In this document: piece by piece, positions 1 to 64,000 of the stretch
Numbering within the stretch: position 1 is the stretch's first letter
How the letters are laid out: each line of letters begins with the position of its first letter
Assembly: GCF_900111015.1 (NCBI RefSeq)
Contig: NZ_FOFS01000009.1
Location: forward strand, 124,001-188,000
DNA length: 64,000 nt
Direction: 5' to 3'
DNA from: Solimonas aquatica
Lineage (GTDB): Bacteria; Pseudomonadota; Gammaproteobacteria; Nevskiales; Nevskiaceae
Notes under the pieces: generated by a model
The model's input: the letters and a program-made list of their open reading frames with translations, nothing else
What the model was told of the DNA's origin: nothing
Databases searched by the model: none
Made by a program: the position numbers and the translations under genes

Positions 1-1705
1 CGGCGATCTTGCCGCGACCGCCGCGCTTCTGCGCCTGGTACTCATCCAGGGCCACGGCCTTCACATAGCCCTCGTGCGAGAGCGTGACCACCATGTCCTG
101 CGGTGCGATCAGGTCTTCGCGCGCGATGTTGAGCGCGGCATCGGTGATTTCCGTGCGCCGCGCATCGCCGTACTGCTCCTTGATCTCCAGCAGCTCGCCA
201 CGGATCACCGACAGCAGGCGCGCTTCCGAGCCGAGGATGTCGAGATAGTCGAGGATGTCGGTGAGCAGCTTCTGGTATTCCTCGTGGATCTTGTCCTGCT
301 CCAGACCGGTCAGGCGGTGCAGACGCAGATCGAGAATCGCCTGGGCCTGCGCTTCGGACAGGCGATAACCGCCATCGACGATGCCGAACTCGCGGGCCAG
401 ATCGGAAGGCCGCGAGGCATCCGCACCGGCGCGCTCCAGCATCGCCGTCACCGGACCCGGATTCCAGACGCGCCCCATCAGCCCGGCCTTGGCTTCGGCG
501 GGATTGGGCGAGCGGCGGATCAGCTCGATGATCTCGTCGATATTGGCCAGGGCCACCGACAGACCTTCCAGGACGTGGGCACGCTTGCGTGCCTCGCGCA
601 GCAGATAGCGCGTGCGCCGCGTCACCACCTCGCGGCGGTGGCGGATGAAGATTTCCAGCAGCTGCTTGAGCGAGAGCAGACGCGGCTGGCCGCCGTCGAG
701 CGCCACCATGTTGAAGTTGAAGCTGTCCTGCAGCTGCGTGAGCTGGAACAGATTGTTCAGCGCCACCTCGGCGTTCTCGCCGCGCCGCAGCTCGATCACC
801 ACGCGCATGCCGTCCTTGTCGGACTCGTCGCGCAGCTCGGTGATGCCTTCGATCTTCTTGTCCTTGATCAGCTCGGCGATCTTCTCCAGCAGCCGCGCCT
901 TGTTCACCTGATACGGCAGCTCGGTGACGATGATCGCCTGCTTGTCGGCCGAGACTTCCTCGAAGTGCGTGCGCGCACGGATCACGATGCGGCCACGGCC
1001 GGTGGCGTAGGCATCCACCAGGCCGGCGGCATCGAGCAGCAGGCCGGCCGTGGGGAAATCCGGTGCCGGGATGTGCTGCATCAGCTCGCGCAGCTCGATC
1101 TCGGGCTTGTCGATCATGGCCACGCAGCCGTCGATCACCTCGCAGAGATTGTGCGGCGGGATATTGGTGGCCATGCCCACCGCGATGCCCGAGCTGCCAT
1201 TGATCAGCAGCTGCGGCACGCGCGTGGGCAGCACCGTGGGCTCGGACTCCGAGCCATCGTAATTGGGCTGGAAATCGACGGTTTCCTTGTCGATGTCGGC
1301 GAGCAGCTCATGCGCCAGGCGCGACATGCGCACCTCGGTGTAACGCATGGCCGCCGGCGCGTCACCGTCCACCGAGCCGAAATTGCCCTGGCCGTCGATC
1401 AGCAGATAGCGCATGGAGAAGTCCTGCGCCATACGCACCATGGTGTCGTACACCGCGCTGTCGCCATGCGGGTGGTACTTACCGATCACGTCGCCGACGA
1501 TACGCGCCGATTTCTTGTAGGGCTTGTTGTAGTCATTGCCCAGCTCCTTCATCGCGTACAGCACGCGACGATGCACGGGCTTCAAACCATCGCGCGCATC
1601 CGGCAGGGCGCGGCCGACGATCACGCTCATCGCGTAATCCAGATAGGAACGGCGCATCTCGTCTTCGAGATTGACGCTGAGCACTTCCTTGGCGAACTCG
1701 CTCAT
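1..1705 (-). CDS. gyrA: DNA gyrase subunit A (3' part outside window)
   Basis: Subunit A of the type II topoisomerase that introduces negative supercoils. The frame is open through position 1, so only the N-terminal 568 residues are present. The start is ATG at 1705 ([20 protein letters not shown]). The quinolone-determining region reads [10 protein letters not shown] with Ser83 and Asp87, numbered exactly as in E. coli, so no classical target mutation is present. The catalytic tyrosine is Tyr122 in AAMRYTE. The breakage-reunion domain is followed by the coiled-coil tower; the C-terminal pinwheel lies beyond the window. Placement next to mtnA/mtaD/ubiG is the arrangement I know from Pseudomonas, here interrupted by two extra genes. 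Confidence 0.98.
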
Positions 1706-2074
1706 GAATTCTTCGTATCAATGCCTGTGGCGAACGGTCAAAAATCGCGCTGGCCCGCGCTCTGCGCAGGCCGTCAGTTTCCCGCTGGAAACGAGGGCGC
1801 GTCGGTGGCCTTTGGGAAGGGCTCTATTTGTCGAAAAATTGTAACACAGACAGGGGTTTCGCAGCTGCTTGGAGCAGGCTTCCGGCGCCGGCCGAAGCGT
1901 CCCCGCCAGCGCCCTGGGAAGACCTTCCTCGAGCCGGTGTGATGCAGCGCAAGTTCTGCCGCCAAGGTGGTCGCGTCCGACACCGAGCAAGCCCGCTGCT
2001 TGGCGTAGAGTCGCCGCAGTGATCAGGCGGCCAGATCGCGTGCATCACTTGAACCAACATCAAAAGGGGAATCT
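1706..2074. other. Divergent intergenic region gyrA / propeller gene
   Basis: 369 bases without a credible gene. It holds the gyrA -10 box near 1840 and, at the right end, the ribosome binding site AAAAGGGG for the gene at 2075. Several overlapping short open frames here are weak and conflict with each other. A GC-rich imperfect palindrome lies around 1879-1899. I see no repeat or RNA gene. Confidence 0.5.
1838..1843 (-). promoter_or_regulatory. Probable extended -10 promoter of gyrA
   Basis: On the minus strand TGTTACAAT combines an extended -10 TG with a TACAAT hexamer. No good -35 box is seen 17 bases upstream. Transcription would start near 1831, leaving about 125 bases of leader before the gyrA ATG. 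Prediction from sequence only. Confidence 0.45.
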
Positions 2075-3589
2075 ATGAACTGTAAGCAATTGGGGGCCCG
2101 CGCGGGCCTCTTATGGGCCGCCATGACGGTAAGCCAGGCTACCGCAGCCTCCTGGCCGGGATACCAGAACGACGCGGCACATACCGGATATGTGCCCACA
2201 ACCCTGGATGTCAGCACCTTTCAGCTGGCATGGCGCAAGGGCTTCGCCGGCTCTTACAGCTCCGAGCTGACCCAAGCAGCGGCTGCGGATGGCACCGTAT
2301 ATTTCAGCCGTTCTGGGTACTTTGGCAGCCAAGCCTTGTACGCGGTCAGCGCAGCAGATGGCAGCACCCTCTGGACGGTGCCGTTTTCCAATGTGTTTTC
2401 CGTCAACCCTCCCGCATACGACAGTGGCCGGGTTTACATCCAGACCGTCAACAATGGCGGCGACAGCTGGCTGCGCGCATATGACGCCAGCACCGGAGGC
2501 CCGATCTTCCAAGCCGCGCAGGGTGCGCAGTGGGAAAATTATCTCGCGCCCACCATCGTGAATCAGACGGTATACGTCGATGGCGGGACCTACGGTGGAA
2601 TGTATTCCTTCAACGGCACCTCCGGCACGCAGAACTGGTTTACCAATCTTCCGCAGTACGATGGTTGGACGCCGGCAGTCGACGATAGTCATGCCTATGC
2701 CTTCATGGGCAGCAGGCTTTATGTGCTGGATCGCGACACAGGCACGATCGCTTTCAGCATCCCGGATAACAGCTCCGACTGGTATGGCTGGACCACCGGA
2801 CAAGCTCCGGTGCTCGGCGGGCAGAACGATGTACTGGTCACCAATGGTGGACGTCTGGTTAGCTTCGACCTCGGTAGTCGCGTAGTCCGGTGGACGCAGA
2901 CCGACGGTTTCAACTCCCAGCCGTCCGTCGCCAAAGGCGTGATCTACACCGTGCGCAACGGCTATCTCTCGGCCTTGAGCGAGACCGACGGCCAGCAGCT
3001 GTGGATGTGGGCGCCGTCGAACGACACCCTGGCAGGCACTGTCGTGGTCACCGACAGTCATGTCTTCGTCTCGGGCAGCAGCACCACCTATGCCATTGAT
3101 CTGGCCAGCCATCAATCGGCATGGAGCACCGCATCGGCGGGCCGGCTTTCCCTGGCGGATGGTCAGCTGTACATCGCCAGCCAGGATGGCACGCTGACGG
3201 CGATTACCGTCGGTGGAAGCTCCACACCCAGCAGCGCAAACCTGAAGTTGTCACTGACCGGCAAGCGCAGCGGCACTGGCGCAGCCCAGCCTTATGCATT
3301 CAATGCAACTGTCAGTAACAAAGGTCCTGCGTCCGCCGCGAACGTCACCATCACCGTCAAGATTCCGCTGCCTCTGGCCGTCAAGACTCTGGGCGCAGGT
3401 TGCCGGTACGCTCAGCAGCAGATCAGCTGCACTTACGGCAGCCTCTCGTCCGGTAAAAGCCTCACGGCGAGCTTCACCTTGTTGCCTTCGCGAGCCGGCC
3501 TTTACGTGATTGGCGCCAAGACCAGCAGCAGCCAGCCCGATCCGGTCGCGATCAACAACTATGCACAGCTGCCGATGCTGATGCGCTAA
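2075..3589 (+). CDS. Exported PQQ-like beta-propeller protein with C-terminal DUF11-like domain
   Basis: A 504-residue protein with a signal peptide (hydrophobic stretch LLWAAMTVSQATAA, cleavage near residue 25). Residues about 27-375 hold repeated propeller blades of the BamB/PQQ-dehydrogenase type (GTVYF..., LYAVSAADGSTLWTV, LYVLDRDTGTIAF, LSALSETDGQQLWMW). Residues about 390-500 resemble a DUF11 immunoglobulin-like module (VSNKGPASAANVTITV ... CTYGSLSSG). The start is ATG with AAAAGGGG 8 bases upstream. It is likely periplasmic or secreted; the ligand is unknown, and the enzymatic residues of true quinoprotein dehydrogenases are not evident. It stands alone between gyrA and bla, with its own terminator. 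Its codons use more A/T at third positions than neighbours, which hints at acquisition. It is not BamB itself, which has no DUF11 tail. Confidence 0.8.
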   Translation: MNCKQLGARAGLLWAAMTVSQATAASWPGYQNDAAHTGYVPTTLDVSTFQLAWRKGFAGSYSSELTQAAAADGTVYFSRSGYFGSQALYAVSAADGSTLWTVPFSNVFSVNPPAYDSGRVYIQTVNNGGDSWLRAYDASTGGPIFQAAQGAQWENYLAPTIVNQTVYVDGGTYGGMYSFNGTSGTQNWFTNLPQYDGWTPAVDDSHAYAFMGSRLYVLDRDTGTIAFSIPDNSSDWYGWTTGQAPVLGGQNDVLVTNGGRLVSFDLGSRVVRWTQTDGFNSQPSVAKGVIYTVRNGYLSALSETDGQQLWMWAPSNDTLAGTVVVTDSHVFVSGSSTTYAIDLASHQSAWSTASAGRLSLADGQLYIASQDGTLTAITVGGSSTPSSANLKLSLTGKRSGTGAAQPYAFNATVSNKGPASAANVTITVKIPLPLAVKTLGAGCRYAQQQISCTYGSLSSGKSLTASFTLLPSRAGLYVIGAKTSSSQPDPVAINNYAQLPMLMR

Positions 3590-3608
3590 GCCGCAAGCTG
3601 CACCAGGA

Positions 3609-3655
3609 CGCCGCGCTCAGGATTCACAAGCTGCCTGAGCGCGGCGTGTTTTTTT
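3609..3655 (+). terminator. Intrinsic terminator after the propeller gene
   Basis: A perfect 13-bp inverted repeat (3609-3621 with 3634-3646, 12-base loop) is followed by TGTTTTTTT. It closes the single-gene unit at 2075-3589. Confidence 0.92.
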
Positions 3656-3727
3656 GCTCTTCCGCAATCGCCCGCTGCGCCTCGGGCTGCAGCGCAAAAG
3701 CCGCACGCCCACTCAATCCCCAGGCAG

Positions 3728-4579
3728 TCATAGATGCCGAACCAGCGCCTGCGCCACCGCCGCAAGGGCCTGGTTGCGCGCCTCGAAACTGGCCGGGCTC
3801 TGGGTGAGATAGACGCTGATCAGCAGCGGAGCGCGCTGCGGTGGCCAGGCGATGGCGATATCGTTGTTCGTGCCCTGCTCGCCGGCGCCGGTCTTGTCGC
3901 CCACGCGCCAGTCGCGCGGCAGGCCCGCGCGCAGACGGGCATCCCCGGTCTGATTGGCGAGCAGCCAGGCGATCAGCTGTTCGCGAGAGGCGGGCTTGAG
4001 CCGCTCACCCAGCAGCAGCGTGCGCAGATTGGCGTTCATGGCCAGCGGCGTGGTGCTGTCTCGCGGATCACCGGGCCGCGCCTCGTTGAGTTCCGTCTCC
4101 CAGCGATCCAGGCGCGTGAGGGCATCGCCCAGGCTGCGCGCAAACGCGGTGAGCCCGGCCGGACCGCCGATGGCGCGCAGGATCAGATTGCCGGCGGTGT
4201 TGTCGCTGCGGGTCAGCGCTGCTTCGCAGAGCTGCGCCCAGCTCAAGCCCTTGCCGGCGTAGTCCTGGGTCACCGGCGAATAGCGCACCAGCTCGTCCTC
4301 GCCGTAAGCCTGCAGCTGCTGCAGCTGCGCCAGCCCGGCATCGACGCGCGCCAGCAACGCGGCGCAGGCCAGCAGCTTGAAGGTGCTGCACATCGGGAAG
4401 CGTTCATCGCCGCGATACTGCCAGCGCCGGCCGCTGTGGCTGTCCTCGATGGCCACGCCCAGGCGGCCGTTCACGGACTGCTCGATCTGGCCAAGCTGCG
4501 TCAGCAACGCGTCGTCACCGGCCCGCAGTTCACCGGCCATCAGCAGGCCGGCCGCGAGAAACGCGCGACGGCTGAGCAT
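3728..4579 (-). CDS. Class A beta-lactamase, Tat-exported
   Basis: A 283-residue serine beta-lactamase that hydrolyses beta-lactams in the periplasm. The N-terminus [16 protein letters not shown] is a twin-arginine signal. The family motifs are complete: SxxK as CSTFK (Ser65, Lys68 = Ambler 70/73), SDN at 125-127, the omega-loop WETELNEA with Glu161 (= 166) and Asn165 (= 170), and KTG at 229-231 (= 234-236) followed by A-G-E. Cys precedes the active serine, as in L2, CTX-M and Pen enzymes, but position 238 is Gly, so the disulfide of KPC/SME-type carbapenemases cannot form. The start codon overlaps the mtnA stop as TGATG, so translation is probably coupled to mtnA. No ampR-type regulator, integron or insertion sequence is adjacent. 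It looks chromosomal; the exact subfamily is uncertain. Confidence 0.93.
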   Translation of the reverse strand: MLSRRAFLAAGLLMAGELRAGDDALLTQLGQIEQSVNGRLGVAIEDSHSGRRWQYRGDERFPMCSTFKLLACAALLARVDAGLAQLQQLQAYGEDELVRYSPVTQDYAGKGLSWAQLCEAALTRSDNTAGNLILRAIGGPAGLTAFARSLGDALTRLDRWETELNEARPGDPRDSTTPLAMNANLRTLLLGERLKPASREQLIAWLLANQTGDARLRAGLPRDWRVGDKTGAGEQGTNNDIAIAWPPQRAPLLISVYLTQSPASFEARNQALAAVAQALVRHL

Positions 4580-5586
4580 CAGCCCAGCAGCGCCAGCACG
4601 CGCTCACGCGTAGGGTTCTCGATCACGCCGCGCTCGCAGACGATGGCGTCGATCAGGCTCGCCGGCGTGACATCGAACACCGGATTGAAGGCCGCATAGC
4701 CGGCCGGGGCGATGGCCTGGCCGCGGAATTCGGTGAGCTCGCTCGCGGCGCGCTCCTCGATGGGAATCTCGGCGCCGCTTTCGCAGCGCAGATCGAAGGT
4801 GCCCGAGGGCGCGGCGACCATGAACTTCACACCGTGATAGCGCGCCGCCACCGCCAGCGCATAGGTGCCGATCTTGTTGGCGGTGTCGCCATTGGCGGCG
4901 ATGCGATCGGCGCCGACGATCACCCAGTCGATCTTCTCGCGGCTCATCAGATGCGCGGCGGCGCCGTCGGCAATCAGCGCGGCGGGAATGCCTTCCTGCT
5001 GCAGCTCGAAGGCCGTGAGCCGCGCGCCCTGCAGCCAGGGCCGGGTTTCGGTGTTGTACACGCGCTTGAGCTGGCCCGCGCTCCAGGCGCTGCGGATCAC
5101 GCCCAGGGCCGTGCCGTGGCCGCCGGTGGCCAGGGCGCCGGTATTGCAGTGCGTGAGCACTTGCGCGCCGGCCGGCAGCAGGGCCGCGCCCAGTTCGCCG
5201 ATGCGATGGTTCTGCGCCAGATCCTCGTCGTGGATGGCGATGGCCTCGCGCTCCAGCGCGGCCAGATCGCGGTGCTGCAGATAATGCCCGCGCATGCGCT
5301 CCAGCGCCCAGCGCAGGTTCACCGCCGTGGGCCGCGAATCCGCCAGCACCTGGCTGGCGCGGTCCAGGGCATCCGGGGCTTCACGCAGGGCCATCACCAG
5401 ACCATAAGCCGCCGCGATGCCGATCGCCGGCGCACCGCGCACCGCCATCTCGTGAATCGCGTGCGCGACATCGCCGGCGCTGCGGCAATCCAGGTACTGC
5501 AGCTGCGCCGGCAGCAGGCGCTGGTCGAGCAGGCGCAGGAATTCGCCGTTCCAGAGGATGGGATTGACGGCGGCGGGAGCGGACAT
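4579..5586 (-). CDS. mtnA: S-methyl-5-thioribose-1-phosphate isomerase
   Basis: This enzyme isomerises methylthioribose-1-phosphate to methylthioribulose-1-phosphate in the methionine salvage pathway, in the cytoplasm. At 335 residues it has normal length. The catalytic cysteine is Cys147 in [19 protein letters not shown] and the acid is Asp228 in [19 protein letters not shown], both matching the eIF2B-like MtnA family. The start is ATG at 5586. It is transcribed away from mtaD, with only 57 bases between the two starts; a TAAAAT hexamer on the minus strand near 5617 is a possible -10. The beta-lactamase follows with a one-base overlap. Confidence 0.96.
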
Positions 5587-5643
5587 GGCGGTCTCGGGTA
5601 AACTGGCAAGCCTCGCATTTTACCCAAGCGCCACTGCAAGCCG

Positions 5644-6975
5644 ATGACTCCGACGCCACCCACCGTCGATCTGCTGGTCGCCCCACGCTGGTTGCTGCCC
5701 ATCGAGCCGCAAGGCCTGGTGCTGGAGCAGCACGCGCTGATCGTGGATGCCGGCCGCATCCGCGATCTGCTGCCCCTGGCCGAAGCCCGGCAGCGCTATC
5801 TGCCGCGCCAGATCATCGATCTGCCCCAGCACGCGGTGCTGCCGGGCCTGGTCAATCTGCACACGCACGCGGCGATGAGCCTGCTGCGCGGCATCGCCGA
5901 TGACCTGCCGCTGATGCAGTGGCTGCAGGAGCACATCTGGCCGGCCGAGGGCAAGCACGCCAACCCGGCGTTCTGCGAAGACGGTGCGCGTCTGGCCTTC
6001 GCCGAGATGATCCGCAGCGGCACCACCTGCGTGAACGATATGTACTTCTTCCCGGACGCCACCGCGCGCGTGGCCGGCGAGCTGGGACTGCGCGCGACGG
6101 TGGGCCTGATCACCACCGATTTCGCCACCGCCTGGGCGGCCGATGCCGATGACTGCATCCACAAGGGCCTGGAACTGCACGATGCGCTGAAGGACAAGCC
6201 GCTGCTGCGCACGATCTTCGCGCCGCATGCGCCGTACACGGTGTCGGATGCGCCGCTGCGCAAGATCCGCCGTTACGCCGACGAGCTGGGCATCGGCATC
6301 CACATGCATGTGCACGAAACTGCGCACGAGGTGGGCAGCGCGCTGCAGGCCACCGGCAAGCGTCCCTGGCAACGCCTGAAGGAGCTGGAGCTGCTGGGCC
6401 CGGACTTCATTGCCGTGCACATGACGCAGCTCAGCGACGAGGAAATCGCCGAGGCCGCGCAGCTGGGCGTGCACATCGCGCACTGTCCGGAATCCAATCT
6501 CAAGCTCGCCAGCGGTTTCTGTCCGCTGGCCAGGCTGCAGGCCGCCGGCGTGAACATCGGCATCGGCACCGACGGCGCCGCCAGCAACAATGATCTGGAT
6601 CTGTTCGGCGAGATGCGCACCGCCGCACTCGTGGCCAAGGCCGTGGCCGGCGATCCGCAGGCGGTCTCGGCTGCGCAGGCCCTGCACATGGCCACGCTGG
6701 GCGGCGCGCGCGCGCTGGGTCTGGACGCGGAAATCGGTTCGCTCAGCGTCGGCAAGTCCGCCGACTTCATCGCCGTGGACTTGAGCCGCATCGCCACGCA
6801 GCCGCTGTATCACCTGCAATCGCAGCTGGTCTACGCCGCCGGGCGGGATCAGGTCAGCGATGTCTTCGTTGCCGGTCGCGCCCTGCTGCGCGGCGGCCAG
6901 TTCACCACCCTGGATGAAACCCGCGTACTCGCCAAGGCCGGCGAGTGGCGCGAGAAGATCAAACCCTACGCATGA
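5644..6975 (+). CDS. mtaD: 5-methylthioadenosine/S-adenosylhomocysteine deaminase (TRZ/ATZ hydrolase)
   Basis: A 443-residue amidohydrolase that deaminates the adenine ring of methylthioadenosine or S-adenosylhomocysteine. The metal-binding HxH lies in PGLVNLHTHAAMSLLRG. Further ligands sit in HMHVHETAHEVG, and the metal Asp in GIGTDGAASNNDLDLFGEM. In Pseudomonas the corresponding gene sits between mtnA and ubiG and feeds methionine salvage; the same divergent order with mtnA is seen here. The stop overlaps the ubiG start as ATGA, so the two are co-translated. The exact substrate preference (MTA, SAH or a related adenosine) is inferred from context. Confidence 0.9.
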   Translation: MTPTPPTVDLLVAPRWLLPIEPQGLVLEQHALIVDAGRIRDLLPLAEARQRYLPRQIIDLPQHAVLPGLVNLHTHAAMSLLRGIADDLPLMQWLQEHIWPAEGKHANPAFCEDGARLAFAEMIRSGTTCVNDMYFFPDATARVAGELGLRATVGLITTDFATAWAADADDCIHKGLELHDALKDKPLLRTIFAPHAPYTVSDAPLRKIRRYADELGIGIHMHVHETAHEVGSALQATGKRPWQRLKELELLGPDFIAVHMTQLSDEEIAEAAQLGVHIAHCPESNLKLASGFCPLARLQAAGVNIGIGTDGAASNNDLDLFGEMRTAALVAKAVAGDPQAVSAAQALHMATLGGARALGLDAEIGSLSVGKSADFIAVDLSRIATQPLYHLQSQLVYAAGRDQVSDVFVAGRALLRGGQFTTLDETRVLAKAGEWREKIKPYA

Positions 6976-7700
6976 GCACGCACAGCGACAACGTCGACGC
7001 CCAGGAGATCGCCAACTTCGATCGCCTGGCCGCGCAATGGTGGGACCCGCAGGGGCAGATGCGCACCCTGCATCAGATCAATCCGCCGCGTCTGCGCTAC
7101 ATCGTGCAGTGCGCCAACAACGGCCGCCTCACCGGCTTGCGCGGCAGGCGCGCGCTGGACGTGGGCTGCGGCGGCGGTCTGCTCAGCGAGGCCCTGGCCG
7201 GTGAAGGCGCGCAGGTGCTGGGCATCGACATGGCCGCCGAACTGATTGCCGTGGCCCGTCATCACGCCGAACAGAACGCGCGCGCAGTGGCGTACCGGCA
7301 GATTCGCGCCGAGGAACTCGCCGCCGAGCAGCCGGCGAGTTTCGATCTGGTCTGCTGCCTGGAAATGCTGGAACACGTGCCCGAGCCGCAGGCGGTGATT
7401 GCGGCCTGCGCGCAGCTGGCCAGGCCCGGCGCCAATCTGGTGTTCTCCACCATCAACCGCAATGCCAAGTCCTTTGCCCTGGCCGTGGTCGGCGCCGAAT
7501 ACGTGCTGAACCTGGTGCCGCGCGGCACGCACGATTACGAAAAATTCATCCGCCCCTCCGAGCTGGATGCCTGGGCGCGCGCTGCGGGCCTGGACGTGAT
7601 CGGCATCAAGGGGCTGCGCTACAACCCGCTGCTAAAGTCCGCGCGTCTGTGCGATGACATCGACGTGAACTACTTCCTGCACTGCCGCAAACCTGCATGA
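6972..7700 (+). CDS. ubiG: Ubiquinone biosynthesis O-methyltransferase UbiG
   Basis: A 242-residue SAM-dependent methyltransferase that carries out both O-methylations in ubiquinone synthesis. SAM motif I is ALDVGCGGGLLSEAL. The family signature near the start (EIANFDRLAAQWWDPQGQMRTLHQINPPRLRYI) and the RGTHDYEKFIRPSEL stretch identify UbiG rather than a generic methyltransferase. I chose ATG at 6972, which overlaps the mtaD stop; a longer in-frame version starting at 6945 adds nine residues that are not part of the family. The stop overlaps mupP as ATGA. Confidence 0.96.
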   Translation: MSTHSDNVDAQEIANFDRLAAQWWDPQGQMRTLHQINPPRLRYIVQCANNGRLTGLRGRRALDVGCGGGLLSEALAGEGAQVLGIDMAAELIAVARHHAEQNARAVAYRQIRAEELAAEQPASFDLVCCLEMLEHVPEPQAVIAACAQLARPGANLVFSTINRNAKSFALAVVGAEYVLNLVPRGTHDYEKFIRPSELDAWARAAGLDVIGIKGLRYNPLLKSARLCDDIDVNYFLHCRKPA

Positions 7701-8362
7701 GCAAGCCTTCCGCGCCGCGCGCCGTGCTGTTCGACCTCGACGGCACGCTGGTGGACACCGCGCCCGATCTGGGCCACGCCGCCAATCTGGTGCGCGAAGG
7801 CCTGGGCCTGCCGCCGCTGCCGCTGCGGGATTACCGCCCGGTGGCCTCGGCCGGCGCACGCGGCCTGCTCGGCAAGGCCCTCGGCATCACACCGGAGCAT
7901 GCCGATTACACGCAGCATCGCGAGCGCTTCCTGGCCCTGTACCGCGCGCATCTGAGTTATCAGTCGCGCCTGTTCGAGGGCATGGAAGAACTGCTGCAGC
8001 GGATGGAAACACGCGGCATCGCCTGGGGCGTGGTCACCAACAAGCCCGCCTGGCTCACCGAGCCGCTGATGCAGGATTTGCAGCTGACCCAGCGCAGCGC
8101 CTGCGCGATCAGCCCCGATCACGTCGCCCGCCCCAAGCCCGCGCCCGATGCCCTGCTGCACGCCGCCGCGCTGCTCAAGCTCGACGCAAAGGACTGCTGG
8201 TATGTGGGTGATGACAAGCGCGACATCGACGCCGCGCGCGCCGCCGGCATGCACAGCATCGCCGCCGACTGGGGCTATCTGGGCGAGGCCGGCCCCATCG
8301 ACAGCTGGCAGGCCGACCGCATCGCGCGTACGCCACAGGAGCTTGCGTCCTGGCTGCCCTAG
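7697..8362 (+). CDS. mupP: HAD phosphatase, probable N-acetylmuramic acid 6-phosphate phosphatase MupP
   Basis: A 221-residue HAD-superfamily hydrolase. Motif I is FDLDGTLVDTAPDL, motif II TNKPAW, motif III Lys in RPKPAPD, and motif IV YVGDDKRDIDAA. Sequence alone does not separate phosphoglycolate phosphatase (Gph) from MupP. The position between ubiG and yciK is that of mupP in Pseudomonas, where the enzyme removes phosphate from MurNAc-6-P in the anabolic muropeptide recycling pathway that bypasses MurQ. The function is therefore a synteny-based inference. A second HAD phosphatase lies at 29014-29814. Confidence 0.82.
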   Translation: MSKPSAPRAVLFDLDGTLVDTAPDLGHAANLVREGLGLPPLPLRDYRPVASAGARGLLGKALGITPEHADYTQHRERFLALYRAHLSYQSRLFEGMEELLQRMETRGIAWGVVTNKPAWLTEPLMQDLQLTQRSACAISPDHVARPKPAPDALLHAAALLKLDAKDCWYVGDDKRDIDAARAAGMHSIAADWGYLGEAGPIDSWQADRIARTPQELASWLP

Positions 8363-8396
8363 GCAGGCCGGCGCAGCTCGTCAAAGATTCTTCTAC

Positions 8397-8470
8397 TTCC
8401 CGCGCAGGCGGGAATCCGGCCGCAAGCCTCGACGCCGCGCGAGCCCCTGGATTCCCGCTGGCGCGGCAAG
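8397..8470. repeat. REP-like dispersed palindromic element
   Basis: In the mupP-yciK gap two inverted modules face each other. The left one (8397-8417) contains the hairpin CCCGCgcagGCGGG ending in GGAATCC. The right one (8448-8470) begins TGGATTCCCGC and carries CCGCtggcGCGG. This resembles the widespread proteobacterial repeat built on GGATTCCCGC...GCGGGAATCC. Only one copy is recognised in this window. Confidence 0.55.
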
Positions 8471-8515
8471 GACAGGCAAGACTGAAGCGTCCTCAAGAGC
8501 ATCGTCACTGAGATC

Positions 8516-9262
8516 ATGAACACCGACATCCCCCAGCCTTACACGCCTGCGCCGGATCTGCTGCGCGGCCGTCGCATTCTCATCACCGGGGCCGGCGACG
8601 GTCTGGGCCGCGCCACCGCCATCGCCTGCGCACAGCACGGCGCCACCGTGGTGCTGCTCGGCCGCACCGTGAAGAAGCTGGAAGCGGTGTACGACGAAAT
8701 CGAGAAGATCGGCGGCCCCGCGCCCGCGATCTATCCGCTGCATCTCGGCGGCGCCAGCTGGACCGATTACTTCGAACTCGCTTCCACCCTGGAGCGTGAA
8801 CTCGGCGGCCTCGATGGCCTGCTGCACTGCGCCGCACACTTCAAGAATTTTTCGCCGCTCTACGACATCGAGCCCAAGGACTGGATCGAAGGTCTGCAAG
8901 TGAATCTCACCGCGGCCTTTTCACTCACGCGACACTGCCTGCCGCTGCTCACGCAGTCCGCCGATGCGTCCATCGTGTTCGTGAGTGATCGCCAGGGCCA
9001 TGAACCGCGCGCCTTCGGCGGCATCTATGCGATCAGCAAGGCCGGCGTCGAACACATGGCCGCGATCTGGGCGCAGGAACTGGCCACGCATCCCAGGCTG
9101 CGCGTCAATCGCTACACGCCGCCGCCGATGCGCACCGCGATCCGCCTCAAGGGCTATTCCGGCGAGCTGCCGGAGCAGGTGCCGCCGCCGGAACAGGCGG
9201 TATCACCCCTGCTCTGGTTGCTGGGTCCGGACAGCCAGGGCCACAGCGGCGGAGCGTACTGA
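8516..9262 (+). CDS. yciK: YciK-family short-chain oxidoreductase
   Basis: A 248-residue NAD(P)-dependent short-chain dehydrogenase. The Rossmann motif is ITGAGDGLGRATAIACAQHG near residue 25 and the catalytic YxxxK is YAISKAG. The N-terminal YTPAPDLLRGRRILITGAG and the C-terminal GPDSQGHSGGAY are typical of YciK. The substrate is unknown. It follows mupP as in Pseudomonas, but is separated by 153 bases that hold a palindromic repeat, so it may be partly uncoupled. The start is ATG at 8516. Confidence 0.9.
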   Translation: MNTDIPQPYTPAPDLLRGRRILITGAGDGLGRATAIACAQHGATVVLLGRTVKKLEAVYDEIEKIGGPAPAIYPLHLGGASWTDYFELASTLERELGGLDGLLHCAAHFKNFSPLYDIEPKDWIEGLQVNLTAAFSLTRHCLPLLTQSADASIVFVSDRQGHEPRAFGGIYAISKAGVEHMAAIWAQELATHPRLRVNRYTPPPMRTAIRLKGYSGELPEQVPPPEQAVSPLLWLLGPDSQGHSGGAY

Positions 9263-9268
9263 GATCGT

Positions 9269-9296
9269 CAATATGCAACCTCAAGGTTGCATATTG
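9269..9296. promoter_or_regulatory. 13-bp inverted-repeat operator of the SRPBCC/ArsR pair
   Basis: CAATATGCAACCT and its exact reverse complement are separated by only two bases (9269-9281 and 9284-9296). The right arm contains the -35 box used below. Position and symmetry fit an operator for the ArsR-family repressor encoded two genes downstream, that is, autorepression. Binding is inferred. Confidence 0.75.
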
Positions 9297-9315
9297 GACT
9301 CGATGCTGGCATAAA
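9287..9315 (+). promoter_or_regulatory. Promoter of the SRPBCC-arsR operon
   Basis: TTGCAT (9287-9292) and CATAAA (9310-9315) are spaced by exactly 17 bases. The -35 lies inside the operator, so bound repressor would block polymerase. Downstream, AGGCAG (9317-9322) and CTGCCT (9331-9336) form a 6-bp hairpin whose loop presents the Shine-Dalgarno AGGAG directly before the ATG. Confidence 0.55.
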
Positions 9316-9336
9316 CAGGCAGCCAGGAGACTGCCT

Positions 9337-9828
9337 ATGAACGCCGATCGCATCGAAAAAAGAATCCTGCTTGACGCCCCGCTGGAACGTGTCTGGCGCG
9401 CCATCAGCGAAGCCAGCCAGTTCGGCAGCTGGTTCGGCATGGCGGTGGAAGGCGAGTTCGTGGCCGGCACGACCGTTGTCGGCCGCATCCAGCCCACCAC
9501 GGTGGACGCGCACGTGGCAGAACTGCAGCGCCCGCATGCCGGCCTCGCCTTCAGCCTGCAGATCGTCAGCGTGGAACCCATGCGCCTGTTCGCCTTCCGC
9601 TGGCATCCGCATGCAGTGAATCCGCAGCAGGATTACTCCCGGGAGCCGACCACACTGGTGCGCTTCGAGCTGGCGCCGCAGGCCGACGGCGTACTACTCA
9701 CCATCACCGAATCGGGATTCGAGCAGATTCCGCTGGCGCGGCGCGCACAGGCCTTCACCGCCAACGATGGCGGCTGGCGCGAGCAGCTGCGCATGATCGA
9801 AAAATATCTGGCCTTGCCGCAGTCCTGA
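9337..9828 (+). CDS. SRPBCC/AHSA1-domain protein
   Basis: A 163-residue protein consisting of one START-like (SRPBCC, AHSA1-type) fold that binds hydrophobic ligands in a deep cavity. Recognisable parts are the opening IEKRILLDAPLERVWRAISEASQFGSWFGM and the closing GGWREQLRMIEKYL. No signal peptide is present, so it is cytoplasmic. The gene lies two bases before an ArsR-type repressor and directly behind an inverted-repeat operator. This pairing recurs in many bacteria, but the ligand and physiological role are not known. The start is ATG at 9337 with AGGAG upstream. Confidence 0.88.
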   Translation: MNADRIEKRILLDAPLERVWRAISEASQFGSWFGMAVEGEFVAGTTVVGRIQPTTVDAHVAELQRPHAGLAFSLQIVSVEPMRLFAFRWHPHAVNPQQDYSREPTTLVRFELAPQADGVLLTITESGFEQIPLARRAQAFTANDGGWREQLRMIEKYLALPQS

Positions 9829-9830
9829 GC

Positions 9831-10172
9831 GTGCCGACCGCCAAGCCTCGCAAGGCCCCCCCCGCCGATGCCGCGCCAGTCTTTGCGGCGCTGGGCGATG
9901 CCACGCGACTGCGCATCGTCACGCGCCTGTGTCGCGAGGGGCCCCTGGCCATGGTGCAGCTGCAGGACGATCACGAAGTCTCCCGCCAGGCGGTGGCCAA
10001 GCATCTGTGTGCCCTGGAGCAGGCGGGCCTGCTGCGCAGCGAGCGGGTTGGTCGTGAGCGCATCTGGGCCTTGCAGGCACAAAGGCTCACGCAGGCACGT
10101 CTGTACCTGGACCAGATCTCCGAGCAATGGGATCAGGCCCTGTCGCGTCTGCGCGATTTCGTGGAGCGCTGA
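9831..10172 (+). CDS. ArsR-family winged-helix transcriptional regulator
   Basis: A 113-residue regulator starting with GTG at 9831, two bases after the SRPBCC stop. The winged-helix core is VFAALGDATRLRIVTRLCREG followed by the recognition helix VSRQAVAKHLCALEQAGLL and wing SERVGRERIWAL. No cysteine pair of the metal-sensing ArsR/SmtB type is present, so it probably responds to something other than a metal, perhaps the ligand of its partner. It most likely represses its own operon through the inverted repeat at 9269-9296. Confidence 0.9.
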   Translation: MPTAKPRKAPPADAAPVFAALGDATRLRIVTRLCREGPLAMVQLQDDHEVSRQAVAKHLCALEQAGLLRSERVGRERIWALQAQRLTQARLYLDQISEQWDQALSRLRDFVER

Positions 10173-10177
10173 GAGGC

Positions 10178-10423
10178 TCAGCTCGTCGCGCAGCCCGCCG
10201 GCTTGTGCACGCGCGTGGTCGATGCCGGATGGCGCTGCAGCTTCTCTGCCGGTCTGCGCGGCCGCACCACGAGTTCACCGCCGCAGTTCGGGCAGCGGTT
10301 CTGCAGGCGCGTCTCGGCACAGTCCGCGCAGAAGGTGCATTCGAAGGAACAGATCCGCGCCTGCGTGGAATCCGGCGGCAGATCGGTGTCGCAGCACTCA
10401 CAGCTGGGACGCAGTTCGAGCAT
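10178..10423 (-). CDS. DUF1272 zinc-ribbon protein
   Basis: An 81-residue protein with family opening MLELRPSCECCDTDLPPDS and two cysteine clusters (CECC, CSFECTFCADCA and CPNCGG) that look like zinc ribbons, followed by a basic tail. This matches DUF1272, whose function is unknown. I start at ATG 10423 because the family begins MLELRP; an upstream in-frame start at 10456 adds 11 unconserved residues. It converges with the ArsR gene, leaving five bases between stops. Confidence 0.88.
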   Translation of the reverse strand: MLELRPSCECCDTDLPPDSTQARICSFECTFCADCAETRLQNRCPNCGGELVVRPRRPAEKLQRHPASTTRVHKPAGCATS

Positions 10424-10561
10424 GAGTTTTCTCCGTAGGGCCAGGCACCGCAGCAAGCAAGGATCAGGCTGAGACGCGGCGCCGGCCCTTGAAGCCGCTT
10501 TGTGAAGCCGCGCTGCGCGCGCCGCCTCAGCTCTCAGGTCTTGCGTGATGCTTTCCTGAAG

Positions 10562-11527
10562 CTAGCGCGGCGCCCCGCGCCTGGGTTTTGGCTTGGGCTT
10601 GCCACGCGCGCCCGTCTGGCGCGCCTGGTTGGAAGGCTGATCCTGCCACTTCGCCCGCGCCTTGCGCCGCTCTGCGGGCTCGGCACGCTCGTCGGCAGGG
10701 CGCGGACGGCGCGGCCCGGCCTGTTCACCGCGCGCCGGCGGCTTGCCGCGACGCTCCTTCTTCTCGGCAAGGCCGACTTCTTCCTCACTGAGCTTCACCG
10801 CCACCAGCAGCGCTGCGATTTCCTGCGCCGTGGCTTCGCGCGCAGTGCCGGACTTCATGCCGCGCCCCAGTTCGATGGGACCGTAGCGCAGGCGGATCAG
10901 GCGGCTCACCTGCAGGTCCTGCGATTCGATCAGGCGCCGCACCAGGCGGTTGCGGCCCTCGCGCACGCTGACGTGATACCACTGATTGGCGCCCTCGCCG
11001 TCCTCGCTCTCGCTGGGCTCGACGCGCTCGAAACGCGCCAGGCCATCGTCCAGCTGCACGCCTTGTCGCCAGCGCGCGATCACCTCCTCATCGACCGTGC
11101 CGAGAATGCGTGCGGCGTACAGGCGCGGCACTTCGAAGGAAGGATGCGTGAGACGACGCGCCAGCTCGCCATGATTGGTGAACAGCAGCAGGCCCGAGGT
11201 GTTGATGTCCAGACGACCCACCGCGATCCAGCGGCCGGTGTCGAGTTCCGGCAGCTTGCGGAACACGGTGCGGCGACCTTCGGGGTCGTCGCGCGTGACC
11301 AGTTCGCCGACGCGCTTCTTGTAGACCAGCACGCGCAGCGGCGCGGTCTTGCGCTGCAGGGTGATGCTCTTGCCATCGACGCGGACGTGGTCCTCGTGAT
11401 CGATCTTCTGGCCCAGCTCCGCCGGCCGGCCGTTGACCATCACCCGGCCCTCGGCAATCAGACGTTCGATCTCGCGACGCGAGGCCACGCCTGCGGTGGC
11501 CAGCATTTTTTGAATTCTTTCACTCAT
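10562..11527 (-). CDS. rluB: 23S rRNA pseudouridine(2605) synthase RluB
   Basis: A 321-residue RsuA/RluB-type pseudouridine synthase acting on helix 80 of 23S rRNA. An N-terminal S4 RNA-binding domain (IQKMLATAGVASRREIERLIAEGRVMVNG) is followed by the catalytic domain with the active aspartate in GRLDINTSGLLLFTNHGELARRL. The C-terminal 80 residues are a long basic, Arg/Pro/Lys-rich tail that is probably disordered, as in other RluB proteins. I use ATG at 11527 (MSERIQKM). It is the last gene of a unit with scpA and scpB, but a gap with palindromic repeats separates it from scpB. Confidence 0.94.
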   Translation of the reverse strand: MSERIQKMLATAGVASRREIERLIAEGRVMVNGRPAELGQKIDHEDHVRVDGKSITLQRKTAPLRVLVYKKRVGELVTRDDPEGRRTVFRKLPELDTGRWIAVGRLDINTSGLLLFTNHGELARRLTHPSFEVPRLYAARILGTVDEEVIARWRQGVQLDDGLARFERVEPSESEDGEGANQWYHVSVREGRNRLVRRLIESQDLQVSRLIRLRYGPIELGRGMKSGTAREATAQEIAALLVAVKLSEEEVGLAEKKERRGKPPARGEQAGPRRPRPADERAEPAERRKARAKWQDQPSNQARQTGARGKPKPKPRRGAPR

Positions 11528-11619
11528 GGCACGTCCTCCCGACGTTCCCACGCTATGCGCTTTCCTCGGCGACAACCGCACGAGGAAATCCTGGAGAGTT
11601 TGCGAGCACTGGCAAGCGC

Positions 11620-11662
11620 TCCCTCACCCCGATCCTCTCGCCCACGTGCGTGGAAGAGAGGG
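11620..11662. repeat. Dispersed palindromic repeat, copy 1
   Basis: The sequence runs CCCTCACCCCGATCCTCTC ... GGAAGAGAGGG and can fold on itself. It matches, in reverse orientation, the copy at 11721-11766. Such CCCTCACCCC/GGGGTGAGGG elements are common in intergenic regions of GC-rich proteobacteria. Confidence 0.6.
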
Positions 11663-11720
11663 AACAAAAAGCCGCGCTTCCTGGCGAGCCGCCAGACCTC
11701 GGACATCGCGCCTTGAAACC

Positions 11721-11766
11721 CGTCCCCTCGCCCCTCCTCAGAGGGGAGAGGGCCGGGGTGAGAGGT
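11721..11766. repeat. Dispersed palindromic repeat, copy 2 (inverted)
   Basis: This is the reverse-oriented partner of the element at 11620-11662: GTCCCCTCGCCCCTCC ... GGGGAGAGGGCCGGGGTGAG. An adjacent 8-bp hairpin GTTCGGCG/CGCCGAAC lies at 11765-11782. Together the two copies fill most of the 273-base scpB-rluB gap and could stabilise or attenuate the transcript. Confidence 0.6.
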
Positions 11767-11800
11767 TCGGCGCCCGCCGAACACACATCCCCAAAAAACT

Positions 11801-12577
11801 TCAGTGCAGCGTCGGCGCCTCCGGCGTCTCGCCGCCTTCGCCTTCATTCGCAGGCTCGCCATCGGCCGGTGCATCGGTCTGCGCATCGGCTTCCGCGGCT
11901 TCCGGCGGCGCCGACAGCGCGCTGGTCTCATGCAGCTGCTCACCCAGACGCGCGAGCGCTGCCTCCAGCTGCTGCGGGTCCTTGATCTCCGGGAGGCTGG
12001 GCAGATCGTCCAGGGTGCGCAGCGAGAGATCATCCAGCAGCTGCTGCGTGGTGCCGAACAGCGAGGGGCGGCCCGGCACTTCCTTGACGCCCACTTCGCG
12101 GATCCAGCCGCGATCCAGCAGGGTGCGGATGATGTTGGGCGACATGGCCACGCCGCGCACTTCCTCGATCTCGCCGCGGGTGATCGGCTGGCGATAGCAG
12201 ATCAGGGCCAGGGTTTCGAGCAGGGCGCGTGACAGGCGCGGCGGCTTCTCCTGGTACAGACGCGCGATCCACTCGGCGTATTCGGTCTTGACCTGGATGC
12301 GCCAGCCGCTGGCCACTTCCTTGAGCTCCGCCGCGCGCGGCGCGAGGTCCTGGGCCAGGCGCTCCAGCGCCTCACGGATATCCTTCTTGGTCACGCCCAG
12401 CTCATTGCCGAGCATGCGGTGCAGCTGCTCCAGGGGCAGCGGCTGCTCGGAGGCCAGCAGCAGGGCTTCGAGGATGCGTTCCAGCTGCGCGGTGCGCTCG
12501 TCGCTGCCGCTCTGCACTTCCAGCAGCGGCGGCTGTTCCGGGCTCTGCCCGGGGCTCTGCTCTTCGTTGTCGTTCAT
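11801..12577 (-). CDS. scpB: SMC-ScpAB complex subunit ScpB
   Basis: A 258-residue winged-helix protein that dimerises and binds the ScpA kleisin of the condensin that compacts and segregates chromosomes. The core ERILEALLLASEQPLPLEQLHRML ... LLETLALICYRQPITRGEIEEVRGV ... GRPSLFGTT is diagnostic. Both tails are acidic, Ala/Pro/Glu-rich and probably flexible. The start overlaps the scpA stop (ATGA). The partner ATPase smc lies elsewhere in this window (23240-26749). Confidence 0.95.
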   Translation of the reverse strand: MNDNEEQSPGQSPEQPPLLEVQSGSDERTAQLERILEALLLASEQPLPLEQLHRMLGNELGVTKKDIREALERLAQDLAPRAAELKEVASGWRIQVKTEYAEWIARLYQEKPPRLSRALLETLALICYRQPITRGEIEEVRGVAMSPNIIRTLLDRGWIREVGVKEVPGRPSLFGTTQQLLDDLSLRTLDDLPSLPEIKDPQQLEAALARLGEQLHETSALSAPPEAAEADAQTDAPADGEPANEGEGGETPEAPTLH

Positions 12578-13455
12578 GTCTCGTCATCCACGCTGTCCAC
12601 CACCAGATCGTCCGCCGACACGATCTCGCCGGGCTTGGCCGCAGCCACGGTGATGGCGGCAAACGGTTCGGGCTGCTCGATGCGCAGCAGCGCCGAGCGC
12701 GCCAGTTCCAGAATCGCCAGGAAGCACACCACCACACCCAGGCGGCCTTCCTGGGGATCGACCAGGTCCAGCAGCCGCGCCGGTCCGGCCTGCACGCGCG
12801 AGAGGATGTGCGACATGCGCTCGCGCACGCTCAAGGGCTCGCGCGAGACCTCGTGATGGCGGAACAGCGAGGCGCGCTCCATCACATCGCGAAACGCCAG
12901 CACCAGCTCGCGCAGCTTGGGCATGGGCAGCGCGCCCACCGTGGGCACCACTTCCGGCCGCGCCTGCGCGACGAACACCTCGCGGCCCACGCGCGGCAGC
13001 TTCTCGATGTTCTCGCCGGCGGTCTTGAAGCGCTCGTATTCCTGCAGACGCCGCACCAGTTCCATGCGCGGATCGCCCTGCTCGGCCGCGTCTTCCGGCG
13101 GCGGACGCGGCAGCAGGATGCGCGACTTGATCTCGGCCAGCAGCGCCGCCATCACCAGATATTCGGCCGCCAGTTCGAGCTTCATGTCCTGCATCAGCTC
13201 GATGTACTGGATGTACTGCTGGGTGATCTTCAGCACCGGAATATCGACGATGTCGATGTTCTGCTTGCGGATCAGATACAGCAGCAGGTCCAGCGGACCT
13301 TCGAAGGCTTCGAGAAACACCTCCATCGCATCCGGCGGGATGTAGAGGTCTTCCGGCAGCTTGTCCAGACGCTGGCCGTGCACCTTGGGCAGGCGCAGCG
13401 CGGCCTCGGCCGGCGCTGCGCCCTCCTCGCTCACTGCCTGCGTCTCTTCGCTCAT
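12574..13455 (-). CDS. scpA: SMC-ScpAB complex kleisin subunit ScpA
   Basis: A 293-residue kleisin that bridges the SMC heads. The N-terminal SMC-binding helix region reads EAFEGPLDLLLYLIRKQNIDIVDIPVLKITQQYIQYI, followed by AAEYLVMAALLAEIKSRILLP, both hallmarks of ScpA. The C-terminal winged helix ends near VCFLAILELARSALLRIEQ. The start is ATG at 13455, ten bases after trpS ends, so it belongs to an M50-trpS-scpA-scpB unit. The N-terminal extension before residue 40 is not conserved. Confidence 0.95.
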   Translation of the reverse strand: MSEETQAVSEEGAAPAEAALRLPKVHGQRLDKLPEDLYIPPDAMEVFLEAFEGPLDLLLYLIRKQNIDIVDIPVLKITQQYIQYIELMQDMKLELAAEYLVMAALLAEIKSRILLPRPPPEDAAEQGDPRMELVRRLQEYERFKTAGENIEKLPRVGREVFVAQARPEVVPTVGALPMPKLRELVLAFRDVMERASLFRHHEVSREPLSVRERMSHILSRVQAGPARLLDLVDPQEGRLGVVVCFLAILELARSALLRIEQPEPFAAITVAAAKPGEIVSADDLVVDSVDDET

Positions 13456-13464
13456 CGGGCGGCC

Positions 13465-14478
13465 TTATTCGGGAATGAAGCCCAGGGCTTCATGCACCTG
13501 CTGGAGCGTGGCATCGGCCTTGGCCGAGGCGCGCGCGGCGCCTTCGCGCAGCACACGGCGCAGGCCCTCGGTGTCCTCACGGATCTCGTGGTAGCGCTTC
13601 TGCACCGGCTCCAGGCAGGCGATCACGGCATCGGCGCAGGCCTGCTTGAACTTGCCGTAGCCCTGGCCGTTGTACTGCGCGGCGATGCTGTCGAAAGACT
13701 CGCCGGTGCAGGCCGCGAGAATCGACATCAGGTTCGACACGCCCGGCTTCTCCGCGATGTCGAAGCGCACCTCGTTGCCCATGTCGGTGACCGCACGCTT
13801 GAGCTTGCGGGCGATGACCTCGGGCGGATCGAGCAGGTACACGGCATTGGTCGGCGCATCGTCCGACTTGCTCATCTTCTTGGTCGGTTCCTGCAGGCCC
13901 ATGATGCGCGCGCCCACCGGCGGAATCATCGGCTCGGGCACCGTGAACACCGGATTTTCCGGCGTGCCGTAGAGATGGTTGAAGCGCTGCGCGACATCGC
14001 GGGTGAGTTCCAGATGCTGCTTCTGGTCATCGCCCACCGGCACCTGCCTGGCCTGGTAGAGCAGGATGTCGGCGGCCATCAGCACCGGATAGTCGAACAG
14101 GCCGGCGTTGATGTTGTCGGTGTTCTTGGCGCTCTTGTCCTTGAACTGGGTCATGCGCTCCAGCTCGCCCATCATCGTGTAGCAGTTGAGCACCCAGGAC
14201 AGACGCGGATGCGCCGGCACATGGCTCTGCACGAACAGGGTGTTCTGCGCCGGGTCCAGGCCGCAGGCGATGTACAGCGCCAGGAATTCATAGCTGCGCT
14301 CGCGCAGCGTGGCCGGGTCCTGGCGCGCGGTGATCGCGTGCAGGTCCACCAGCATGTAGTAGCACTCGTACTGCGCCGACAAGGGCACCCAGTTCTTCAG
14401 CGCGCCCAGGTAATTGCCGAGCGTGAGACGGCCGGAAGGCTGGATACCGGAGAGAACCACAGGCTTGCTGACAGACAC
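13465..14478 (-). CDS. trpS: Tryptophanyl-tRNA synthetase
   Basis: A 337-residue class I synthetase charging tRNA-Trp. The HIGH-type motif is in [19 protein letters not shown] and the KMSKS loop is KKMSKSDD. Substrate-site signatures LVDLHAIT and [19 protein letters not shown] are also present. No ATG precedes the conserved region, so I take GTG at 14478 ([16 protein letters not shown]); an in-frame ATG far upstream at 14790 would overlap the M50 gene and is rejected. The ribosome binding site is weak (AAGAG), which fits coupling with the upstream protease gene 14 bases away. Confidence 0.93.
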
Positions 14479-14492
14479 GGATAAAGACTCTT

Positions 14493-15176
14493 TCAGGAAC
14501 CGGAGAGAAGCATGCCGCCCGAGGCAATGCCGAGCGCGGAAAACAGCGAGTATTCGGCAATCGACAGCGGCCAGAACATGAGCTTGCCGAGCAGGCCGGT
14601 GGCCATCAGCACCACCAGAATCACCATGCCATAGGGCTCGATGCGCGAAAACCGATAAGCCAGGCGCGCCGGCAACAGGCCCGTGAGCACGCGACCGCCG
14701 TCCAGCGGCGGCAGCGGAATCAGGTTCAGCACCATCAGCACCAGATTGATCAGGATGCCGGACACCGCCATGTAGCGCAGCCCCATCCACAGTCCTTCGT
14801 CGGCGCCCTGCTCCAGCGACACGCGCAGCAGGATGCCCCAGGCGATGGCCATCAGCGCATTGGACGCCGGGCCGGCGGCGGCGACGAGGGCCATGTCGCG
14901 ACGCGGATGCTTGAGATTGCGGTAGTCCACGGGCACCGGCTTGGCCCAGCCGAACAGGAAGCCGCCCAGAATCAGCAGCACCAGCGGCACCACCACCGTG
15001 CCGACGAGATCGATGTGGCGCAGCGGATTGAGGCTCAGGCGGCCCATCATCTGCGCGGTGCGATCGCCCAGGGCGCGCGCCGCATAGCCATGCGCGGCCT
15101 CGTGCACGGTGATGGCGAAGATTACGGGCAGGGCCCAGACGGCGATTTTCTGGACCAGGGTCATTTCGATAGGCAT
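14493..15176 (-). CDS. Site-2-protease family (M50) membrane metallopeptidase
   Basis: A 227-residue integral membrane protein of the short S2P family. The zinc-binding HExxH is HEAAH near residue 25, inside the first membrane helix. The second motif [14 protein letters not shown] supplies the metal-binding aspartate. Four to six hydrophobic segments are visible, including [17 protein letters not shown]. Members with this short architecture, often called YwhC-like, have no established substrate. A consensus TATAAT ends seven bases before the ATG at 15176, so the mRNA may be leaderless; a second ATG four codons downstream is an alternative start. It heads the unit M50-trpS-scpA-scpB. Confidence 0.9.
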
Positions 15177-15182
15177 CCGCCG

Positions 15183-15188
15183 ATTATA
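15183..15188 (-). promoter_or_regulatory. -10 box of a probable leaderless promoter (M50 gene)
   Basis: On the minus strand TATAAT is followed by six bases and the ATG at 15176. The expected transcription start coincides with the start codon. No clear -35 is present. Confidence 0.5.
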
Positions 15189-15218
15189 CCCGGCCGGCGG
15201 CGGCGACCGACCCGCGCG

Positions 15219-15842
15219 CTACAGGCCCAGCGCGCTCAGATCACCCTTGCCCTCGCGCAGCACCCGCACACCGTCCTCGCTCAGATCCAGCACGGTGGTG
15301 GGCGTGGTGCCGCAGGGCCCGCAGTCGAGCACGATGTCCACCTCGCGATCCAGGCGCTGGCGGTGTTCCTCCGGCTCGTTGACCGGCTCCGCTTCGTCGG
15401 GGAACTGCAGGGTGCAGGAGATCAGCGGCTCGCCCAGGGTCTCCAGCAGGGCCTGCGCCACCACATGCTCGGGGATGCGGATGCCGATGGTCTTGCGCTT
15501 TTCGTGGGCCACGCGCCGCGGCAGTTCCTTGGTCGCGGCCAGGATGAAGGTGTAGGCACCGGGCGTGAGCTGCTTGAGCAGGCGGAACTGGCGGTTGTCC
15601 ACGCGCGCGTAGCTGGCGATCTCGGACAGATCGCGGCAGACCAGCGTGAACTGATGGTGGCGATCGAAGTCACGGATACGGCGGATGCGGTCGGCCGCGT
15701 CGCGGTCGTCCAGATGGCAACCCAGGGCGTAGCAGGAATCGGTGGGATAGGCGATCACCGCGCCCTCGCGCAGCCGCTGCGCCACCTGGCCCAGCAGGCG
15801 CTTCTGCGGATTGACGGGATGCAGACTGATCCACTCGGCCAC
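15219..15842 (-). CDS. yciO: YciO-type Sua5/YrdC domain protein
   Basis: A 207-residue YrdC-fold protein related to threonylcarbamoyl-AMP synthases (TsaC/Sua5) of tRNA t6A synthesis. It matches YciO more closely: HPVNPQKRLLGQVAQRLREGAVIAYPTDSCYALGC, KRKTIGIRIPEHVVAQALLE and the ending VRVLREGKGDLS. YciO itself is reported as at best a weak substitute for TsaC, so the function is uncertain. I choose GTG at 15842 (VAEWISLHPVNPQ) because YciO proteins begin six or seven residues before HP; an AGCGAGG stretch precedes it. A longer frame reaching 15935 would overlap the divergent yciB start. Confidence 0.87.
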   Translation of the reverse strand: MAEWISLHPVNPQKRLLGQVAQRLREGAVIAYPTDSCYALGCHLDDRDAADRIRRIRDFDRHHQFTLVCRDLSEIASYARVDNRQFRLLKQLTPGAYTFILAATKELPRRVAHEKRKTIGIRIPEHVVAQALLETLGEPLISCTLQFPDEAEPVNEPEEHRQRLDREVDIVLDCGPCGTTPTTVLDLSEDGVRVLREGKGDLSALGL

Positions 15843-15898
15843 GGCCGGCCTCGCTTGCGCAGGAAAATGTGAAGGCGCGGATTCTACGCCAGGGGCCT

Positions 15899-15904
15899 TA
15901 CAAT
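15899..15904 (+). promoter_or_regulatory. -10 box of a probable leaderless promoter (yciB)
   Basis: TACAAT is followed by AGGGCG and the ATG at 15911, so transcription is expected to begin at or within a base of the start codon. The -35 region is poor. The same TACAAT-N6-ATG layout recurs at 61228-61240. Confidence 0.5.
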
Positions 15905-15910
15905 AGGGCG

Positions 15911-16441
15911 ATGAATAAGATTCTCGACCTTGCACCTGCCGTGTTGTTTCTGGGCGTCTACGCCGCCTACGGGATTTATGCCGCGACGGCGGCCCTGATC
16001 ATCGCCATGTTCGCGCTGGTGGCCTGGTACTGGTTCTCCGAAAAGCGTCTGCACAAGGCGCACTTCATCACCGCGCTGGTGGCGCTGGTGCTGGGCGGCC
16101 TGACCATCTACGTGCACGACGCCAGCTTCATCAAGCTCAAGCCCACCGTGGTCTACGCGGTGTTTGCCCTCGCCCTGCTCGGCAGCCATTTCATCGGCGA
16201 CAAGGTGCTGCTGGCACGCCTGCCGCAGAACGCCATCAGCCTGCCTGACGCGGTGTGGCGCAAGGTCAATTTCGCCTGGGCGCTGTTCTTCATCGGCTGC
16301 GCCGTGCTCAATCTTTATGTGGCCTTCAACTTCTCCGAAGCGGTGTGGGTGAAGTTCAAGGTGTTCGGCTTCACGGTGCTGATGTTCGTCTTCCTGCTGG
16401 CGCATGCACCGTTTCTGAAGCGCTACCTGCCGCAGGAATAA
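15911..16441 (+). CDS. yciB: Inner membrane septation protein A (YciB)
   Basis: A 176-residue protein with about five membrane helices. The opening MNKILDLAPAVLFLGVYAAYGIYAATAALI and the WRKVNFAWALFFIGCAVLNLYVAFNFSEAVWVKFKVFG segment identify YciB/IspA, which interacts with cell-envelope elongation and division proteins. I start at ATG 15911; an upstream ATG at 15869 adds 14 polar residues and overlaps the promoter. It is the first gene of yciB-yciI-bolA-Omp85. Confidence 0.94.
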   Translation: MNKILDLAPAVLFLGVYAAYGIYAATAALIIAMFALVAWYWFSEKRLHKAHFITALVALVLGGLTIYVHDASFIKLKPTVVYAVFALALLGSHFIGDKVLLARLPQNAISLPDAVWRKVNFAWALFFIGCAVLNLYVAFNFSEAVWVKFKVFGFTVLMFVFLLAHAPFLKRYLPQE

Positions 16442-16445
16442 AACC

Positions 16446-16748
16446 ATGCTCTACGCCATTCTCGGTCACGATGCGCCCGGCAGCCTCGCGCAGCGACGCG
16501 CGACCCGCCCGGCGCATGTCGCGCGCCTGACGCTGCTGCAGGAACAGGGCCGCCTGCTGCTCGCCGGTCCGCGCCCGGCCATCGACGCAGCCGATCCCGG
16601 CGAAGCCGGCTTCAGCGGCAGCCTGGTGGTGGCGGAGTTCCCCGATCTGGCCAGCGCCCGCGCCTGGGCGCAGGATGATCCTTACGTGCACGCCGGCGTT
16701 TACACCAGCGTGGACGTCTATCCCTTCGTGAAGACGCTGCCGGCATGA
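16446..16748 (+). CDS. yciI: YciI-family protein
   Basis: A 100-residue protein of the YciI/DGPF ferredoxin-like fold. The conserved pattern is ARPAHVARLTLLQEQGRLLLAGP with the putative catalytic His24 region, and the closing DPYVHAGVYTSVDVYPFVKTLP. It probably forms a dimer in the cytoplasm; no reaction is established for this subgroup. It starts five bases after yciB and overlaps bolA by ATGA. Confidence 0.92.
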   Translation: MLYAILGHDAPGSLAQRRATRPAHVARLTLLQEQGRLLLAGPRPAIDAADPGEAGFSGSLVVAEFPDLASARAWAQDDPYVHAGVYTSVDVYPFVKTLPA

Positions 16749-17023
16749 GCCGCATCGCACGCATGCGTGAGCTGCTCGGCGCGGCGCTGGCGCCGGAAAG
16801 CCTCGAGATCGAGGACGACAGCCATCTGCACGCCGGGCATGCCGGCGCGCGCGGCGGTGCCGGACATTACCGCCTGCTGATCGTCTCGACCCGGTTTGAA
16901 AAGCTGGCGCTGCTGGCGCGACATCGCGCGGTATACGCGGCGCTCGCCGCGATGATGCCGGCCGAGATTCATGCCTTGTCGATCCGCGCGCTCACGCCCG
17001 ACGAAGCCGCCCGCAGCTCTTGA
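16745..17023 (+). CDS. BolA-family protein
   Basis: A 92-residue BolA domain protein. The core LEIEDDSHLHAGHAGARGGAGHYRLLIVSTRFEKLALLARHRAVYAAL ... IHALSIRALTPDE includes the conserved histidines that, together with monothiol glutaredoxins, hold a 2Fe-2S cluster. BolA proteins affect cell shape, iron signalling and stress responses. The gene sits in the usual place after yciI. It overlaps yciI at its start and the next gene at its stop (TTGA). Confidence 0.92.
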   Translation: MSRIARMRELLGAALAPESLEIEDDSHLHAGHAGARGGAGHYRLLIVSTRFEKLALLARHRAVYAALAAMMPAEIHALSIRALTPDEAARSS

Positions 17024-18159
17024 AGCGACACGTTTCCCGCTTCACTGCAGCCTGGCTGCTGCTGGCCAGCACGTCACTGCCGGCTTTCGGGCTGCCGGAT
17101 CGCACGCAGATCGATGGCTGGCTGGCCAAGCTCGGCGGCAACGATGACGAAGCGCAGACCCAGCATGGCGTGGACTGGGGCCTGTTGCCGGGACCGTTCT
17201 ACACGCCGGAGACCAATGCCGGTCTGGGCATGGTGCTGGTGGGGCTTTACCGCCCCGATGCGCAGGACAGCAGCGCGCCCTTGTCCTCGCTTTCGCTCAC
17301 CGGCTTCGCCAGCGTCAGCGGCGCCTTCGGCTTCACGCTCGACAACTACAGCTTCTTCGCCGGCGACCGCTGGCGTCTGTTCGTGAACGGCGAAGGACAG
17401 AATCTGCCGACCGAATACTGGGGCATCGGCTACAAGGCCGGCGAGGCTGACCGTTCCTTTGGCTACACCGCGCAGGCCATCGAGCTGCATCCGCAGCTGC
17501 TGCGACGCGTCGCCAATGCCAGCTGGGCGGGCCTGGGCTGGGAGCTGGCCCAGATGCACGCCAGCCGCCTGCAGCACGGCGCTGCCAACCCGATCCTCGA
17601 CACCCGCGAGGGACCGAACGTGTTCTCCTCCGGGGCCAGCCTGCATCTGCTGCACGACACGCGCGACTTCATTCCCAATCCCGCGCGCGGCCAGGTCTGG
17701 AGCCTGGACCTGAGCGAGTACGCGCCCCTGCTGGGCAGCGACACGCACTATCGCGATCTGCGCCTGCACTACGGTCACTACCAGCGCCTGGACGAGCGCG
17801 ACATCCTCGCCTTCGAAGTGCACGGTGAACTCAGCGGCGGCGAGGTGCCCTGGAGCCAGCTGCCCTCGCTGGGCGACACCCAGCGCATGCGCGGCTACTA
17901 CGCCGGCCGCTATCGCGATCACGACGCTCTCAGCACCCAGCTGGAATGGCGACATGAGCTGGTCTGGCGGCACGGCATGACGCTGTGGGCCGGCGCCGGC
18001 ACCCTGGCACCGGAGCCGGATCAACTCGGCCAGCATTGGCTGCCCAGCGCCGGCGCCGGTTATCGCTTCGAATTCAAGCCGCGCATGAACGTGCGCCTGG
18101 ATTACGGCATCGGCCGCGACAGCAGCGGTTTTTACTTCCAGGTGGGCGAAGCGTTCTGA
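17020..18159 (+). CDS. Barrel-only Omp85 (BamA/TamA-like) outer membrane protein
   Basis: A 379-residue outer membrane protein with a signal peptide (AAWLLLASTSLPAFG) and then a transmembrane barrel without any POTRA repeat. Omp85 barrel landmarks are DTRDFIPNPARGQVWSLDL, the loop-6 type MRGYYAGRYRDHDALSTQLEWRHEL, and a C-terminal strand ending in Phe (GFYFQVGEAF), the BAM recognition signal. The start is TTG at 17020 overlapping the bolA stop; no ATG exists before the signal peptide. True BamA and TamA carry five or three POTRA domains, so this is neither. It may be an anchor, channel or secretion pore; the role is unknown. Confidence 0.82.
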   Translation: MKRHVSRFTAAWLLLASTSLPAFGLPDRTQIDGWLAKLGGNDDEAQTQHGVDWGLLPGPFYTPETNAGLGMVLVGLYRPDAQDSSAPLSSLSLTGFASVSGAFGFTLDNYSFFAGDRWRLFVNGEGQNLPTEYWGIGYKAGEADRSFGYTAQAIELHPQLLRRVANASWAGLGWELAQMHASRLQHGAANPILDTREGPNVFSSGASLHLLHDTRDFIPNPARGQVWSLDLSEYAPLLGSDTHYRDLRLHYGHYQRLDERDILAFEVHGELSGGEVPWSQLPSLGDTQRMRGYYAGRYRDHDALSTQLEWRHELVWRHGMTLWAGAGTLAPEPDQLGQHWLPSAGAGYRFEFKPRMNVRLDYGIGRDSSGFYFQVGEAF

Positions 18160-18169
18160 ATTTTTCCAT

Positions 18170-18202
18170 GCGCGGCCCGGTGTGATCGCCACCGGGCCGC
18201 GC
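18170..18202. terminator. Strong stem-loop between convergent genes
   Basis: A perfect 13-bp inverted repeat GCGCGGCCCGGTG/CACCGGGCCGCGC with a 7-base loop lies between the convergent Omp85 and barrel-SH3 genes. Neither side has a T-run, so intrinsic termination is doubtful; it may act with Rho or protect 3' ends. Confidence 0.5.
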
Positions 18203-18230
18203 GCGCCTCATCGCTTGAGTCTTAGATGAT

Positions 18231-19142
18231 TCAGCGGGACAGCGCCTGCGCCGGCACCCAGCCGCTGTGACCGGCGCCGTCCACCACGTAATACCAGCTG
18301 CCCTCGTTATTGCTCAGCGGGCGACTGGCCTGCACCGCGCTGCCGGCGGGCAGGACCAGCTGCGTCTGGCTGGCCGCGCGCGGCTGCACCTTGAGCGGCG
18401 TGTCGGCGGCAAGAGACTGCCCGGCGGCGCTGGGCGCTGCGATGGGCGCACTCGGCACCGACGGCGCCGCCGCGGGGACCGGAGACGGTGCAGCCGGAGG
18501 GGCTTGCACCGGCGGCGCGGCAATTGCACCGCTGCCGGCAGGCGGCGGGGGGCTGTAAGCCGTGGCCGCACGGCGCGCACCCGGCTCCTGGCCGAATTCA
18601 AAGACCACGCCCAGGCTGAGCAGGCCGATGGACTTGTCCCCGACCAGATCCTTACCACCAATCAAGCTTTCATACTCCGCGCGCAGACCAAACCATTCGG
18701 CAGGCTTCCACTGCAGGCCGATACCCACCGACGCACCATTGGAGGTTTCTTCGGCATCTCCCCCGTAAATGGTTTGCGCGAACTTGTCCTCGATCCTGGC
18801 TTTGCCGCTGAAGAAGGAAGCCCTGAGCCAGACCCCGGAACCCAGCGGACTCAATTCCGCGAAATAGCCGGCGCCTACGGTGTAGCCCTTGAAGCCCATT
18901 CGCACCTGATCAAGCCCCTGGATGTCTGCCTTGCCGGCATCCAGATAGCTGGCCTCGACAAAAATCGGCGCGGGCGAGAAGCGATAACCCGCGAACACCT
19001 TGCCGCCGAAGGTGCCATCCACATCGCTGTACTGGGGGCGCTCCACATAAGCGCCCGCTGCGCCCACATAAGCCCCTGCAGCCCAGGCCCAGGCCGGACA
19101 GCAGCCAAGCACTGCCGCGGCAATCGCCGTTCTGATTCTCAT
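18231..19142 (-). CDS. Outer membrane beta-barrel protein fused to a C-terminal SH3 domain
   Basis: A 303-residue protein with signal peptide MRIRTAIAAAVLGCCPAWAWA. Residues about 22-185 form an OmpA/OmpW-type small barrel with alternating aromatic strands (GAYVGAAGAYVERPQYSD, FVEASYLDAGKADIQG, GASVGIGLQWKPAEWFGLRAEYESLIG, SLGVVFEFG). A roughly 60-residue Pro/Ala-rich linker follows. The last 65 residues form a bacterial SH3 domain (TPLKVQPRAASQTQLVLPAGSAVQASRPLSNNEGSWYYVV ... GWVPAQAL). The layout suggests a barrel in the outer membrane with a periplasmic peptidoglycan- or peptide-binding arm. Start is ATG at 19142 with GGGGATCC upstream. Confidence 0.8.
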   Translation of the reverse strand: MRIRTAIAAAVLGCCPAWAWAAGAYVGAAGAYVERPQYSDVDGTFGGKVFAGYRFSPAPIFVEASYLDAGKADIQGLDQVRMGFKGYTVGAGYFAELSPLGSGVWLRASFFSGKARIEDKFAQTIYGGDAEETSNGASVGIGLQWKPAEWFGLRAEYESLIGGKDLVGDKSIGLLSLGVVFEFGQEPGARRAATAYSPPPPAGSGAIAAPPVQAPPAAPSPVPAAAPSVPSAPIAAPSAAGQSLAADTPLKVQPRAASQTQLVLPAGSAVQASRPLSNNEGSWYYVVDGAGHSGWVPAQALSR

Positions 19143-19304
19143 CGGATCCCCATTTTTGGATTTGAACTTGCTGTTGTGGCGCGCCCTCAACCGCCCCCTG
19201 GGCCACCACAGTCAGCATGCTAGCGCAGATATCGCGCGCCGCAGACGAGTCCGGCAGGAACCACTGCCGGCTCTGCGATGCAGTTCACTGCCGATGCGAA
19301 AACT

Positions 19305-20453
19305 TCAGGATTTGCCCGCCTCGCCTGCCACTGCCGCATCGCGCCTGGGCGCCGGCAGCGTCACGCCCTCGCGGCGCAGGACTTCCTCGATGGCGAAACG
19401 CAGCTCGCTGGCCACCGCGCCCTTGATGCCGCCGTCGAACAGCACGGCGCCGAGCTCGAATTGCAGACCCGTGGCATTGATGTCGATCAGCTGCACCGCA
19501 GGGCCGGAGACGCCGGGCACGCGCTTGTCGCCGATCACCGCCTCGTGCCCACGCAGCACGTCCAGCAGCAGCGCCTGCACCTTGCGGGCATCGTTGCCGT
19601 GCGCGACGGTGAGCGTGAAGCTGAGCTTGCCCAGCCGGCTGCGCAGATCGCGGTTGCGCACGTGATTGGAGAGCAGATCGGAATTGGGCACGATCACGGT
19701 TTCGAACTCGCCGGTCTCGATCTCGGTGGCGCGGATGCGGATCTTGCGCACCACGCCCTGCGTCGCGCCCACCTGAATCGTGTCGCCGCTGCGGATCGGC
19801 CGCTCGAACAGAAGAATCAGGCCCGAGACGAAATTGCTGACGATGTTCTGCAGGCCGAAACCAATGCCCACCGACAGCGCGCCGGCGACGATGGCCAGCT
19901 TGCTCAGGTCCACACCCGCCGTGGACAAGCCCACCACCACCGCCATCACGAAGGTGACGTAACCGAACAGCGTGGCCACCGCATCGCGGGTGCTGGCCTC
20001 GATGCCGGCGCGCACCAGCCAGTCGCGTTCCAGGCGCCGCGTCAGCCAGCGCGTGAGCGTGAACAGCACGGCGAACAGGGTGACGCCGATCAGGAGCTTG
20101 CCCAGCACCAGCCGCACGCCGCCGATCGGCACGCCGGTGGAGAACAGCGCGCGGCCCAGGCGCTCGCCCTCGTCGTGCAGACCCCAGATATGCAGCACCA
20201 GATAAACCGCGGCGGTCCATAGCAGGAAATTGAAAGCCACCAGCAGCCACAGCAGCTCGCTCAGGCGCTTGCCGGCAGCCACGCCCAGGGCAGCACGCAG
20301 GCGCTGCTGCCAGGCGTAGCGGCCATCATTGAGTGTGCGGCGCAGGATCTGCAGCGCCCAGGTCGCCAGCGCGGTGAGCACCACCGTGGCCGCCGTCCAT
20401 AGCAGCGGCTGCTGCCCCAGATAGACCAGCACCGGACTGTCGGCACGCAACAT
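19305..20453 (-). CDS. MscS-family mechanosensitive ion channel
   Basis: A 382-residue channel with an N-terminal membrane extension of two or three helices, then the MscS core. The pore helix and beta domain are clear: LSKLAIVAGALSVGIGFGLQNIVSNFVSGLILLFERPIRSGDTIQVGATQGVVRKIRIRATEIETGEFETVIVPNSDLLS. The Gly/Ala pattern of TM3 and the FERPIRSGD motif are diagnostic. It opens in the inner membrane under hypo-osmotic stress. The gene starts three bases after ligA ends, so it is probably the last gene of smc-zipA-ligA-mscS. It is longer than E. coli MscS (286 residues) and resembles the YbdG/YkuT-type subgroups. Confidence 0.92.
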   Translation of the reverse strand: MLRADSPVLVYLGQQPLLWTAATVVLTALATWALQILRRTLNDGRYAWQQRLRAALGVAAGKRLSELLWLLVAFNFLLWTAAVYLVLHIWGLHDEGERLGRALFSTGVPIGGVRLVLGKLLIGVTLFAVLFTLTRWLTRRLERDWLVRAGIEASTRDAVATLFGYVTFVMAVVVGLSTAGVDLSKLAIVAGALSVGIGFGLQNIVSNFVSGLILLFERPIRSGDTIQVGATQGVVRKIRIRATEIETGEFETVIVPNSDLLSNHVRNRDLRSRLGKLSFTLTVAHGNDARKVQALLLDVLRGHEAVIGDKRVPGVSGPAVQLIDINATGLQFELGAVLFDGGIKGAVASELRFAIEEVLRREGVTLPAPRRDAAVAGEAGKS

Positions 20454-20456
20454 GTC

Positions 20457-22520
<2,064 letters not shown>

Positions 22521-23243
22521 TCAGCCCAGGCCGTTGCGCTTGGCCCAGGCCTCGACTTCGGCGGCCAGCACGCGCTGCGCGTCGGCGGTGAAGACCTGCT
22601 TGCCGGCATCGAAGACTTCGGCATTGAGCGCCTGCGCCAGCGCGCGCGCGGTGTCGGCCATGTCCTGCAGCACCTTGCGCGGCGCGACGCTGGTCGGCAG
22701 CAGCGCGAACACCGAGAGGCCCCGCGTGGAGAAACCGGCCTGCTCGGCCGGGTCCAGGGTGCCGGGCTTGATCAGGCTGGCCACCGAGAACACCACCTGC
22801 TCGCCATCGAGACGGTGATAGATCTTGCGCTCGCCGTACTGCAGGCCCTGCGCGACCAGCGCCGCATGCAGCTGCACGCCGGGAATCGGCGCGCCGCTGC
22901 GCTCGGCGATCAGCAGGGTGAGAATTTTCTCTTCGATGACTTTCTTGGGCGCATCAAGCGTGGGCTCGCTGCGCTGCGGGGCCTGCGCGGCCTCGCTCTG
23001 GCCGAGTTCGGGCGCGGTGCGCTTGCGCGGACGGCCGACGCCGAACTCATCGAACTCGCTCTTGCTCTTGCTCTCGAACAGGTCGGCCTGATCCTGGGCC
23101 GGCAGTTTCACCGCAGGCCGGCCGCCCGAAGCGCCCGGCGGCGCCCAGTCCTTGGGCAGACGGTTACCGCTGCGGCTGGTGAGATAGATGGCCACCACCG
23201 CCGCCGCGCCCAACACCAGCAGCGCCCATTGCAACGCGCTCAT
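22521..23243 (-). CDS. zipA: Cell division protein ZipA
   Basis: A 240-residue bitopic membrane protein that tethers FtsZ to the inner membrane at the division site. The N-terminal anchor is MSALQWALLVLGAAAVVAIYL, followed by a short charged and proline-containing linker and the C-terminal FtsZ-binding domain (KILTLLIAERSGAPIPGVQLHAALVAQGLQYGERKIYHRLDGEQVVFSVASLIKPGTLDP ... FSTRGLSVFALLP). The linker is short compared with the E. coli protein (328 residues). The start overlaps the smc stop by ATGA. Confidence 0.95.
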   Translation of the reverse strand: MSALQWALLVLGAAAVVAIYLTSRSGNRLPKDWAPPGASGGRPAVKLPAQDQADLFESKSKSEFDEFGVGRPRKRTAPELGQSEAAQAPQRSEPTLDAPKKVIEEKILTLLIAERSGAPIPGVQLHAALVAQGLQYGERKIYHRLDGEQVVFSVASLIKPGTLDPAEQAGFSTRGLSVFALLPTSVAPRKVLQDMADTARALAQALNAEVFDAGKQVFTADAQRVLAAEVEAWAKRNGLG

Positions 23244-26200
23244 GTCTTGTTCTCGCCCTGAGTCGTCATTTCCACGGCCTGTGCAATATCCACACTGACC
23301 ATCCGCGACACGCCCGGTTCCTGCATGGTCACGCCGTGCAGCTGGCTGGCCAGTTCCATGGTGATTTTGTTGTGCGTGATGATAATGAACTGTACGTTCT
23401 GCGACATCTCGCGCACCACCTCGCAGAAGCGCCCGACGTTGGCATCGTCCAGCGGCGCGTCCACCTCGTCCATCAGGCAGAAGGGCGCGGGATTGAGCTG
23501 GAACAGGGCCAGCAGCAGTGCCGCCGCGGTCATCGCCTTCTCACCGCCCGAGAGCAGGTGGATGGTGGAATTGCGCTTGCCGGGCGGACGCGCCATCACC
23601 CGCACGCCGGTCTCCAGCAGGTTTTCGTCGGTGAGTTCCAGATAGGCCTCGCCGCCGCCGAACAGCTTGGGGAAGCGGTCGCGGAACACCGCGTCCACCT
23701 TGTCGAAGGTCTGGCGGAACAGCTCCTTGGTTTCGGCGTCGATCTTGCGGATCGCCTCTTCCAGGGTCTCCAGCGCGCCGTGCAGGTCGGCGTGCTGATC
23801 GCCCAGGTACTTCTCGCGAACCTGCGCTTCTTCCAGTTCCTGGATGGCAGCCAGATTGATGGCACCCAGGCGCTCGATGCGGCGCAGGATCGAAGCCAGC
23901 TTTTCCTCCCAGTCCGCCAGCACCGCGTCCTCGGCGAGATTGGCGAACAAGGCCTCGCGCTCGAAGCCGGTTTCGGCGATCTGCTCGTCCAGGCTTTCGC
24001 GATGCGCGCGCAGGCTTTCGAATTCCAGACGCGCCTGCTGCAGTTTCTCCAGGGCCGCGTCCTTGCGCTGCTCGGCGGCGTGCGCGGCATCGATGGTGGC
24101 CCGCAGCGCCTGTTCGACGGCTTCGCTGGCCTCGCGCAGCGCGCGCAGACCTTCGCGCGCCAGCGTCACCTGCGCGCGGGCTTCCTCCACCTTCTGCGCC
24201 TGATCCACCAGCGGCGCGTCCAGCTCGGCGGCCTTTTCCTGCTCGGCGTTCTGGCGTTCCAGCAGGTTCTCGCGGTTCACCGCCAGATCCTGCAGCGACT
24301 GCTCCAGGGCCGCCTGCGCGCTGCGGCGGCTGGCGTGATTGACCTGCAGCTGACTGCGCGCCTGCTGCGCCTGCTGCAGGCCCAGGCGTGCGCGGCCGAC
24401 CAGATCGCGCTTGCGCTGCAGGCTCTGCTGCATATCGGCGCGGCGCTGACGCAGCTCGGCGGCGATCTGCTCCAGTGACAGCAGGCGCGTGCGCGATTCT
24501 TCCAGCTCTTGCGCCTGCTGCTCGCGGGCGATGCGCAGGGATTCGATGTCCTGGGCAAGATTGTTGGCGCGGGACTGGGTCTGCTCCAGGCGCACGGCCT
24601 GGGCCTGACGGAAGGCCAGCTTCTGCGCCTGACGATGGCGCAGCTGATCGAACTTGGAGGACAGCTCGCGGCGTTCCTGCTCCATGGCCTGGGTACGGCC
24701 GCGCAGCTCGCCGAGCACGCGCTCGCGCTCCAGCACCTCGGCCTGCTGCTGCTCGACCTGCAGCTTGAGCTGCTTGAGCAGCTGGCCACGTGCAATCACG
24801 CCGCCCTGATCGCTGCCCTGGCGCGGATAACGCAGCCAGTGCCTGCCGCGCCAGTAGCCCTGTGCGGTGATCACCGACTCGCCTTCGTTCAGGCTCGCCG
24901 CCAGACGATCGGCCTCGGCGGTATCGGCAGCGGTGTGGATGCCCGAAAGCCAGTCCAGCACCGCGCGCGGACCGCTGAGCTTGGCGGCCAGGCCGCGGCC
25001 GCCCTGCGCCTGCTGCTCGTCCAGCAGCGCGATGCCGGCCTTGGGGATGTTGCCGATGCGCGCCGCGCGCTCGTCCAGGGCGCTGACCAGCGGTGCCTGC
25101 AGCAGACCTTCCAGCACCTGCTCCACGGCCGCTTCCCAGCCGCTTTCCACCTGCAGCGCCGAAGCCAGACGCGGCGCCTCGGCCAGCTGCTGCTCGCGCA
25201 GCCATTGATTGAGTTCGGCGTCGTCCTGACGCAGCGCCGCCTGCTGCAGGGTTTCCAGCGAGGCCATGCGGCCGCGCGCGGACTGCAGCGACTGCCGCGT
25301 CTCGTGCAGCGCGGTGTCGGCGGCGGTGCGCTGATCGCGCAGCTGCGTGAGTTCCTGATCCATGGCCTGCAGGCGCTCTTCGGCGCTGGCCAGTTCCAGC
25401 GTCAGGCCTTCCAGCTCCAGATCGGCTTCCTGCAGGCTGGCCTGGATCGGCGCGAGATTGAGCGCCGCATACTCGCCTTCCAGACGCTTGAGGCGCTCCT
25501 CGGCCTGGAAGCGCGCGCGTTCCAGCTGCTGCACGCGCACGCGCTCGGCCTCGGTCTGGGTCAGCGGCGTTTCGGCGTCCTGCACGAAGCCGTCCCAGCG
25601 CCGCTGCTCGGCCTGGGCATCATCCTCGGCCTCGATCAGCGCCGACTGCGCGGCTTCTTCCTGCTCGCTGGCGGTCTGCACCTGCTGTTCCAGCTCGGCG
25701 AGCTGGCGTGTGGCCTCGATCAGGCGCTGCTGCTCGCGCTGCTCGCGCGCCTGCAGCTCGGCGAGCTGGCGCGCGATCTGATCCAGCTCGCGGACTTTCA
25801 GCTGCCGGAGTTCGCGGGCGTGCTGCAGGCCTTGCTCCTGACGCGCCAGCACGGCCTCGGTCTCGTAGACCTTGCCCTGCTCCTCATTGAGCTTCTGCGC
25901 CTGCACGCGCTGCTCGATCTCGGCGGCGACGCGGGCATTGCCGGTTTCGCTCACCGCGCGCCGCGCCGTTTCCAGCTCGGCTTCCAGCTCGACGATGCTG
26001 CTTTCGTGGCTGCGGCTCTGGGTTTCGAACTGGCGCACCTTCAGCGCCAGGATCTCCGCGCGCAGCTGGCGCTCCTGGCCCTTGAAGTCCTTGTACTTCT
26101 CGGCATTGGCGGCCTGCTTGGCCAGCACTTCCAGACGCTGCTGGATCTCCGAACGCAGATCGTTCAGGCGCGACAGGTTCTCGCGGGTCTGCTTGATGCG

Positions 26201-26749
26201 CGACTCGGTCTCGCGGCGACGGTCCTTGTACTTGGAAATGCCGGCGGCCTCTTCCAGCCACTGGCGCAGCTCCTCGGGCTTGGCCTCGATCATGCGCGAG
26301 ACCATGCCCTGCTCGATGATCGCGTACTGGTTCTTGCCGCCCAGGCCGGTGCCGAGGAACAAGTCCGTGACATCGCGCTTCAGGCACTTGCGGCTGTTGA
26401 GGTAGTACTGCGAGTTGCCGTCGCGGGTCAGCTCGCGGCGCACCGAGATTTCCGCGTACGCGGCAAACGGGCCGGTGATCTGGCCGTCGGAGTTGTCGAA
26501 CAGCAGCTCCACGGAAGCGCGACCCACCGGCTTGCGGGTCTTGGAGCCGTTGAAGATCACGTCCTCCATATCGGCCGAACGCAGGTTCTTCATGCTGGTT
26601 TCGCCCAGCACCCAGCGTACCGCGTCGATGATGTTGGACTTGCCGCAGCCATTGGGGCCGACGATGCCGGTGAGATTGGTCGGCAGCGGCAGATGACTGG
26701 GGTCCACAAAGGACTTGAAGCCGGCGAGTTTGATTCCGGACAGGCGCAT
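23240..26749 (-). CDS. smc: Chromosome partition protein SMC
   Basis: A 1169-residue condensin ATPase. The N-terminal head has Walker A GPNGCGKSNIIDAVRWVLGE. Two long coiled coils flank a hinge around residues 520-640 (LEGLLQAPLVSALDERAARIGNIPKAGIALL). The C-terminal head has the signature LSGGEKAMTAAALLLALF and Walker B FCLMDEVDAPLDDANVGRF. It works with ScpA and ScpB, which are encoded at 11801-13455. It is first in smc-zipA-ligA-mscS and divergent from queF across 153 bases. Confidence 0.98.
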   Translation of the reverse strand: MRLSGIKLAGFKSFVDPSHLPLPTNLTGIVGPNGCGKSNIIDAVRWVLGETSMKNLRSADMEDVIFNGSKTRKPVGRASVELLFDNSDGQITGPFAAYAEISVRRELTRDGNSQYYLNSRKCLKRDVTDLFLGTGLGGKNQYAIIEQGMVSRMIEAKPEELRQWLEEAAGISKYKDRRRETESRIKQTRENLSRLNDLRSEIQQRLEVLAKQAANAEKYKDFKGQERQLRAEILALKVRQFETQSRSHESSIVELEAELETARRAVSETGNARVAAEIEQRVQAQKLNEEQGKVYETEAVLARQEQGLQHARELRQLKVRELDQIARQLAELQAREQREQQRLIEATRQLAELEQQVQTASEQEEAAQSALIEAEDDAQAEQRRWDGFVQDAETPLTQTEAERVRVQQLERARFQAEERLKRLEGEYAALNLAPIQASLQEADLELEGLTLELASAEERLQAMDQELTQLRDQRTAADTALHETRQSLQSARGRMASLETLQQAALRQDDAELNQWLREQQLAEAPRLASALQVESGWEAAVEQVLEGLLQAPLVSALDERAARIGNIPKAGIALLDEQQAQGGRGLAAKLSGPRAVLDWLSGIHTAADTAEADRLAASLNEGESVITAQGYWRGRHWLRYPRQGSDQGGVIARGQLLKQLKLQVEQQQAEVLERERVLGELRGRTQAMEQERRELSSKFDQLRHRQAQKLAFRQAQAVRLEQTQSRANNLAQDIESLRIAREQQAQELEESRTRLLSLEQIAAELRQRRADMQQSLQRKRDLVGRARLGLQQAQQARSQLQVNHASRRSAQAALEQSLQDLAVNRENLLERQNAEQEKAAELDAPLVDQAQKVEEARAQVTLAREGLRALREASEAVEQALRATIDAAHAAEQRKDAALEKLQQARLEFESLRAHRESLDEQIAETGFEREALFANLAEDAVLADWEEKLASILRRIERLGAINLAAIQELEEAQVREKYLGDQHADLHGALETLEEAIRKIDAETKELFRQTFDKVDAVFRDRFPKLFGGGEAYLELTDENLLETGVRVMARPPGKRNSTIHLLSGGEKAMTAAALLLALFQLNPAPFCLMDEVDAPLDDANVGRFCEVVREMSQNVQFIIITHNKITMELASQLHGVTMQEPGVSRMVSVDIAQAVEMTTQGENKT

Positions 26750-26902
26750 GGACGGTGTGCGTGGCTCTCCGGCGCTGAGCTAAGGCCGGCTTGTTCAAAT
26801 TTGTGAAGCGCGAAGTGTACTGGATTGCAGCCGGCGCGCGGCATGGCCGGACCGGGCGACGCCCACGGCATGGCAAAATAGGCAAAACCCTAGGAACGCC
26901 TC

Positions 26903-27328
26903 ATGTCCACGCAGCCCAGCAAGAACCTGGAAACCTTCCCCAATCCGAACCCGGACCGCGATTACGTGATCCGCATGCGCATGCCGGAGTTCACCTGCCT
27001 GTGCCCGAAGACCGGCCAGCCGGACTTCGCCACGCTCTACCTGGAGTACGTGCCGGAAGCACTGTGCGTGGAGCTCAAGTCCCTGAAGCTGTACCTGTGG
27101 AGCTTCCGCAACGAAGGCGCCTTCCACGAGGCGGTGACCAACCGCATCCTGGGCGATCTGGCCGGCCTGATCAGCCCGCGCTTCATGCGCCTGACCGCCG
27201 ACTGGTATGTGCGCGGCGGCATCTACACCCATGTGGTCAGCGAGCACCGCGCGCCGGGCTGGCAGCCGAAGTTCGATCCGCCCGTGGTGCTGCCGCCGGC
27301 GCGCTGGGAAGGCTTCCAGGGGCACTGA
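26903..27328 (+). CDS. queF: NADPH-dependent 7-cyano-7-deazaguanine reductase QueF
   Basis: A 141-residue T-fold enzyme reducing the nitrile of preQ0 to preQ1 in queuosine synthesis. The active-site cysteine is Cys34 in [15 protein letters not shown] and the acid Asp41 follows. The substrate-binding stretch [20 protein letters not shown] is intact. It is the short, single-domain (type I, Bacillus-like) form rather than the fused form of E. coli. Start is ATG at 26903. GluQRS, which modifies queuosine on tRNA-Asp, is encoded 3 kb away at 29978-30907, so the two act in the same tRNA modification pathway. Confidence 0.96.
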
Positions 27329-27356
27329 CCGCGTCGACCGACGCCCGGGCGCCGGA

Positions 27357-28922
27357 TCAGAACAGCTTGCCCGGATTCATCATCTGCCCGGGATCCAGCG
27401 CCGCTGCGGCGGCGCGGAGCAGGCGCAGGCCGAATTCGTCGCCGCCGGGCGCTGGCGCCTGCTGATGGGAAAGGCTGCCACCATGGGCATGAGTCGCCTC
27501 GGCCGTGGCGAGCCTGAGTCGCTGCCATAACGCGAGGTCCGCCTCGCGCTCGGCCTGCAGCGGCCAGACCAGGCTGGTGCAGAGACTGCAGCCCTGACGG
27601 CCGACCTGCGACAGATGGGTGCAGACATGGACGCGCTCGCCCATCGCAGCCAGCGCCTCCCGCGCCGCACGCTCCACGGCGCGCATCAGACCGGTGGCGG
27701 CAGGCCAGTTGACGGTGCTTGCCACACAGTCGGCGGCGTAGCCCTGCTCCCAGAGCGCGTTGCGCAGCAGCGGGCTGCGGAAGCGGTTCTTGCGCCAGGA
27801 CTGGCCGATCAGCTTGCCCACATGCACGCCCTGCCAGCGCTTGGCCAGGGCCAGGGCTTCACGGCGCATGCGGCGCACGCCGGCCAGCGAGCCGCTGGCG
27901 CCGAACAGCATCATGCACTGCCCGCCGCCGACGCCGCGCATGCCCAGATAGCGCTGCAGCCATTTGATGCTTTGCGCATGGCCGGAGCGGCGCATCCGGG
28001 TTTCGGTTTCCAGTTCATTGGACAGGCGCAGCATCGACAAGGGCAGCTCGGCCTGCGCGATGCTGCGCGCCGCCTCCAGGGCGTTCTCCCAGTCCGGAAA
28101 GAACACCGCGTGAAAGTCTTCATGCTCGGGCAGCCCGCGGATGCGCACGCTGACTTCCGTCAGCAGACCCAGCCGCCCTTGCGAGCCCAGCAGCAGCTCG
28201 CGCAGATCCGGTCCGCTGCCAGCGGCCGGTGTGCCACCGAAGCTCAGCTCGCCGCCGGGCGTGATCAGCCGCCCGCCTTCGAACAGCTGCCCGATCGACC
28301 CGTAGCGGAGCGACTGCTGCCCCGAGGCGCGCGTCATCACCCAGCCGCCCAGCGTGGAATGGCGATACGACTGCGGGAAATGTCCCAGCAGCGCGCGATA
28401 GCCGCGCAGCTGCGCTTCGATCTGCGGCCCCGGCGTGCCGGCGCCGAAACGCGCGAGCTGCGCGCGTTCATCGATGCCCAGCAGACGGTTCATGCGCGCC
28501 AGGGAAATATTCAGCACCGGGCGTTCGCCACGCGGCACCTGCAGCTGGCCGGCGACACTGGTGCCGCCGCCGTAGGCAATCACGATGGCGCCCAGCCGCC
28601 CGGCTTCCGCCAGCGCTTCCGCGGTCTCTTCGTGCGTGCCGGGCAGCGCCACCGCCTCCGCCAGCGGGCCTGGATCGCCGCTGCGCAGCGCCAGGTAGTC
28701 GGCAAAGCTCTGGCCGCGCGCGTGGCGCAGGCGCAGTTCGGAATCCTGGGAAAATCGCGTGGAGGTGGGCAATCGCGGCGGCGGTACGGCGGCAAGCGCC
28801 TGTGCCAGGCTCAGATCTTCGCGCGGCCGGCCCGGGCCGATGTGCTCGCGCAGAAAGGCCAGAAGCTCGGCCCCGAGTTCTTCGCGGTCTTCCTCATCAC
28901 CCCAGCCGTTCCAGCGCCGCAT
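27357..28922 (-). CDS. AGPS-like FAD-linked oxidoreductase lacking canonical catalytic residues
   Basis: A 521-residue flavoprotein of the vanillyl-alcohol-oxidase fold. It resembles alkyl-dihydroxyacetonephosphate synthase along its length: MRRWNGWGDE at the start, the FAD-binding AIVIAYGGGTSVAGQ, and STLGGWVMTRASG followed by LLLGSQGRLGLLTEVSVRIR. The AGPS active site is altered: the triple histidine after GGSLSH reads HQQ, and the region of the catalytic tyrosine reads GCSLCTSLVW. It is therefore unlikely to make ether lipids by the standard mechanism. Start is ATG at 28922, since the family begins with M-(R)-W-N-G-W-G; a longer frame reaches 29000. The reaction is unknown. Confidence 0.78.
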   Translation of the reverse strand: MRRWNGWGDEEDREELGAELLAFLREHIGPGRPREDLSLAQALAAVPPPRLPTSTRFSQDSELRLRHARGQSFADYLALRSGDPGPLAEAVALPGTHEETAEALAEAGRLGAIVIAYGGGTSVAGQLQVPRGERPVLNISLARMNRLLGIDERAQLARFGAGTPGPQIEAQLRGYRALLGHFPQSYRHSTLGGWVMTRASGQQSLRYGSIGQLFEGGRLITPGGELSFGGTPAAGSGPDLRELLLGSQGRLGLLTEVSVRIRGLPEHEDFHAVFFPDWENALEAARSIAQAELPLSMLRLSNELETETRMRRSGHAQSIKWLQRYLGMRGVGGGQCMMLFGASGSLAGVRRMRREALALAKRWQGVHVGKLIGQSWRKNRFRSPLLRNALWEQGYAADCVASTVNWPAATGLMRAVERAAREALAAMGERVHVCTHLSQVGRQGCSLCTSLVWPLQAEREADLALWQRLRLATAEATHAHGGSLSHQQAPAPGGDEFGLRLLRAAAAALDPGQMMNPGKLF

Positions 28923-29013
28923 CGCCACCTCGCGCGAAAGCGCGCGAGTATAGGCAGGCACATAAGACGAAGCGGTGACGGCCACCGCGAAGGTGGCCAC
29001 GGCCCGCCGCGCT

Positions 29014-29814
29014 TCAGGCGGCGCGCGCCTGAGCGAAGTGTTCCTGGGCGCTCAGCTGCTGCAGCGTTTCCAGCGTCACCCAGGGCAGGCCGCCCAGGCG
29101 GCCCTTGAGCACGCGCGTGGGCGCCCCGGGCTCACCCAGGCAGCTCACCACCAGCGCGGCCTCGGAGAAATCCTGTTCCAGGGTATCGCTGTTGACGGTG
29201 ACGACAGCAGCGAGACCAGCGGCGGCGGCGGCTTCAAGACCCATTTCCGAGTCCTCCAGCGCCACGCATTCGTGCGGCTGCAGATTCAGGCGGCGCATGG
29301 CCAGACGATACAGGTCCGGCGCCGGCTTCTTGTTGGCCACTTCTTCGCCGCTGGCGATGACTTCCACCTCGGCGGCCAGCTCCGGGCCCATGCTGTAGCG
29401 CAGCACCGGCTTGAGCGTCTTGAGACTGGCATTGGTGACGATGGCCAGGCGCACGCCTTTCTGGCGTGCCTCGCGCATCAGGCGCGCGATACCGGGGCGC
29501 AGCGGAACGCGGCCACGGCGCATGGAGCGCTTGAAGAACTGGGATTTGAGCGTGTGCACCTTGGCAACCCAGGCATCGAGGTCACGCTGCGCCTCTTCGG
29601 CTTCAGGACCGAGATCAGGCTGATAGTGCTGCACGAAGTACTTGAGGCGCTCGCGTCCGCCCGGCAACTTCAGCAGGCGGCGATAGAGCTTGGGGCCCCA
29701 GCGGAAAGCCAGCCCCAGACTGCGGAAGGCCCGGTTGTAGGAAGGCCGATGCCCGAGCGCTTCGGTATCGGCCAAAGTACCATCGACGTCGAAGAGAACC
29801 GCGCGCAGACTCAT
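29014..29814 (-). CDS. HAD-superfamily phosphatase, CbbY/Gph-like
   Basis: A 266-residue HAD hydrolase with an alpha-helical cap. Motif I is VLFDVDGTLADTE, motif II IVTNASLKTL, the motif III lysine lies in NKKPAPDLY, and motif IV is ALEDSEMGLEAAAAAG. The overall pattern fits the CbbY/beta-phosphoglucomutase-like branch, so the substrate is probably a small phosphorylated sugar or related metabolite, not determinable from sequence. I use ATG at 29814 because motif I normally begins within the first ten residues; an upstream start at 29874 adds 20 residues. It stands alone between the FAD oxidase and gluQ. Confidence 0.88.
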   Translation of the reverse strand: MSLRAVLFDVDGTLADTEALGHRPSYNRAFRSLGLAFRWGPKLYRRLLKLPGGRERLKYFVQHYQPDLGPEAEEAQRDLDAWVAKVHTLKSQFFKRSMRRGRVPLRPGIARLMREARQKGVRLAIVTNASLKTLKPVLRYSMGPELAAEVEVIASGEEVANKKPAPDLYRLAMRRLNLQPHECVALEDSEMGLEAAAAAGLAAVVTVNSDTLEQDFSEAALVVSCLGEPGAPTRVLKGRLGGLPWVTLETLQQLSAQEHFAQARAA

Positions 29815-29977
29815 GACATCCAAGACGGCCGGGCTTGTCGCCACGACCGCTGTACCTCCACATACGCTGACCATTGACGCTGCATCGTTTTCAAGAGCTT
29901 ATCCTTGCGAATTAATGTAGCACGCAGGCCCTGTGCCGGCGACCGCTCTGGCACCCGCCGCATGACCTTCGACACCC

Positions 29978-30907
29978 ATGATCGCTACCGCTGAGACGAC
30001 GCCCGCGCCGAGACCCTATCGCGGGCGCTTTGCGCCGACGCCCAGCGGCCTCTTGCATCTGGGTTCGCTGTACACGGCACTGGCCAGCTATCTGGACGCA
30101 CGCTGCGCCGGTGGCCGCTGGCTGCTGCGCATCGACGATCTCGATGTGCAGCGCTGTCAGCCGGGGATGGCGGATTCGATCTTGCGGCAGCTGGAGCAAC
30201 ATGGTCTGGAATGGGACGAGGCGCCTCGATACCAGTCACGTTACCGCGAGCTCTATGAAGCAAGGCTGAAGCAGCTTCGCGAAAACGCAGAGGTATATGC
30301 CTGCGACTGCAGCCGCTCGGATCAGGCCAGTCGCCTGCGTATCGCTCTGGATGGTCCGGTGTACGACGGCCGATGCCGCGAGCGCGGACTGCGCGAAGCG
30401 CAGCATGCGCTGCGTCTGCGCACACCGGAGGGCTCGCTGAGCTTCGAGGATGCGATCCAGGGCCGGGTGACACGTGAGATCGGCGCGGACATTGGCGACT
30501 TCGTGCTGCGCCGCCGCGACGGCATCATCGGCTATCACCTGGCCTGCGCCGTGGACGAAGCCGAACAAGGCATCAGCCACGTGGTGCGCGGCGCGGACCT
30601 GCTGGGCTCCAGCTTCTGCCAGTTGCTGCTGATGCAGACCTTGGGCATCAGGCCGCCGTCCTACGCGCATCTGCCGGTGCTGCAGGATGCGCGGCAGGCC
30701 AAGCTCTCCAAGCAGAATCATGCACCGGCCATCCAGGCCCTGCAGGCTGCCGACAATCTCTGGCGCTGCCTGCAGCTGCTGCAGCAAAACCCACCCGAAG
30801 ATCTGCGGGGTGCCGCACCTGCCCCATTGCTGAACTGGGCCGTTGCCCACTGGCGCCTGTCGCGGATTACCGCAAGACAGGCGCTGACGCTAGAGACCCC
30901 GGCCTAG
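29978..30907 (+). CDS. gluQ: Glutamyl-Q tRNA(Asp) synthetase
   Basis: A 309-residue truncated GluRS paralogue lacking the anticodon-binding domain; it attaches glutamate to queuosine at position 34 of tRNA-Asp. The HIGH-like motif is RGRFAPTPSGLLHLGSLYTALASYLDAR and the KMSKS-like motif KLSKQNHA. A zinc site is plausible around CDCSRSD and the Cys of GRCRERGL. At 309 residues the length is that of GluQRS rather than GluRS (about 470). Start is ATG at 29978. With QueF it completes two steps of the queuosine route in this window. Confidence 0.94.
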   Translation: MIATAETTPAPRPYRGRFAPTPSGLLHLGSLYTALASYLDARCAGGRWLLRIDDLDVQRCQPGMADSILRQLEQHGLEWDEAPRYQSRYRELYEARLKQLRENAEVYACDCSRSDQASRLRIALDGPVYDGRCRERGLREAQHALRLRTPEGSLSFEDAIQGRVTREIGADIGDFVLRRRDGIIGYHLACAVDEAEQGISHVVRGADLLGSSFCQLLLMQTLGIRPPSYAHLPVLQDARQAKLSKQNHAPAIQALQAADNLWRCLQLLQQNPPEDLRGAAPAPLLNWAVAHWRLSRITARQALTLETPA

Positions 30908-30966
30908 TTCTGGCATCATGCCGCTTAATTTCCGCATTGCAGCATGAGCTGAAAAATCAGATTCTT

Positions 30967-31494
30967 ATGAGCGACGTCCGGATCATCAAGAAGTACCCCA
31001 ACCGCCGGCTGTATGACACCCACATCAGCCGCTACATCACGGTCGAGGAAATTCGCCAGCTGGTGATCAAGGACATCAAGTTCCGCGTCGAAGACAAGCG
31101 CACGCACGAAGACATCACGCGCAGCATTTTGCTGCAGGTGATTGCCGAGCAGGAGGAAGGCGGCAATCCCATTTTCACCACCGAACTGCTCGAATTCATC
31201 ATCCGCTACTACGGCGATCCGATGCAGAGCAGCATCGGTCGCTATCTGGAGCTGTCGGCACGCCTGTTCCAGCAGCAACAGGGGCATTTCACCGAGCAAT
31301 TGCGCCAGATGCTCGGCCAGGCGCAGCAGCCGTTGTCGGTACTCAAGGAACTGGCCGACCGCCAGGTGCCGATCTGGCGCTCGGTACGCAAGGAATTCCT
31401 GCACAACATCCAGGAGCGCGCACGCGCCATCAAGCGTCGCGCCGGCATCGAAGACGAAGAGCGTAGTAAATCGCCCTCTGATCCCATGCCCTGA
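30967..31494 (+). CDS. phaR: Polyhydroxyalkanoate synthesis repressor PhaR
   Basis: A 175-residue regulator that binds both DNA and polyhydroxybutyrate granules and represses phasin genes. The N-terminal DNA-binding domain RIIKKYPNRRLYDTHISRYITVEEIRQLVIKDIKFRVEDKRTHEDITRSILLQVI is nearly canonical, followed by the PHB-accumulation regulatory domain FTTELLEFIIRYYGDPMQSSIGRYLE. I start at ATG 30967 (MSDVRIIKKYPNRR); an upstream frame adds ten residues. No pha biosynthetic gene is in the window. It implies that the organism stores polyhydroxyalkanoate. Confidence 0.95.
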   Translation: MSDVRIIKKYPNRRLYDTHISRYITVEEIRQLVIKDIKFRVEDKRTHEDITRSILLQVIAEQEEGGNPIFTTELLEFIIRYYGDPMQSSIGRYLELSARLFQQQQGHFTEQLRQMLGQAQQPLSVLKELADRQVPIWRSVRKEFLHNIQERARAIKRRAGIEDEERSKSPSDPMP

Positions 31495-31623
31495 GCGGCA
31501 ACCGGGCAGATCACGCTTCGAAAGCCTGCGGCTTCGGCGCCCGCTCGGCGCGGAACTCAATCATCCTCCGGCCGGTCATCCAACAGCCTGGACTGTGAAC
31601 GTCTTCTTCGCTGAAGAAAATTA

Positions 31624-31652
31624 TTGACGCTTTGATCAGTCCTATTTATACT
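31624..31652 (+). promoter_or_regulatory. Strong sigma70 promoter for an orphan transcript
   Basis: TTGACG (31624-31629), a 17-base spacer and TATACT (31647-31652). The bases just upstream (GAAGAAAATTA) are AT-rich like an UP element. Transcription would start near 31659-31660 on the plus strand, where no protein gene follows. Confidence 0.75.
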
Positions 31653-31675
31653 GCACCGCAACATGATTCGTTAAC

Positions 31676-31710
31676 AAAAAAACCCGCCATCACCGGGTGA
31701 TGTTGACGGG
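31676..31710 (-). terminator. Possible terminator for pnp transcripts
   Basis: On the minus strand CCCG...ATCAC/GTGAT...CGGG is followed by seven T residues (A-run 31676-31682 on the plus strand). It lies about 230 bases beyond the pnp stop. The same hairpin is the first hairpin of the plus-strand RNA candidate. Confidence 0.5.
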
Positions 31711-31756
31711 TCCGAACCGTTCTCCTCCAGAAAGGCTCTGCGCCTTTCTCGCATTG

Positions 31757-31787
31757 ACCCCTTGTCTCTCACGAGGGGTTTTTCTTT
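31757..31787 (+). terminator. Intrinsic terminator of the small-RNA candidate
   Basis: A 9-bp stem ACCCCTTGT/ACGAGGGGT (one G-T pair), loop CTCTC, then TTTTCTTT. It ends the transcript that begins near 31660. Confidence 0.8.
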
Positions 31788-31854
31788 GCGCGTCTGCTTT
31801 TTATTCGCCTCAAGTCGCTATCGCGATCTGTACCACTCTCTCCCCTCCAGAACC

Positions 31855-31881
31855 GTCAACGGCGCTCACTGCGCCGTTGAC
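31855..31881. other. Perfect 11-bp stem-loop in the phaR-pnp gap
   Basis: GTCAACGGCGC and its reverse complement are separated by TCACT. It is preceded by a second copy of CCTCCAGAA (31844-31852). Neither flank has a T-run. It may belong to a second RNA module ending at the weak terminator 31900-31928, or be a processing signal in the pnp 3' region. Confidence 0.5.
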
Positions 31882-31899
31882 TGAACAATTTCTGAATGC

Positions 31900-31928
31900 G
31901 GCATTTGTAAAAGCTTATGCCATTTTTT
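31900..31928 (+). terminator. Weak plus-strand terminator facing pnp
   Basis: GGCAT/ATGCC (5 bp, 12-base loop) is followed by ATTTTTT. It would stop plus-strand transcription just before it becomes antisense to pnp. Confidence 0.35.
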
Positions 31929-31941
31929 GCAAGTACTTTTT

Positions 31942-34047
31942 TCAGGCGGTACCGACGTCAGCGGCCTTCATCGACAGACGAATCTTGCCGTCACGGCTGA
32001 CCTCCAGCACCTTGACGCGCACCAGCTGACCTTCCTTGACCACATCGTCCACCTTCTCGACGCGCTTGTCGGCGAGCTGGGAGATGTGCACCAGGCCATC
32101 CTTGCCGGGGGCGATGGTGACGAAGGCGCCGAAGTCCATGATCTTGGCAACCTTGCCCTCGTAGATCGTGCCGACTTCGACATCGCGGGTCAGCGCGTTG
32201 ATGCGCGTGATCGCCGCTTCAGCCGCCTTGCCGTCGACCGCGGCGATCTTGATCGTGCCGTCGTCGTCGATGTCGATGGTGGTGCCGGTTTCCTTGGTGA
32301 TGGACTGGATGGTCGCGCCACCCTTGCCGATCACGTCGCGGATCTTGTCCGGGTTGATCTTGATGGTGGTGATGCGCGGCGCGTGCGGCGACAGCTGCGA
32401 GCGCGGCGTGGGCAGCACCTGCACCATCTGCTCGAGAATCTGCAGACGCGCAGTCTGCGCCTGCTGCAGGGCCTGGGCCATGATCTCGCCGGTGATGCCG
32501 GTGATCTTGATGTCCATCTGCAGGGCGGTCACGCCGTCCTTGGTGCCGGCAACCTTGAAGTCCATGTCGCCGAGGTGGTCTTCGTCACCGAGGATGTCGG
32601 TGAGCACCGCCCAGCGGCCTTCTTCCAGAATCAGGCCCATGGCCACGCCGGCCACCGGCGCCTTGATCGGCACGCCGGCATCCATCAGCGACAGGCAGGC
32701 GCCGCAGACCGAAGCCATGGAGCTGGAACCGTTGGACTCGGTGACTTCCGAGACCACGCGCACCACGTATGGGAATTCCTTGCTCAGATCCGGCATCACG
32801 GCGGCGACACCGCGCTTGGCCAGACGGCCGTGGCCGATCTCGCGGCGCTTGGGCGCGTTCAGACGGCCGGTTTCGCCGACGCAGTACGGCGGGAAGTTGT
32901 AGTGGAACATGAAGTGCTCATGCCACTCGCCTTCGATGGCGTCGATGATCTGGTAATCCTTGCCGGTGCCCAGCGTGGTCACCGCCATCACCTGCGTCTC
33001 GCCGCGCGTGAACAGCGCCGAGCCGTGGGTACGCGGCAGCACGCCGGCCGACATCGCCAGCGGACGCACCGTGAAACGGTCGCGGCCGTCGATGCGGGGT
33101 GCGCCATCGAGGATGCGGTTGCGCACGATCTTGGCCTTCAGCTCTTCGAGCTCGGCCTTGAGCTGGTTCTCGGTGAACGGCGCATCGGCAGCGCGCGCAG
33201 CCTTGGCCTTCTTGGCCACTTCATCGAGCTTGGCGTAGCGGGCCTGCTTCTCGGTAATGCCGTAAGCGGCGGCGACTTCGTCTTCAAACTGGGCAACGAA
33301 GGCCTTCACGGCGGTACGGTCGGCCGGCTGCCAATCCCACTTGGCCTTGCCCGCCTCGGCAGCGAATTCATTGATGGCCTGGATCGCGGCCTGCATCTGC
33401 TCGTGGCCGAACAGCACGGCGCCGAGCATGACCGGCTCGGACAGCATCTTGGCCTCGGACTCCACCATCAGCACCGCGTCCTTGGTACCGGCAACCACCA
33501 GCTCCAGATCCGAGCTCTTCAGCTCCGTGGCGGTGGGGTTGAGCAGGTAATGACCGTCCTTGTAACCAACCTTGGCCGCACCGATGGGGCCCAGGAAGGG
33601 AATGCCGGACAGCGCCAGCGCGGCGGAAGCGCCGAGCATGGCCGGGAGGTCGCCATCGACTTCCGGATTGAGCGAGACCACCATGGCCACGATCTGGACT
33701 TCGTTGTAGAAGCCTTCCGGGAACAGCGGACGCAGCGGACGGTCGATCAGACGCGAGGTCAGGGTTTCCTTCTCGGTCGGACGGCCTTCACGCTTGAAGA
33801 AGCCGCCGGGGATGCGGCCGCCGGCGTAGAAGCGCTCCATGTAATCGACGGTCAGCGGGAAGAAGTCCTGATCCGGCTTGGCTTCCTTGCGGCCGACCAC
33901 TGAAACCAGCACCACGGTTTCGTCGACATGAACCAGAACCGCCGCGGAGGCCTGACGGGCCACGGCAGCGGTTTCAAACGTGACATTGTGCTTGCCGTAG
34001 CGGAACGTCTTTTTGACGGGCACGGCGGGAGTGGCAGGAACTGCCAT
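31942..34047 (-). CDS. pnp: Polynucleotide phosphorylase
   Basis: A 701-residue 3'-5' exoribonuclease and degradosome component. Two RNase PH domains are present; the second carries the phosphate and metal residues around [15 protein letters not shown] and [35 protein letters not shown] domain ([27 protein letters not shown]) and an S1 domain ([38 protein letters not shown]) follow. Length is typical. Start is ATG at 34047. It follows rpsO by 45 bases across a terminator-like hairpin, as in E. coli where PNPase controls its own message after RNase III cleavage. Confidence 0.98.
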
Positions 34048-34072
34048 GGCTTTATCCTGTTTTTCGAACGGT

Positions 34073-34104
34073 CAAAACGACTGCGCCGCTTTTTAGCGGC
34101 GCAG
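34073..34104 (-). terminator. rpsO terminator / rpsO-pnp hairpin
   Basis: A perfect 9-bp stem CTGCGCCGC/GCGGCGCAG with loop TAAAAA, followed on the minus strand by TCGTTTTG. The left arm encodes the last three residues of S15 and the loop contains the TAA stop codon. It probably attenuates transcription into pnp. Confidence 0.75.
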
Positions 34105-34362
34105 ACCCAGCTCAGCGATGAGCTTGTTGTAGCGAGCCTCGTCCTTCTGCTTGAGGTAATCCAGCATCTGGCGGCGCTGGTTCACCATCTTCAGCAGGCC
34201 ACGGCGCGAGTGATTGTCCTTCTTGTGCTGCTCGAAGTGCGGACCCAGCGCATTGATGCGCTCCGTCAGCAGCGCCACCTGAACCTCGGGAGAGCCCGTG
34301 TCATTCGTCGCGCGGGCAAACTTTTTCACCACATCGCCCTTGCGTTCAACCGTCAACGTCAT
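34093..34362 (-). CDS. rpsO: 30S ribosomal protein S15
   Basis: An 89-residue primary rRNA-binding protein of the small subunit platform, the same length as in E. coli. The conserved helices read [19 protein letters not shown] and [27 protein letters not shown] use ATG at 34362 with AAGG five bases upstream; a TTG three codons earlier is possible but would lengthen the protein beyond the family norm. The 77 bases upstream are AT-rich (TTAATATATTGG) and may contain a promoter, but no clear box pair is visible. Confidence 0.97.
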
Positions 34363-34439
34363 TGCCTTCAACTCCGGAAAAACTGCCTATTTGTCTGTCG
34401 TTTACAAAGTCCAATATATTAACTTCTTTGCGCACCCGC

Positions 34440-35366
34440 TCACAAGCCGCCGGGCAGCAGCCAGCGCAGCGGCCGCACCCATCCCTCTTCGTCACTCCGG
34501 GCCAGGCCCAGCAGCCGCCCGGCCTCGTCCAGAATCGCCAGCTGCGCTTCACGCGGCACTCCCGGCAGCCGCTGCGCCCGGCCCTGCGCAAATGCCTGTG
34601 CCCGCAGCGCATCGACCGTCTGCGAGGGCCAGTGTCGCAGGCCCTGGGCGGGACTGAGCAGCAGCCGATCCAGCGTCGCCTCATCCTGCCCGGCCAGCGC
34701 CTCCAGCTCCGGCAAGGTGTGCAGGATCGAGCCGACGAACGGCGTCACCTCGGTGCGGCGCAGGGCCCTCAGATGCGCGTACTGCTGCAGCCGTGCCGCC
34801 AGGTCCTCGGCCAGGGTACGGATATAGGTGCCCTTGGAGCAGTGCACCTCCACATCCGCTTCCCGTCCATCGAAGGCCAGCAGCTTGAGCTCGTAGATCT
34901 CGATGCTGCGCGCGGTCCGCTCCACCTCACCGCCCTCGCGGGCGATCTCGTACAAGGGCCGGCCTTGATGCTTGAGCGCCGAGTACATGGGCGGCACCTG
35001 CTGCTGCACGCCGGTCAGCGCCGCACAGGCCTCCTGCACACTTTCCGGCTTCAGCCTGCTGGGATCGGAGCGTGCAATCACCTCACCCTCGGCATCGCCG
35101 GTACGGGTCTGTTCACCGAAGCGCAGCCGCGCCACATAGCGTTTGTCGGATTCCAGCAGCACACCGCTGAGCTTGGTGGCCTCACCCAGGCAGATCGGCA
35201 GCACGCCGGTGGCCAGGGGATCGAGACTGCCGGTGTGTCCCGCCTTCTCTGCGCGATAGAGGCGCTTGACGCGCTGCAGGGCCTCGTTGGAGCTGAGCCC
35301 CAGGGGTTTGTCGAGCAGCAGAATGCCGTCGAGCCGGCGGCGCGGCCTGCGGGTTTTGCTCTGCAT
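34440..35366 (-). CDS. truB: tRNA pseudouridine(55) synthase TruB
   Basis: A 308-residue enzyme making pseudouridine 55 in the T-loop of tRNAs. The catalytic aspartate lies in GHTGSLDPLATGVLPICLGEATKLS. The substrate-binding stretch PPMYSALKHQGRPLYEIAREG and CSKGTYIRTLAEDL are canonical, and a PUA-like C-terminal domain follows. Start is ATG at 35366, twenty bases after rbfA. Confidence 0.97.
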   Translation of the reverse strand: MQSKTRRPRRRLDGILLLDKPLGLSSNEALQRVKRLYRAEKAGHTGSLDPLATGVLPICLGEATKLSGVLLESDKRYVARLRFGEQTRTGDAEGEVIARSDPSRLKPESVQEACAALTGVQQQVPPMYSALKHQGRPLYEIAREGGEVERTARSIEIYELKLLAFDGREADVEVHCSKGTYIRTLAEDLAARLQQYAHLRALRRTEVTPFVGSILHTLPELEALAGQDEATLDRLLLSPAQGLRHWPSQTVDALRAQAFAQGRAQRLPGVPREAQLAILDEAGRLLGLARSDEEGWVRPLRWLLPGGL

Positions 35367-35386
35367 CGCGGCTGCCGCGTCGCGGA

Positions 35387-35767
35387 TCAGGACTTGGGCT
35401 CGTGATGCTGCGCGTCGCTGTCCACGGCGGCGCGGATCATCGCGGCGATGCGGTCGCCTTCGCGCAGCGCGTGATCGGCCACGAAGTACAGTTGCGGCAC
35501 GTAGCGCATGCGCAGGCGCGAACCCAGATCGTGGCGCAGCTTGCCGGCGGCGTGGGCGAGGCCCTTGACCGCATCCTTGAGCTGGGCATCACTGCCCAGC
35601 AGGCTGACCGAAACCCGCGCGTTGTGCAGATCGGGCGAGACGTTGACCTCGGTGACGGTCACGCCCGCCACGCGCGGATCGGACAGCTCGTTGCGGATCA
35701 GCATGGCCAGCTCGGCCTGCAACTGCGCGGCAACGCGGACCTTGCGTGGATATTCCTTGGTGGACAC
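35387..35767 (-). CDS. rbfA: Ribosome-binding factor A
   Basis: A 126-residue KH-fold protein needed for late 30S maturation and cold adaptation. Signatures are RVAAQLQAELAMLIRNELSDPRVAGVTVTEVNVSPDLHNARVSVSLLG and LRHDLGSRLRMRYVPQLYFVAD. It starts at ATG 35767, 13 bases after infB, in the standard infB-rbfA-truB order. Confidence 0.96.
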   Translation of the reverse strand: MSTKEYPRKVRVAAQLQAELAMLIRNELSDPRVAGVTVTEVNVSPDLHNARVSVSLLGSDAQLKDAVKGLAHAAGKLRHDLGSRLRMRYVPQLYFVADHALREGDRIAAMIRAAVDSDAQHHEPKS

Positions 35768-35780
35768 TGCGTCTTCAGCT

Positions 35781-38510
35781 TCAGGCGGTCGCCGCCGCCT
35801 GCACCGTGCGCCGCACTTCCACGCGCTGGAAGCATTCGATCTGGTCGCCGACCTTGACGTCGTTGTAGTCCTTCACGCCGATGCCGCACTCGGTGCCGGC
35901 CTCGACCTTCTGCACGTCGTCCTTGAAGCGACGCAGCGACTCCAGCACGCCTTCGTAGACGACCGTGTTGTTGCGCAGCACGCGGATCGGCAGATTGCGC
36001 TGCACCGAGCCTTCGATGACCAGGCAGCCGGCGATGTTGCCGAGCTTGGAGCTGCGGAACACATCGCGCACCTGCGCGATGCCGACGATCTGCTCGCGGG
36101 TTTCGGTGCCCAGCAGGCCCGAGACCGCGTCGCTGACATCGTCGATGATGTCGTAGATGACCGAGTAGTAACGCACGTCCACGCCGGTGTCCTGGATCCG
36201 CTTGCGCGCGGTGCCGTCGGCACGCACGTTGAAGCCGACGATGATGGCCTTGGACGCCATCGCCAGATCGACATCGGACTCGTTGATACCGCCCACGGCG
36301 GTGGACAGCACATTGACCTTGACCTCTTCGGCCGGGATCTTGCGCAGCGCCTCGGTGATGGCTTCGGCGGAGCCCTGCACATCGGCCTTGACCATGATGT
36401 TGAGCGACTTCTGCTCGCCCTGGCCCATGTTGGCGAACACCTGATCCATGCGCACGGCTTGGTTCTGCGCCAGCTTCTGCTCGCGCAGCTTCTGTTCGCG
36501 CAGCAGCGCCAGTTCGCGCGCCTTGCGCTCGTCGGCCACCACCACCACGTCATCGCCGGCATCCGGCGCACCGGACAGACCCAGCACCTGCACCGGAATC
36601 GAGGGGCCCGCTTCCTTCACCGGCTTGCCGGCTTCGTCGAACATGGCGCGCACACGGCCGAAATGCGGACCGGTGAGAATCACGTCGCCCTGATGCAGCG
36701 TGCCGGCGCGCACCAGCACGGTGGCCACCGGGCCGCGACCCTTTTCGATCGAGGATTCGAGAATGTTGCCGCGTGCCGGCGCGTCCACCGGCGCGGTGAG
36801 TTCCAGCACTTCCGACTGCAGCAGGATCGCATCGAGCAAGGCATCGATGCCCAGGCCGGAATGCGCCGACACGCCCACGAATTGCGTCTCGCCGCCGTAG
36901 TCTTCGGCAACCACTTCTTCCTTCAACAACTCGTTCTTCACCCGGTCCATATTGGCCTCGGGCTTGTCCATCTTGGTGATGGCGACGATCAGCGGCGCCT
37001 TGGCGGCGCGCGCGTGCTGAATGGCTTCGCGGGTCTGCGGCATCACGCCGTCGTCGCCCGCCACCACCAGCACCACGATATCCGTGACCTGCGCACCGCG
37101 CGCACGCATGCGCGTGAAGGCTGCGTGGCCCGGCGTGTCGAGGAAGGTGATGATGCCCTTGCCGGTGCGCACGTGGTACGCGCCGATATGCTGCGTGATG
37201 CCGCCGGCTTCGCCGGCCGCCACGCGGGTATGGCGGATGTAGTCGAGCAGTGAGGTCTTGCCGTGGTCGACGTGACCCATGATGGTCACCACCGGCGGAC
37301 GCGTGCTGCGCTCGAGGTGCGACTGCTCGCCGGTCACCGCCTGTTCCAGGCTCTCTTCGAAATCGCTGGCCTTGGTGGTGCGGACCTTGTGGCCCATTTC
37401 CTCGACCATCAGCGCAGCCGTGTCCTGGTCCAGCGTCTGGTTGATCGTGGCCATGACGCCGTTCTTCATCATGACCTTGATCAGCTCGGTGGCCTTCACC
37501 GCCATGCGGTTGGCCAGCTCGCCGACGGTGATCGCCTCCGGCACTTCCACTTCGCGCACGATCGGCGCCACCGGCTTTTCAAAACCGTGGACGTTGTCGA
37601 TCTTGATCCGGCCACCGCCGGTCTTGCGCTGCTTCTTGTCGCGCTTGCCGCCCTTGCCTTCCGAAAGATGCAGCTCCTGACGGTGCACGCGGTCGTCGCG
37701 GCCACCACGGCCACGGTCGGCCGCAGGCGCCGCCGGCTGCGCCGGCGTGGCTGCTGCTGCCGGCGTGCGGGACTCGGGACGCGCAGCGGGCGTCGCAGGC
37801 TGCGCCTTCTGCAGAGCGGCCGTCTGGCGCGCGGCCTCGGCGGCACGGCGCACGTTTTCCGCCGCGCGGCTGCGCGACTGCTCCACTTCCCAGCGCGCGC
37901 GATACAGCGGATCTTCCTTGAGCTTGCGCTCGTGTTCCTCGCGGCGCGCACGCTCGGCGGCTTCGGCATCGGCCTTCTTGCGCGCCTCTTCCTCGGCCTG
38001 CAGCTTCTGCTCCAGCTCTTCCTGATGGCGCCTGGCCTCGGCCTCGGCAGCAGCGCGGGCCTGCGCCTCGCGGTGCTCCGCTTCCAGGGCTTCGGCAGCC
38101 TCGGCAGCGCGCTGCGCCTCCAGATCGGCCTCGCTGGGTTCAGCCACCACCGCCGGTGCCGGCACTGGCGCCGGCGCCGCTGCCTTGGCAGCCTCTTCCG
38201 GCAGTTCCTCTTCCTTGATCAGCGTGCGCTTCTTGCGCACCTCGATGCTGATGGTCTTGGACGGCAGGCCGCGTCCGCCGCCGAGCTTGAGCTCGGAGGT
38301 TTCCTTGCGCTTGAGCGTGATGCGACGCGGCTCATTGCTGGCCAGTCCGGTCTTCTGCTTGAGGTAATTGAGCAGCGCAACCTTGTCTTCGGCGGAAATC
38401 GCCGTCTGTGCATCCTTCACCGGCACGCCGGCCTCGTGAAACTGCGTCAACAGCTCCTCGACCGGGCGGGACAGCTCTTTGGCGAAATCTTGAACCGTTA
38501 CCGTAGACAT
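35781..38510 (-). CDS. infB: Translation initiation factor IF-2
   Basis: A 909-residue GTPase that brings fMet-tRNA to the 30S subunit. It has the IF2 N-terminal domain ([21 protein letters not shown]), a long charged Ala/Glu/Arg-rich linker, a second IF2_N module near [21 protein letters not shown], the G domain and the C-terminal barrels ending in a Tu-like domain II pair. G-domain motifs are [15 protein letters not shown] (G1), DTPGHAAF (G3) and TKMD for G4, where Asn of the usual NKxD is Thr. I start at ATG 38510 (MSTVTVQDF); the 14-residue upstream extension is not conserved. Confidence 0.98.
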
Positions 38511-38553
38511 CCTTGAACTCTCCGAGCTCTGACCTCGCTGAACCTGCCCCACT

Positions 38554-40044
38554 TCAGGCGTAGGCCTTGGCGCGTGCCGCCATGATCAATTGCGAGGCCT
38601 TGTCCGCCGCGAAATCCGGCAGGATTTCCAGCAGCTCATCGGTGGCCAGATCAGCCAGCGCCTCGCAGCTGGCAACACCCGCCTCGGCGAGCTGATAGGC
38701 CGTATCCTCGTCCATGCCTTCCACCGCCAGCAGATCGGCACCGGGCTGCGCGTGTGCGCGCTGCTCGGCCTTGGCGATGGCCTTGGTCAACAGCACGTCG
38801 CGGGCGCGGTTGCGCAGCTCGTCGACGATCTGCTCGTCGAACTCTTCGATCTGCATCAGTTCCTGCGGCGGCACGTAGGCAATTTCTTCCAGCGTGCTGA
38901 AGCCTTCCTGCACCAGCACCGCCGCCACTTCGGCGTCGACGTCGAGATGTTCCATGAACATCTTCAGCACCGACTGGTTTTCCTCTTCCTTCTTCGACTC
39001 GGCTTCGGCACTGGTCATGACATTGAGCACCCAGCCGGTCAGCTCGGAAGCCAGACGCACGTTCTGTCCGCCGCGGCCGATGGCCTGCGCGAGCTTCTCT
39101 TCGGCCACGCCGATGGTCATGGCATGCGCCTCTTCATCGACGATGATGGTCTCGACCTCGGCCGGCGCCATGGCATTGATGACGAACTGTGCGACGTTGT
39201 CGTCCCAGGGCACGATATCCACGCGCTCACCGGCGAGTTCGTTGGAGACGCTCTGCACGCGCGAACCACGCATGCCCACGCAGGCGCCTACCGGATCGAT
39301 ACGCTTGTCCTTGGCCTGCACCGCGATCTTGGCGCGCAGACCGGGGTCACGCGCCGCACCCTTGAGTTCGATCAGGCCCTGCGCGATTTCCGGCACCTCG
39401 AGCTTGAACAGCTCCATCAGGTATTCCGGCATGGTGCGCGACAGGAACAGCTGCGGACCGCGGGCCTGCGGGCTCACTTCATAGAGATAGCCGCGGATGC
39501 GGTCACCGGGGCGCACCGGCTCGCGCGGAATCAGATGGTCGCGCAGCACGATGGCCTCGGCATTGGCGCCCAGATCGACGATGACGCTGCCGCGTTCCAG
39601 ACGCTTGACCAGACCGGAGATCAGCTCGCCGACGCGATCACGATAAGCCTCGACGATCTGCGCACGCTCGGCTTCGCGCACCTTCTGCACGATGACCTGC
39701 TTGGCCTTCTGCGCACCGATGCGGCCGAAATCCACCGAAGCCACCTTGTGCTCGATCACCTCGCCAGCCTGCGCATTGGCATCCTCCTTCTGCGCATAGG
39801 TGAGCTTGATCTGCCGCTCGGGAAACTCGAACTCCTCGCTGTCGTCTTCCAGAATCGTCCAGCGGCGGAAGGTTTCGTACTCGCCGGTTTCACGATCGAT
39901 GGCCACGCGCAGCTCGGCCTCATCGCCGTACTGCTCTTTGGCAGCCGAAGCCAGTGCGGCTTCCAGCGCCTGGAAGATCAGTTCCTTCTCGACGCCCTTC
40001 TCGTTGGAGACGACGTCCACCATCAGCAGGATGTTCTTGTTCAT
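38554..40044 (-). CDS. nusA: Transcription termination/antitermination protein NusA
   Basis: A 496-residue RNA polymerase-binding factor for pausing, termination and rRNA antitermination. In order: the N-terminal polymerase-binding domain ([32 protein letters not shown]), S1 ([23 protein letters not shown]), two KH domains ([27 protein letters not shown] and [18 protein letters not shown]), and two acidic C-terminal repeats ([21 protein letters not shown]). The C-terminal repeats are the gammaproteobacterial type. It lies seven bases after rimP. Confidence 0.98.
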
Positions 40045-40050
40045 GTGCAG

Positions 40051-40506
40051 CTACTCCTGATCGTAATCCGGTACCAAGCGCGCACGCTCGATATCGCTCA
40101 GCGGCAGTTCGAACATGCCTTCGGCGGTCTCCAGCTTGATCCTGCTCTCGTCGGCACCGCGAATAAAGCCGACGAAGCGGCGGCGGCCATCCTTGGGCGC
40201 CAGCAGCTGTATGCGAGCCTGATGTCCGGTGAAACGCGCAAAATGCGCCGGCTTGACCAGGGGACGGTCGAGCCCGGGCGAGGAGACTTCAAGACGGTAG
40301 GCGCTGCGGATGGGATCTTCCACATCCATCACGCCGGAGACTTCTTTGCTGACGCGCTCGCAATCCTCGAGCGTGATCCCGGCCGGGGCGTCGATGTATA
40401 GACGCAGCATGGCGTTCTTCGGGCTCGGACTGTATTCGAGCAACACCAACTCATAGCCGAGGCTGACCACCACCGGCTCCAGTATCTGCTCCAGTCGCTC
40501 CCGCAT
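40051..40506 (-). CDS. rimP: Ribosome maturation factor RimP
   Basis: A 151-residue protein helping early 30S assembly. The core SLGYELVLLEYSPSPKNAMLRLYIDAPAGITLEDCERVSKEVSGVMDVEDPI ... YRLEVSSPGLDRPLV is diagnostic. I use ATG at 40506 (MRERLEQILEPVV); the in-frame extension to 40563 would run into the terminator downstream of tRNA-fMet. It is the first protein gene of rimP-nusA-infB-rbfA-truB-rpsO-pnp. Confidence 0.95.
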   Translation of the reverse strand: MRERLEQILEPVVVSLGYELVLLEYSPSPKNAMLRLYIDAPAGITLEDCERVSKEVSGVMDVEDPIRSAYRLEVSSPGLDRPLVKPAHFARFTGHQARIQLLAPKDGRRRFVGFIRGADESRIKLETAEGMFELPLSDIERARLVPDYDQE

Positions 40507-40548
40507 CACCGCCACTAAAATCCGCTCCGATGGCGACAGCGCGCCAAT

Positions 40549-40569
40549 AAAAAAGGCCCTCAAGGGGCC
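40549..40569 (-). terminator. Intrinsic terminator after tRNA-fMet
   Basis: A 5-bp GC stem GGCCC/GGGCC (loop of five bases, 40555-40569) is followed on the minus strand by six T residues (40549-40554). It separates the tRNA from rimP; readthrough would feed the nusA operon, as in the E. coli metY-nusA arrangement. Confidence 0.75.
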
Positions 40570-40587
40570 CTCTCCAAGCCAACAAAT

Positions 40588-40664
<77 letters not shown>

Positions 40665-40678
40665 CCAGACAGACGATA

Positions 40679-40707
40679 AGTATAGGCAGATAAGGACCTT
40701 AGCGCAA
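40679..40707 (-). promoter_or_regulatory. Promoter of tRNA-fMet / rimP operon
   Basis: On the minus strand TTGCGC (40702-40707) and TATACT (40679-40684) are 17 bases apart. The predicted start near 40672 lies eight bases before the mature tRNA. Confidence 0.75.
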
Positions 40708-40798
40708 GACAAAAGTCCTCATTCACACACAAAAAGCGCAGACACGAAACGAAAAAACACCGTGCTGCGCTTCACCGCATTGCCACCCTGCCCCGGAA

Positions 40799-40826
40799 AC
40801 AAAAAGCCGGTTCGCTTGGAACCGGC
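40799..40826 (-). terminator. Intrinsic terminator after tRNA-Leu
   Basis: An 8-bp stem GCCGGTTC/GAACCGGC with a 5-base loop (40806-40826), followed on the minus strand by TTTTTGTT. It ends the tRNA-Leu transcript. Confidence 0.88.
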
Positions 40827-40834
40827 CTCGCTTC

Positions 40835-40919
40835 TGGTGCCCACGGAGAGACTCGAACTCCCATGACTTTCGCCGCTACCACCTCAAGGTAGTGTGTCTA
40901 CCAATTCCACCACGTGGGC
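40835..40919 (-). tRNA. tRNA-Leu (GAG)
   Basis: 85 bases with a class II long variable arm. Acceptor GCCCACG pairs with CGTGGGC, the anticodon loop TTGAGGT gives anticodon GAG, the T-arm is GGGAG TTCGAGT CTCTC, and CCA is encoded. The place between secG and tRNA-fMet is the same as that of leuU in E. coli. Confidence 0.97.
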
Positions 40920-40949
40920 AATGCCGGGGGGCCTTGAAACGGGGCGCGA

Positions 40950-40978
40950 ATATTAACGCCTCGATTCTGTTTTGTCTC
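40950..40978 (-). promoter_or_regulatory. Possible promoter of tRNA-Leu
   Basis: On the minus strand GAGACA (40973-40978) and TAATAT (40950-40955) are 17 bases apart, with a GC-rich discriminator (TCGCGCCCC) typical of stringently controlled stable-RNA promoters. Both boxes match consensus at four of six positions. Confidence 0.4.
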
Positions 40979-40980
40979 TA

Positions 40981-41364
40981 CTACTCGGGAACGACCGGTG
41001 CCTTGGGCTGTTCGCCGGCAGCCGGTGCGCTCTCCGGCGTCGGCGCCGTGGCAGCCGCCGGTGCGGGAGCCGCAGTCTGCGCCGCCGGTGCCTGCTGCAG
41101 GCGGTCCACCACCGAGCCTTCACTGGCATCGCGCTGTCCATGCACCAGATAAGCCAGGGCCAGACTCACGATGAAGAACACCGTGGCCAGCGCGCCAGTG
41201 GCACGCGACAGGAAATTGGCCGAACCGCGCGCGCCGAACACCGTGCCCGAGGCGCCGCTGCCAAAAGCGGCGCCGGCATCGGCACCCTTGCCATGCTGCA
41301 GGAGAATCAGTCCGACCAGGCCGACCGCCACCAGCACTTCCACAATCACCAGAATCGTATACAT
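40981..41364 (-). CDS. secG: Preprotein translocase subunit SecG
   Basis: A 127-residue small subunit of the SecYEG channel. The two membrane segments are YTILVIVEVLVAVGLVGLILLQ and LATVFFIVSLALAYL, with the conserved cytoplasmic GKGADAGAAFGSGASGTVFGARGSANFL between them. The Ala/Pro-rich C-terminal tail is longer than in E. coli (110 residues). I use ATG at 41364; a GTG two codons earlier is possible. It follows tpiA by 12 bases. Confidence 0.95.
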   Translation of the reverse strand: MYTILVIVEVLVAVGLVGLILLQHGKGADAGAAFGSGASGTVFGARGSANFLSRATGALATVFFIVSLALAYLVHGQRDASEGSVVDRLQQAPAAQTAAPAPAAATAPTPESAPAAGEQPKAPVVPE

Positions 41365-41376
41365 GCCCACTCGCTA

Positions 41377-42144
41377 TCAGCTCAGCGTCTGCGCAGCTGC
41401 ACAGATCGCCAGGAATTCCGTTGCCTTCAAGGAGGCACCGCCGATCAGGCCACCATCGACGTCGCGGCAGGAGAACAGCGCCTGCGCATTGTCGGCCTTG
41501 ACGCTGCCACCGTAGAGAATACGGGTTGAATCCGCGATTTTAGCATCGGCATTGGCGAGCTCGCCACGGATGAAGGCATGCGCGGCCTGCGCCTGCTCGG
41601 CACTCGCGGTGCGGCCGGTGCCGATGGCCCAGACCGGTTCGTAGGCAATCACGGCCGACTTGAAGCCATTGGCGCCCACGCGCGCCAGCACCGCCGCCAG
41701 CTGCCGGCCGAGCACGATCTCGGTCTGCTCGGATTCACGCTCCTCCAGGGTCTCCCCCAGGCAGAGAATCGGCTTGAGGCCGCAGGCCAGCGCGGTCTGG
41801 AACTTCTGCGCCACCACTTCATCACTCTCGCCGTACAGCGCGCGGCGTTCGGAATGACCGACGATCACATAGGCGCAACCGACGTCCTTGAGCATGCCGC
41901 CATGGATCTCGCCGGTGAACGCGCCGGGCTTTTCCTGTTCGCAGAGATTCTGCGCACCGAGCTGCACGCTGCTGCCGGTGAGCGCCGCCCCCACCGATTC
42001 CAGATACAGGGCCGGCGGACAGACCACCATGTCGACCGCCGTATAACGCTTGGCATCAAAGACGATGTCGTGCAGGAGCATCGCGTTGGCATCGCGTGCA
42101 CCATTCATCTTCCAGTTGCCGGCCACCATCTTCCGTCTTGCCAT
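41377..42144 (-). CDS. tpiA: Triosephosphate isomerase
   Basis: A 255-residue TIM barrel interconverting dihydroxyacetone phosphate and glyceraldehyde-3-phosphate. Active-site residues are Asn and Lys in GNWKMNG, His in VGHSERR, and Glu in AYEPVWAIGTG; the phosphate loop is YGGSVKADNA. I use ATG at 42144; a GTG codon directly before it is an alternative. Confidence 0.97.
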   Translation of the reverse strand: MARRKMVAGNWKMNGARDANAMLLHDIVFDAKRYTAVDMVVCPPALYLESVGAALTGSSVQLGAQNLCEQEKPGAFTGEIHGGMLKDVGCAYVIVGHSERRALYGESDEVVAQKFQTALACGLKPILCLGETLEERESEQTEIVLGRQLAAVLARVGANGFKSAVIAYEPVWAIGTGRTASAEQAQAAHAFIRGELANADAKIADSTRILYGGSVKADNAQALFSCRDVDGGLIGGASLKATEFLAICAAAQTLS

Positions 42145-42192
42145 CACCGCACTCCCTAGTCTGTACGTTTCTTAACAGCGATCTGCTTGGTC

Positions 42193-43530
42193 TCAGTCCA
42201 GCGCCGCCTGTACCGCCGCCGCCAGGCGCTGGGCTTCGGTACGCGTCAGCGCCTCATCATCCGATTCCACCATCACACGGATCAAAGGCTCGGTGCCGGA
42301 GGCGCGCAACAACACCCGGCCGCGCGCGCCGAGACTGGCGCTGGCCAGGCGCTCGGCCTCCTGAACGGCCGGCGCCTTGAGCACCGCTGCCGCCTCACCT
42401 TGCACCGGGACATTGATCAGCAGCTGAGGATAGCGCCGCATGCCGGCGCTGAGTTCATGCAGCCCGGCGCCCGCCCGGCGCATCGCGGTCAGCACCTGCA
42501 GCGCACTGACCAGGCCGTCGCCGGTGGTGGTCTTGTCCAGGCAGATGGTGTGTCCGGAGGCTTCGCCGCCGAGCATACCGCCGCTGCTGGCCAGCAGCTC
42601 CATCACATAACGATCACCGACCTTGGCGCGCGCGAAGCTCACCCCCAGATCGCGCAGCGCGTGCTCGAGGCCAAGATTGGACATCAGCGTCCCCACCACC
42701 GGTCCCCGCAAAGCCTGCTCGGCCAGCCGCGCGCGGGCGATGATGAAAAGAATCTGGTCGCCGTCGATCTCATTGCCCAGGCGATCCACCAGCAGGCAGC
42801 GGTCGGCATCGCCGTCCAGTGCCACACCGAGGTCCGCGCCGGTCTGCAGCACCGCCTCGCGCACCGCCGCCATATGCGTGGAACCGCAGTCGGCATTGAT
42901 GTTCAGGCCGTTGGGCCGGTCGCCGATGGCAATCACCTGCGCGCCCAGTTCCTCGAACACCGCCGGCGCCACGCGATAGGCGGCGCCATGCGCGGCGTCC
43001 ACCACGATCTTCAGACCATTGAGATTGCGCTCGCCGTAAGTGCCCTTGCAGAACTCGATATAGCGGCCCGGCGCATCCTCCAGGCGCCGCGCGCGGCCTA
43101 GCTGCGCCGGCTCCACGCACTGCAGCGGTTCCTCCAGCAGCGCTTCGATGCGCGCCTCGATTTCGTCGCTGAGCTTGGCGCCATCGGCACCGAAGAACTT
43201 CACACCGTTGTCGTGATGCGGGTTGTGCGAGGCGGAAATCACCACGCCGGCGCGTGCGCGCAGGGCGCGGGTGAGATAAGCCACGCCCGGTGTCGGCAAG
43301 GGCCCGAGCAGATCCACCTCGACGCCGGCGGCGGCGAAGCCGGCTTCCAGTGCCGATTCGAACATATAGCCCGAGCGACGCGTGTCCTTGCCGATGATCA
43401 CGCGGGCGCCGCTGCCATTGGCCAGCACACGCCCGGCGGCCCAGCCCAGCTTGAGCGCGAAATCGGGGGTCATCGGCGCGCGGCCGACCCGACCGCGTAC
43501 ACCATCGGTTCCGAAATAACGACGACTCAA
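42193..43530 (-). CDS. glmM: Phosphoglucosamine mutase
   Basis: A 445-residue enzyme converting glucosamine-6-P to glucosamine-1-P for UDP-GlcNAc, needed for peptidoglycan and LPS. The phosphoserine loop is [19 protein letters not shown], the metal loop [13 protein letters not shown], the sugar loop GGEASGHTI and the phosphate site [14 protein letters not shown]. The opening [12 protein letters not shown] is typical. It starts at ATG 43530, twelve bases after folP, the order found in most gammaproteobacteria. Confidence 0.97.
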
Positions 43531-43542
43531 GATGCGGCTTCC

Positions 43543-44388
43543 TCAGGGTTCAAAAGATGCTCTGGCCTGTGCCAGCGCCTGTACCACGCGCACCGTATCG
43601 ACGGTCTCGCGCACATCATGGGCGCGCACTATAGCGGCCCCCTGCCAAACGGCAACTGCCGCCGCCGCCAGCGAGCCGGCCAGGCGCTGCTCGGCCGGCC
43701 GGCCCAGCAGTTCGCCGAACATCGACTTGCGCGACACGCCAATCAGCAGCGGATGGCCCAGTGCGCGCAGCGGCTGCAAGTCCGCCAGCAGCGCCAGATT
43801 GTGCGGCAGCAGCTTACCGAAACCGACGCCCGGATCCAGGCAGATGCGCCCGGCCTCGATGCCGGCATCCCGGCAGGCCTGGACGCGCGCCGCCAGGAAG
43901 TCACAGACCTCGCGGCGCACATCCTGATACTGCGGCGCCTGCTGCATGGTGCGCGGCTCGCCCTGCATGTGCATCAGGCACACCGCCGCGCCGGTCTCGC
44001 GCACCACCGCCAGCGCGCCCGGCGCACGCAGCGCCATCACGTCATTGACCAGCTGCGCACCGGCCTCGCAGGCCGCCCGCATCACCGCCGGCTTCATGGT
44101 GTCGATGGAAATCGGCACCGCGCACTCCTGGCGCAGCGCGCGGATCAGCGGCACCACGCGGCGGATCTCCTCTTCCTCCGGCACCGCCTGTGCGCCGGGT
44201 CGCGTCGACTCGCCGCCCACGTCGATGATGCCGGCGCCCTGCGCCACCATCTCGCGGGCCCGCGCCAGCGCCAGGCCCAGGTCCGGATAACGCCCGCCAT
44301 CGGAAAAGGAATCCGGAGTGAGATTGAGGATGCCCATCACCACCGGCGCATCCAGCGCCAGCACACCATCGCGCAGTTTCAGCCGCAT
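43543..44388 (-). CDS. folP: Dihydropteroate synthase
   Basis: A 281-residue TIM-barrel enzyme joining p-aminobenzoate to dihydropterin pyrophosphate in folate synthesis; it is the sulfonamide target. Signatures are MGILNLTPDSFSDGGRY, IDVGGESTRPGA, and the closing loops GVSRKSMFGELLGR and VRAHDVRET. I start at ATG 44388 (MRLKLRDGVLALDAPVVMG); the 56-residue upstream extension overlaps the ftsH terminator and is rejected. Confidence 0.96.
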   Translation of the reverse strand: MRLKLRDGVLALDAPVVMGILNLTPDSFSDGGRYPDLGLALARAREMVAQGAGIIDVGGESTRPGAQAVPEEEEIRRVVPLIRALRQECAVPISIDTMKPAVMRAACEAGAQLVNDVMALRAPGALAVVRETGAAVCLMHMQGEPRTMQQAPQYQDVRREVCDFLAARVQACRDAGIEAGRICLDPGVGFGKLLPHNLALLADLQPLRALGHPLLIGVSRKSMFGELLGRPAEQRLAGSLAAAAVAVWQGAAIVRAHDVRETVDTVRVVQALAQARASFEP

Positions 44389-44411
44389 CGTCCGCCCAAT
44401 CTTTCCAGCGC

Positions 44412-44446
44412 CACAAACAAGAAGGCCGGCACTGCTCGTGCCGGCC
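44412..44446 (-). terminator. Stem-loop terminator after ftsH
   Basis: A perfect 9-bp stem GGCCGGCAC/GTGCCGGCC with a 5-base loop (44424-44446); on the minus strand it is followed by TTCTTGTTTG. The U-tract is interrupted, so folP may receive readthrough. Confidence 0.65.
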
Positions 44447-44473
44447 CCCGATGATGCCTCAAAACTGCAGAAC

Positions 44474-46414
<1,941 letters not shown>

Positions 46415-46451
46415 CGTCTTTTCCTACCCTTCGACCACCGTTTAGGACACC

Positions 46452-47081
46452 TTACACCGCGCGAAAGTTGCGCGCCAGCAAGTACACTTCCGAGGAGCGT
46501 GGCCGGGACGCCCGCGGCTTGCGGATCGTGACCGTTTCAAACACCTCGCGCATTGATCTGAGATAAGCATCGAAGCCCTCCCCCTGGAAAGCCTTCACCA
46601 GGAGACTGCCCCGCGGCTTCAGATGCGCCTTGGCGAATTCCAGCGCCAATTCGCACAGATAAACGCTGCCCGCCTGATCGGCGGCATCGATTCCACTGAT
46701 GTTCGGCGCCATGTCGGACAGCACCACGTCCACCAGCTGATCGCCGACCTTGGCTTCCAGCTGATGCAGGACCGCGTCCTGGCGGAAATCGCCGACGATG
46801 ATGTCCACCGCCGGAATCGGCTCGAAGGGCAGGATATCCAGGGCGAACAGCTGGCCCTTGGCGCCCAGCAGCGGCCGGGCGTACTGGCTCCAGCCGCCCG
46901 GTGCGGCGCCCAGATCGACCACGATCTGGCCGGGACGGAGAATCTTGTCGCGCTCCTGGATTTCCTTGAGCTTGAACACCGCACGCGAGCGATAGCCCAG
47001 GCGTCGGGCTTCCTGAACGTAAGGGTCGGCTTCGTGCTCGGCAATCCAGCGAGCGGAACTGGGACGGCGTTTCTGAGTCAT
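46452..47081 (-). CDS. rlmE: 23S rRNA 2'-O-ribose U2552 methyltransferase RlmE (FtsJ)
   Basis: A 209-residue SAM-dependent methyltransferase modifying U2552 in the A-loop of 23S rRNA. The SAM motif is VVDLGAAPGGWSQYA. The catalytic K-D-K-E tetrad is supplied by Lys in YRSRAVFKLKEI, Asp in VLSDMAPN, Lys in LLVKAFQG and Glu in SSEVYLLARNF. Start is ATG at 47081. The yhbY gene often found divergent here in other species is absent from the 78-base gap to greA. Confidence 0.96.
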   Translation of the reverse strand: MTQKRRPSSARWIAEHEADPYVQEARRLGYRSRAVFKLKEIQERDKILRPGQIVVDLGAAPGGWSQYARPLLGAKGQLFALDILPFEPIPAVDIIVGDFRQDAVLHQLEAKVGDQLVDVVLSDMAPNISGIDAADQAGSVYLCELALEFAKAHLKPRGSLLVKAFQGEGFDAYLRSMREVFETVTIRKPRASRPRSSEVYLLARNFRAV

Positions 47082-47159
47082 CGCATGCCCACTATCGGAG
47101 TCCAGGATATGGGGCCGCCGCCGCCGGCTTCAAGGTCTGCGGCGCCACAGCCCCCTGGC

Positions 47160-47636
47160 TTACAGATAGCGGACGCCCACCACCTCGAACTCGCGCACGC
47201 CCTTGGGCGTGGCAACCTGCACGAAATCGCCCTGGGTCTTGCCGATCAAGGCCTTGGCGATGGGGCTGTTGAACGAGAGCAGGCCAGCCTTCACGTCCGC
47301 CTCGTCCTCGCCCACGATCTGGTACTCCTGCTCCTCGCCGCTGTCGGCATCGGCCAGGCTGACCGTGGCACCGAAGATGATCTTGCCGTTGGCGGCCACC
47401 GCCTTGGGGTCGATGATCTGGGCATTGGAGAGCTTGGCCTCGATCTCCTGGATGCGGCCCTCGTTGAAGCCATGCTGCTCGCGGGCGGCGTGGTATTCGG
47501 CGTTCTCGCGCAGATCGCCGTGCGAGCGCGCCTCGTCGATGGACGCGATGATCTTGGGCCGCAGCTCGCTCTTGCGGTGACGCAGCTCCTCGCGCAGACG
47601 CTCGGCACCGCGCAGGGTCATGGGAAACTTGCTCAT
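47160..47636 (-). CDS. greA: Transcript cleavage factor GreA
   Basis: A 158-residue factor that stimulates RNA polymerase to cleave backtracked RNA. The N-terminal coiled coil carries the tip acids in [31 protein letters not shown]; the C-terminal FKBP-like domain includes [29 protein letters not shown]. Start is ATG at 47636. It lies downstream of carB, separated by a strong hairpin. Confidence 0.97.
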
Positions 47637-47711
47637 CGGTAATGTCCTGGGACCGGGGGCAATAGCGCGGTTCGCCGGGACAGCACGGCGGCCTTGCGCG
47701 TCAAAGGGATG

Positions 47712-47756
47712 GCAAAACTTAACATCCCGGCCGCGACCTGCCTAGTCGCGGCCGGG
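47712..47756 (-). terminator. Stem-loop terminator after carB
   Basis: A perfect 12-bp stem CCCGGCCGCGAC/GTCGCGGCCGGG with a 7-base loop (47726-47756), followed on the minus strand by ATGTTAAGTTTTGCC. The stem is very stable but the U-tract is imperfect. Confidence 0.7.
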
Positions 47757-47768
47757 CGCGGGCCGGCG

Positions 47769-50999
<3,231 letters not shown>

Positions 51000-51011
51000 G
51001 TGTTATCTCGA

Positions 51012-51656
51012 TCAGACGCTGGCCGTGGCCAGCTTGGCCCCGAAGGCCATGAACAGGAGGCCGGCAAAGCCGGTACCGCCGGCGGCCAGACGTCGGTGCG
51101 CGGCAAAGCGCGCAGCCAGACGGCTGCCGGCGAAGATCAGCAGGCTCAAGTAGCTCAGGCTGATGCACTGCAGAATCAGGCCCAGCACCAGAAAGCTCAG
51201 TGCGGGGTGCGGATAGGCCGGATCGACAAACTGGATGAAGAAGGACACGAAAAACAGAATCGCCTTGGGATTGGTGAGGCAGATTCCCAGGGTGCGGCGA
51301 AACGGACGCGGCTCGCGCGCGGGCGCCGGCAGCACCGCCGCCGGCGCGTCCGCGTGGCGCCAGGCCGCAATGGCCGCGCGCAGCAGGCCCAGACCCAGCC
51401 AGGCCAGATAGGCCGCACCGGCCAGGCGCAGGGCCAGATAGGCCGTGGGATGGGTCTTGGCCAGGGCCGCCACGCCCAGCACCGAGAGCAGCATCAGCGA
51501 GGTATCACCCACCATCACCCCGGCCGCCGCGCGATAGCCGTCGCGCACGCCCTGGCGCGCGGCCACGCTCAGCACGAACAGCGAATTCGGGCCGGGCAGC
51601 AAAATGATGACCGTCGTACCGATCAGGTAGGCGGTGAGGTCGGTGATGCCGAACAT
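51012..51656 (-). CDS. leuE: LysE/RhtB-family exporter, LeuE-like
   Basis: A 214-residue inner-membrane amino acid exporter with about six helices. It resembles E. coli LeuE closely: TVIILLPGPNSLFVLSVAARQGVRDGYRAAAGVMVGD, the central LTNPKAILFFVSFFIQFVDP and the ending GAKLATASV. LeuE exports leucine and some other hydrophobic residues. The gene sits inside the carA-carB operon, three bases after carA and twelve before carB, so it is surely co-transcribed. I recall an open frame at this position in Pseudomonas; the link between the exporter and carbamoyl phosphate synthesis is unclear. Confidence 0.87.
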   Translation of the reverse strand: MFGITDLTAYLIGTTVIILLPGPNSLFVLSVAARQGVRDGYRAAAGVMVGDTSLMLLSVLGVAALAKTHPTAYLALRLAGAAYLAWLGLGLLRAAIAAWRHADAPAAVLPAPAREPRPFRRTLGICLTNPKAILFFVSFFIQFVDPAYPHPALSFLVLGLILQCISLSYLSLLIFAGSRLAARFAAHRRLAAGGTGFAGLLFMAFGAKLATASV

Positions 51657-51659
51657 GGC

Positions 51660-52796
51660 TTACCGCGCTTGCGACATCGCCTGCACGAAGCGGTCGAACA
51701 GACCGCTGACATCGTGCGGACCCGGACTGGCCTCGGGATGGCCCTGGAAGCTGAAGGCCGGGGCGTCCAGCACGCGCAGTCCCTGGTTGGAGCCGTCGAA
51801 CAGCGAGCGGTGCGAGACCTTCACATTGGCCGGCAGGCTGGCCTCGTCCACCGCAAAGCCGTGGTTCTGGCTGGTGATCATCACCTGCCCGGTTTCCAGG
51901 TCCTGTACCGGATGGTTGGCGCCGTGGTGGCCGAACTTCATCTTCAGGGTCTTGGCGCCCAGCGCCAGGCCCAGGATCTGATGGCCCAGGCAGATGCCGA
52001 ACAGCGGCGTCTTCTTGCTCAGGAAGGTTTTCGCCGCCGCGATGGCGTAATTGCAGGGCTCCGGATCGCCGGGGCCGTTGGACAGCATCACGCCGTCGGG
52101 GCGGAGCTTGAGCACATCGGCGGCCGGAGTCTGCGCCGGCACCACGGTGACGCGGCAGTCGCGGTCGGCGAGCATGCGCAGGATGTTGCGCTTCACGCCG
52201 AAGTCATAGACCACCACGTGGAAACGGCCCTCGGGCTTTTCCACCTCGCGGTTGCTTTCCAGCTCCCAGCTGCCGCGCGTCCAGCGCTGCACGCTGCTGC
52301 CGCTGACCACCTTGGCCAGGTCCATGCCCTTCAGGCCCGGGAACGCGCGTGCGGCGTCCAGCGCCTTCTTCTCGCTGATGCGCGAGCCGGCCAGGATGCA
52401 GCCGTTCTGCGCGCCTTTGTCACGCAGGATGCGCGTGAGCCGGCGCGTGTCGATGCCGGCGACGGCGACGACCTTGTTGCTCTTCAGGTACTCGCGGAAA
52501 TCCTGCTGCGAGCGGAAATTGCTCGGCCGGCGCGGCACCTCGCGCAGCACCAGGCCGGCGATATGCACGCGATCGGATTCGGCGTCTTCGGGATTCACAC
52601 CGACATTGCCGATGTGGGGATAGGTGAGCGTAACGATCTGCTCACGATAAGAGGGATCCGTGAGGATCTCCTGGTAGCCCGTCATCGCGGTGTTGAACAC
52701 CACCTCACCCACGGTCTGACCATCGCTGCCGATGGAAACACCTTGGAAAATGGAGCCGTCAGCGAGCGCGAGCAGGGCCGGTTTGAGTTCGGTCAT
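51660..52796 (-). CDS. carA: Carbamoyl phosphate synthase small subunit
   Basis: A 378-residue glutaminase subunit supplying ammonia to CarB. The N-terminal domain includes [39 protein letters not shown]. The class I amidotransferase domain has the nucleophile in [19 protein letters not shown] and the His/Glu pair in [13 protein letters not shown]. Start is ATG at 52796. There is no clear Shine-Dalgarno; the only purine-rich element nearby (GGATTAG) is part of an inverted repeat in the leader. Confidence 0.97.
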
Positions 52797-52803
52797 CAGA
52801 ATG

Positions 52804-52873
52804 GTCTAATCCGTGGAGCGGACACTAAAACGGGGGCGCGATGGTGATCGGCCGCCCCCGTGCTGGATTAGAC
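52804..52873 (-). promoter_or_regulatory. Structured carA leader, attenuator-like
   Basis: Reading the minus strand, GTCTAATCC (52865-52873) is followed by a hairpin with an 8-bp stem CGGGGGCG/CGCCCCCG (52831-52860) and TTTTAG, then GGATTAGAC (52804-52812), the exact complement of the first element. The hairpin plus T-run looks like an intrinsic terminator; the outer 9-bp helix would cover the only ribosome-binding-like purines before the carA ATG. This suggests control of carA by transcription attenuation or start-site occlusion. Confidence 0.6.
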
Positions 52874-52877
52874 GGGC

Positions 52878-52906
52878 ATTATATTGGTGCAATGCCGCAA
52901 GGTCTA
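52878..52906 (-). promoter_or_regulatory. Promoter of carA-leuE-carB
   Basis: On the minus strand TAGACC (52901-52906) and a consensus TATAAT (52878-52883) are 17 bases apart. The predicted start near 52871 falls inside the first arm of the leader inverted repeat. Confidence 0.7.
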
Positions 52907-52944
52907 CAGCAAAACGCCGGGAATTTACCCTCAATTGCAGCGAA

Positions 52945-54033
52945 TCAGAAGTCAAGACCCATTTGCTCGCCGCTTTGTGGCGGCGGGGCGAAACGCGAGC
53001 AGTCCAGACTGATGCGCGCGCCCGTGTCCAAGCCCAGCCGCCGGCAGGCCAGGGCAAAGCGCTGCCGCAGGACCTCCGCGTACTCGCCCTCGCCGCGCAT
53101 GCGGCTGCCGAAGCGCGGATCGTTGTCACGGCCGCCGCGCATCTGCTGCACCAGACTCATCACATGCGCGGCCTTCTGCGGCAGATGCACGTCCAGCCAC
53201 TGCCGGAACAAGTCCTTCACCTCGTAAGGCAGACGCAGCGGGATGTAACTGGCCTGCTGCGCGCCCGCCTGCCGCGCGGCCTCCAGCACCGCCTCCATCT
53301 CGGCATCGTTGACGAAGGGAATCACCGGCGAGAAGTTGACCATCACCGGCACGCCGGCCTCGTGCAGCAGACGCATCGCACGCAGGCGTGCCTGTGGCGA
53401 GGCTGCGCGCGGCTCCAGGGTGCGCTTGAGCTGTGCATCCAGGGTGGTGATGGAAACCGCCACGCTCAGCAGCCGCTGTCGCGCCAGCGCCGCGAGCAGA
53501 TCCAGATCGCGCGCCAGCAGGGCCGCGCCCTTGGTGGTGACGCGGGCCGGCTGTCGAAAGCGCAGCATCAGCTCCAGCAGGCTGCGGGTGATGCCCAGCT
53601 CCCGTTCCACGGGTTGATAAGGGTCGGTATTGGAGCCCAGCTCGATCGGCGCGCAGCGATAGCTGCTCTTGCGCAGCTCCGCCTCCAGCAGCGCGGCCGC
53701 CTGCGGCTTGTAGAACAGCTCGGTTTCGAAATCCAGGCCTGCCGACAGATTCAGATAGCCGTGGCTGGGCCGCGCATAGCAGTAGATGCAGCCGTGCTCG
53801 CAGCCACGATACGGGTTGATCGACTGCGTGAAGGCGATGTCGGGCGAATCATTGCGGGCGATGATGCTGCGCGCCGCATCGACATGCAGGCGCGTCGGCA
53901 GACGCGGCGTCTCCTGCGCCTGCGTCAGCCAGCCGTCATCGACCGGCTCGCACTGCTGCGTCTCGAAGCGGCCTTCGGGATTGGACACCGCCCCCCGGCC
54001 TTTCTGCGCCTGCCTGTGGTCCTGCACCGCCAC
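52945..54033 (-). CDS. PA0069-family radical SAM protein
   Basis: A 362-residue protein with the 4Fe-4S motif CxxxCxxC in YRGCEHGCIYCYARPSHGY, related to spore-photoproduct-lyase-like SAM enzymes. The family opening KGRGAVSNPEGRFE and the pattern ELGSNTDPYQPVERELGITRSLLE with VTTKGALLARDLDLL are characteristic. The reaction is unknown. No ATG precedes the conserved region; I choose GTG at 54033, which has GGGAG seven bases upstream. A frame open to 54264 would overlap the divergent porin gene. It is divergent from the porin across 121 bases and convergent with nothing; carA follows on the same strand. Confidence 0.85.
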   Translation of the reverse strand: MAVQDHRQAQKGRGAVSNPEGRFETQQCEPVDDGWLTQAQETPRLPTRLHVDAARSIIARNDSPDIAFTQSINPYRGCEHGCIYCYARPSHGYLNLSAGLDFETELFYKPQAAALLEAELRKSSYRCAPIELGSNTDPYQPVERELGITRSLLELMLRFRQPARVTTKGAALLARDLDLLAALARQRLLSVAVSITTLDAQLKRTLEPRAASPQARLRAMRLLHEAGVPVMVNFSPVIPFVNDAEMEAVLEAARQAGAQQASYIPLRLPYEVKDLFRQWLDVHLPQKAAHVMSLVQQMRGGRDNDPRFGSRMRGEGEYAEVLRQRFALACRRLGLDTGARISLDCSRFAPPPQSGEQMGLDF

Positions 54034-54154
54034 TGCATCGCTCCCAAAACTTCCCGATGATCCGCTTGTCACAAAGCCATGCCAGCATTCTGGCAAAGCG
54101 CCGGGCTCAGAAAACGCGCCGGGCTCCACAACGACGGCAGCGGAAATTTTATCG

Positions 54155-55471
54155 ATGAAGACCTCGGCGCCGCCGCGCGCGTTCCTGATCCTGTCCGCCC
54201 TCGCCAGTGCTGCCGTCCAGGCGCAGGACGCCACCGAAACCGTCAATCTGCACGCCCAGTTCACGGAAGTCGTGCAGGGCCACCCCAGCTTCCGCTCGCC
54301 CTATGAAGGCGAGAACAGCCTCAAGGGTGAACGCTCGGTGCGCCAGACCAGCGATCTGACGCTGTACGCCGGCTTGCGTCTGGCGCCGCACAGCGAGCTT
54401 TATCTCGACGGCGAACTCGATCAGGGCTTTGGCCTGAGCAACACCCTGGGCCTGGCGGGCTATGCCAGCGGCGAGGCCTACAAGGTCGGCCGCGCCACTC
54501 CCTACGCCAAGCTGCAGCGCGCCTTCCTGCGCCAGAGTTTCGAATTCGGCGGCGAGTACGAAGCCCTGCCCTCGGCCGCCAATCAGCTGGGCGGCGGCCT
54601 CACGCACAATCACCTGACGCTCAGCATCGGCAAGTATTCGGTGACCGATCTGTTCGACACGAATCGCTATGCCCACGATCCGCGCGGCGATTTTCTCAAC
54701 TGGTCGCTGCTCGATGCCGGCGCCTTCGACTACGCCGCCGACGCCTGGGGCTACAGCTATGGCGGCGCGGCCGAGTGGCAGCAGCGGCAATGGACGCTGC
54801 GTGGCGGCGTATTTGCGATGTCCCGTGTGCCCAACAGCCCGCAGCTGGAGCCGGCGTTCAAGCAGTTTGCGCTGATCGGCGAGCTGGAACATCGCCACCA
54901 GTGCTGGGGGGAGGACGGCGCCCTGCGCCTGACGGCCTTCGACAATCGCGGCCGCATGGCGCGCTACGACGCCGCGGTGGCAGCGGCGCAGCGCAGCGCC
55001 GCGCCAGCCGACGTCAGCAGCCTGCGGCAGTTCGACTCGCGGCCCGGCGCGGCGCTGAATCTGGAACAGGCCCTGACGGCGGATCTGGGCCTGTTCACGC
55101 GCCTGAGCGCCAACGATGGCAGCAAGGAGACCTTCGAGTTCACCGACATCAACCGCTCGCTGTCCGGCGGCCTGTCACTGCAAGGCAGCGCCTGGCAAAG
55201 AGCGCAGGACAGCGTGGGACTGGCGGCGGTCGTGAATGAGTTGTCAGGCGCGGCGCAGCGCTACTTCGCGGCCGGCGGCATGGGACTGCTGATCGGCGAC
55301 GGGCAGCTGCCGCATTACGGCAGCGAGCGCATCGCGGAGCTGTACTACCGCTGGCAGATGCTGCCGCAGCTGCAGCTCTCGGCCGATGGCCAGTACGTGG
55401 AAAACCCCGCCTACAACCGCGACCGCGGACCGGTGCGGCTCGCGGCCCTGCGCCTGCATGTGCAGTTCTGA
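54155..55471 (+). CDS. OprB-type carbohydrate-selective porin
   Basis: A 438-residue outer membrane barrel. After the signal peptide (FLILSALASAAVQAQ) comes HAQFTEVVQGHPSFRSPYEGENSLKGERSVRQTSDLTLYAGLRL, and later the family signature SIGKYSVTDLFDTNRYAHDPRGDFLNWSLLDAGAFDYAADAWGYSYG. It ends in Phe (LRLHVQF), the BAM signal. OprB porins pass sugars, but in this subgroup the solute is unknown. Start is ATG at 54155. It is followed after 131 bases by a desaturase-like gene and then an arylsulfatase, suggesting uptake or processing of a sulfated compound. Confidence 0.87.
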   Translation: MKTSAPPRAFLILSALASAAVQAQDATETVNLHAQFTEVVQGHPSFRSPYEGENSLKGERSVRQTSDLTLYAGLRLAPHSELYLDGELDQGFGLSNTLGLAGYASGEAYKVGRATPYAKLQRAFLRQSFEFGGEYEALPSAANQLGGGLTHNHLTLSIGKYSVTDLFDTNRYAHDPRGDFLNWSLLDAGAFDYAADAWGYSYGGAAEWQQRQWTLRGGVFAMSRVPNSPQLEPAFKQFALIGELEHRHQCWGEDGALRLTAFDNRGRMARYDAAVAAAQRSAAPADVSSLRQFDSRPGAALNLEQALTADLGLFTRLSANDGSKETFEFTDINRSLSGGLSLQGSAWQRAQDSVGLAAVVNELSGAAQRYFAAGGMGLLIGDGQLPHYGSERIAELYYRWQMLPQLQLSADGQYVENPAYNRDRGPVRLAALRLHVQF

Positions 55472-55602
55472 GACCGGCACCGGCATAAGAATATGGCGCC
55501 GACGCGCACGAGCTTAGCAGTAGAACTTCGTTCACAAACCGCGCCGCGCCCGCGAGCATCGCTGCCCATACACCGCATGCTGCGGCCAGAACAATCTGAC
55601 TC

Positions 55603-56463
55603 ATGCACCTGGGCCTGCTGTCCTATTTCGCGATCCTGTTCGCCTTCATCGCGCTGGAGCTGGCCACGCGCCGCTTCACACCGGCCTATGCCTCACGCCG
55701 CGAACTGCTGATCGACTTGTCGTTCCTGTTCTCAGCCACGGTGGTGATCGGCCCGCTGCTGGCCTGGTTCCTGGCCTGGCTGGAGCACACGCTGTTTCCC
55801 GCCTACGCCGGCGTGCTGGCCGGCACCCCGGTCTGGCTGCAGTTCCTGGCCTTTCTGCTCTGCGAAGACATGGTGCAGTACTGGTATCACCGCAGCGTGC
55901 ACCGCGTGCCGGCACTGTGGCCTCTGCATCTGGCGCACCACAGCGCGCCCTACATGAACTCGCTGGTCACCTACCGCAACAGCTTTTTCTACATCCTGCT
56001 GTTCCCCAACATCTGGCTGGCCAGCGTGCTGGTGTATCTGGGCTTCGGCGAGGTGTTCCTCGTCTACTCGCTGATCAAGGCCGTGGTCACCATCGGCGCG
56101 CACAGCGCCATCCGCTGGGACCGGTTTCTCTATCGCCACCGGGCACTGCAACCGCTGGCCTGGCTGGTGGAACGCAGCATCTCCACGCCGGCCACGCACT
56201 TTGCTCATCACGCCGCCGTCGAGAACGACGGCGTGGGCCATCACAGCGGCAATTTCGGCAATCTGCTGTTCTTCTGGGATGTGCTGTTCGGCACGGCCTT
56301 GATCTCGCGCCGCTACCCGGTCGCCTTCGGGCTCGAAGCGAATTCGCCGGACGCCCAGCGCCCCTGGTCCGAGCTGATGTTCTACCCGTTACGTCGCCGC
56401 GCACGCACAGCGCCTGCGCAAGACCCGGGTCTTGCCGCCCAAGCAGCTCCAGTCCGCTCCTGA
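55603..56463 (+). CDS. Sterol desaturase / fatty acid hydroxylase superfamily protein
   Basis: A 286-residue integral membrane di-iron protein with about four helices. The histidine clusters are HRSVHRVPALWPLHLAHHS (HxxxH and HxxHH) and HFAHHAAVENDGVGHHSGNFGNLLFFWDVLFGT, the eight-histidine pattern of this superfamily. Members hydroxylate or desaturate lipids, sterols, carotenoids or alkylglycerols; the substrate is unknown here. Start is ATG at 55603. A hexamer AACAAT seven bases before the ATG could be a weak leaderless promoter. Confidence 0.9.
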   Translation: MHLGLLSYFAILFAFIALELATRRFTPAYASRRELLIDLSFLFSATVVIGPLLAWFLAWLEHTLFPAYAGVLAGTPVWLQFLAFLLCEDMVQYWYHRSVHRVPALWPLHLAHHSAPYMNSLVTYRNSFFYILLFPNIWLASVLVYLGFGEVFLVYSLIKAVVTIGAHSAIRWDRFLYRHRALQPLAWLVERSISTPATHFAHHAAVENDGVGHHSGNFGNLLFFWDVLFGTALISRRYPVAFGLEANSPDAQRPWSELMFYPLRRRARTAPAQDPGLAAQAAPVRS

Positions 56464-56527
56464 GCCCCGCGCCAGGGCGCGGCGCCCGCCCCGTCTGTCT
56501 GCCATTGCAAACGCTCCGTTTCTCGCC

Positions 56528-58846
56528 ATGATCAAACGTCCGCTGTTCGCCGCCTTGCTGAGCCTCGCCACGGGCGGCATCGCCCAGGCCGCCGCCGAGC
56601 TTTCGCTGCCGCAAGCAGACCCGGCCTTCGGCGGCAGCATCGCCATCAACGCCAAGGACTCCAAACCCGAGTGGCCGGCCCCGGTGAGCGCACCCAGCGG
56701 CGCGCCGAATATCGTGCTGATCATGACCGACGACACCGGCTTCGGCGCCGCCAGCACCTTCGGCGGCCCGGTGGAGACGCCGAGCCTGCAGCAGCTTTCG
56801 ACGCAAGGCCTGCGCTACAACAACTTCAACACCACCGGCCTGTGCTCGCCAACGCGCGCCGCGCTACTCACCGGCCGCAATCATCATCGCGTCGGCTTCG
56901 GCACGGTGGTGGACATCGGCAGCGGTTATCCGGGCTACAACGGCTTCTGGAAGCGCAGCACCGCCAGCGTTGCGCGCGTGCTGCAGCTCAATGGCTACAG
57001 CACCGCGGCCTTCGGCAAATGGCATAACACGCAGCGCCGCGAAACCGGCCCGACCGGCCCCTTCGATCGCTGGCCCACCAGTCTGGGCTTCGATTATTTC
57101 TACGGCTTCCAGGGCGGCGAGCAGAACCAGTACGAGCCGCCGCTGTTCCGCAACACCACGCCGGTGGACCCGCCGCATCCGGCCAATGCCGAGGACTATC
57201 ACCTCACCACCGACATCGTCGATGACGCCATCGGCTGGCTGCACACGCACCAATCGGTGGCGCCGGACAAACCGTATTTTCTCTACCTGGCACCGGGCGC
57301 CACACACGCCCCGCATCACGTGCCCAAGGCCTGGGTGGACCGCTACAAGGGCAGGTTCGATCAGGGCTGGGACAAGCTGCGCGAGGAAACTTTCGCGCGC
57401 CAGAAAAAGCTCGGCGTGATTCCGGCCAGTGCCAAGCTGACGCCGCGGCCCAAGGAGCTGCCGGCCTGGAGCAGCCTGAAACCCGAGCAGAAAAAACTCT
57501 ATGCGCGGCAGATGGAAGTATTCGCTGCCTTTCTCGCCCACACCGATCACGAGATCGGACGGCTGATCGACGCGGTGCATCAGACCCCGCAGTCCGACAA
57601 CACGCTGATTCTCTACATCGTCGGCGACAACGGCGCGAGCGCCGAAGGCGGCCTGGAAGGCTCGGAGAACAACGTCGCCTCCTTCTTCATGAATCTGCCC
57701 GAAGATCTGCGCACGCAGCTGACGCACATCGACGAACTCGGCTCGGTGACGCACGACAATCACTACGCAAGCGCCTGGGCCTGGGGCACCACCACGCCGT
57801 TTCAGTGGACCAAGCAGGTGGCCTCGCATTTCGGCGGCACGCGCGATCCGCTGGTGCTGTCCTGGCCGGCGCGCATCAAGGACAAGGGCGGCCTGCGTCA
57901 GCAGTTCACGCATGTGAACGACATCGCCGCCACGCTGTACGAAGTCACCGGCATCAGCTTCCCCGGCGCCGTCGACGGCATCGCGCAGCAGGCGCTGGAC
58001 GGCACCAGCTTCGCGTACAGCTTCGATCATCCCGAAGCGCCCTCGCGACACCGCGTGCAGTACTTCGAAATGCTGGGCAACCGCGCCATCTACCAGGACG
58101 GCTGGATTGCCGCCGCGCGTCATTCCCTGCCCTGGGAAAACGTGGCGCGCAACGAGGACTTCACCCAGGACCGCTGGGAGCTCTACCGGCTCGACGACGA
58201 TTTCAGCGAGGCCCGGGATCTGGCCGCCCAATACCCGGACAAGCTGCGCGAGCTGCAGGCGCTGTTCGACCAGCAGGCCCGCGCCAATGATGTCTATCCC
58301 TTCAACAATGGCATCGGCGGCAAGAGCGGCCCGCCGCCGCAGGGGCTCACCGAAGGGCGCAAGCAGTTCACCTATTTCGCTGATCAGCCGCGCCTGCCCA
58401 CGGCCGCCGCGCCGCCGCCCCTGCTCTCGCACCGCCTGGTGGCGCGCGTCACGCTGCCGGCCAAGGCACAGGGCGTGATCGTCTCGGACGGCGGCCGCTA
58501 CGGTGGCTACACCTTGTACATCAAGGACGGCCAGCTGGTGTACGAAAACAACTTCGCCGATCTCAAGCGCGAGCGGCTGATCGCCACTGCGCCGCTGCCG
58601 ACCGGGGCCGCCGAGATTGCCTACGAATTCACCCGCGACGCGGGCCAGGGCCTGGTGGGCGGCAAGGCGCGACTGCTGATCGACGGCAAGGAAGTCGGCA
58701 GCACGCATTTCGAACGCGTTGCGCCGGCCTCCAGCCTCGGCACCTTCGACATCGGCCGGTCGCACGTCTCGCCGGTCAGCGACGCCTATCAGCCGCCTTT
58801 CGCCTTCAATGGCCAGATCGAGCAGCTGCGCATCGAGCTGCAATGA
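56528..58846 (+). CDS. Exported arylsulfatase
   Basis: A 772-residue type I sulfatase with signal peptide MIKRPLFAALLSLATGGIAQA. The formylglycine site is CSPTR with Cys106 and Arg110. Metal ligands are Asp68/Asp69 in MTDDTGFG and DN in YIVGDNGASAEGG; Lys164 and His166 lie in FGKWHN, a further His in GATHAPHHVP, and Lys in WTKQVASHFGG. The pattern follows Pseudomonas AtsA. The extra C-terminal 130 residues (VARVTLPAKAQGVIVSDGGRYGGYTLYIKDGQLVYENNF) resemble a carbohydrate-binding jelly roll. I use ATG at 56528; a frame starting 96 bases earlier overlaps the desaturase gene. The formylglycine-generating enzyme is not in the window. Confidence 0.93.
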   Translation: MIKRPLFAALLSLATGGIAQAAAELSLPQADPAFGGSIAINAKDSKPEWPAPVSAPSGAPNIVLIMTDDTGFGAASTFGGPVETPSLQQLSTQGLRYNNFNTTGLCSPTRAALLTGRNHHRVGFGTVVDIGSGYPGYNGFWKRSTASVARVLQLNGYSTAAFGKWHNTQRRETGPTGPFDRWPTSLGFDYFYGFQGGEQNQYEPPLFRNTTPVDPPHPANAEDYHLTTDIVDDAIGWLHTHQSVAPDKPYFLYLAPGATHAPHHVPKAWVDRYKGRFDQGWDKLREETFARQKKLGVIPASAKLTPRPKELPAWSSLKPEQKKLYARQMEVFAAFLAHTDHEIGRLIDAVHQTPQSDNTLILYIVGDNGASAEGGLEGSENNVASFFMNLPEDLRTQLTHIDELGSVTHDNHYASAWAWGTTTPFQWTKQVASHFGGTRDPLVLSWPARIKDKGGLRQQFTHVNDIAATLYEVTGISFPGAVDGIAQQALDGTSFAYSFDHPEAPSRHRVQYFEMLGNRAIYQDGWIAAARHSLPWENVARNEDFTQDRWELYRLDDDFSEARDLAAQYPDKLRELQALFDQQARANDVYPFNNGIGGKSGPPPQGLTEGRKQFTYFADQPRLPTAAAPPPLLSHRLVARVTLPAKAQGVIVSDGGRYGGYTLYIKDGQLVYENNFADLKRERLIATAPLPTGAAEIAYEFTRDAGQGLVGGKARLLIDGKEVGSTHFERVAPASSLGTFDIGRSHVSPVSDAYQPPFAFNGQIEQLRIELQ

Positions 58847-58864
58847 GTACAGCGCGCCCGCCGG

Positions 58865-59353
58865 CTAGCCGAGACCCTCGGCGAGCCGGCGCAGCGCCTC
58901 GCCGCTGACACGGTTGATGAGCCACTCGCGCTTGAGCTCGGCGCCCAGGCTTTCGTAGAAGCGGATCGCCGGTTCGTTCCAGTCCAGCACCGTCCATTCG
59001 AAACGGGCACAGCCGCGCTGCACGGCCAGCGCCGCCAGCGCCTGCAGCAGACGGCGGCCCAGACCGTGGCGACGCATCGCCGGCTTCACGAACAGGTCTT
59101 CGAGATAGATTCCCGGCCGGCCGGCAAAGGTGGAGTAGTTGTGGAAGAACAGCGCAAAGCCTGCCGCCTCGCCTTCGTATTCGGCGATCAGCGCCTCGGC
59201 GTAAGGCCGCGCGCCGAACAGATGCTCGCGCAGATCCTCTTCGCGCAGCACGCATTGCTCGCGCAGGTTTTCGTAATCCGCGAGCGCCTGCACCAGCTGC
59301 ACCAGCAGCGGCACGTCATCGGGCCTGGCGGCGCGGATGGTCACGGCGCTCAT
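58865..59353 (-). CDS. GNAT N-acetyltransferase, SSAT-like
   Basis: A 162-residue acetyl-CoA-dependent acetyltransferase. It follows the diamine/thialysine acetyltransferase (SSAT) pattern: LVQALADYENL, AGFALFFHNYSTFAGRPGIYLEDLFVKPAMRRHGLGRRLLQALAALAVQRGC and WTVLDWNEPAIRFYESLGA. The acetyl-CoA site is RHGLGRRL. The acceptor could be a polyamine, thialysine or another small amine. It begins five bases after dapB ends and is probably co-transcribed; it converges with the arylsulfatase, leaving 18 bases. Confidence 0.9.
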   Translation of the reverse strand: MSAVTIRAARPDDVPLLVQLVQALADYENLREQCVLREEDLREHLFGARPYAEALIAEYEGEAAGFALFFHNYSTFAGRPGIYLEDLFVKPAMRRHGLGRRLLQALAALAVQRGCARFEWTVLDWNEPAIRFYESLGAELKREWLINRVSGEALRRLAEGLG

Positions 59354-59358
59354 GGCCT

Positions 59359-60150
59359 TCAGAATCCCAGCACCTGACGCATGCTGTACAGACCCGGCGC
59401 GCGGCCCGCGAGCCAGGCCGCCGCGCGCACCGCGCCGTTGGCGAAGTTCATGCGACTGGAGGCCTTGTGCGTGATCTCCACGCGCTCGCCTTCGCCCAGG
59501 AACATCACGGTGTGGTCGCCCACCACATCGCCGCCGCGCACCGTGGAAAAACCGATCGTGCGCCGCTCGCGCGCGCCGGTGTGGCCGTAGCGTTCGTAGA
59601 CCGCGTCCTGGCCCAGATCACGGCCTGCGCCACGCGCCGCCGCCTCGCCCATCATCAGCGCGGTGCCGCTGGGCGCATCGACCTTGTGCCGGTGATGGGC
59701 TTCCACTACTTCGATATCGAAGTCCTCGCCCAGCACCCGCGCCGCGTCTTCGAGCAGCTTCAGGCAGAGATTCACGCCGATGCTGAAATTGCCGGCCATC
59801 AGGATCGGAATCCGCTGCGCAGCAGCGTCGATGCGCGCCTTTTGTTCGGCGGTAAAGCCGGTGGTGCCGATCACCACGGCCTTGTTCTGCGCCAGGCAAA
59901 TCTCCAAGGCCGCCAGCGTGCCTTCAGGGCGCGTGAAGTCGATCAGCACGTCGTAATCGCCGGCCGCCGCCGCGAGATCGGCGCCGATTTTGATTCCCTG
60001 CGTGTTGATCGCGGTGCCGATGGCAGCGTGGCCCTCGCGCTCGAAGGCGGCGCCGAGGGTCACGGCTGAAGAAGCGGCGGCAGCGGCCTGCAGGGCCTGG
60101 CCCATGCGGCCGGTGGCGCCCTGGATGGCAATGCGGACAGGAACACTCAT
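59359..60150 (-). CDS. dapB: 4-hydroxy-tetrahydrodipicolinate reductase
   Basis: A 263-residue NAD(P)H-dependent reductase in the diaminopimelate/lysine pathway. The Rossmann motif is [15 protein letters not shown], the substrate and catalytic motif [20 protein letters not shown], and a GNFSIGVNL segment completes the site. I use ATG at 60150 ([14 protein letters not shown]). In relatives dapB lies directly upstream of carA; here the two are separated by a five-gene block at 52945-59353. Confidence 0.96.
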
Positions 60151-60166
60151 GGCGAAATCACGCAGC

Positions 60167-60200
60167 AAAAAAACGGGCGCGTAGTCTACGGCGTGGCGCC
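60167..60200 (-). terminator. Possible terminator between the MazG-like gene and dapB
   Basis: On the minus strand GCGCC/GGCGC-type pairing around the stop codon of the MazG-like gene and an inner CTAC/GTAG helix are followed by seven T residues (A-run 60167-60173 on the plus strand). The stem is weak, so termination would be partial. Confidence 0.4.
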
Positions 60201-60563
60201 GCGCTCCGCGCGCTTGGCCTCGATCCAGCGCGCCTCCATCGCCGCCAGCCGTGCTGGATCGCCCAGTGGCGGCAGTGCATCCGGCGCCGCGCAGACATGC
60301 GCGAACCGCCGGCGGAACTTGTCGTTGGCGCCGGCCAGTGCCGCCTCGGCATCCACGCCCAGATGCCGCGCCAGATTCACCGCCATGAACAGCAGATCAC
60401 CCAGCTCGTCCTGTGCTGCCTCACGGCTCTGCGCTGCGGCCTCGCGCAGCTCGGCACTTTCCTCGGCGAGCTTGTCCCAGAGTTCGTCCAGATGCCGCCA
60501 GTCAAAGCCCAGTTCGGCGGCTTCGCGCTGCAGACGCAGGGCCTCGCTGAGCACCTGGCTCAT
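60186..60563 (-). CDS. MazG-like nucleotide pyrophosphohydrolase, single domain
   Basis: A 125-residue all-alpha NTP pyrophosphohydrolase domain. The metal-binding pattern is EESAE followed by [39 protein letters not shown]. It matches the C-terminal half of E. coli MazG (263 residues); the N-terminal half is missing. The sequence [22 protein letters not shown] corresponds to the start of that second half, so the protein looks like a natural single-domain form, not a broken fragment. It overlaps nudL by ATGA and precedes dapB, forming a nudL-mazG-like pair of nucleotide-sanitising enzymes. Confidence 0.85.
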
Positions 60564-61207
60564 ATCGCAGTCACCTTCTGCGCCAGATTCCAGAGCATGC
60601 GCGCGGTCAGGCCCCAGATGCGGTGCTGCTGCCAGTGCAACTCGACCATCGGCACCGGCTCGCCCTGGAAATCCAGATGCGTGAGTACATAGGCCTGAGG
60701 GTCCAGCGCGGTGGCCAGCGGCAGCTCGAAGACCTCGGCCACCTCGCCGTGATCGATCGCCAGCGGCGGCGTGCCGTCGATCAGGCCGATGACCGGTGTC
60801 ACGCGATAGCGCGAGATCGACGGATAGTCATCAAGAAAACCCAGCACTTCGACGCGCTGCGGCGGCAGACCGATTTCCTCCTGCGCCTCGCGCAGGGCAT
60901 TGGCCACGGCATCGGCATCGCCGGCATCGCGGCCACCGCCGGGAAAGGCGATCTGGCCGCTGTGCGAACGCAGGTGACTGGCGCGCACCGTGAGCAGCAG
61001 GCTCAGCTCCGCACCCCGGCGCAGCACCGGCGCCAGCACCGCCGCCGGACGCAGCTGCTCCAGGGTGCCGGCCGGCAGCTGCTGGCGCAGATTGGGCGGC
61101 AGATCATCCATCACCAGCGGACGCGGCGCCTGCAGATGCGTACCGGCCAGCGCGGCGCGCAGGCGTAGTTCCAGGGGCGTGAGCGGAGCGGTTTGCGGGG
61201 CGTTCAT
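60560..61207 (-). CDS. nudL: CoA pyrophosphatase, Nudix family (NudL-like)
   Basis: A 215-residue Nudix hydrolase. The Nudix box is GGGRDAGDADAVANALREAQEEIGL, preceded by the CoA-specific signature LLTVRASHLRSHSGQIAFPGG. The enzyme cleaves CoA to phosphopantetheine and 3',5'-ADP. I use ATG at 61207 (MNAPQTAPLTPLEL); the 30-residue upstream extension would overlap the divergent thioesterase gene. The gap to that gene is only 32 bases and holds two -10 boxes. Confidence 0.92.
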   Translation of the reverse strand: MNAPQTAPLTPLELRLRAALAGTHLQAPRPLVMDDLPPNLRQQLPAGTLEQLRPAAVLAPVLRRGAELSLLLTVRASHLRSHSGQIAFPGGGRDAGDADAVANALREAQEEIGLPPQRVEVLGFLDDYPSISRYRVTPVIGLIDGTPPLAIDHGEVAEVFELPLATALDPQAYVLTHLDFQGEPVPMVELHWQQHRIWGLTARMLWNLAQKVTAI

Positions 61208-61215
61208 ATCCGGCA

Positions 61216-61233
61216 AGTCTATCGCCCTACAAT
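61216..61233. promoter_or_regulatory. Back-to-back -10 boxes, divergent leaderless promoters
   Basis: TACAAT on the plus strand (61228-61233) lies six bases before the thioesterase ATG. TAGACT on the minus strand (61216-61221) lies eight bases before the nudL ATG. Both transcripts would have almost no leader. No good -35 boxes are present. Confidence 0.45.
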
Positions 61234-61239
61234 GGCGGC

Positions 61240-61686
61240 ATGAACTCCGAATCCTTCCTGGACCAGCTGCTGCAACGCTATGCGCGCTTCTCCCCACACA
61301 CCCGCGACTGTGGAATCGAGATTACCGCGCTCAGCGCAGAAGGGGTGAGCACGCAGCTGCCGTATCGCGAAGACTGGCTGGGCGACGCCGACAGCGGCCG
61401 CCTGCATCCCGGCGTGCTCAGCGTGCTGATCGACAGCAGCGCCGGCGTGGCGCTGATGGCGCACCTGGGCCAGCCCGAGCGCATCGCCACCCTGGACCTG
61501 CGCATCGACCATCTGCGCCCCGCCTTCGCCGGCAGCGCGCTGCACTGCCATGCGCATTGCTATCGCAAGACCAGCAGCATCGCCTTCCTGAGCGCCGAGG
61601 CCTGGCAGGACGATCGCGAACGTCCCATCGCCCGCGCGCAGCTGGTGTTCGCCCGCAACGGTGTGCGCAACGCGGGGGTGGTATGA
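61240..61686 (+). CDS. PaaI-family hotdog thioesterase (1)
   Basis: A 148-residue hotdog-fold protein of the PaaI group. The core GWLGDADSGRLHPGVLSVLIDSSAGVALMAHLG has the usual HPGV...DSS (HGG...D-type) catalytic stretch, then ATLDLRIDHLRPAFAGSALHCHAHCYRKTSSIAFLSAEAW. It likely hydrolyses an acyl-CoA; the acyl group is unknown. It overlaps a second PaaI-type gene by ATGA and probably has a leaderless promoter. Confidence 0.88.
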   Translation: MNSESFLDQLLQRYARFSPHTRDCGIEITALSAEGVSTQLPYREDWLGDADSGRLHPGVLSVLIDSSAGVALMAHLGQPERIATLDLRIDHLRPAFAGSALHCHAHCYRKTSSIAFLSAEAWQDDRERPIARAQLVFARNGVRNAGVV

Positions 61687-62138
61687 GCAGCACCCTGTAT
61701 GCCGCCGGCCGCGCGGCGCGACAGTCCGGAGACCTGCAAGGCCTCATCGACGCGGTGCCTTACGCGCGCTTCCTGGGCATCCGCAGCGCCGCGCCGGAAA
61801 GCTCGGCACTCCTGCAGCTGCCGTTTCGCGAGGGCCTGGTCGGCAATCCCGCCCTGCCGGCCATACACGGCGGCGTCACCGCGGCGTTCATGGAGAACGC
61901 CGCCCTGCTCTGCCTGCTGCTGCGCCTGGATGTGCTGCGCATGCCCAAGAGCGTGGACTTCGCCATCGATTACCTGCGTTCGGGACGACCGCTGACCCTC
62001 TACGCCGATGCCGAGATTTCCCGCGTGGGCAGCCGCGTCGCCCACGTCAGCGTGCGCTGCTGGCAGGACCAGGTGCAGCAGCCCATCGCCCTGGCGCGCG
62101 GTCATTTCCTGCTGGAGCCCGCGCCCGAGAGTGCATGA
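61683..62138 (+). CDS. PaaI-family hotdog thioesterase (2)
   Basis: A 151-residue PaaI-like hotdog protein with IHGGVTAAFMENAALLCLL, the typical HGG followed by an acidic residue (here Glu in MEN), and KSVDFAIDYLRSGRPLTLYADAEISRVGSRVAHVSVRCWQD. It is a divergent paralogue of the preceding gene. The two overlap by ATGA and may form a heteromeric hotdog assembly. Start is ATG at 61683; a much longer open frame upstream is not coding. Confidence 0.88.
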   Translation: MSSTLYAAGRAARQSGDLQGLIDAVPYARFLGIRSAAPESSALLQLPFREGLVGNPALPAIHGGVTAAFMENAALLCLLLRLDVLRMPKSVDFAIDYLRSGRPLTLYADAEISRVGSRVAHVSVRCWQDQVQQPIALARGHFLLEPAPESA

Positions 62139-62228
62139 GCGACAGCCGGCCTCGTCCAGACGGCGCTTGTGAGCACCAGACGACGCGGCCTAGCATCCAG
62201 CGCTCATCAATTACAGGAGGAAGCACCG

Positions 62229-62543
62229 ATGTCCGCCGCCGATTTTCTCAAGAAGCTGCCCGCCGCCTTCAATCCCAGCGCCGCCGCCGGCACCGCCTGC
62301 GTGCTGCAGTTCAACAGCTCCAAGCCGGTTTATGTGCAGATCAAGGACGGCCAGTGCGCGGTGCAGGACGGCAGCGCCGGCAATGCCGACGTCACCATCA
62401 CCATGGAAGACGACGATCTGATCGCGCTGCTCAAGGGCGAGCTCAACGGCATGACCGCGTTCATGACCGGCAAGCTGCAGGTGGAAGGTGATCTGATGCT
62501 GGCGCAGCGCATCGCCAGCCTGTTCGACGCGAGCAAGCTCTGA
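62229..62543 (+). CDS. SCP2 sterol-binding domain protein
   Basis: A 104-residue protein made only of an SCP2 lipid-binding fold: MSAADFLKKLPAAFNPSAAAGTACVLQFNSSKPVYVQIKDGQCAV ... ADVTITMEDDDLIALLKGELNGMTAFMTGKLQVEGDLMLAQRIASLF. It probably binds fatty acyl or sterol-like ligands in the cytoplasm. I use ATG at 62229, which has an excellent AGGAGGAAG ribosome binding site. An intrinsic terminator follows at 62563-62593. Its place after two acyl-CoA thioesterases suggests a role in acyl-CoA handling. Confidence 0.9.
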   Translation: MSAADFLKKLPAAFNPSAAAGTACVLQFNSSKPVYVQIKDGQCAVQDGSAGNADVTITMEDDDLIALLKGELNGMTAFMTGKLQVEGDLMLAQRIASLFDASKL

Positions 62544-62562
62544 GCGACAGCCGCGCCGATCC

Positions 62563-62593
62563 GGCCCCGGACGCGCTCCGGGGCTTTTCGTTT
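62563..62593 (+). terminator. Intrinsic terminator after the SCP2 gene
   Basis: An 8-bp stem GCCCCGGA/TCCGGGGC with a 5-base loop (62564-62584) followed by TTTTCGTTT. The T-tract abuts the GTG start of rsmJ. Confidence 0.85.
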
Positions 62594-63238
62594 GTGCTGG
62601 AAGACAGCGCGCAGGGCCTGTGCCTGCGCGCCCTGCATCATCCGCAGTTCAAGCCCCTGCGCTGCGACTGGACCGCGGCCGAGGTGATGCGCCGCATCGC
62701 CGCCGGCCGCCAGCAGCTCTTGCCGCGCGCCATCGGCCTGCACAAGCAGCGCGAGCTGAGCGTGCTCGACGCCACCGCCGGCCTGGGCCGCGACGGTTTC
62801 ACCCTGGCCGCGCTCGGCGCGCAGGTCACGCTGGTGGAACGCCAGAGCCTGTTCGCCGCACTGCTGCGCGATGCCCGCGCGCGATGCCTGGGCGAGGCAC
62901 GCTGGGCCGAGGCGGCGCAGCGCACGCACATCATCGAGGCCGACGCCCTGAGCGTGCTGGGCAGCGGACAACGCTGGGACGTGGTGCATCTGGACCCGAT
63001 GTATCCGCATCGCGGCAAGCAGGCGCTGCCGCAGAAAGAGATGCAGATCCTGCGCGAACTCAGCGGCGGCGACCCCGACGCCGATGCGCTGCTGGAACCG
63101 GCGCTGCGCTGCGCGCGCCTGCGCGTGGTGGTGAAACGTCCGGCGAGCGCGCCGCCGCTGGCCGGGCGCGATCCCAGCCATGTTCTGCAGGGCACGCAGG
63201 CGCGCTACGATGTCTACCTGCCCTTGCGCGACGCCTGA
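62594..63238 (+). CDS. rsmJ: 16S rRNA (guanine(1516)-N2)-methyltransferase RsmJ
   Basis: A 214-residue (from GTG) methyltransferase acting on G1516 of 16S rRNA. Signatures are LLPRAIGLHKQ, the SAM motif LSVLDATAGLGRDGFTLAALGAQVTLVERQ, the catalytic VVHLDPMYPHRGKQALPQKEMQIL and LRVVVKRPASAPPLAG. The start is uncertain: no ATG is available. GTG at 62594 follows directly after the terminator T-tract and lacks a good ribosome binding site. The upstream reading frame (open to 62492, with CTG at 62540 overlapping the SCP2 stop) encodes LRGFSFVLEDS, which looks homologous to other RsmJ N-termini, so the true start may lie upstream. Confidence 0.88.
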   Translation: MLEDSAQGLCLRALHHPQFKPLRCDWTAAEVMRRIAAGRQQLLPRAIGLHKQRELSVLDATAGLGRDGFTLAALGAQVTLVERQSLFAALLRDARARCLGEARWAEAAQRTHIIEADALSVLGSGQRWDVVHLDPMYPHRGKQALPQKEMQILRELSGGDPDADALLEPALRCARLRVVVKRPASAPPLAGRDPSHVLQGTQARYDVYLPLRDA

Positions 63239-63241
63239 GTG

Positions 63242-63751
63242 ATGTTGCGACTGACCCTCATACGCCATGCCAAATCCTCCTGGGCCGACGACAGCCTGGA
63301 CGATTTCGAACGCCCCTTGAACGAGCGCGGCCGGCGCGATGCGCCGCGCATGGCGGCGCTGGCGCAGCGCGAGCTGGAGACACCGGCACGCCTGGTCACC
63401 AGTCCGGCGCTACGCGCCATCAGCACGGCGCGGGTGTTCGCCGAAACCCTGGGCATCCCTCACGACAGCCTGCTAGTGCTGCCCGGCATCTACGAAGCCA
63501 GCGGCGATGCCCTGCTCAAGCTGCTGCGCGGCATGGACGATTGCGATCAGCATCTGATGCTGTTCGGCCACAATCCCGGACTCTCGGAGCTGGCCCACTA
63601 TCTGGCGCCCTGCAGCTTCAGCGAGCTGCCGACCTGCGCTGTGGCGCATCTGGAACTGGATCGCGCCCGCTGGCGCGAGCTGGGCGAGCACTGCGGGCAT
63701 CTGGCCTACTACGTCACGCCCAAACAGCTGCGCGGCGGCGACTCGGTTTAA
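63242..63751 (+). CDS. sixA: SixA-type histidine phosphatase
   Basis: A 169-residue member of the histidine phosphatase superfamily. The catalytic RHG-type motif is LTLIRHAKSSWAD, followed by DFERPLNERGRRDAPRMA and the second histidine in LMLFGHNPGLSELAHYL. SixA dephosphorylates phosphohistidine in phosphotransfer proteins; for this protein the target is not known. I use ATG at 63242; a GTG directly before it is an alternative. The stop overlaps that of the convergent last gene. Confidence 0.88.
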   Translation: MLRLTLIRHAKSSWADDSLDDFERPLNERGRRDAPRMAALAQRELETPARLVTSPALRAISTARVFAETLGIPHDSLLVLPGIYEASGDALLKLLRGMDDCDQHLMLFGHNPGLSELAHYLAPCSFSELPTCAVAHLELDRARWRELGEHCGHLAYYVTPKQLRGGDSV

Positions 63752-64000
63752 AGCGCCTTGAGCTCGCTGCAAAAACGCGCCGCGTTCTGCACATAGACCT
63801 GCGCGCTGAGCGCGATGCGCGCCACTTCCTGCGGCGTGAGCTCGCGCACCACCTTGGCCGGCGAGCCCATGATCAGGCTGTTGTCGGGGAAACGCTTGCC
63901 TTCGGTGATCAGCGACTGCGCGCCCACCAGGCAGTTGCGGCCGATGCTCGCGCCGTTCAGGACCACGCTGCCGATGCCGATCAGCGAACCCTCGCCGATG
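63748..64000 (-). CDS. Gamma carbonic anhydrase-like hexapeptide protein (5' part outside window)
   Basis: The last 83 residues of a left-handed beta-helix protein; the frame is open through position 64000. Hexapeptide turns are visible (IGEGSLIGIGSVVLNGASIGRNCLVGAQSLITEGKRFPDNSLIMGSPAKVVREL), followed by the C-terminal helix ALSAQVYVQNAARFCSEL. This pattern is that of the YrdA/CaiE/gamma carbonic anhydrase group. The zinc-binding histidines lie in the missing part, so activity cannot be judged. Confidence 0.85.
   Translation of the reverse strand, partial: IGEGSLIGIGSVVLNGASIGRNCLVGAQSLITEGKRFPDNSLIMGSPAKVVRELTPQEVARIALSAQVYVQNAARFCSELKAL

Follow-up and report, generated by a model that had tools for sequence, protein, structure and literature searches.

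The genes phaR and pnp converge in the genome of Solimonas aquatica (4.4 Mb), and the forward strand between them carries a promoter with no protein gene to serve, raising the question of what this promoter drives. The window analysed here is the whole 64-kb stretch around the locus (G000:C17:124001-188000); by PhaR protein, the closest named relatives are Solimonas species, with S. flava at 84% identity. An initial annotation, made from the letters alone, had named phaR and pnp as the flanking genes and placed an undescribed, orphan regulatory RNA between these genes of PHA control and RNA decay. Both gene names are confirmed (phaR by PF07879 and PF05233), the forward strand between the small-RNA segment and pnp is gene-free, with pnp itself on the opposite strand, and the comparative data support the regulatory RNA. 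The segment, whose features are listed in Table 1, probably encodes a trans-acting sRNA, one of several siblings, that would be repressed by PhaR and pair with ribosome-binding sites.

Table 1. Features of the phaR-pnp region (positions in the window)
Feature	Position	Strand	Remark
Second PhaR 21-mer match	30927..30947		just upstream of phaR ATG
phaR, PHA/PHB accumulation regulator	30967..31494	+	PF07879, PF05233; ATG start inferred
Sigma-70 promoter TTGACG-17-TATACT	31624..31652	+	scan match; kept in 48-sequence alignment
Predicted PhaR operator, palindromic core TGCACCGCA at 31652-31660	31646..31666		fits S. meliloti PhaR 21-mer (PMC12542648)
Candidate sRNA transcript, ~127 nt	31660..31786	+	5' end inferred from -10 box
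Stem-loop 1	31665..31712	+	missing or divergent in many other copies
Anti-Shine-Dalgarno segment UCUCCUCC, proposed seed	31721..31728	+	open in predicted fold
Stem-loop 2 (AGAAAGGC/GCCUUUCU)	31729..31749	+	covariation
Linker CGCAUU	31750..31755	+	CGCAC in most aligned relatives
Stem-loop 3, intrinsic terminator	31756..31786	+	stem 31756-31780, then TTTCTTT
pnp (PNPase)	31942..34047	-	identity confirmed

The promoter is present as originally described, with TTGACG at 31624-31629 and TATACT at 31647-31652 separated by a 17-nt spacer. Taken alone, the promoter scan is a weak argument, because the single sigma-70-like match in 30000-33500 compares with 0.5 expected from shuffles; the promoter is conserved, as noted, in the alignment of relatives. 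The initial annotation had further proposed three hairpins and an intrinsic terminator, which the predicted fold of 31655-31790 bears out: three stem-loops at -49.6 kcal/mol, as compared to -32.6 for shuffles (z -5.3, 0/200 as stable), the last of them with the terminator stem. The candidate transcript folded by itself gives a z of -4.7. The CUCCUCC said to be unpaired between hairpins 1 and 2 is indeed open in this fold, UCUCCUCC having a predicted mean unpaired probability of 0.93, and the loop of stem-loop 2, UCUGC in the window copy, is variable in other copies.

At the DNA level, 32 of 41 genomes searched (the host genome among them) contained a match, and 48 distinct copies could be aligned. 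These have a constant promoter, the CTCCTCC (identical across all 48 copies, which were found with nhmmer), the hairpin and the CGCAC linker, together with a terminator that is present but changes in sequence and a 5' stem-loop region that is variable. Conservation in relatives, which had been proposed as a check on the RNA, thus held for the promoter and CUCCUCC, whereas hairpin 1 is retained in only part of the copies. Later sets of copies were chosen partly by the CTCCTCC motif; a remote copy, L090, has CUCCCCC in place of CUCCUCC. A covariance model built on the core and terminator gave 125 matches in 80 of 85 genomes of the order, the host genome counted in; 48 of these genomes carry a single copy, 23 carry two, 7 three and 2 five. 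The label “orphan” was therefore wrong, as the RNA belongs to a family and has a second, weaker copy in its own genome. Chance is ruled out for this locus because relatives share the promoter, the segment, the hairpin and the terminator. In wider sampling, 11/369 genomes matched in a sample of the class, 4 of these 11 being from the same order, and 2/398 in a sample of the phylum, namely the own genome and a weak match in G097 (L088, excluded from the copy counts and included among the eight genomes of the operator-phaR contrast below).

Stem-loop 2 has a covariation signal. In an alignment of 23 of 68 copies (22 distinct), 100% of its cells are paired and 3/8 pairs are changed on both sides, above every slid control; this count of changed pairs leans upward because the rows were hand-picked for same length and variety, and an earlier 45-row alignment had 1/8 pairs changed on both sides. 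Four of five covariation measures lie above nearly all shuffles, and the fifth, further pair types, is not above shuffles. As a point against the proposed pairing, the seed is predicted to be less open across the family than in the window copy, with a median unpaired probability of 0.76 in 56 folded copies (minimum 0.34, >0.8 in 43%).

Several further copies were seen. The second copy in the own genome (G000:C7:204614-204677; L089, L110) scores 41.9 bits and is degenerate, lacking both a PhaR site and the CGCAC linker. L093 has three copies downstream of phaR (2005-4196), with a Mutator-family transposase (PF00872, 2598-3800) between copies 2 and 3. In two genomes outside the order, weak second copies lie beside the main ones (L080 1628-1701, 23.6 bits; L084 1064-1132, 24.2 bits).

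The family keeps close company with phaR. A phaR gene was found in 81/85 genomes of the order, and 77 have both genes. In 68 of these 77, the sRNA is located downstream of phaR in the same orientation, at 0.4-0.9 kb past the end of the matched PhaR domain, with one further copy at 2.6 kb. S. flava and S. variicoloris are among the species that carry the locus. Similarly, 25 of 28 named phaR loci have a copy nearby; in the remaining loci, L034 (S. terrae), L035 (S. marina) and L055, neither motif nor model found a copy near phaR. A rival reading takes the segment for the tail of the phaR mRNA, with its 3' untranslated region and terminator, set against the terminator of pnp. Consistent with this idea, the forward strand between the phaR stop and 31756 yielded no further terminator-like site, hairpin 1 resembles a terminator for pnp, and in G195 and G311 (L085, L086) the core sits behind a small open frame of 109-110 aa, without an obvious promoter of its own. 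Nevertheless, a conserved promoter separates phaR from the core, core and operator are kept in copies with neither phaR nor pnp nearby, and the conserved block is the anti-Shine-Dalgarno segment with hairpin 2 and not the terminator sequence, making a phaR 3' untranslated region highly unlikely. As for G195 and G311, the sRNA in L085/L086 has possibly derived from the 3'-UTR of the small open frame. The order in G195 is phaR, a 110-aa open frame and the sRNA core (L085 1057-1570), with three PhaR-like sites upstream of the frame. Identification of the small gene as a phasin was rejected, as it had no significant Pfam or NCBIfam match.

The position beyond the end of pnp raises a different possibility, that of a cis antisense RNA to the pnp 3' end that adjusts PNPase, or of an RNA sponged by the pnp tail. 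Together with a run of A at 31676-31682, stem-loop 1 forms an intrinsic-terminator-like structure on the reverse strand, downstream of pnp, and the 3' end of the pnp transcript may extend, in antisense, across the sRNA gene as far as this hairpin at ~31711-31676. The pnp tail would thus be antisense to most of the sRNA, with ~110 nt of complementarity, and would contain a perfect complement of the seed. The same core is, however, found in copies away from pnp, and the conserved segment is complementary to ribosome-binding sites and has nothing specific to pnp, so that this cis-acting role is most improbable. Stem-loop 1 as a terminator of pnp only was likewise rejected, since it is also found in copies without pnp in their flanks (L002, L004, L005, L008, L009). 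The trans-acting sRNA thus remains the preferred reading of the segment.

The initial annotation overlooked that the promoter contains a predicted PhaR operator, that the RNA belongs to a multi-copy family, and that it resembles the NmsR, double-hairpin and MmgR RNAs. In S. meliloti, PhaR is reported to recognise a 21-mer built on YGCRNYGCR, and TGCACCGCA occurs in the mmgR promoter, to which PhaR binds (PMC12542648); the identical 9-mer TGCACCGCA is found in the promoter of the window, where the predicted operator spans the -10 box to about +1. Using this S. meliloti consensus, the 21-mer has two matches in the 64-kb window, at 31646-31666 and 30927-30947, and the second of these, before phaR, suggests by its position that phaR is autoregulated. 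The host genome contains four occurrences of a strict 12-mer, TGCAYYGCAACA; the three other than that of the sRNA promoter are inside long open frames. Within the family, 60 of 72 distinct copies have YGCRNYGCR no more than 150 nt upstream, the other 12 being without operator, and in a set of 68 copies it occurs in 55, where shuffles average 5.1 and never exceed 11. It is retained in nine copies whose 1.5-2 kb flanks contain neither phaR nor pnp (L002, L004, L005, L008, L009, L095, L096, L098, L109), three of which (L095, L096, L098) have a poorer -35 box.

The operator also tracks the presence of its presumed ligand protein across genomes. It was read in 54/59 genomes bearing phaR and in 0/8 without a phaR match (G032, G035, G080, G221, G333, G428, G311, G097), a contrast with a Fisher value of 2e-7 in which species are not independent and two of the eight rows are weak: G311 is 88% complete with its copy behind another gene, and the match in G097 has only 35 bits. 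A YGCRNYGCR palindrome that lies at the promoter and tracks phaR is thus found, as predicted for a member of the PhaR regulon, with five exceptions in which phaR is present and the operator absent at the copy read (G060, G076, G083, G084, G195); G060 has a GC-rich YGCRNYGCR without a promoter and was scored as operator-negative. Several phasin genes of the clade have similar sites, and PhaR is reported to repress phasin genes (PMC12542648). Among 15 PF09361 loci of relatives, eight have a site at most 120 nt from the chosen start, placed exactly at -10/+1 as in the sRNA (L063, L066, L070, L071), just after it (L064, L065, and the own-genome L068, which is just below the Pfam cut-off at 24.2 vs 24.9), or near the -35 (L073). 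Four loci (L059-L062) had no site near the promoter, and L067 and L072 (read in a wrong frame) and L069 (start misplaced) were not counted as site-bearing.

These observations bear on an alternative that accepts the anti-Shine-Dalgarno sRNA as real and assigns its main input to something other than PhaR, the palindrome being a discriminator or the site of another factor, and the RNA answering starvation or growth rate in the manner of the NmsRs, which are under RelA control (PMC5362039). Such an input could explain the copies without operator in genomes both with and without phaR, and within genus g17 alone the link is not significant (operator in 7/10 with phaR vs 0/3 without, p 0.07). It could also accommodate a second dyad, TTKAC-N6-GTMA, which overlaps the -35 box in 32/68 copies where shuffles give 0.14. 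Against it stand the fit of the operator to the published PhaR consensus, the occurrence of the palindrome in several phasin-gene promoters, and the absence of the operator from all eight genomes without a phaR match, and we judge a main input other than PhaR to be unlikely. Repression by PhaR thus stays the favoured reading, and another regulator may, judging from the motif, bind the dyad near the -35. That dyad is perfect, as TTGACCGATCGGTCAA, in L091 and L092, and the window copy (31624-31640) is a decayed form. The genus g17 promoters without a PhaR site (L081, L103, L275, L276, L277) have a different palindrome, TACGAAAGTCGTA, in the spacer.

Comparison with known sRNAs places the RNA near several families and inside none. 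At gathering cut-offs, Rfam found only two tRNAs in the 64-kb window; relaxing them brought up anti-hemB, RF02278, mmgR and further families, none of which reached its cut-off. The Burkholderia anti-hemB RNA (RF02837) shares CUCCUCC and a 3' terminator, but carries its CUCCUCC in a hairpin loop, and scores 20.6 bits vs 49.5. The NmsRs of Neisseria meningitidis are reported to be RelA-controlled RNAs that repress targets whose Shine-Dalgarno regions match their anti-Shine-Dalgarno segments (PMC5362039). NmsRA and NmsRB have three stem-loops, with an anti-Shine-Dalgarno in the unpaired region that joins SL1 to SL2, as found in the window, a likeness that rests on the described architecture and not on sequence. 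They are also tandem siblings that control carbon metabolism (the equivalents in N. gonorrhoeae are NgncR_162/163). Unlike the window RNA, which has no UC-rich loop in SL2, the NmsRs have a second anti-Shine-Dalgarno there, and they are characterised by RelA control and TCA-cycle targets instead of a predicted PhaR operator.

The Burkholderia double-hairpin RNAs (ncS03/05/27/62; RF02278, Betaproteobacteria toxic small RNA) consist of a CU-rich 5' anti-RBS segment, a hairpin and a terminator hairpin, occur in several copies per genome, and have predicted targets in carbon uptake and metabolism (PMC5688073). The same arrangement of anti-RBS segment, hairpin and terminator hairpin in several copies is found here, and copies of this RNA can be aligned to the RF02278 model over its full length, from the anti-Shine-Dalgarno segment to the U run, skipping the first-hairpin stretch; a distant common origin with RF02278 is thus possible. 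The scores are below the cut-off of 50 bits (window 19.7, best copy L085 28.0), and at E up to 1 the model matched 5/14 sources, none at cut-off. The third relative, MmgR or alpha-r8 (including Caulobacter SisA-D; RF00519 suhB), is an Hfq-dependent RNA with an anti-Shine-Dalgarno 10-mer and multiple copies in some genomes (PMC12542648, PMC12559287, PMC8401924). In S. meliloti, this RNA is reported to be repressed by PhaR, which binds the mmgR promoter (PMC12542648, PMC12559287). A predicted PhaR site in the promoter is likewise found here, a likeness to S. meliloti mmgR and not to all members. The order of parts differs, being hairpin, anti-Shine-Dalgarno, terminator in Rfam vs anti-Shine-Dalgarno, hairpin, linker, terminator here, and RF00519 scores stay below the cut-off of 41 bits (L275 26.9, L103 25.4, window 10.5; 0/8 genomes over it). 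Where RF00519 aligns, in L275 and L103, stem-loop 2 falls on the first MmgR hairpin and the anti-Shine-Dalgarno segments are unmatched. Homology to MmgR was rejected on score and part order.

As no Rfam cut-off is reached, the RNA is filed in neither RF02278 nor RF00519, and because RF00519 outscores RF02278 in other copies (L275 26.9 vs 23.9; L103 25.4 vs 21.6), a common origin with either is unproven. On the predicted fold and operator, its architecture is that of the NmsRs (SL1, anti-Shine-Dalgarno, SL2, terminator), close to that of the double-hairpin RNAs, and its wiring is that of MmgR. A literature search, without bioRxiv and with few subscription papers, yielded no small-RNA paper for Solimonas or Nevskiales, and no family of Rfam 15 matches this RNA at its cut-off, which is why it is called undescribed. 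Judged by title, no relevant paper combined an anti-Shine-Dalgarno sRNA with a phasin, nothing related on sRNA, PhaR and the pnp intergenic region stood among the matches listed, and a search on toxic small RNAs and the Shine-Dalgarno in Burkholderia found nothing.

Gene structure, conservation, hairpin covariation, the operator match and the co-occurrence of operator and phaR are shown by the analysis; from these, and from a gene for Hfq in the host genome and the U-rich terminator, we infer transcription, repression by PhaR, the use of Hfq, and targets. In the proposed mechanism, the promoter would drive a trans-acting sRNA of ~127 nt, which PhaR, encoded next door, would keep off at low PHA by occupying the -10/+1 palindrome. 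PHB granules are reported to draw PhaR off DNA (PMC12542648), and PHA granules would in this way titrate PhaR and raise the sRNA together with the phasins. The exposed tip mirrors ribosome-binding sites, so that the RNA probably mutes the translation of other genes during PHA storage, with UCUCCUCC pairing, probably on Hfq, to GGAGGAGA ribosome-binding sites and thus blocking translation. Perhaps genes for outer-membrane uptake and peripheral carbon oxidation are among those blocked, which would brake uptake once carbon is stored. A more tentative proposal, about as likely to fail as to hold, is that an undescribed gammaproteobacterial sRNA family links storage to uptake through a wiring of PhaR to anti-Shine-Dalgarno sRNA that is independent of the alphaproteobacterial MmgR, with G195 and G311 perhaps placing the RNA behind a small gene whose promoter has PhaR sites (read in G195). 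Signalling from storage to translation is known in fragments, of which S. meliloti MmgR is the clearest found. If the proposal is true, the storage sensor would control a second RNA of different build, which would point to a recurring design, and Solimonas-type bacteria would gain a testable carbon-uptake brake together with candidate genes.

Candidate targets were sought as GGAGGAGA at 1-9 nt from an ATG, which occurs in 37 places of the own genome vs 1 for the backward pattern, mostly because GGAGGAGA is a good Shine-Dalgarno sequence. Three genomes gave 106 such places, fetched as 37/37 in G000 (36 regions, one site having two ATGs), 30/30 in G006 and 31/39 in G001 (30 regions). These yielded 78 frames of at least 75 aa, 74 of which were scanned (L158, L168, L188 and L206 were dropped as spurious or internal); for a control Shine-Dalgarno, AAGGAGAC, 29 fetched places gave 26 frames, of which 25 were scanned (L252 dropped). 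Among the first 25 of 85 Pfam families, the commonest in the 74 genes are TonB plug (6), short-chain dehydrogenases (5), flavin monooxygenases (FMO, 4), DUF1302 (3) and YCF48 (3), and two each of wax ester synthase, AMP-binding, Rieske and fatty-acid-desaturase-type proteins. The 25 control genes contain ALAD three times and the rest singly (including desaturase, P450 and acyl-CoA dehydrogenase), with no TonB plug, FMO or DUF1302. Compared to these controls, the families are not significant singly (TonB plug p 0.33, FMO 0.57, DUF1302 0.57), and the three pooled post hoc reach p 0.035 for a theme noticed after the fact; uptake and carbon oxidation are thus a hint from the family counts, and not a test. 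Phasin mRNA was considered as a target and rejected, as the Shine-Dalgarno of the own-genome phasin pairs poorly with the seed. Only one candidate pair between the three genomes looked clearly orthologous, a YCF48-like protein with 88% identity, and the next-best pair, at 62%, is formed by TonB receptors. The validated targets of Caulobacter SisA include a TonB-dependent receptor (PMC12559287), which the putative theme resembles, as it does the uptake and aromatic-metabolism targets predicted for the Burkholderia double-hairpin RNAs (PMC5688073).
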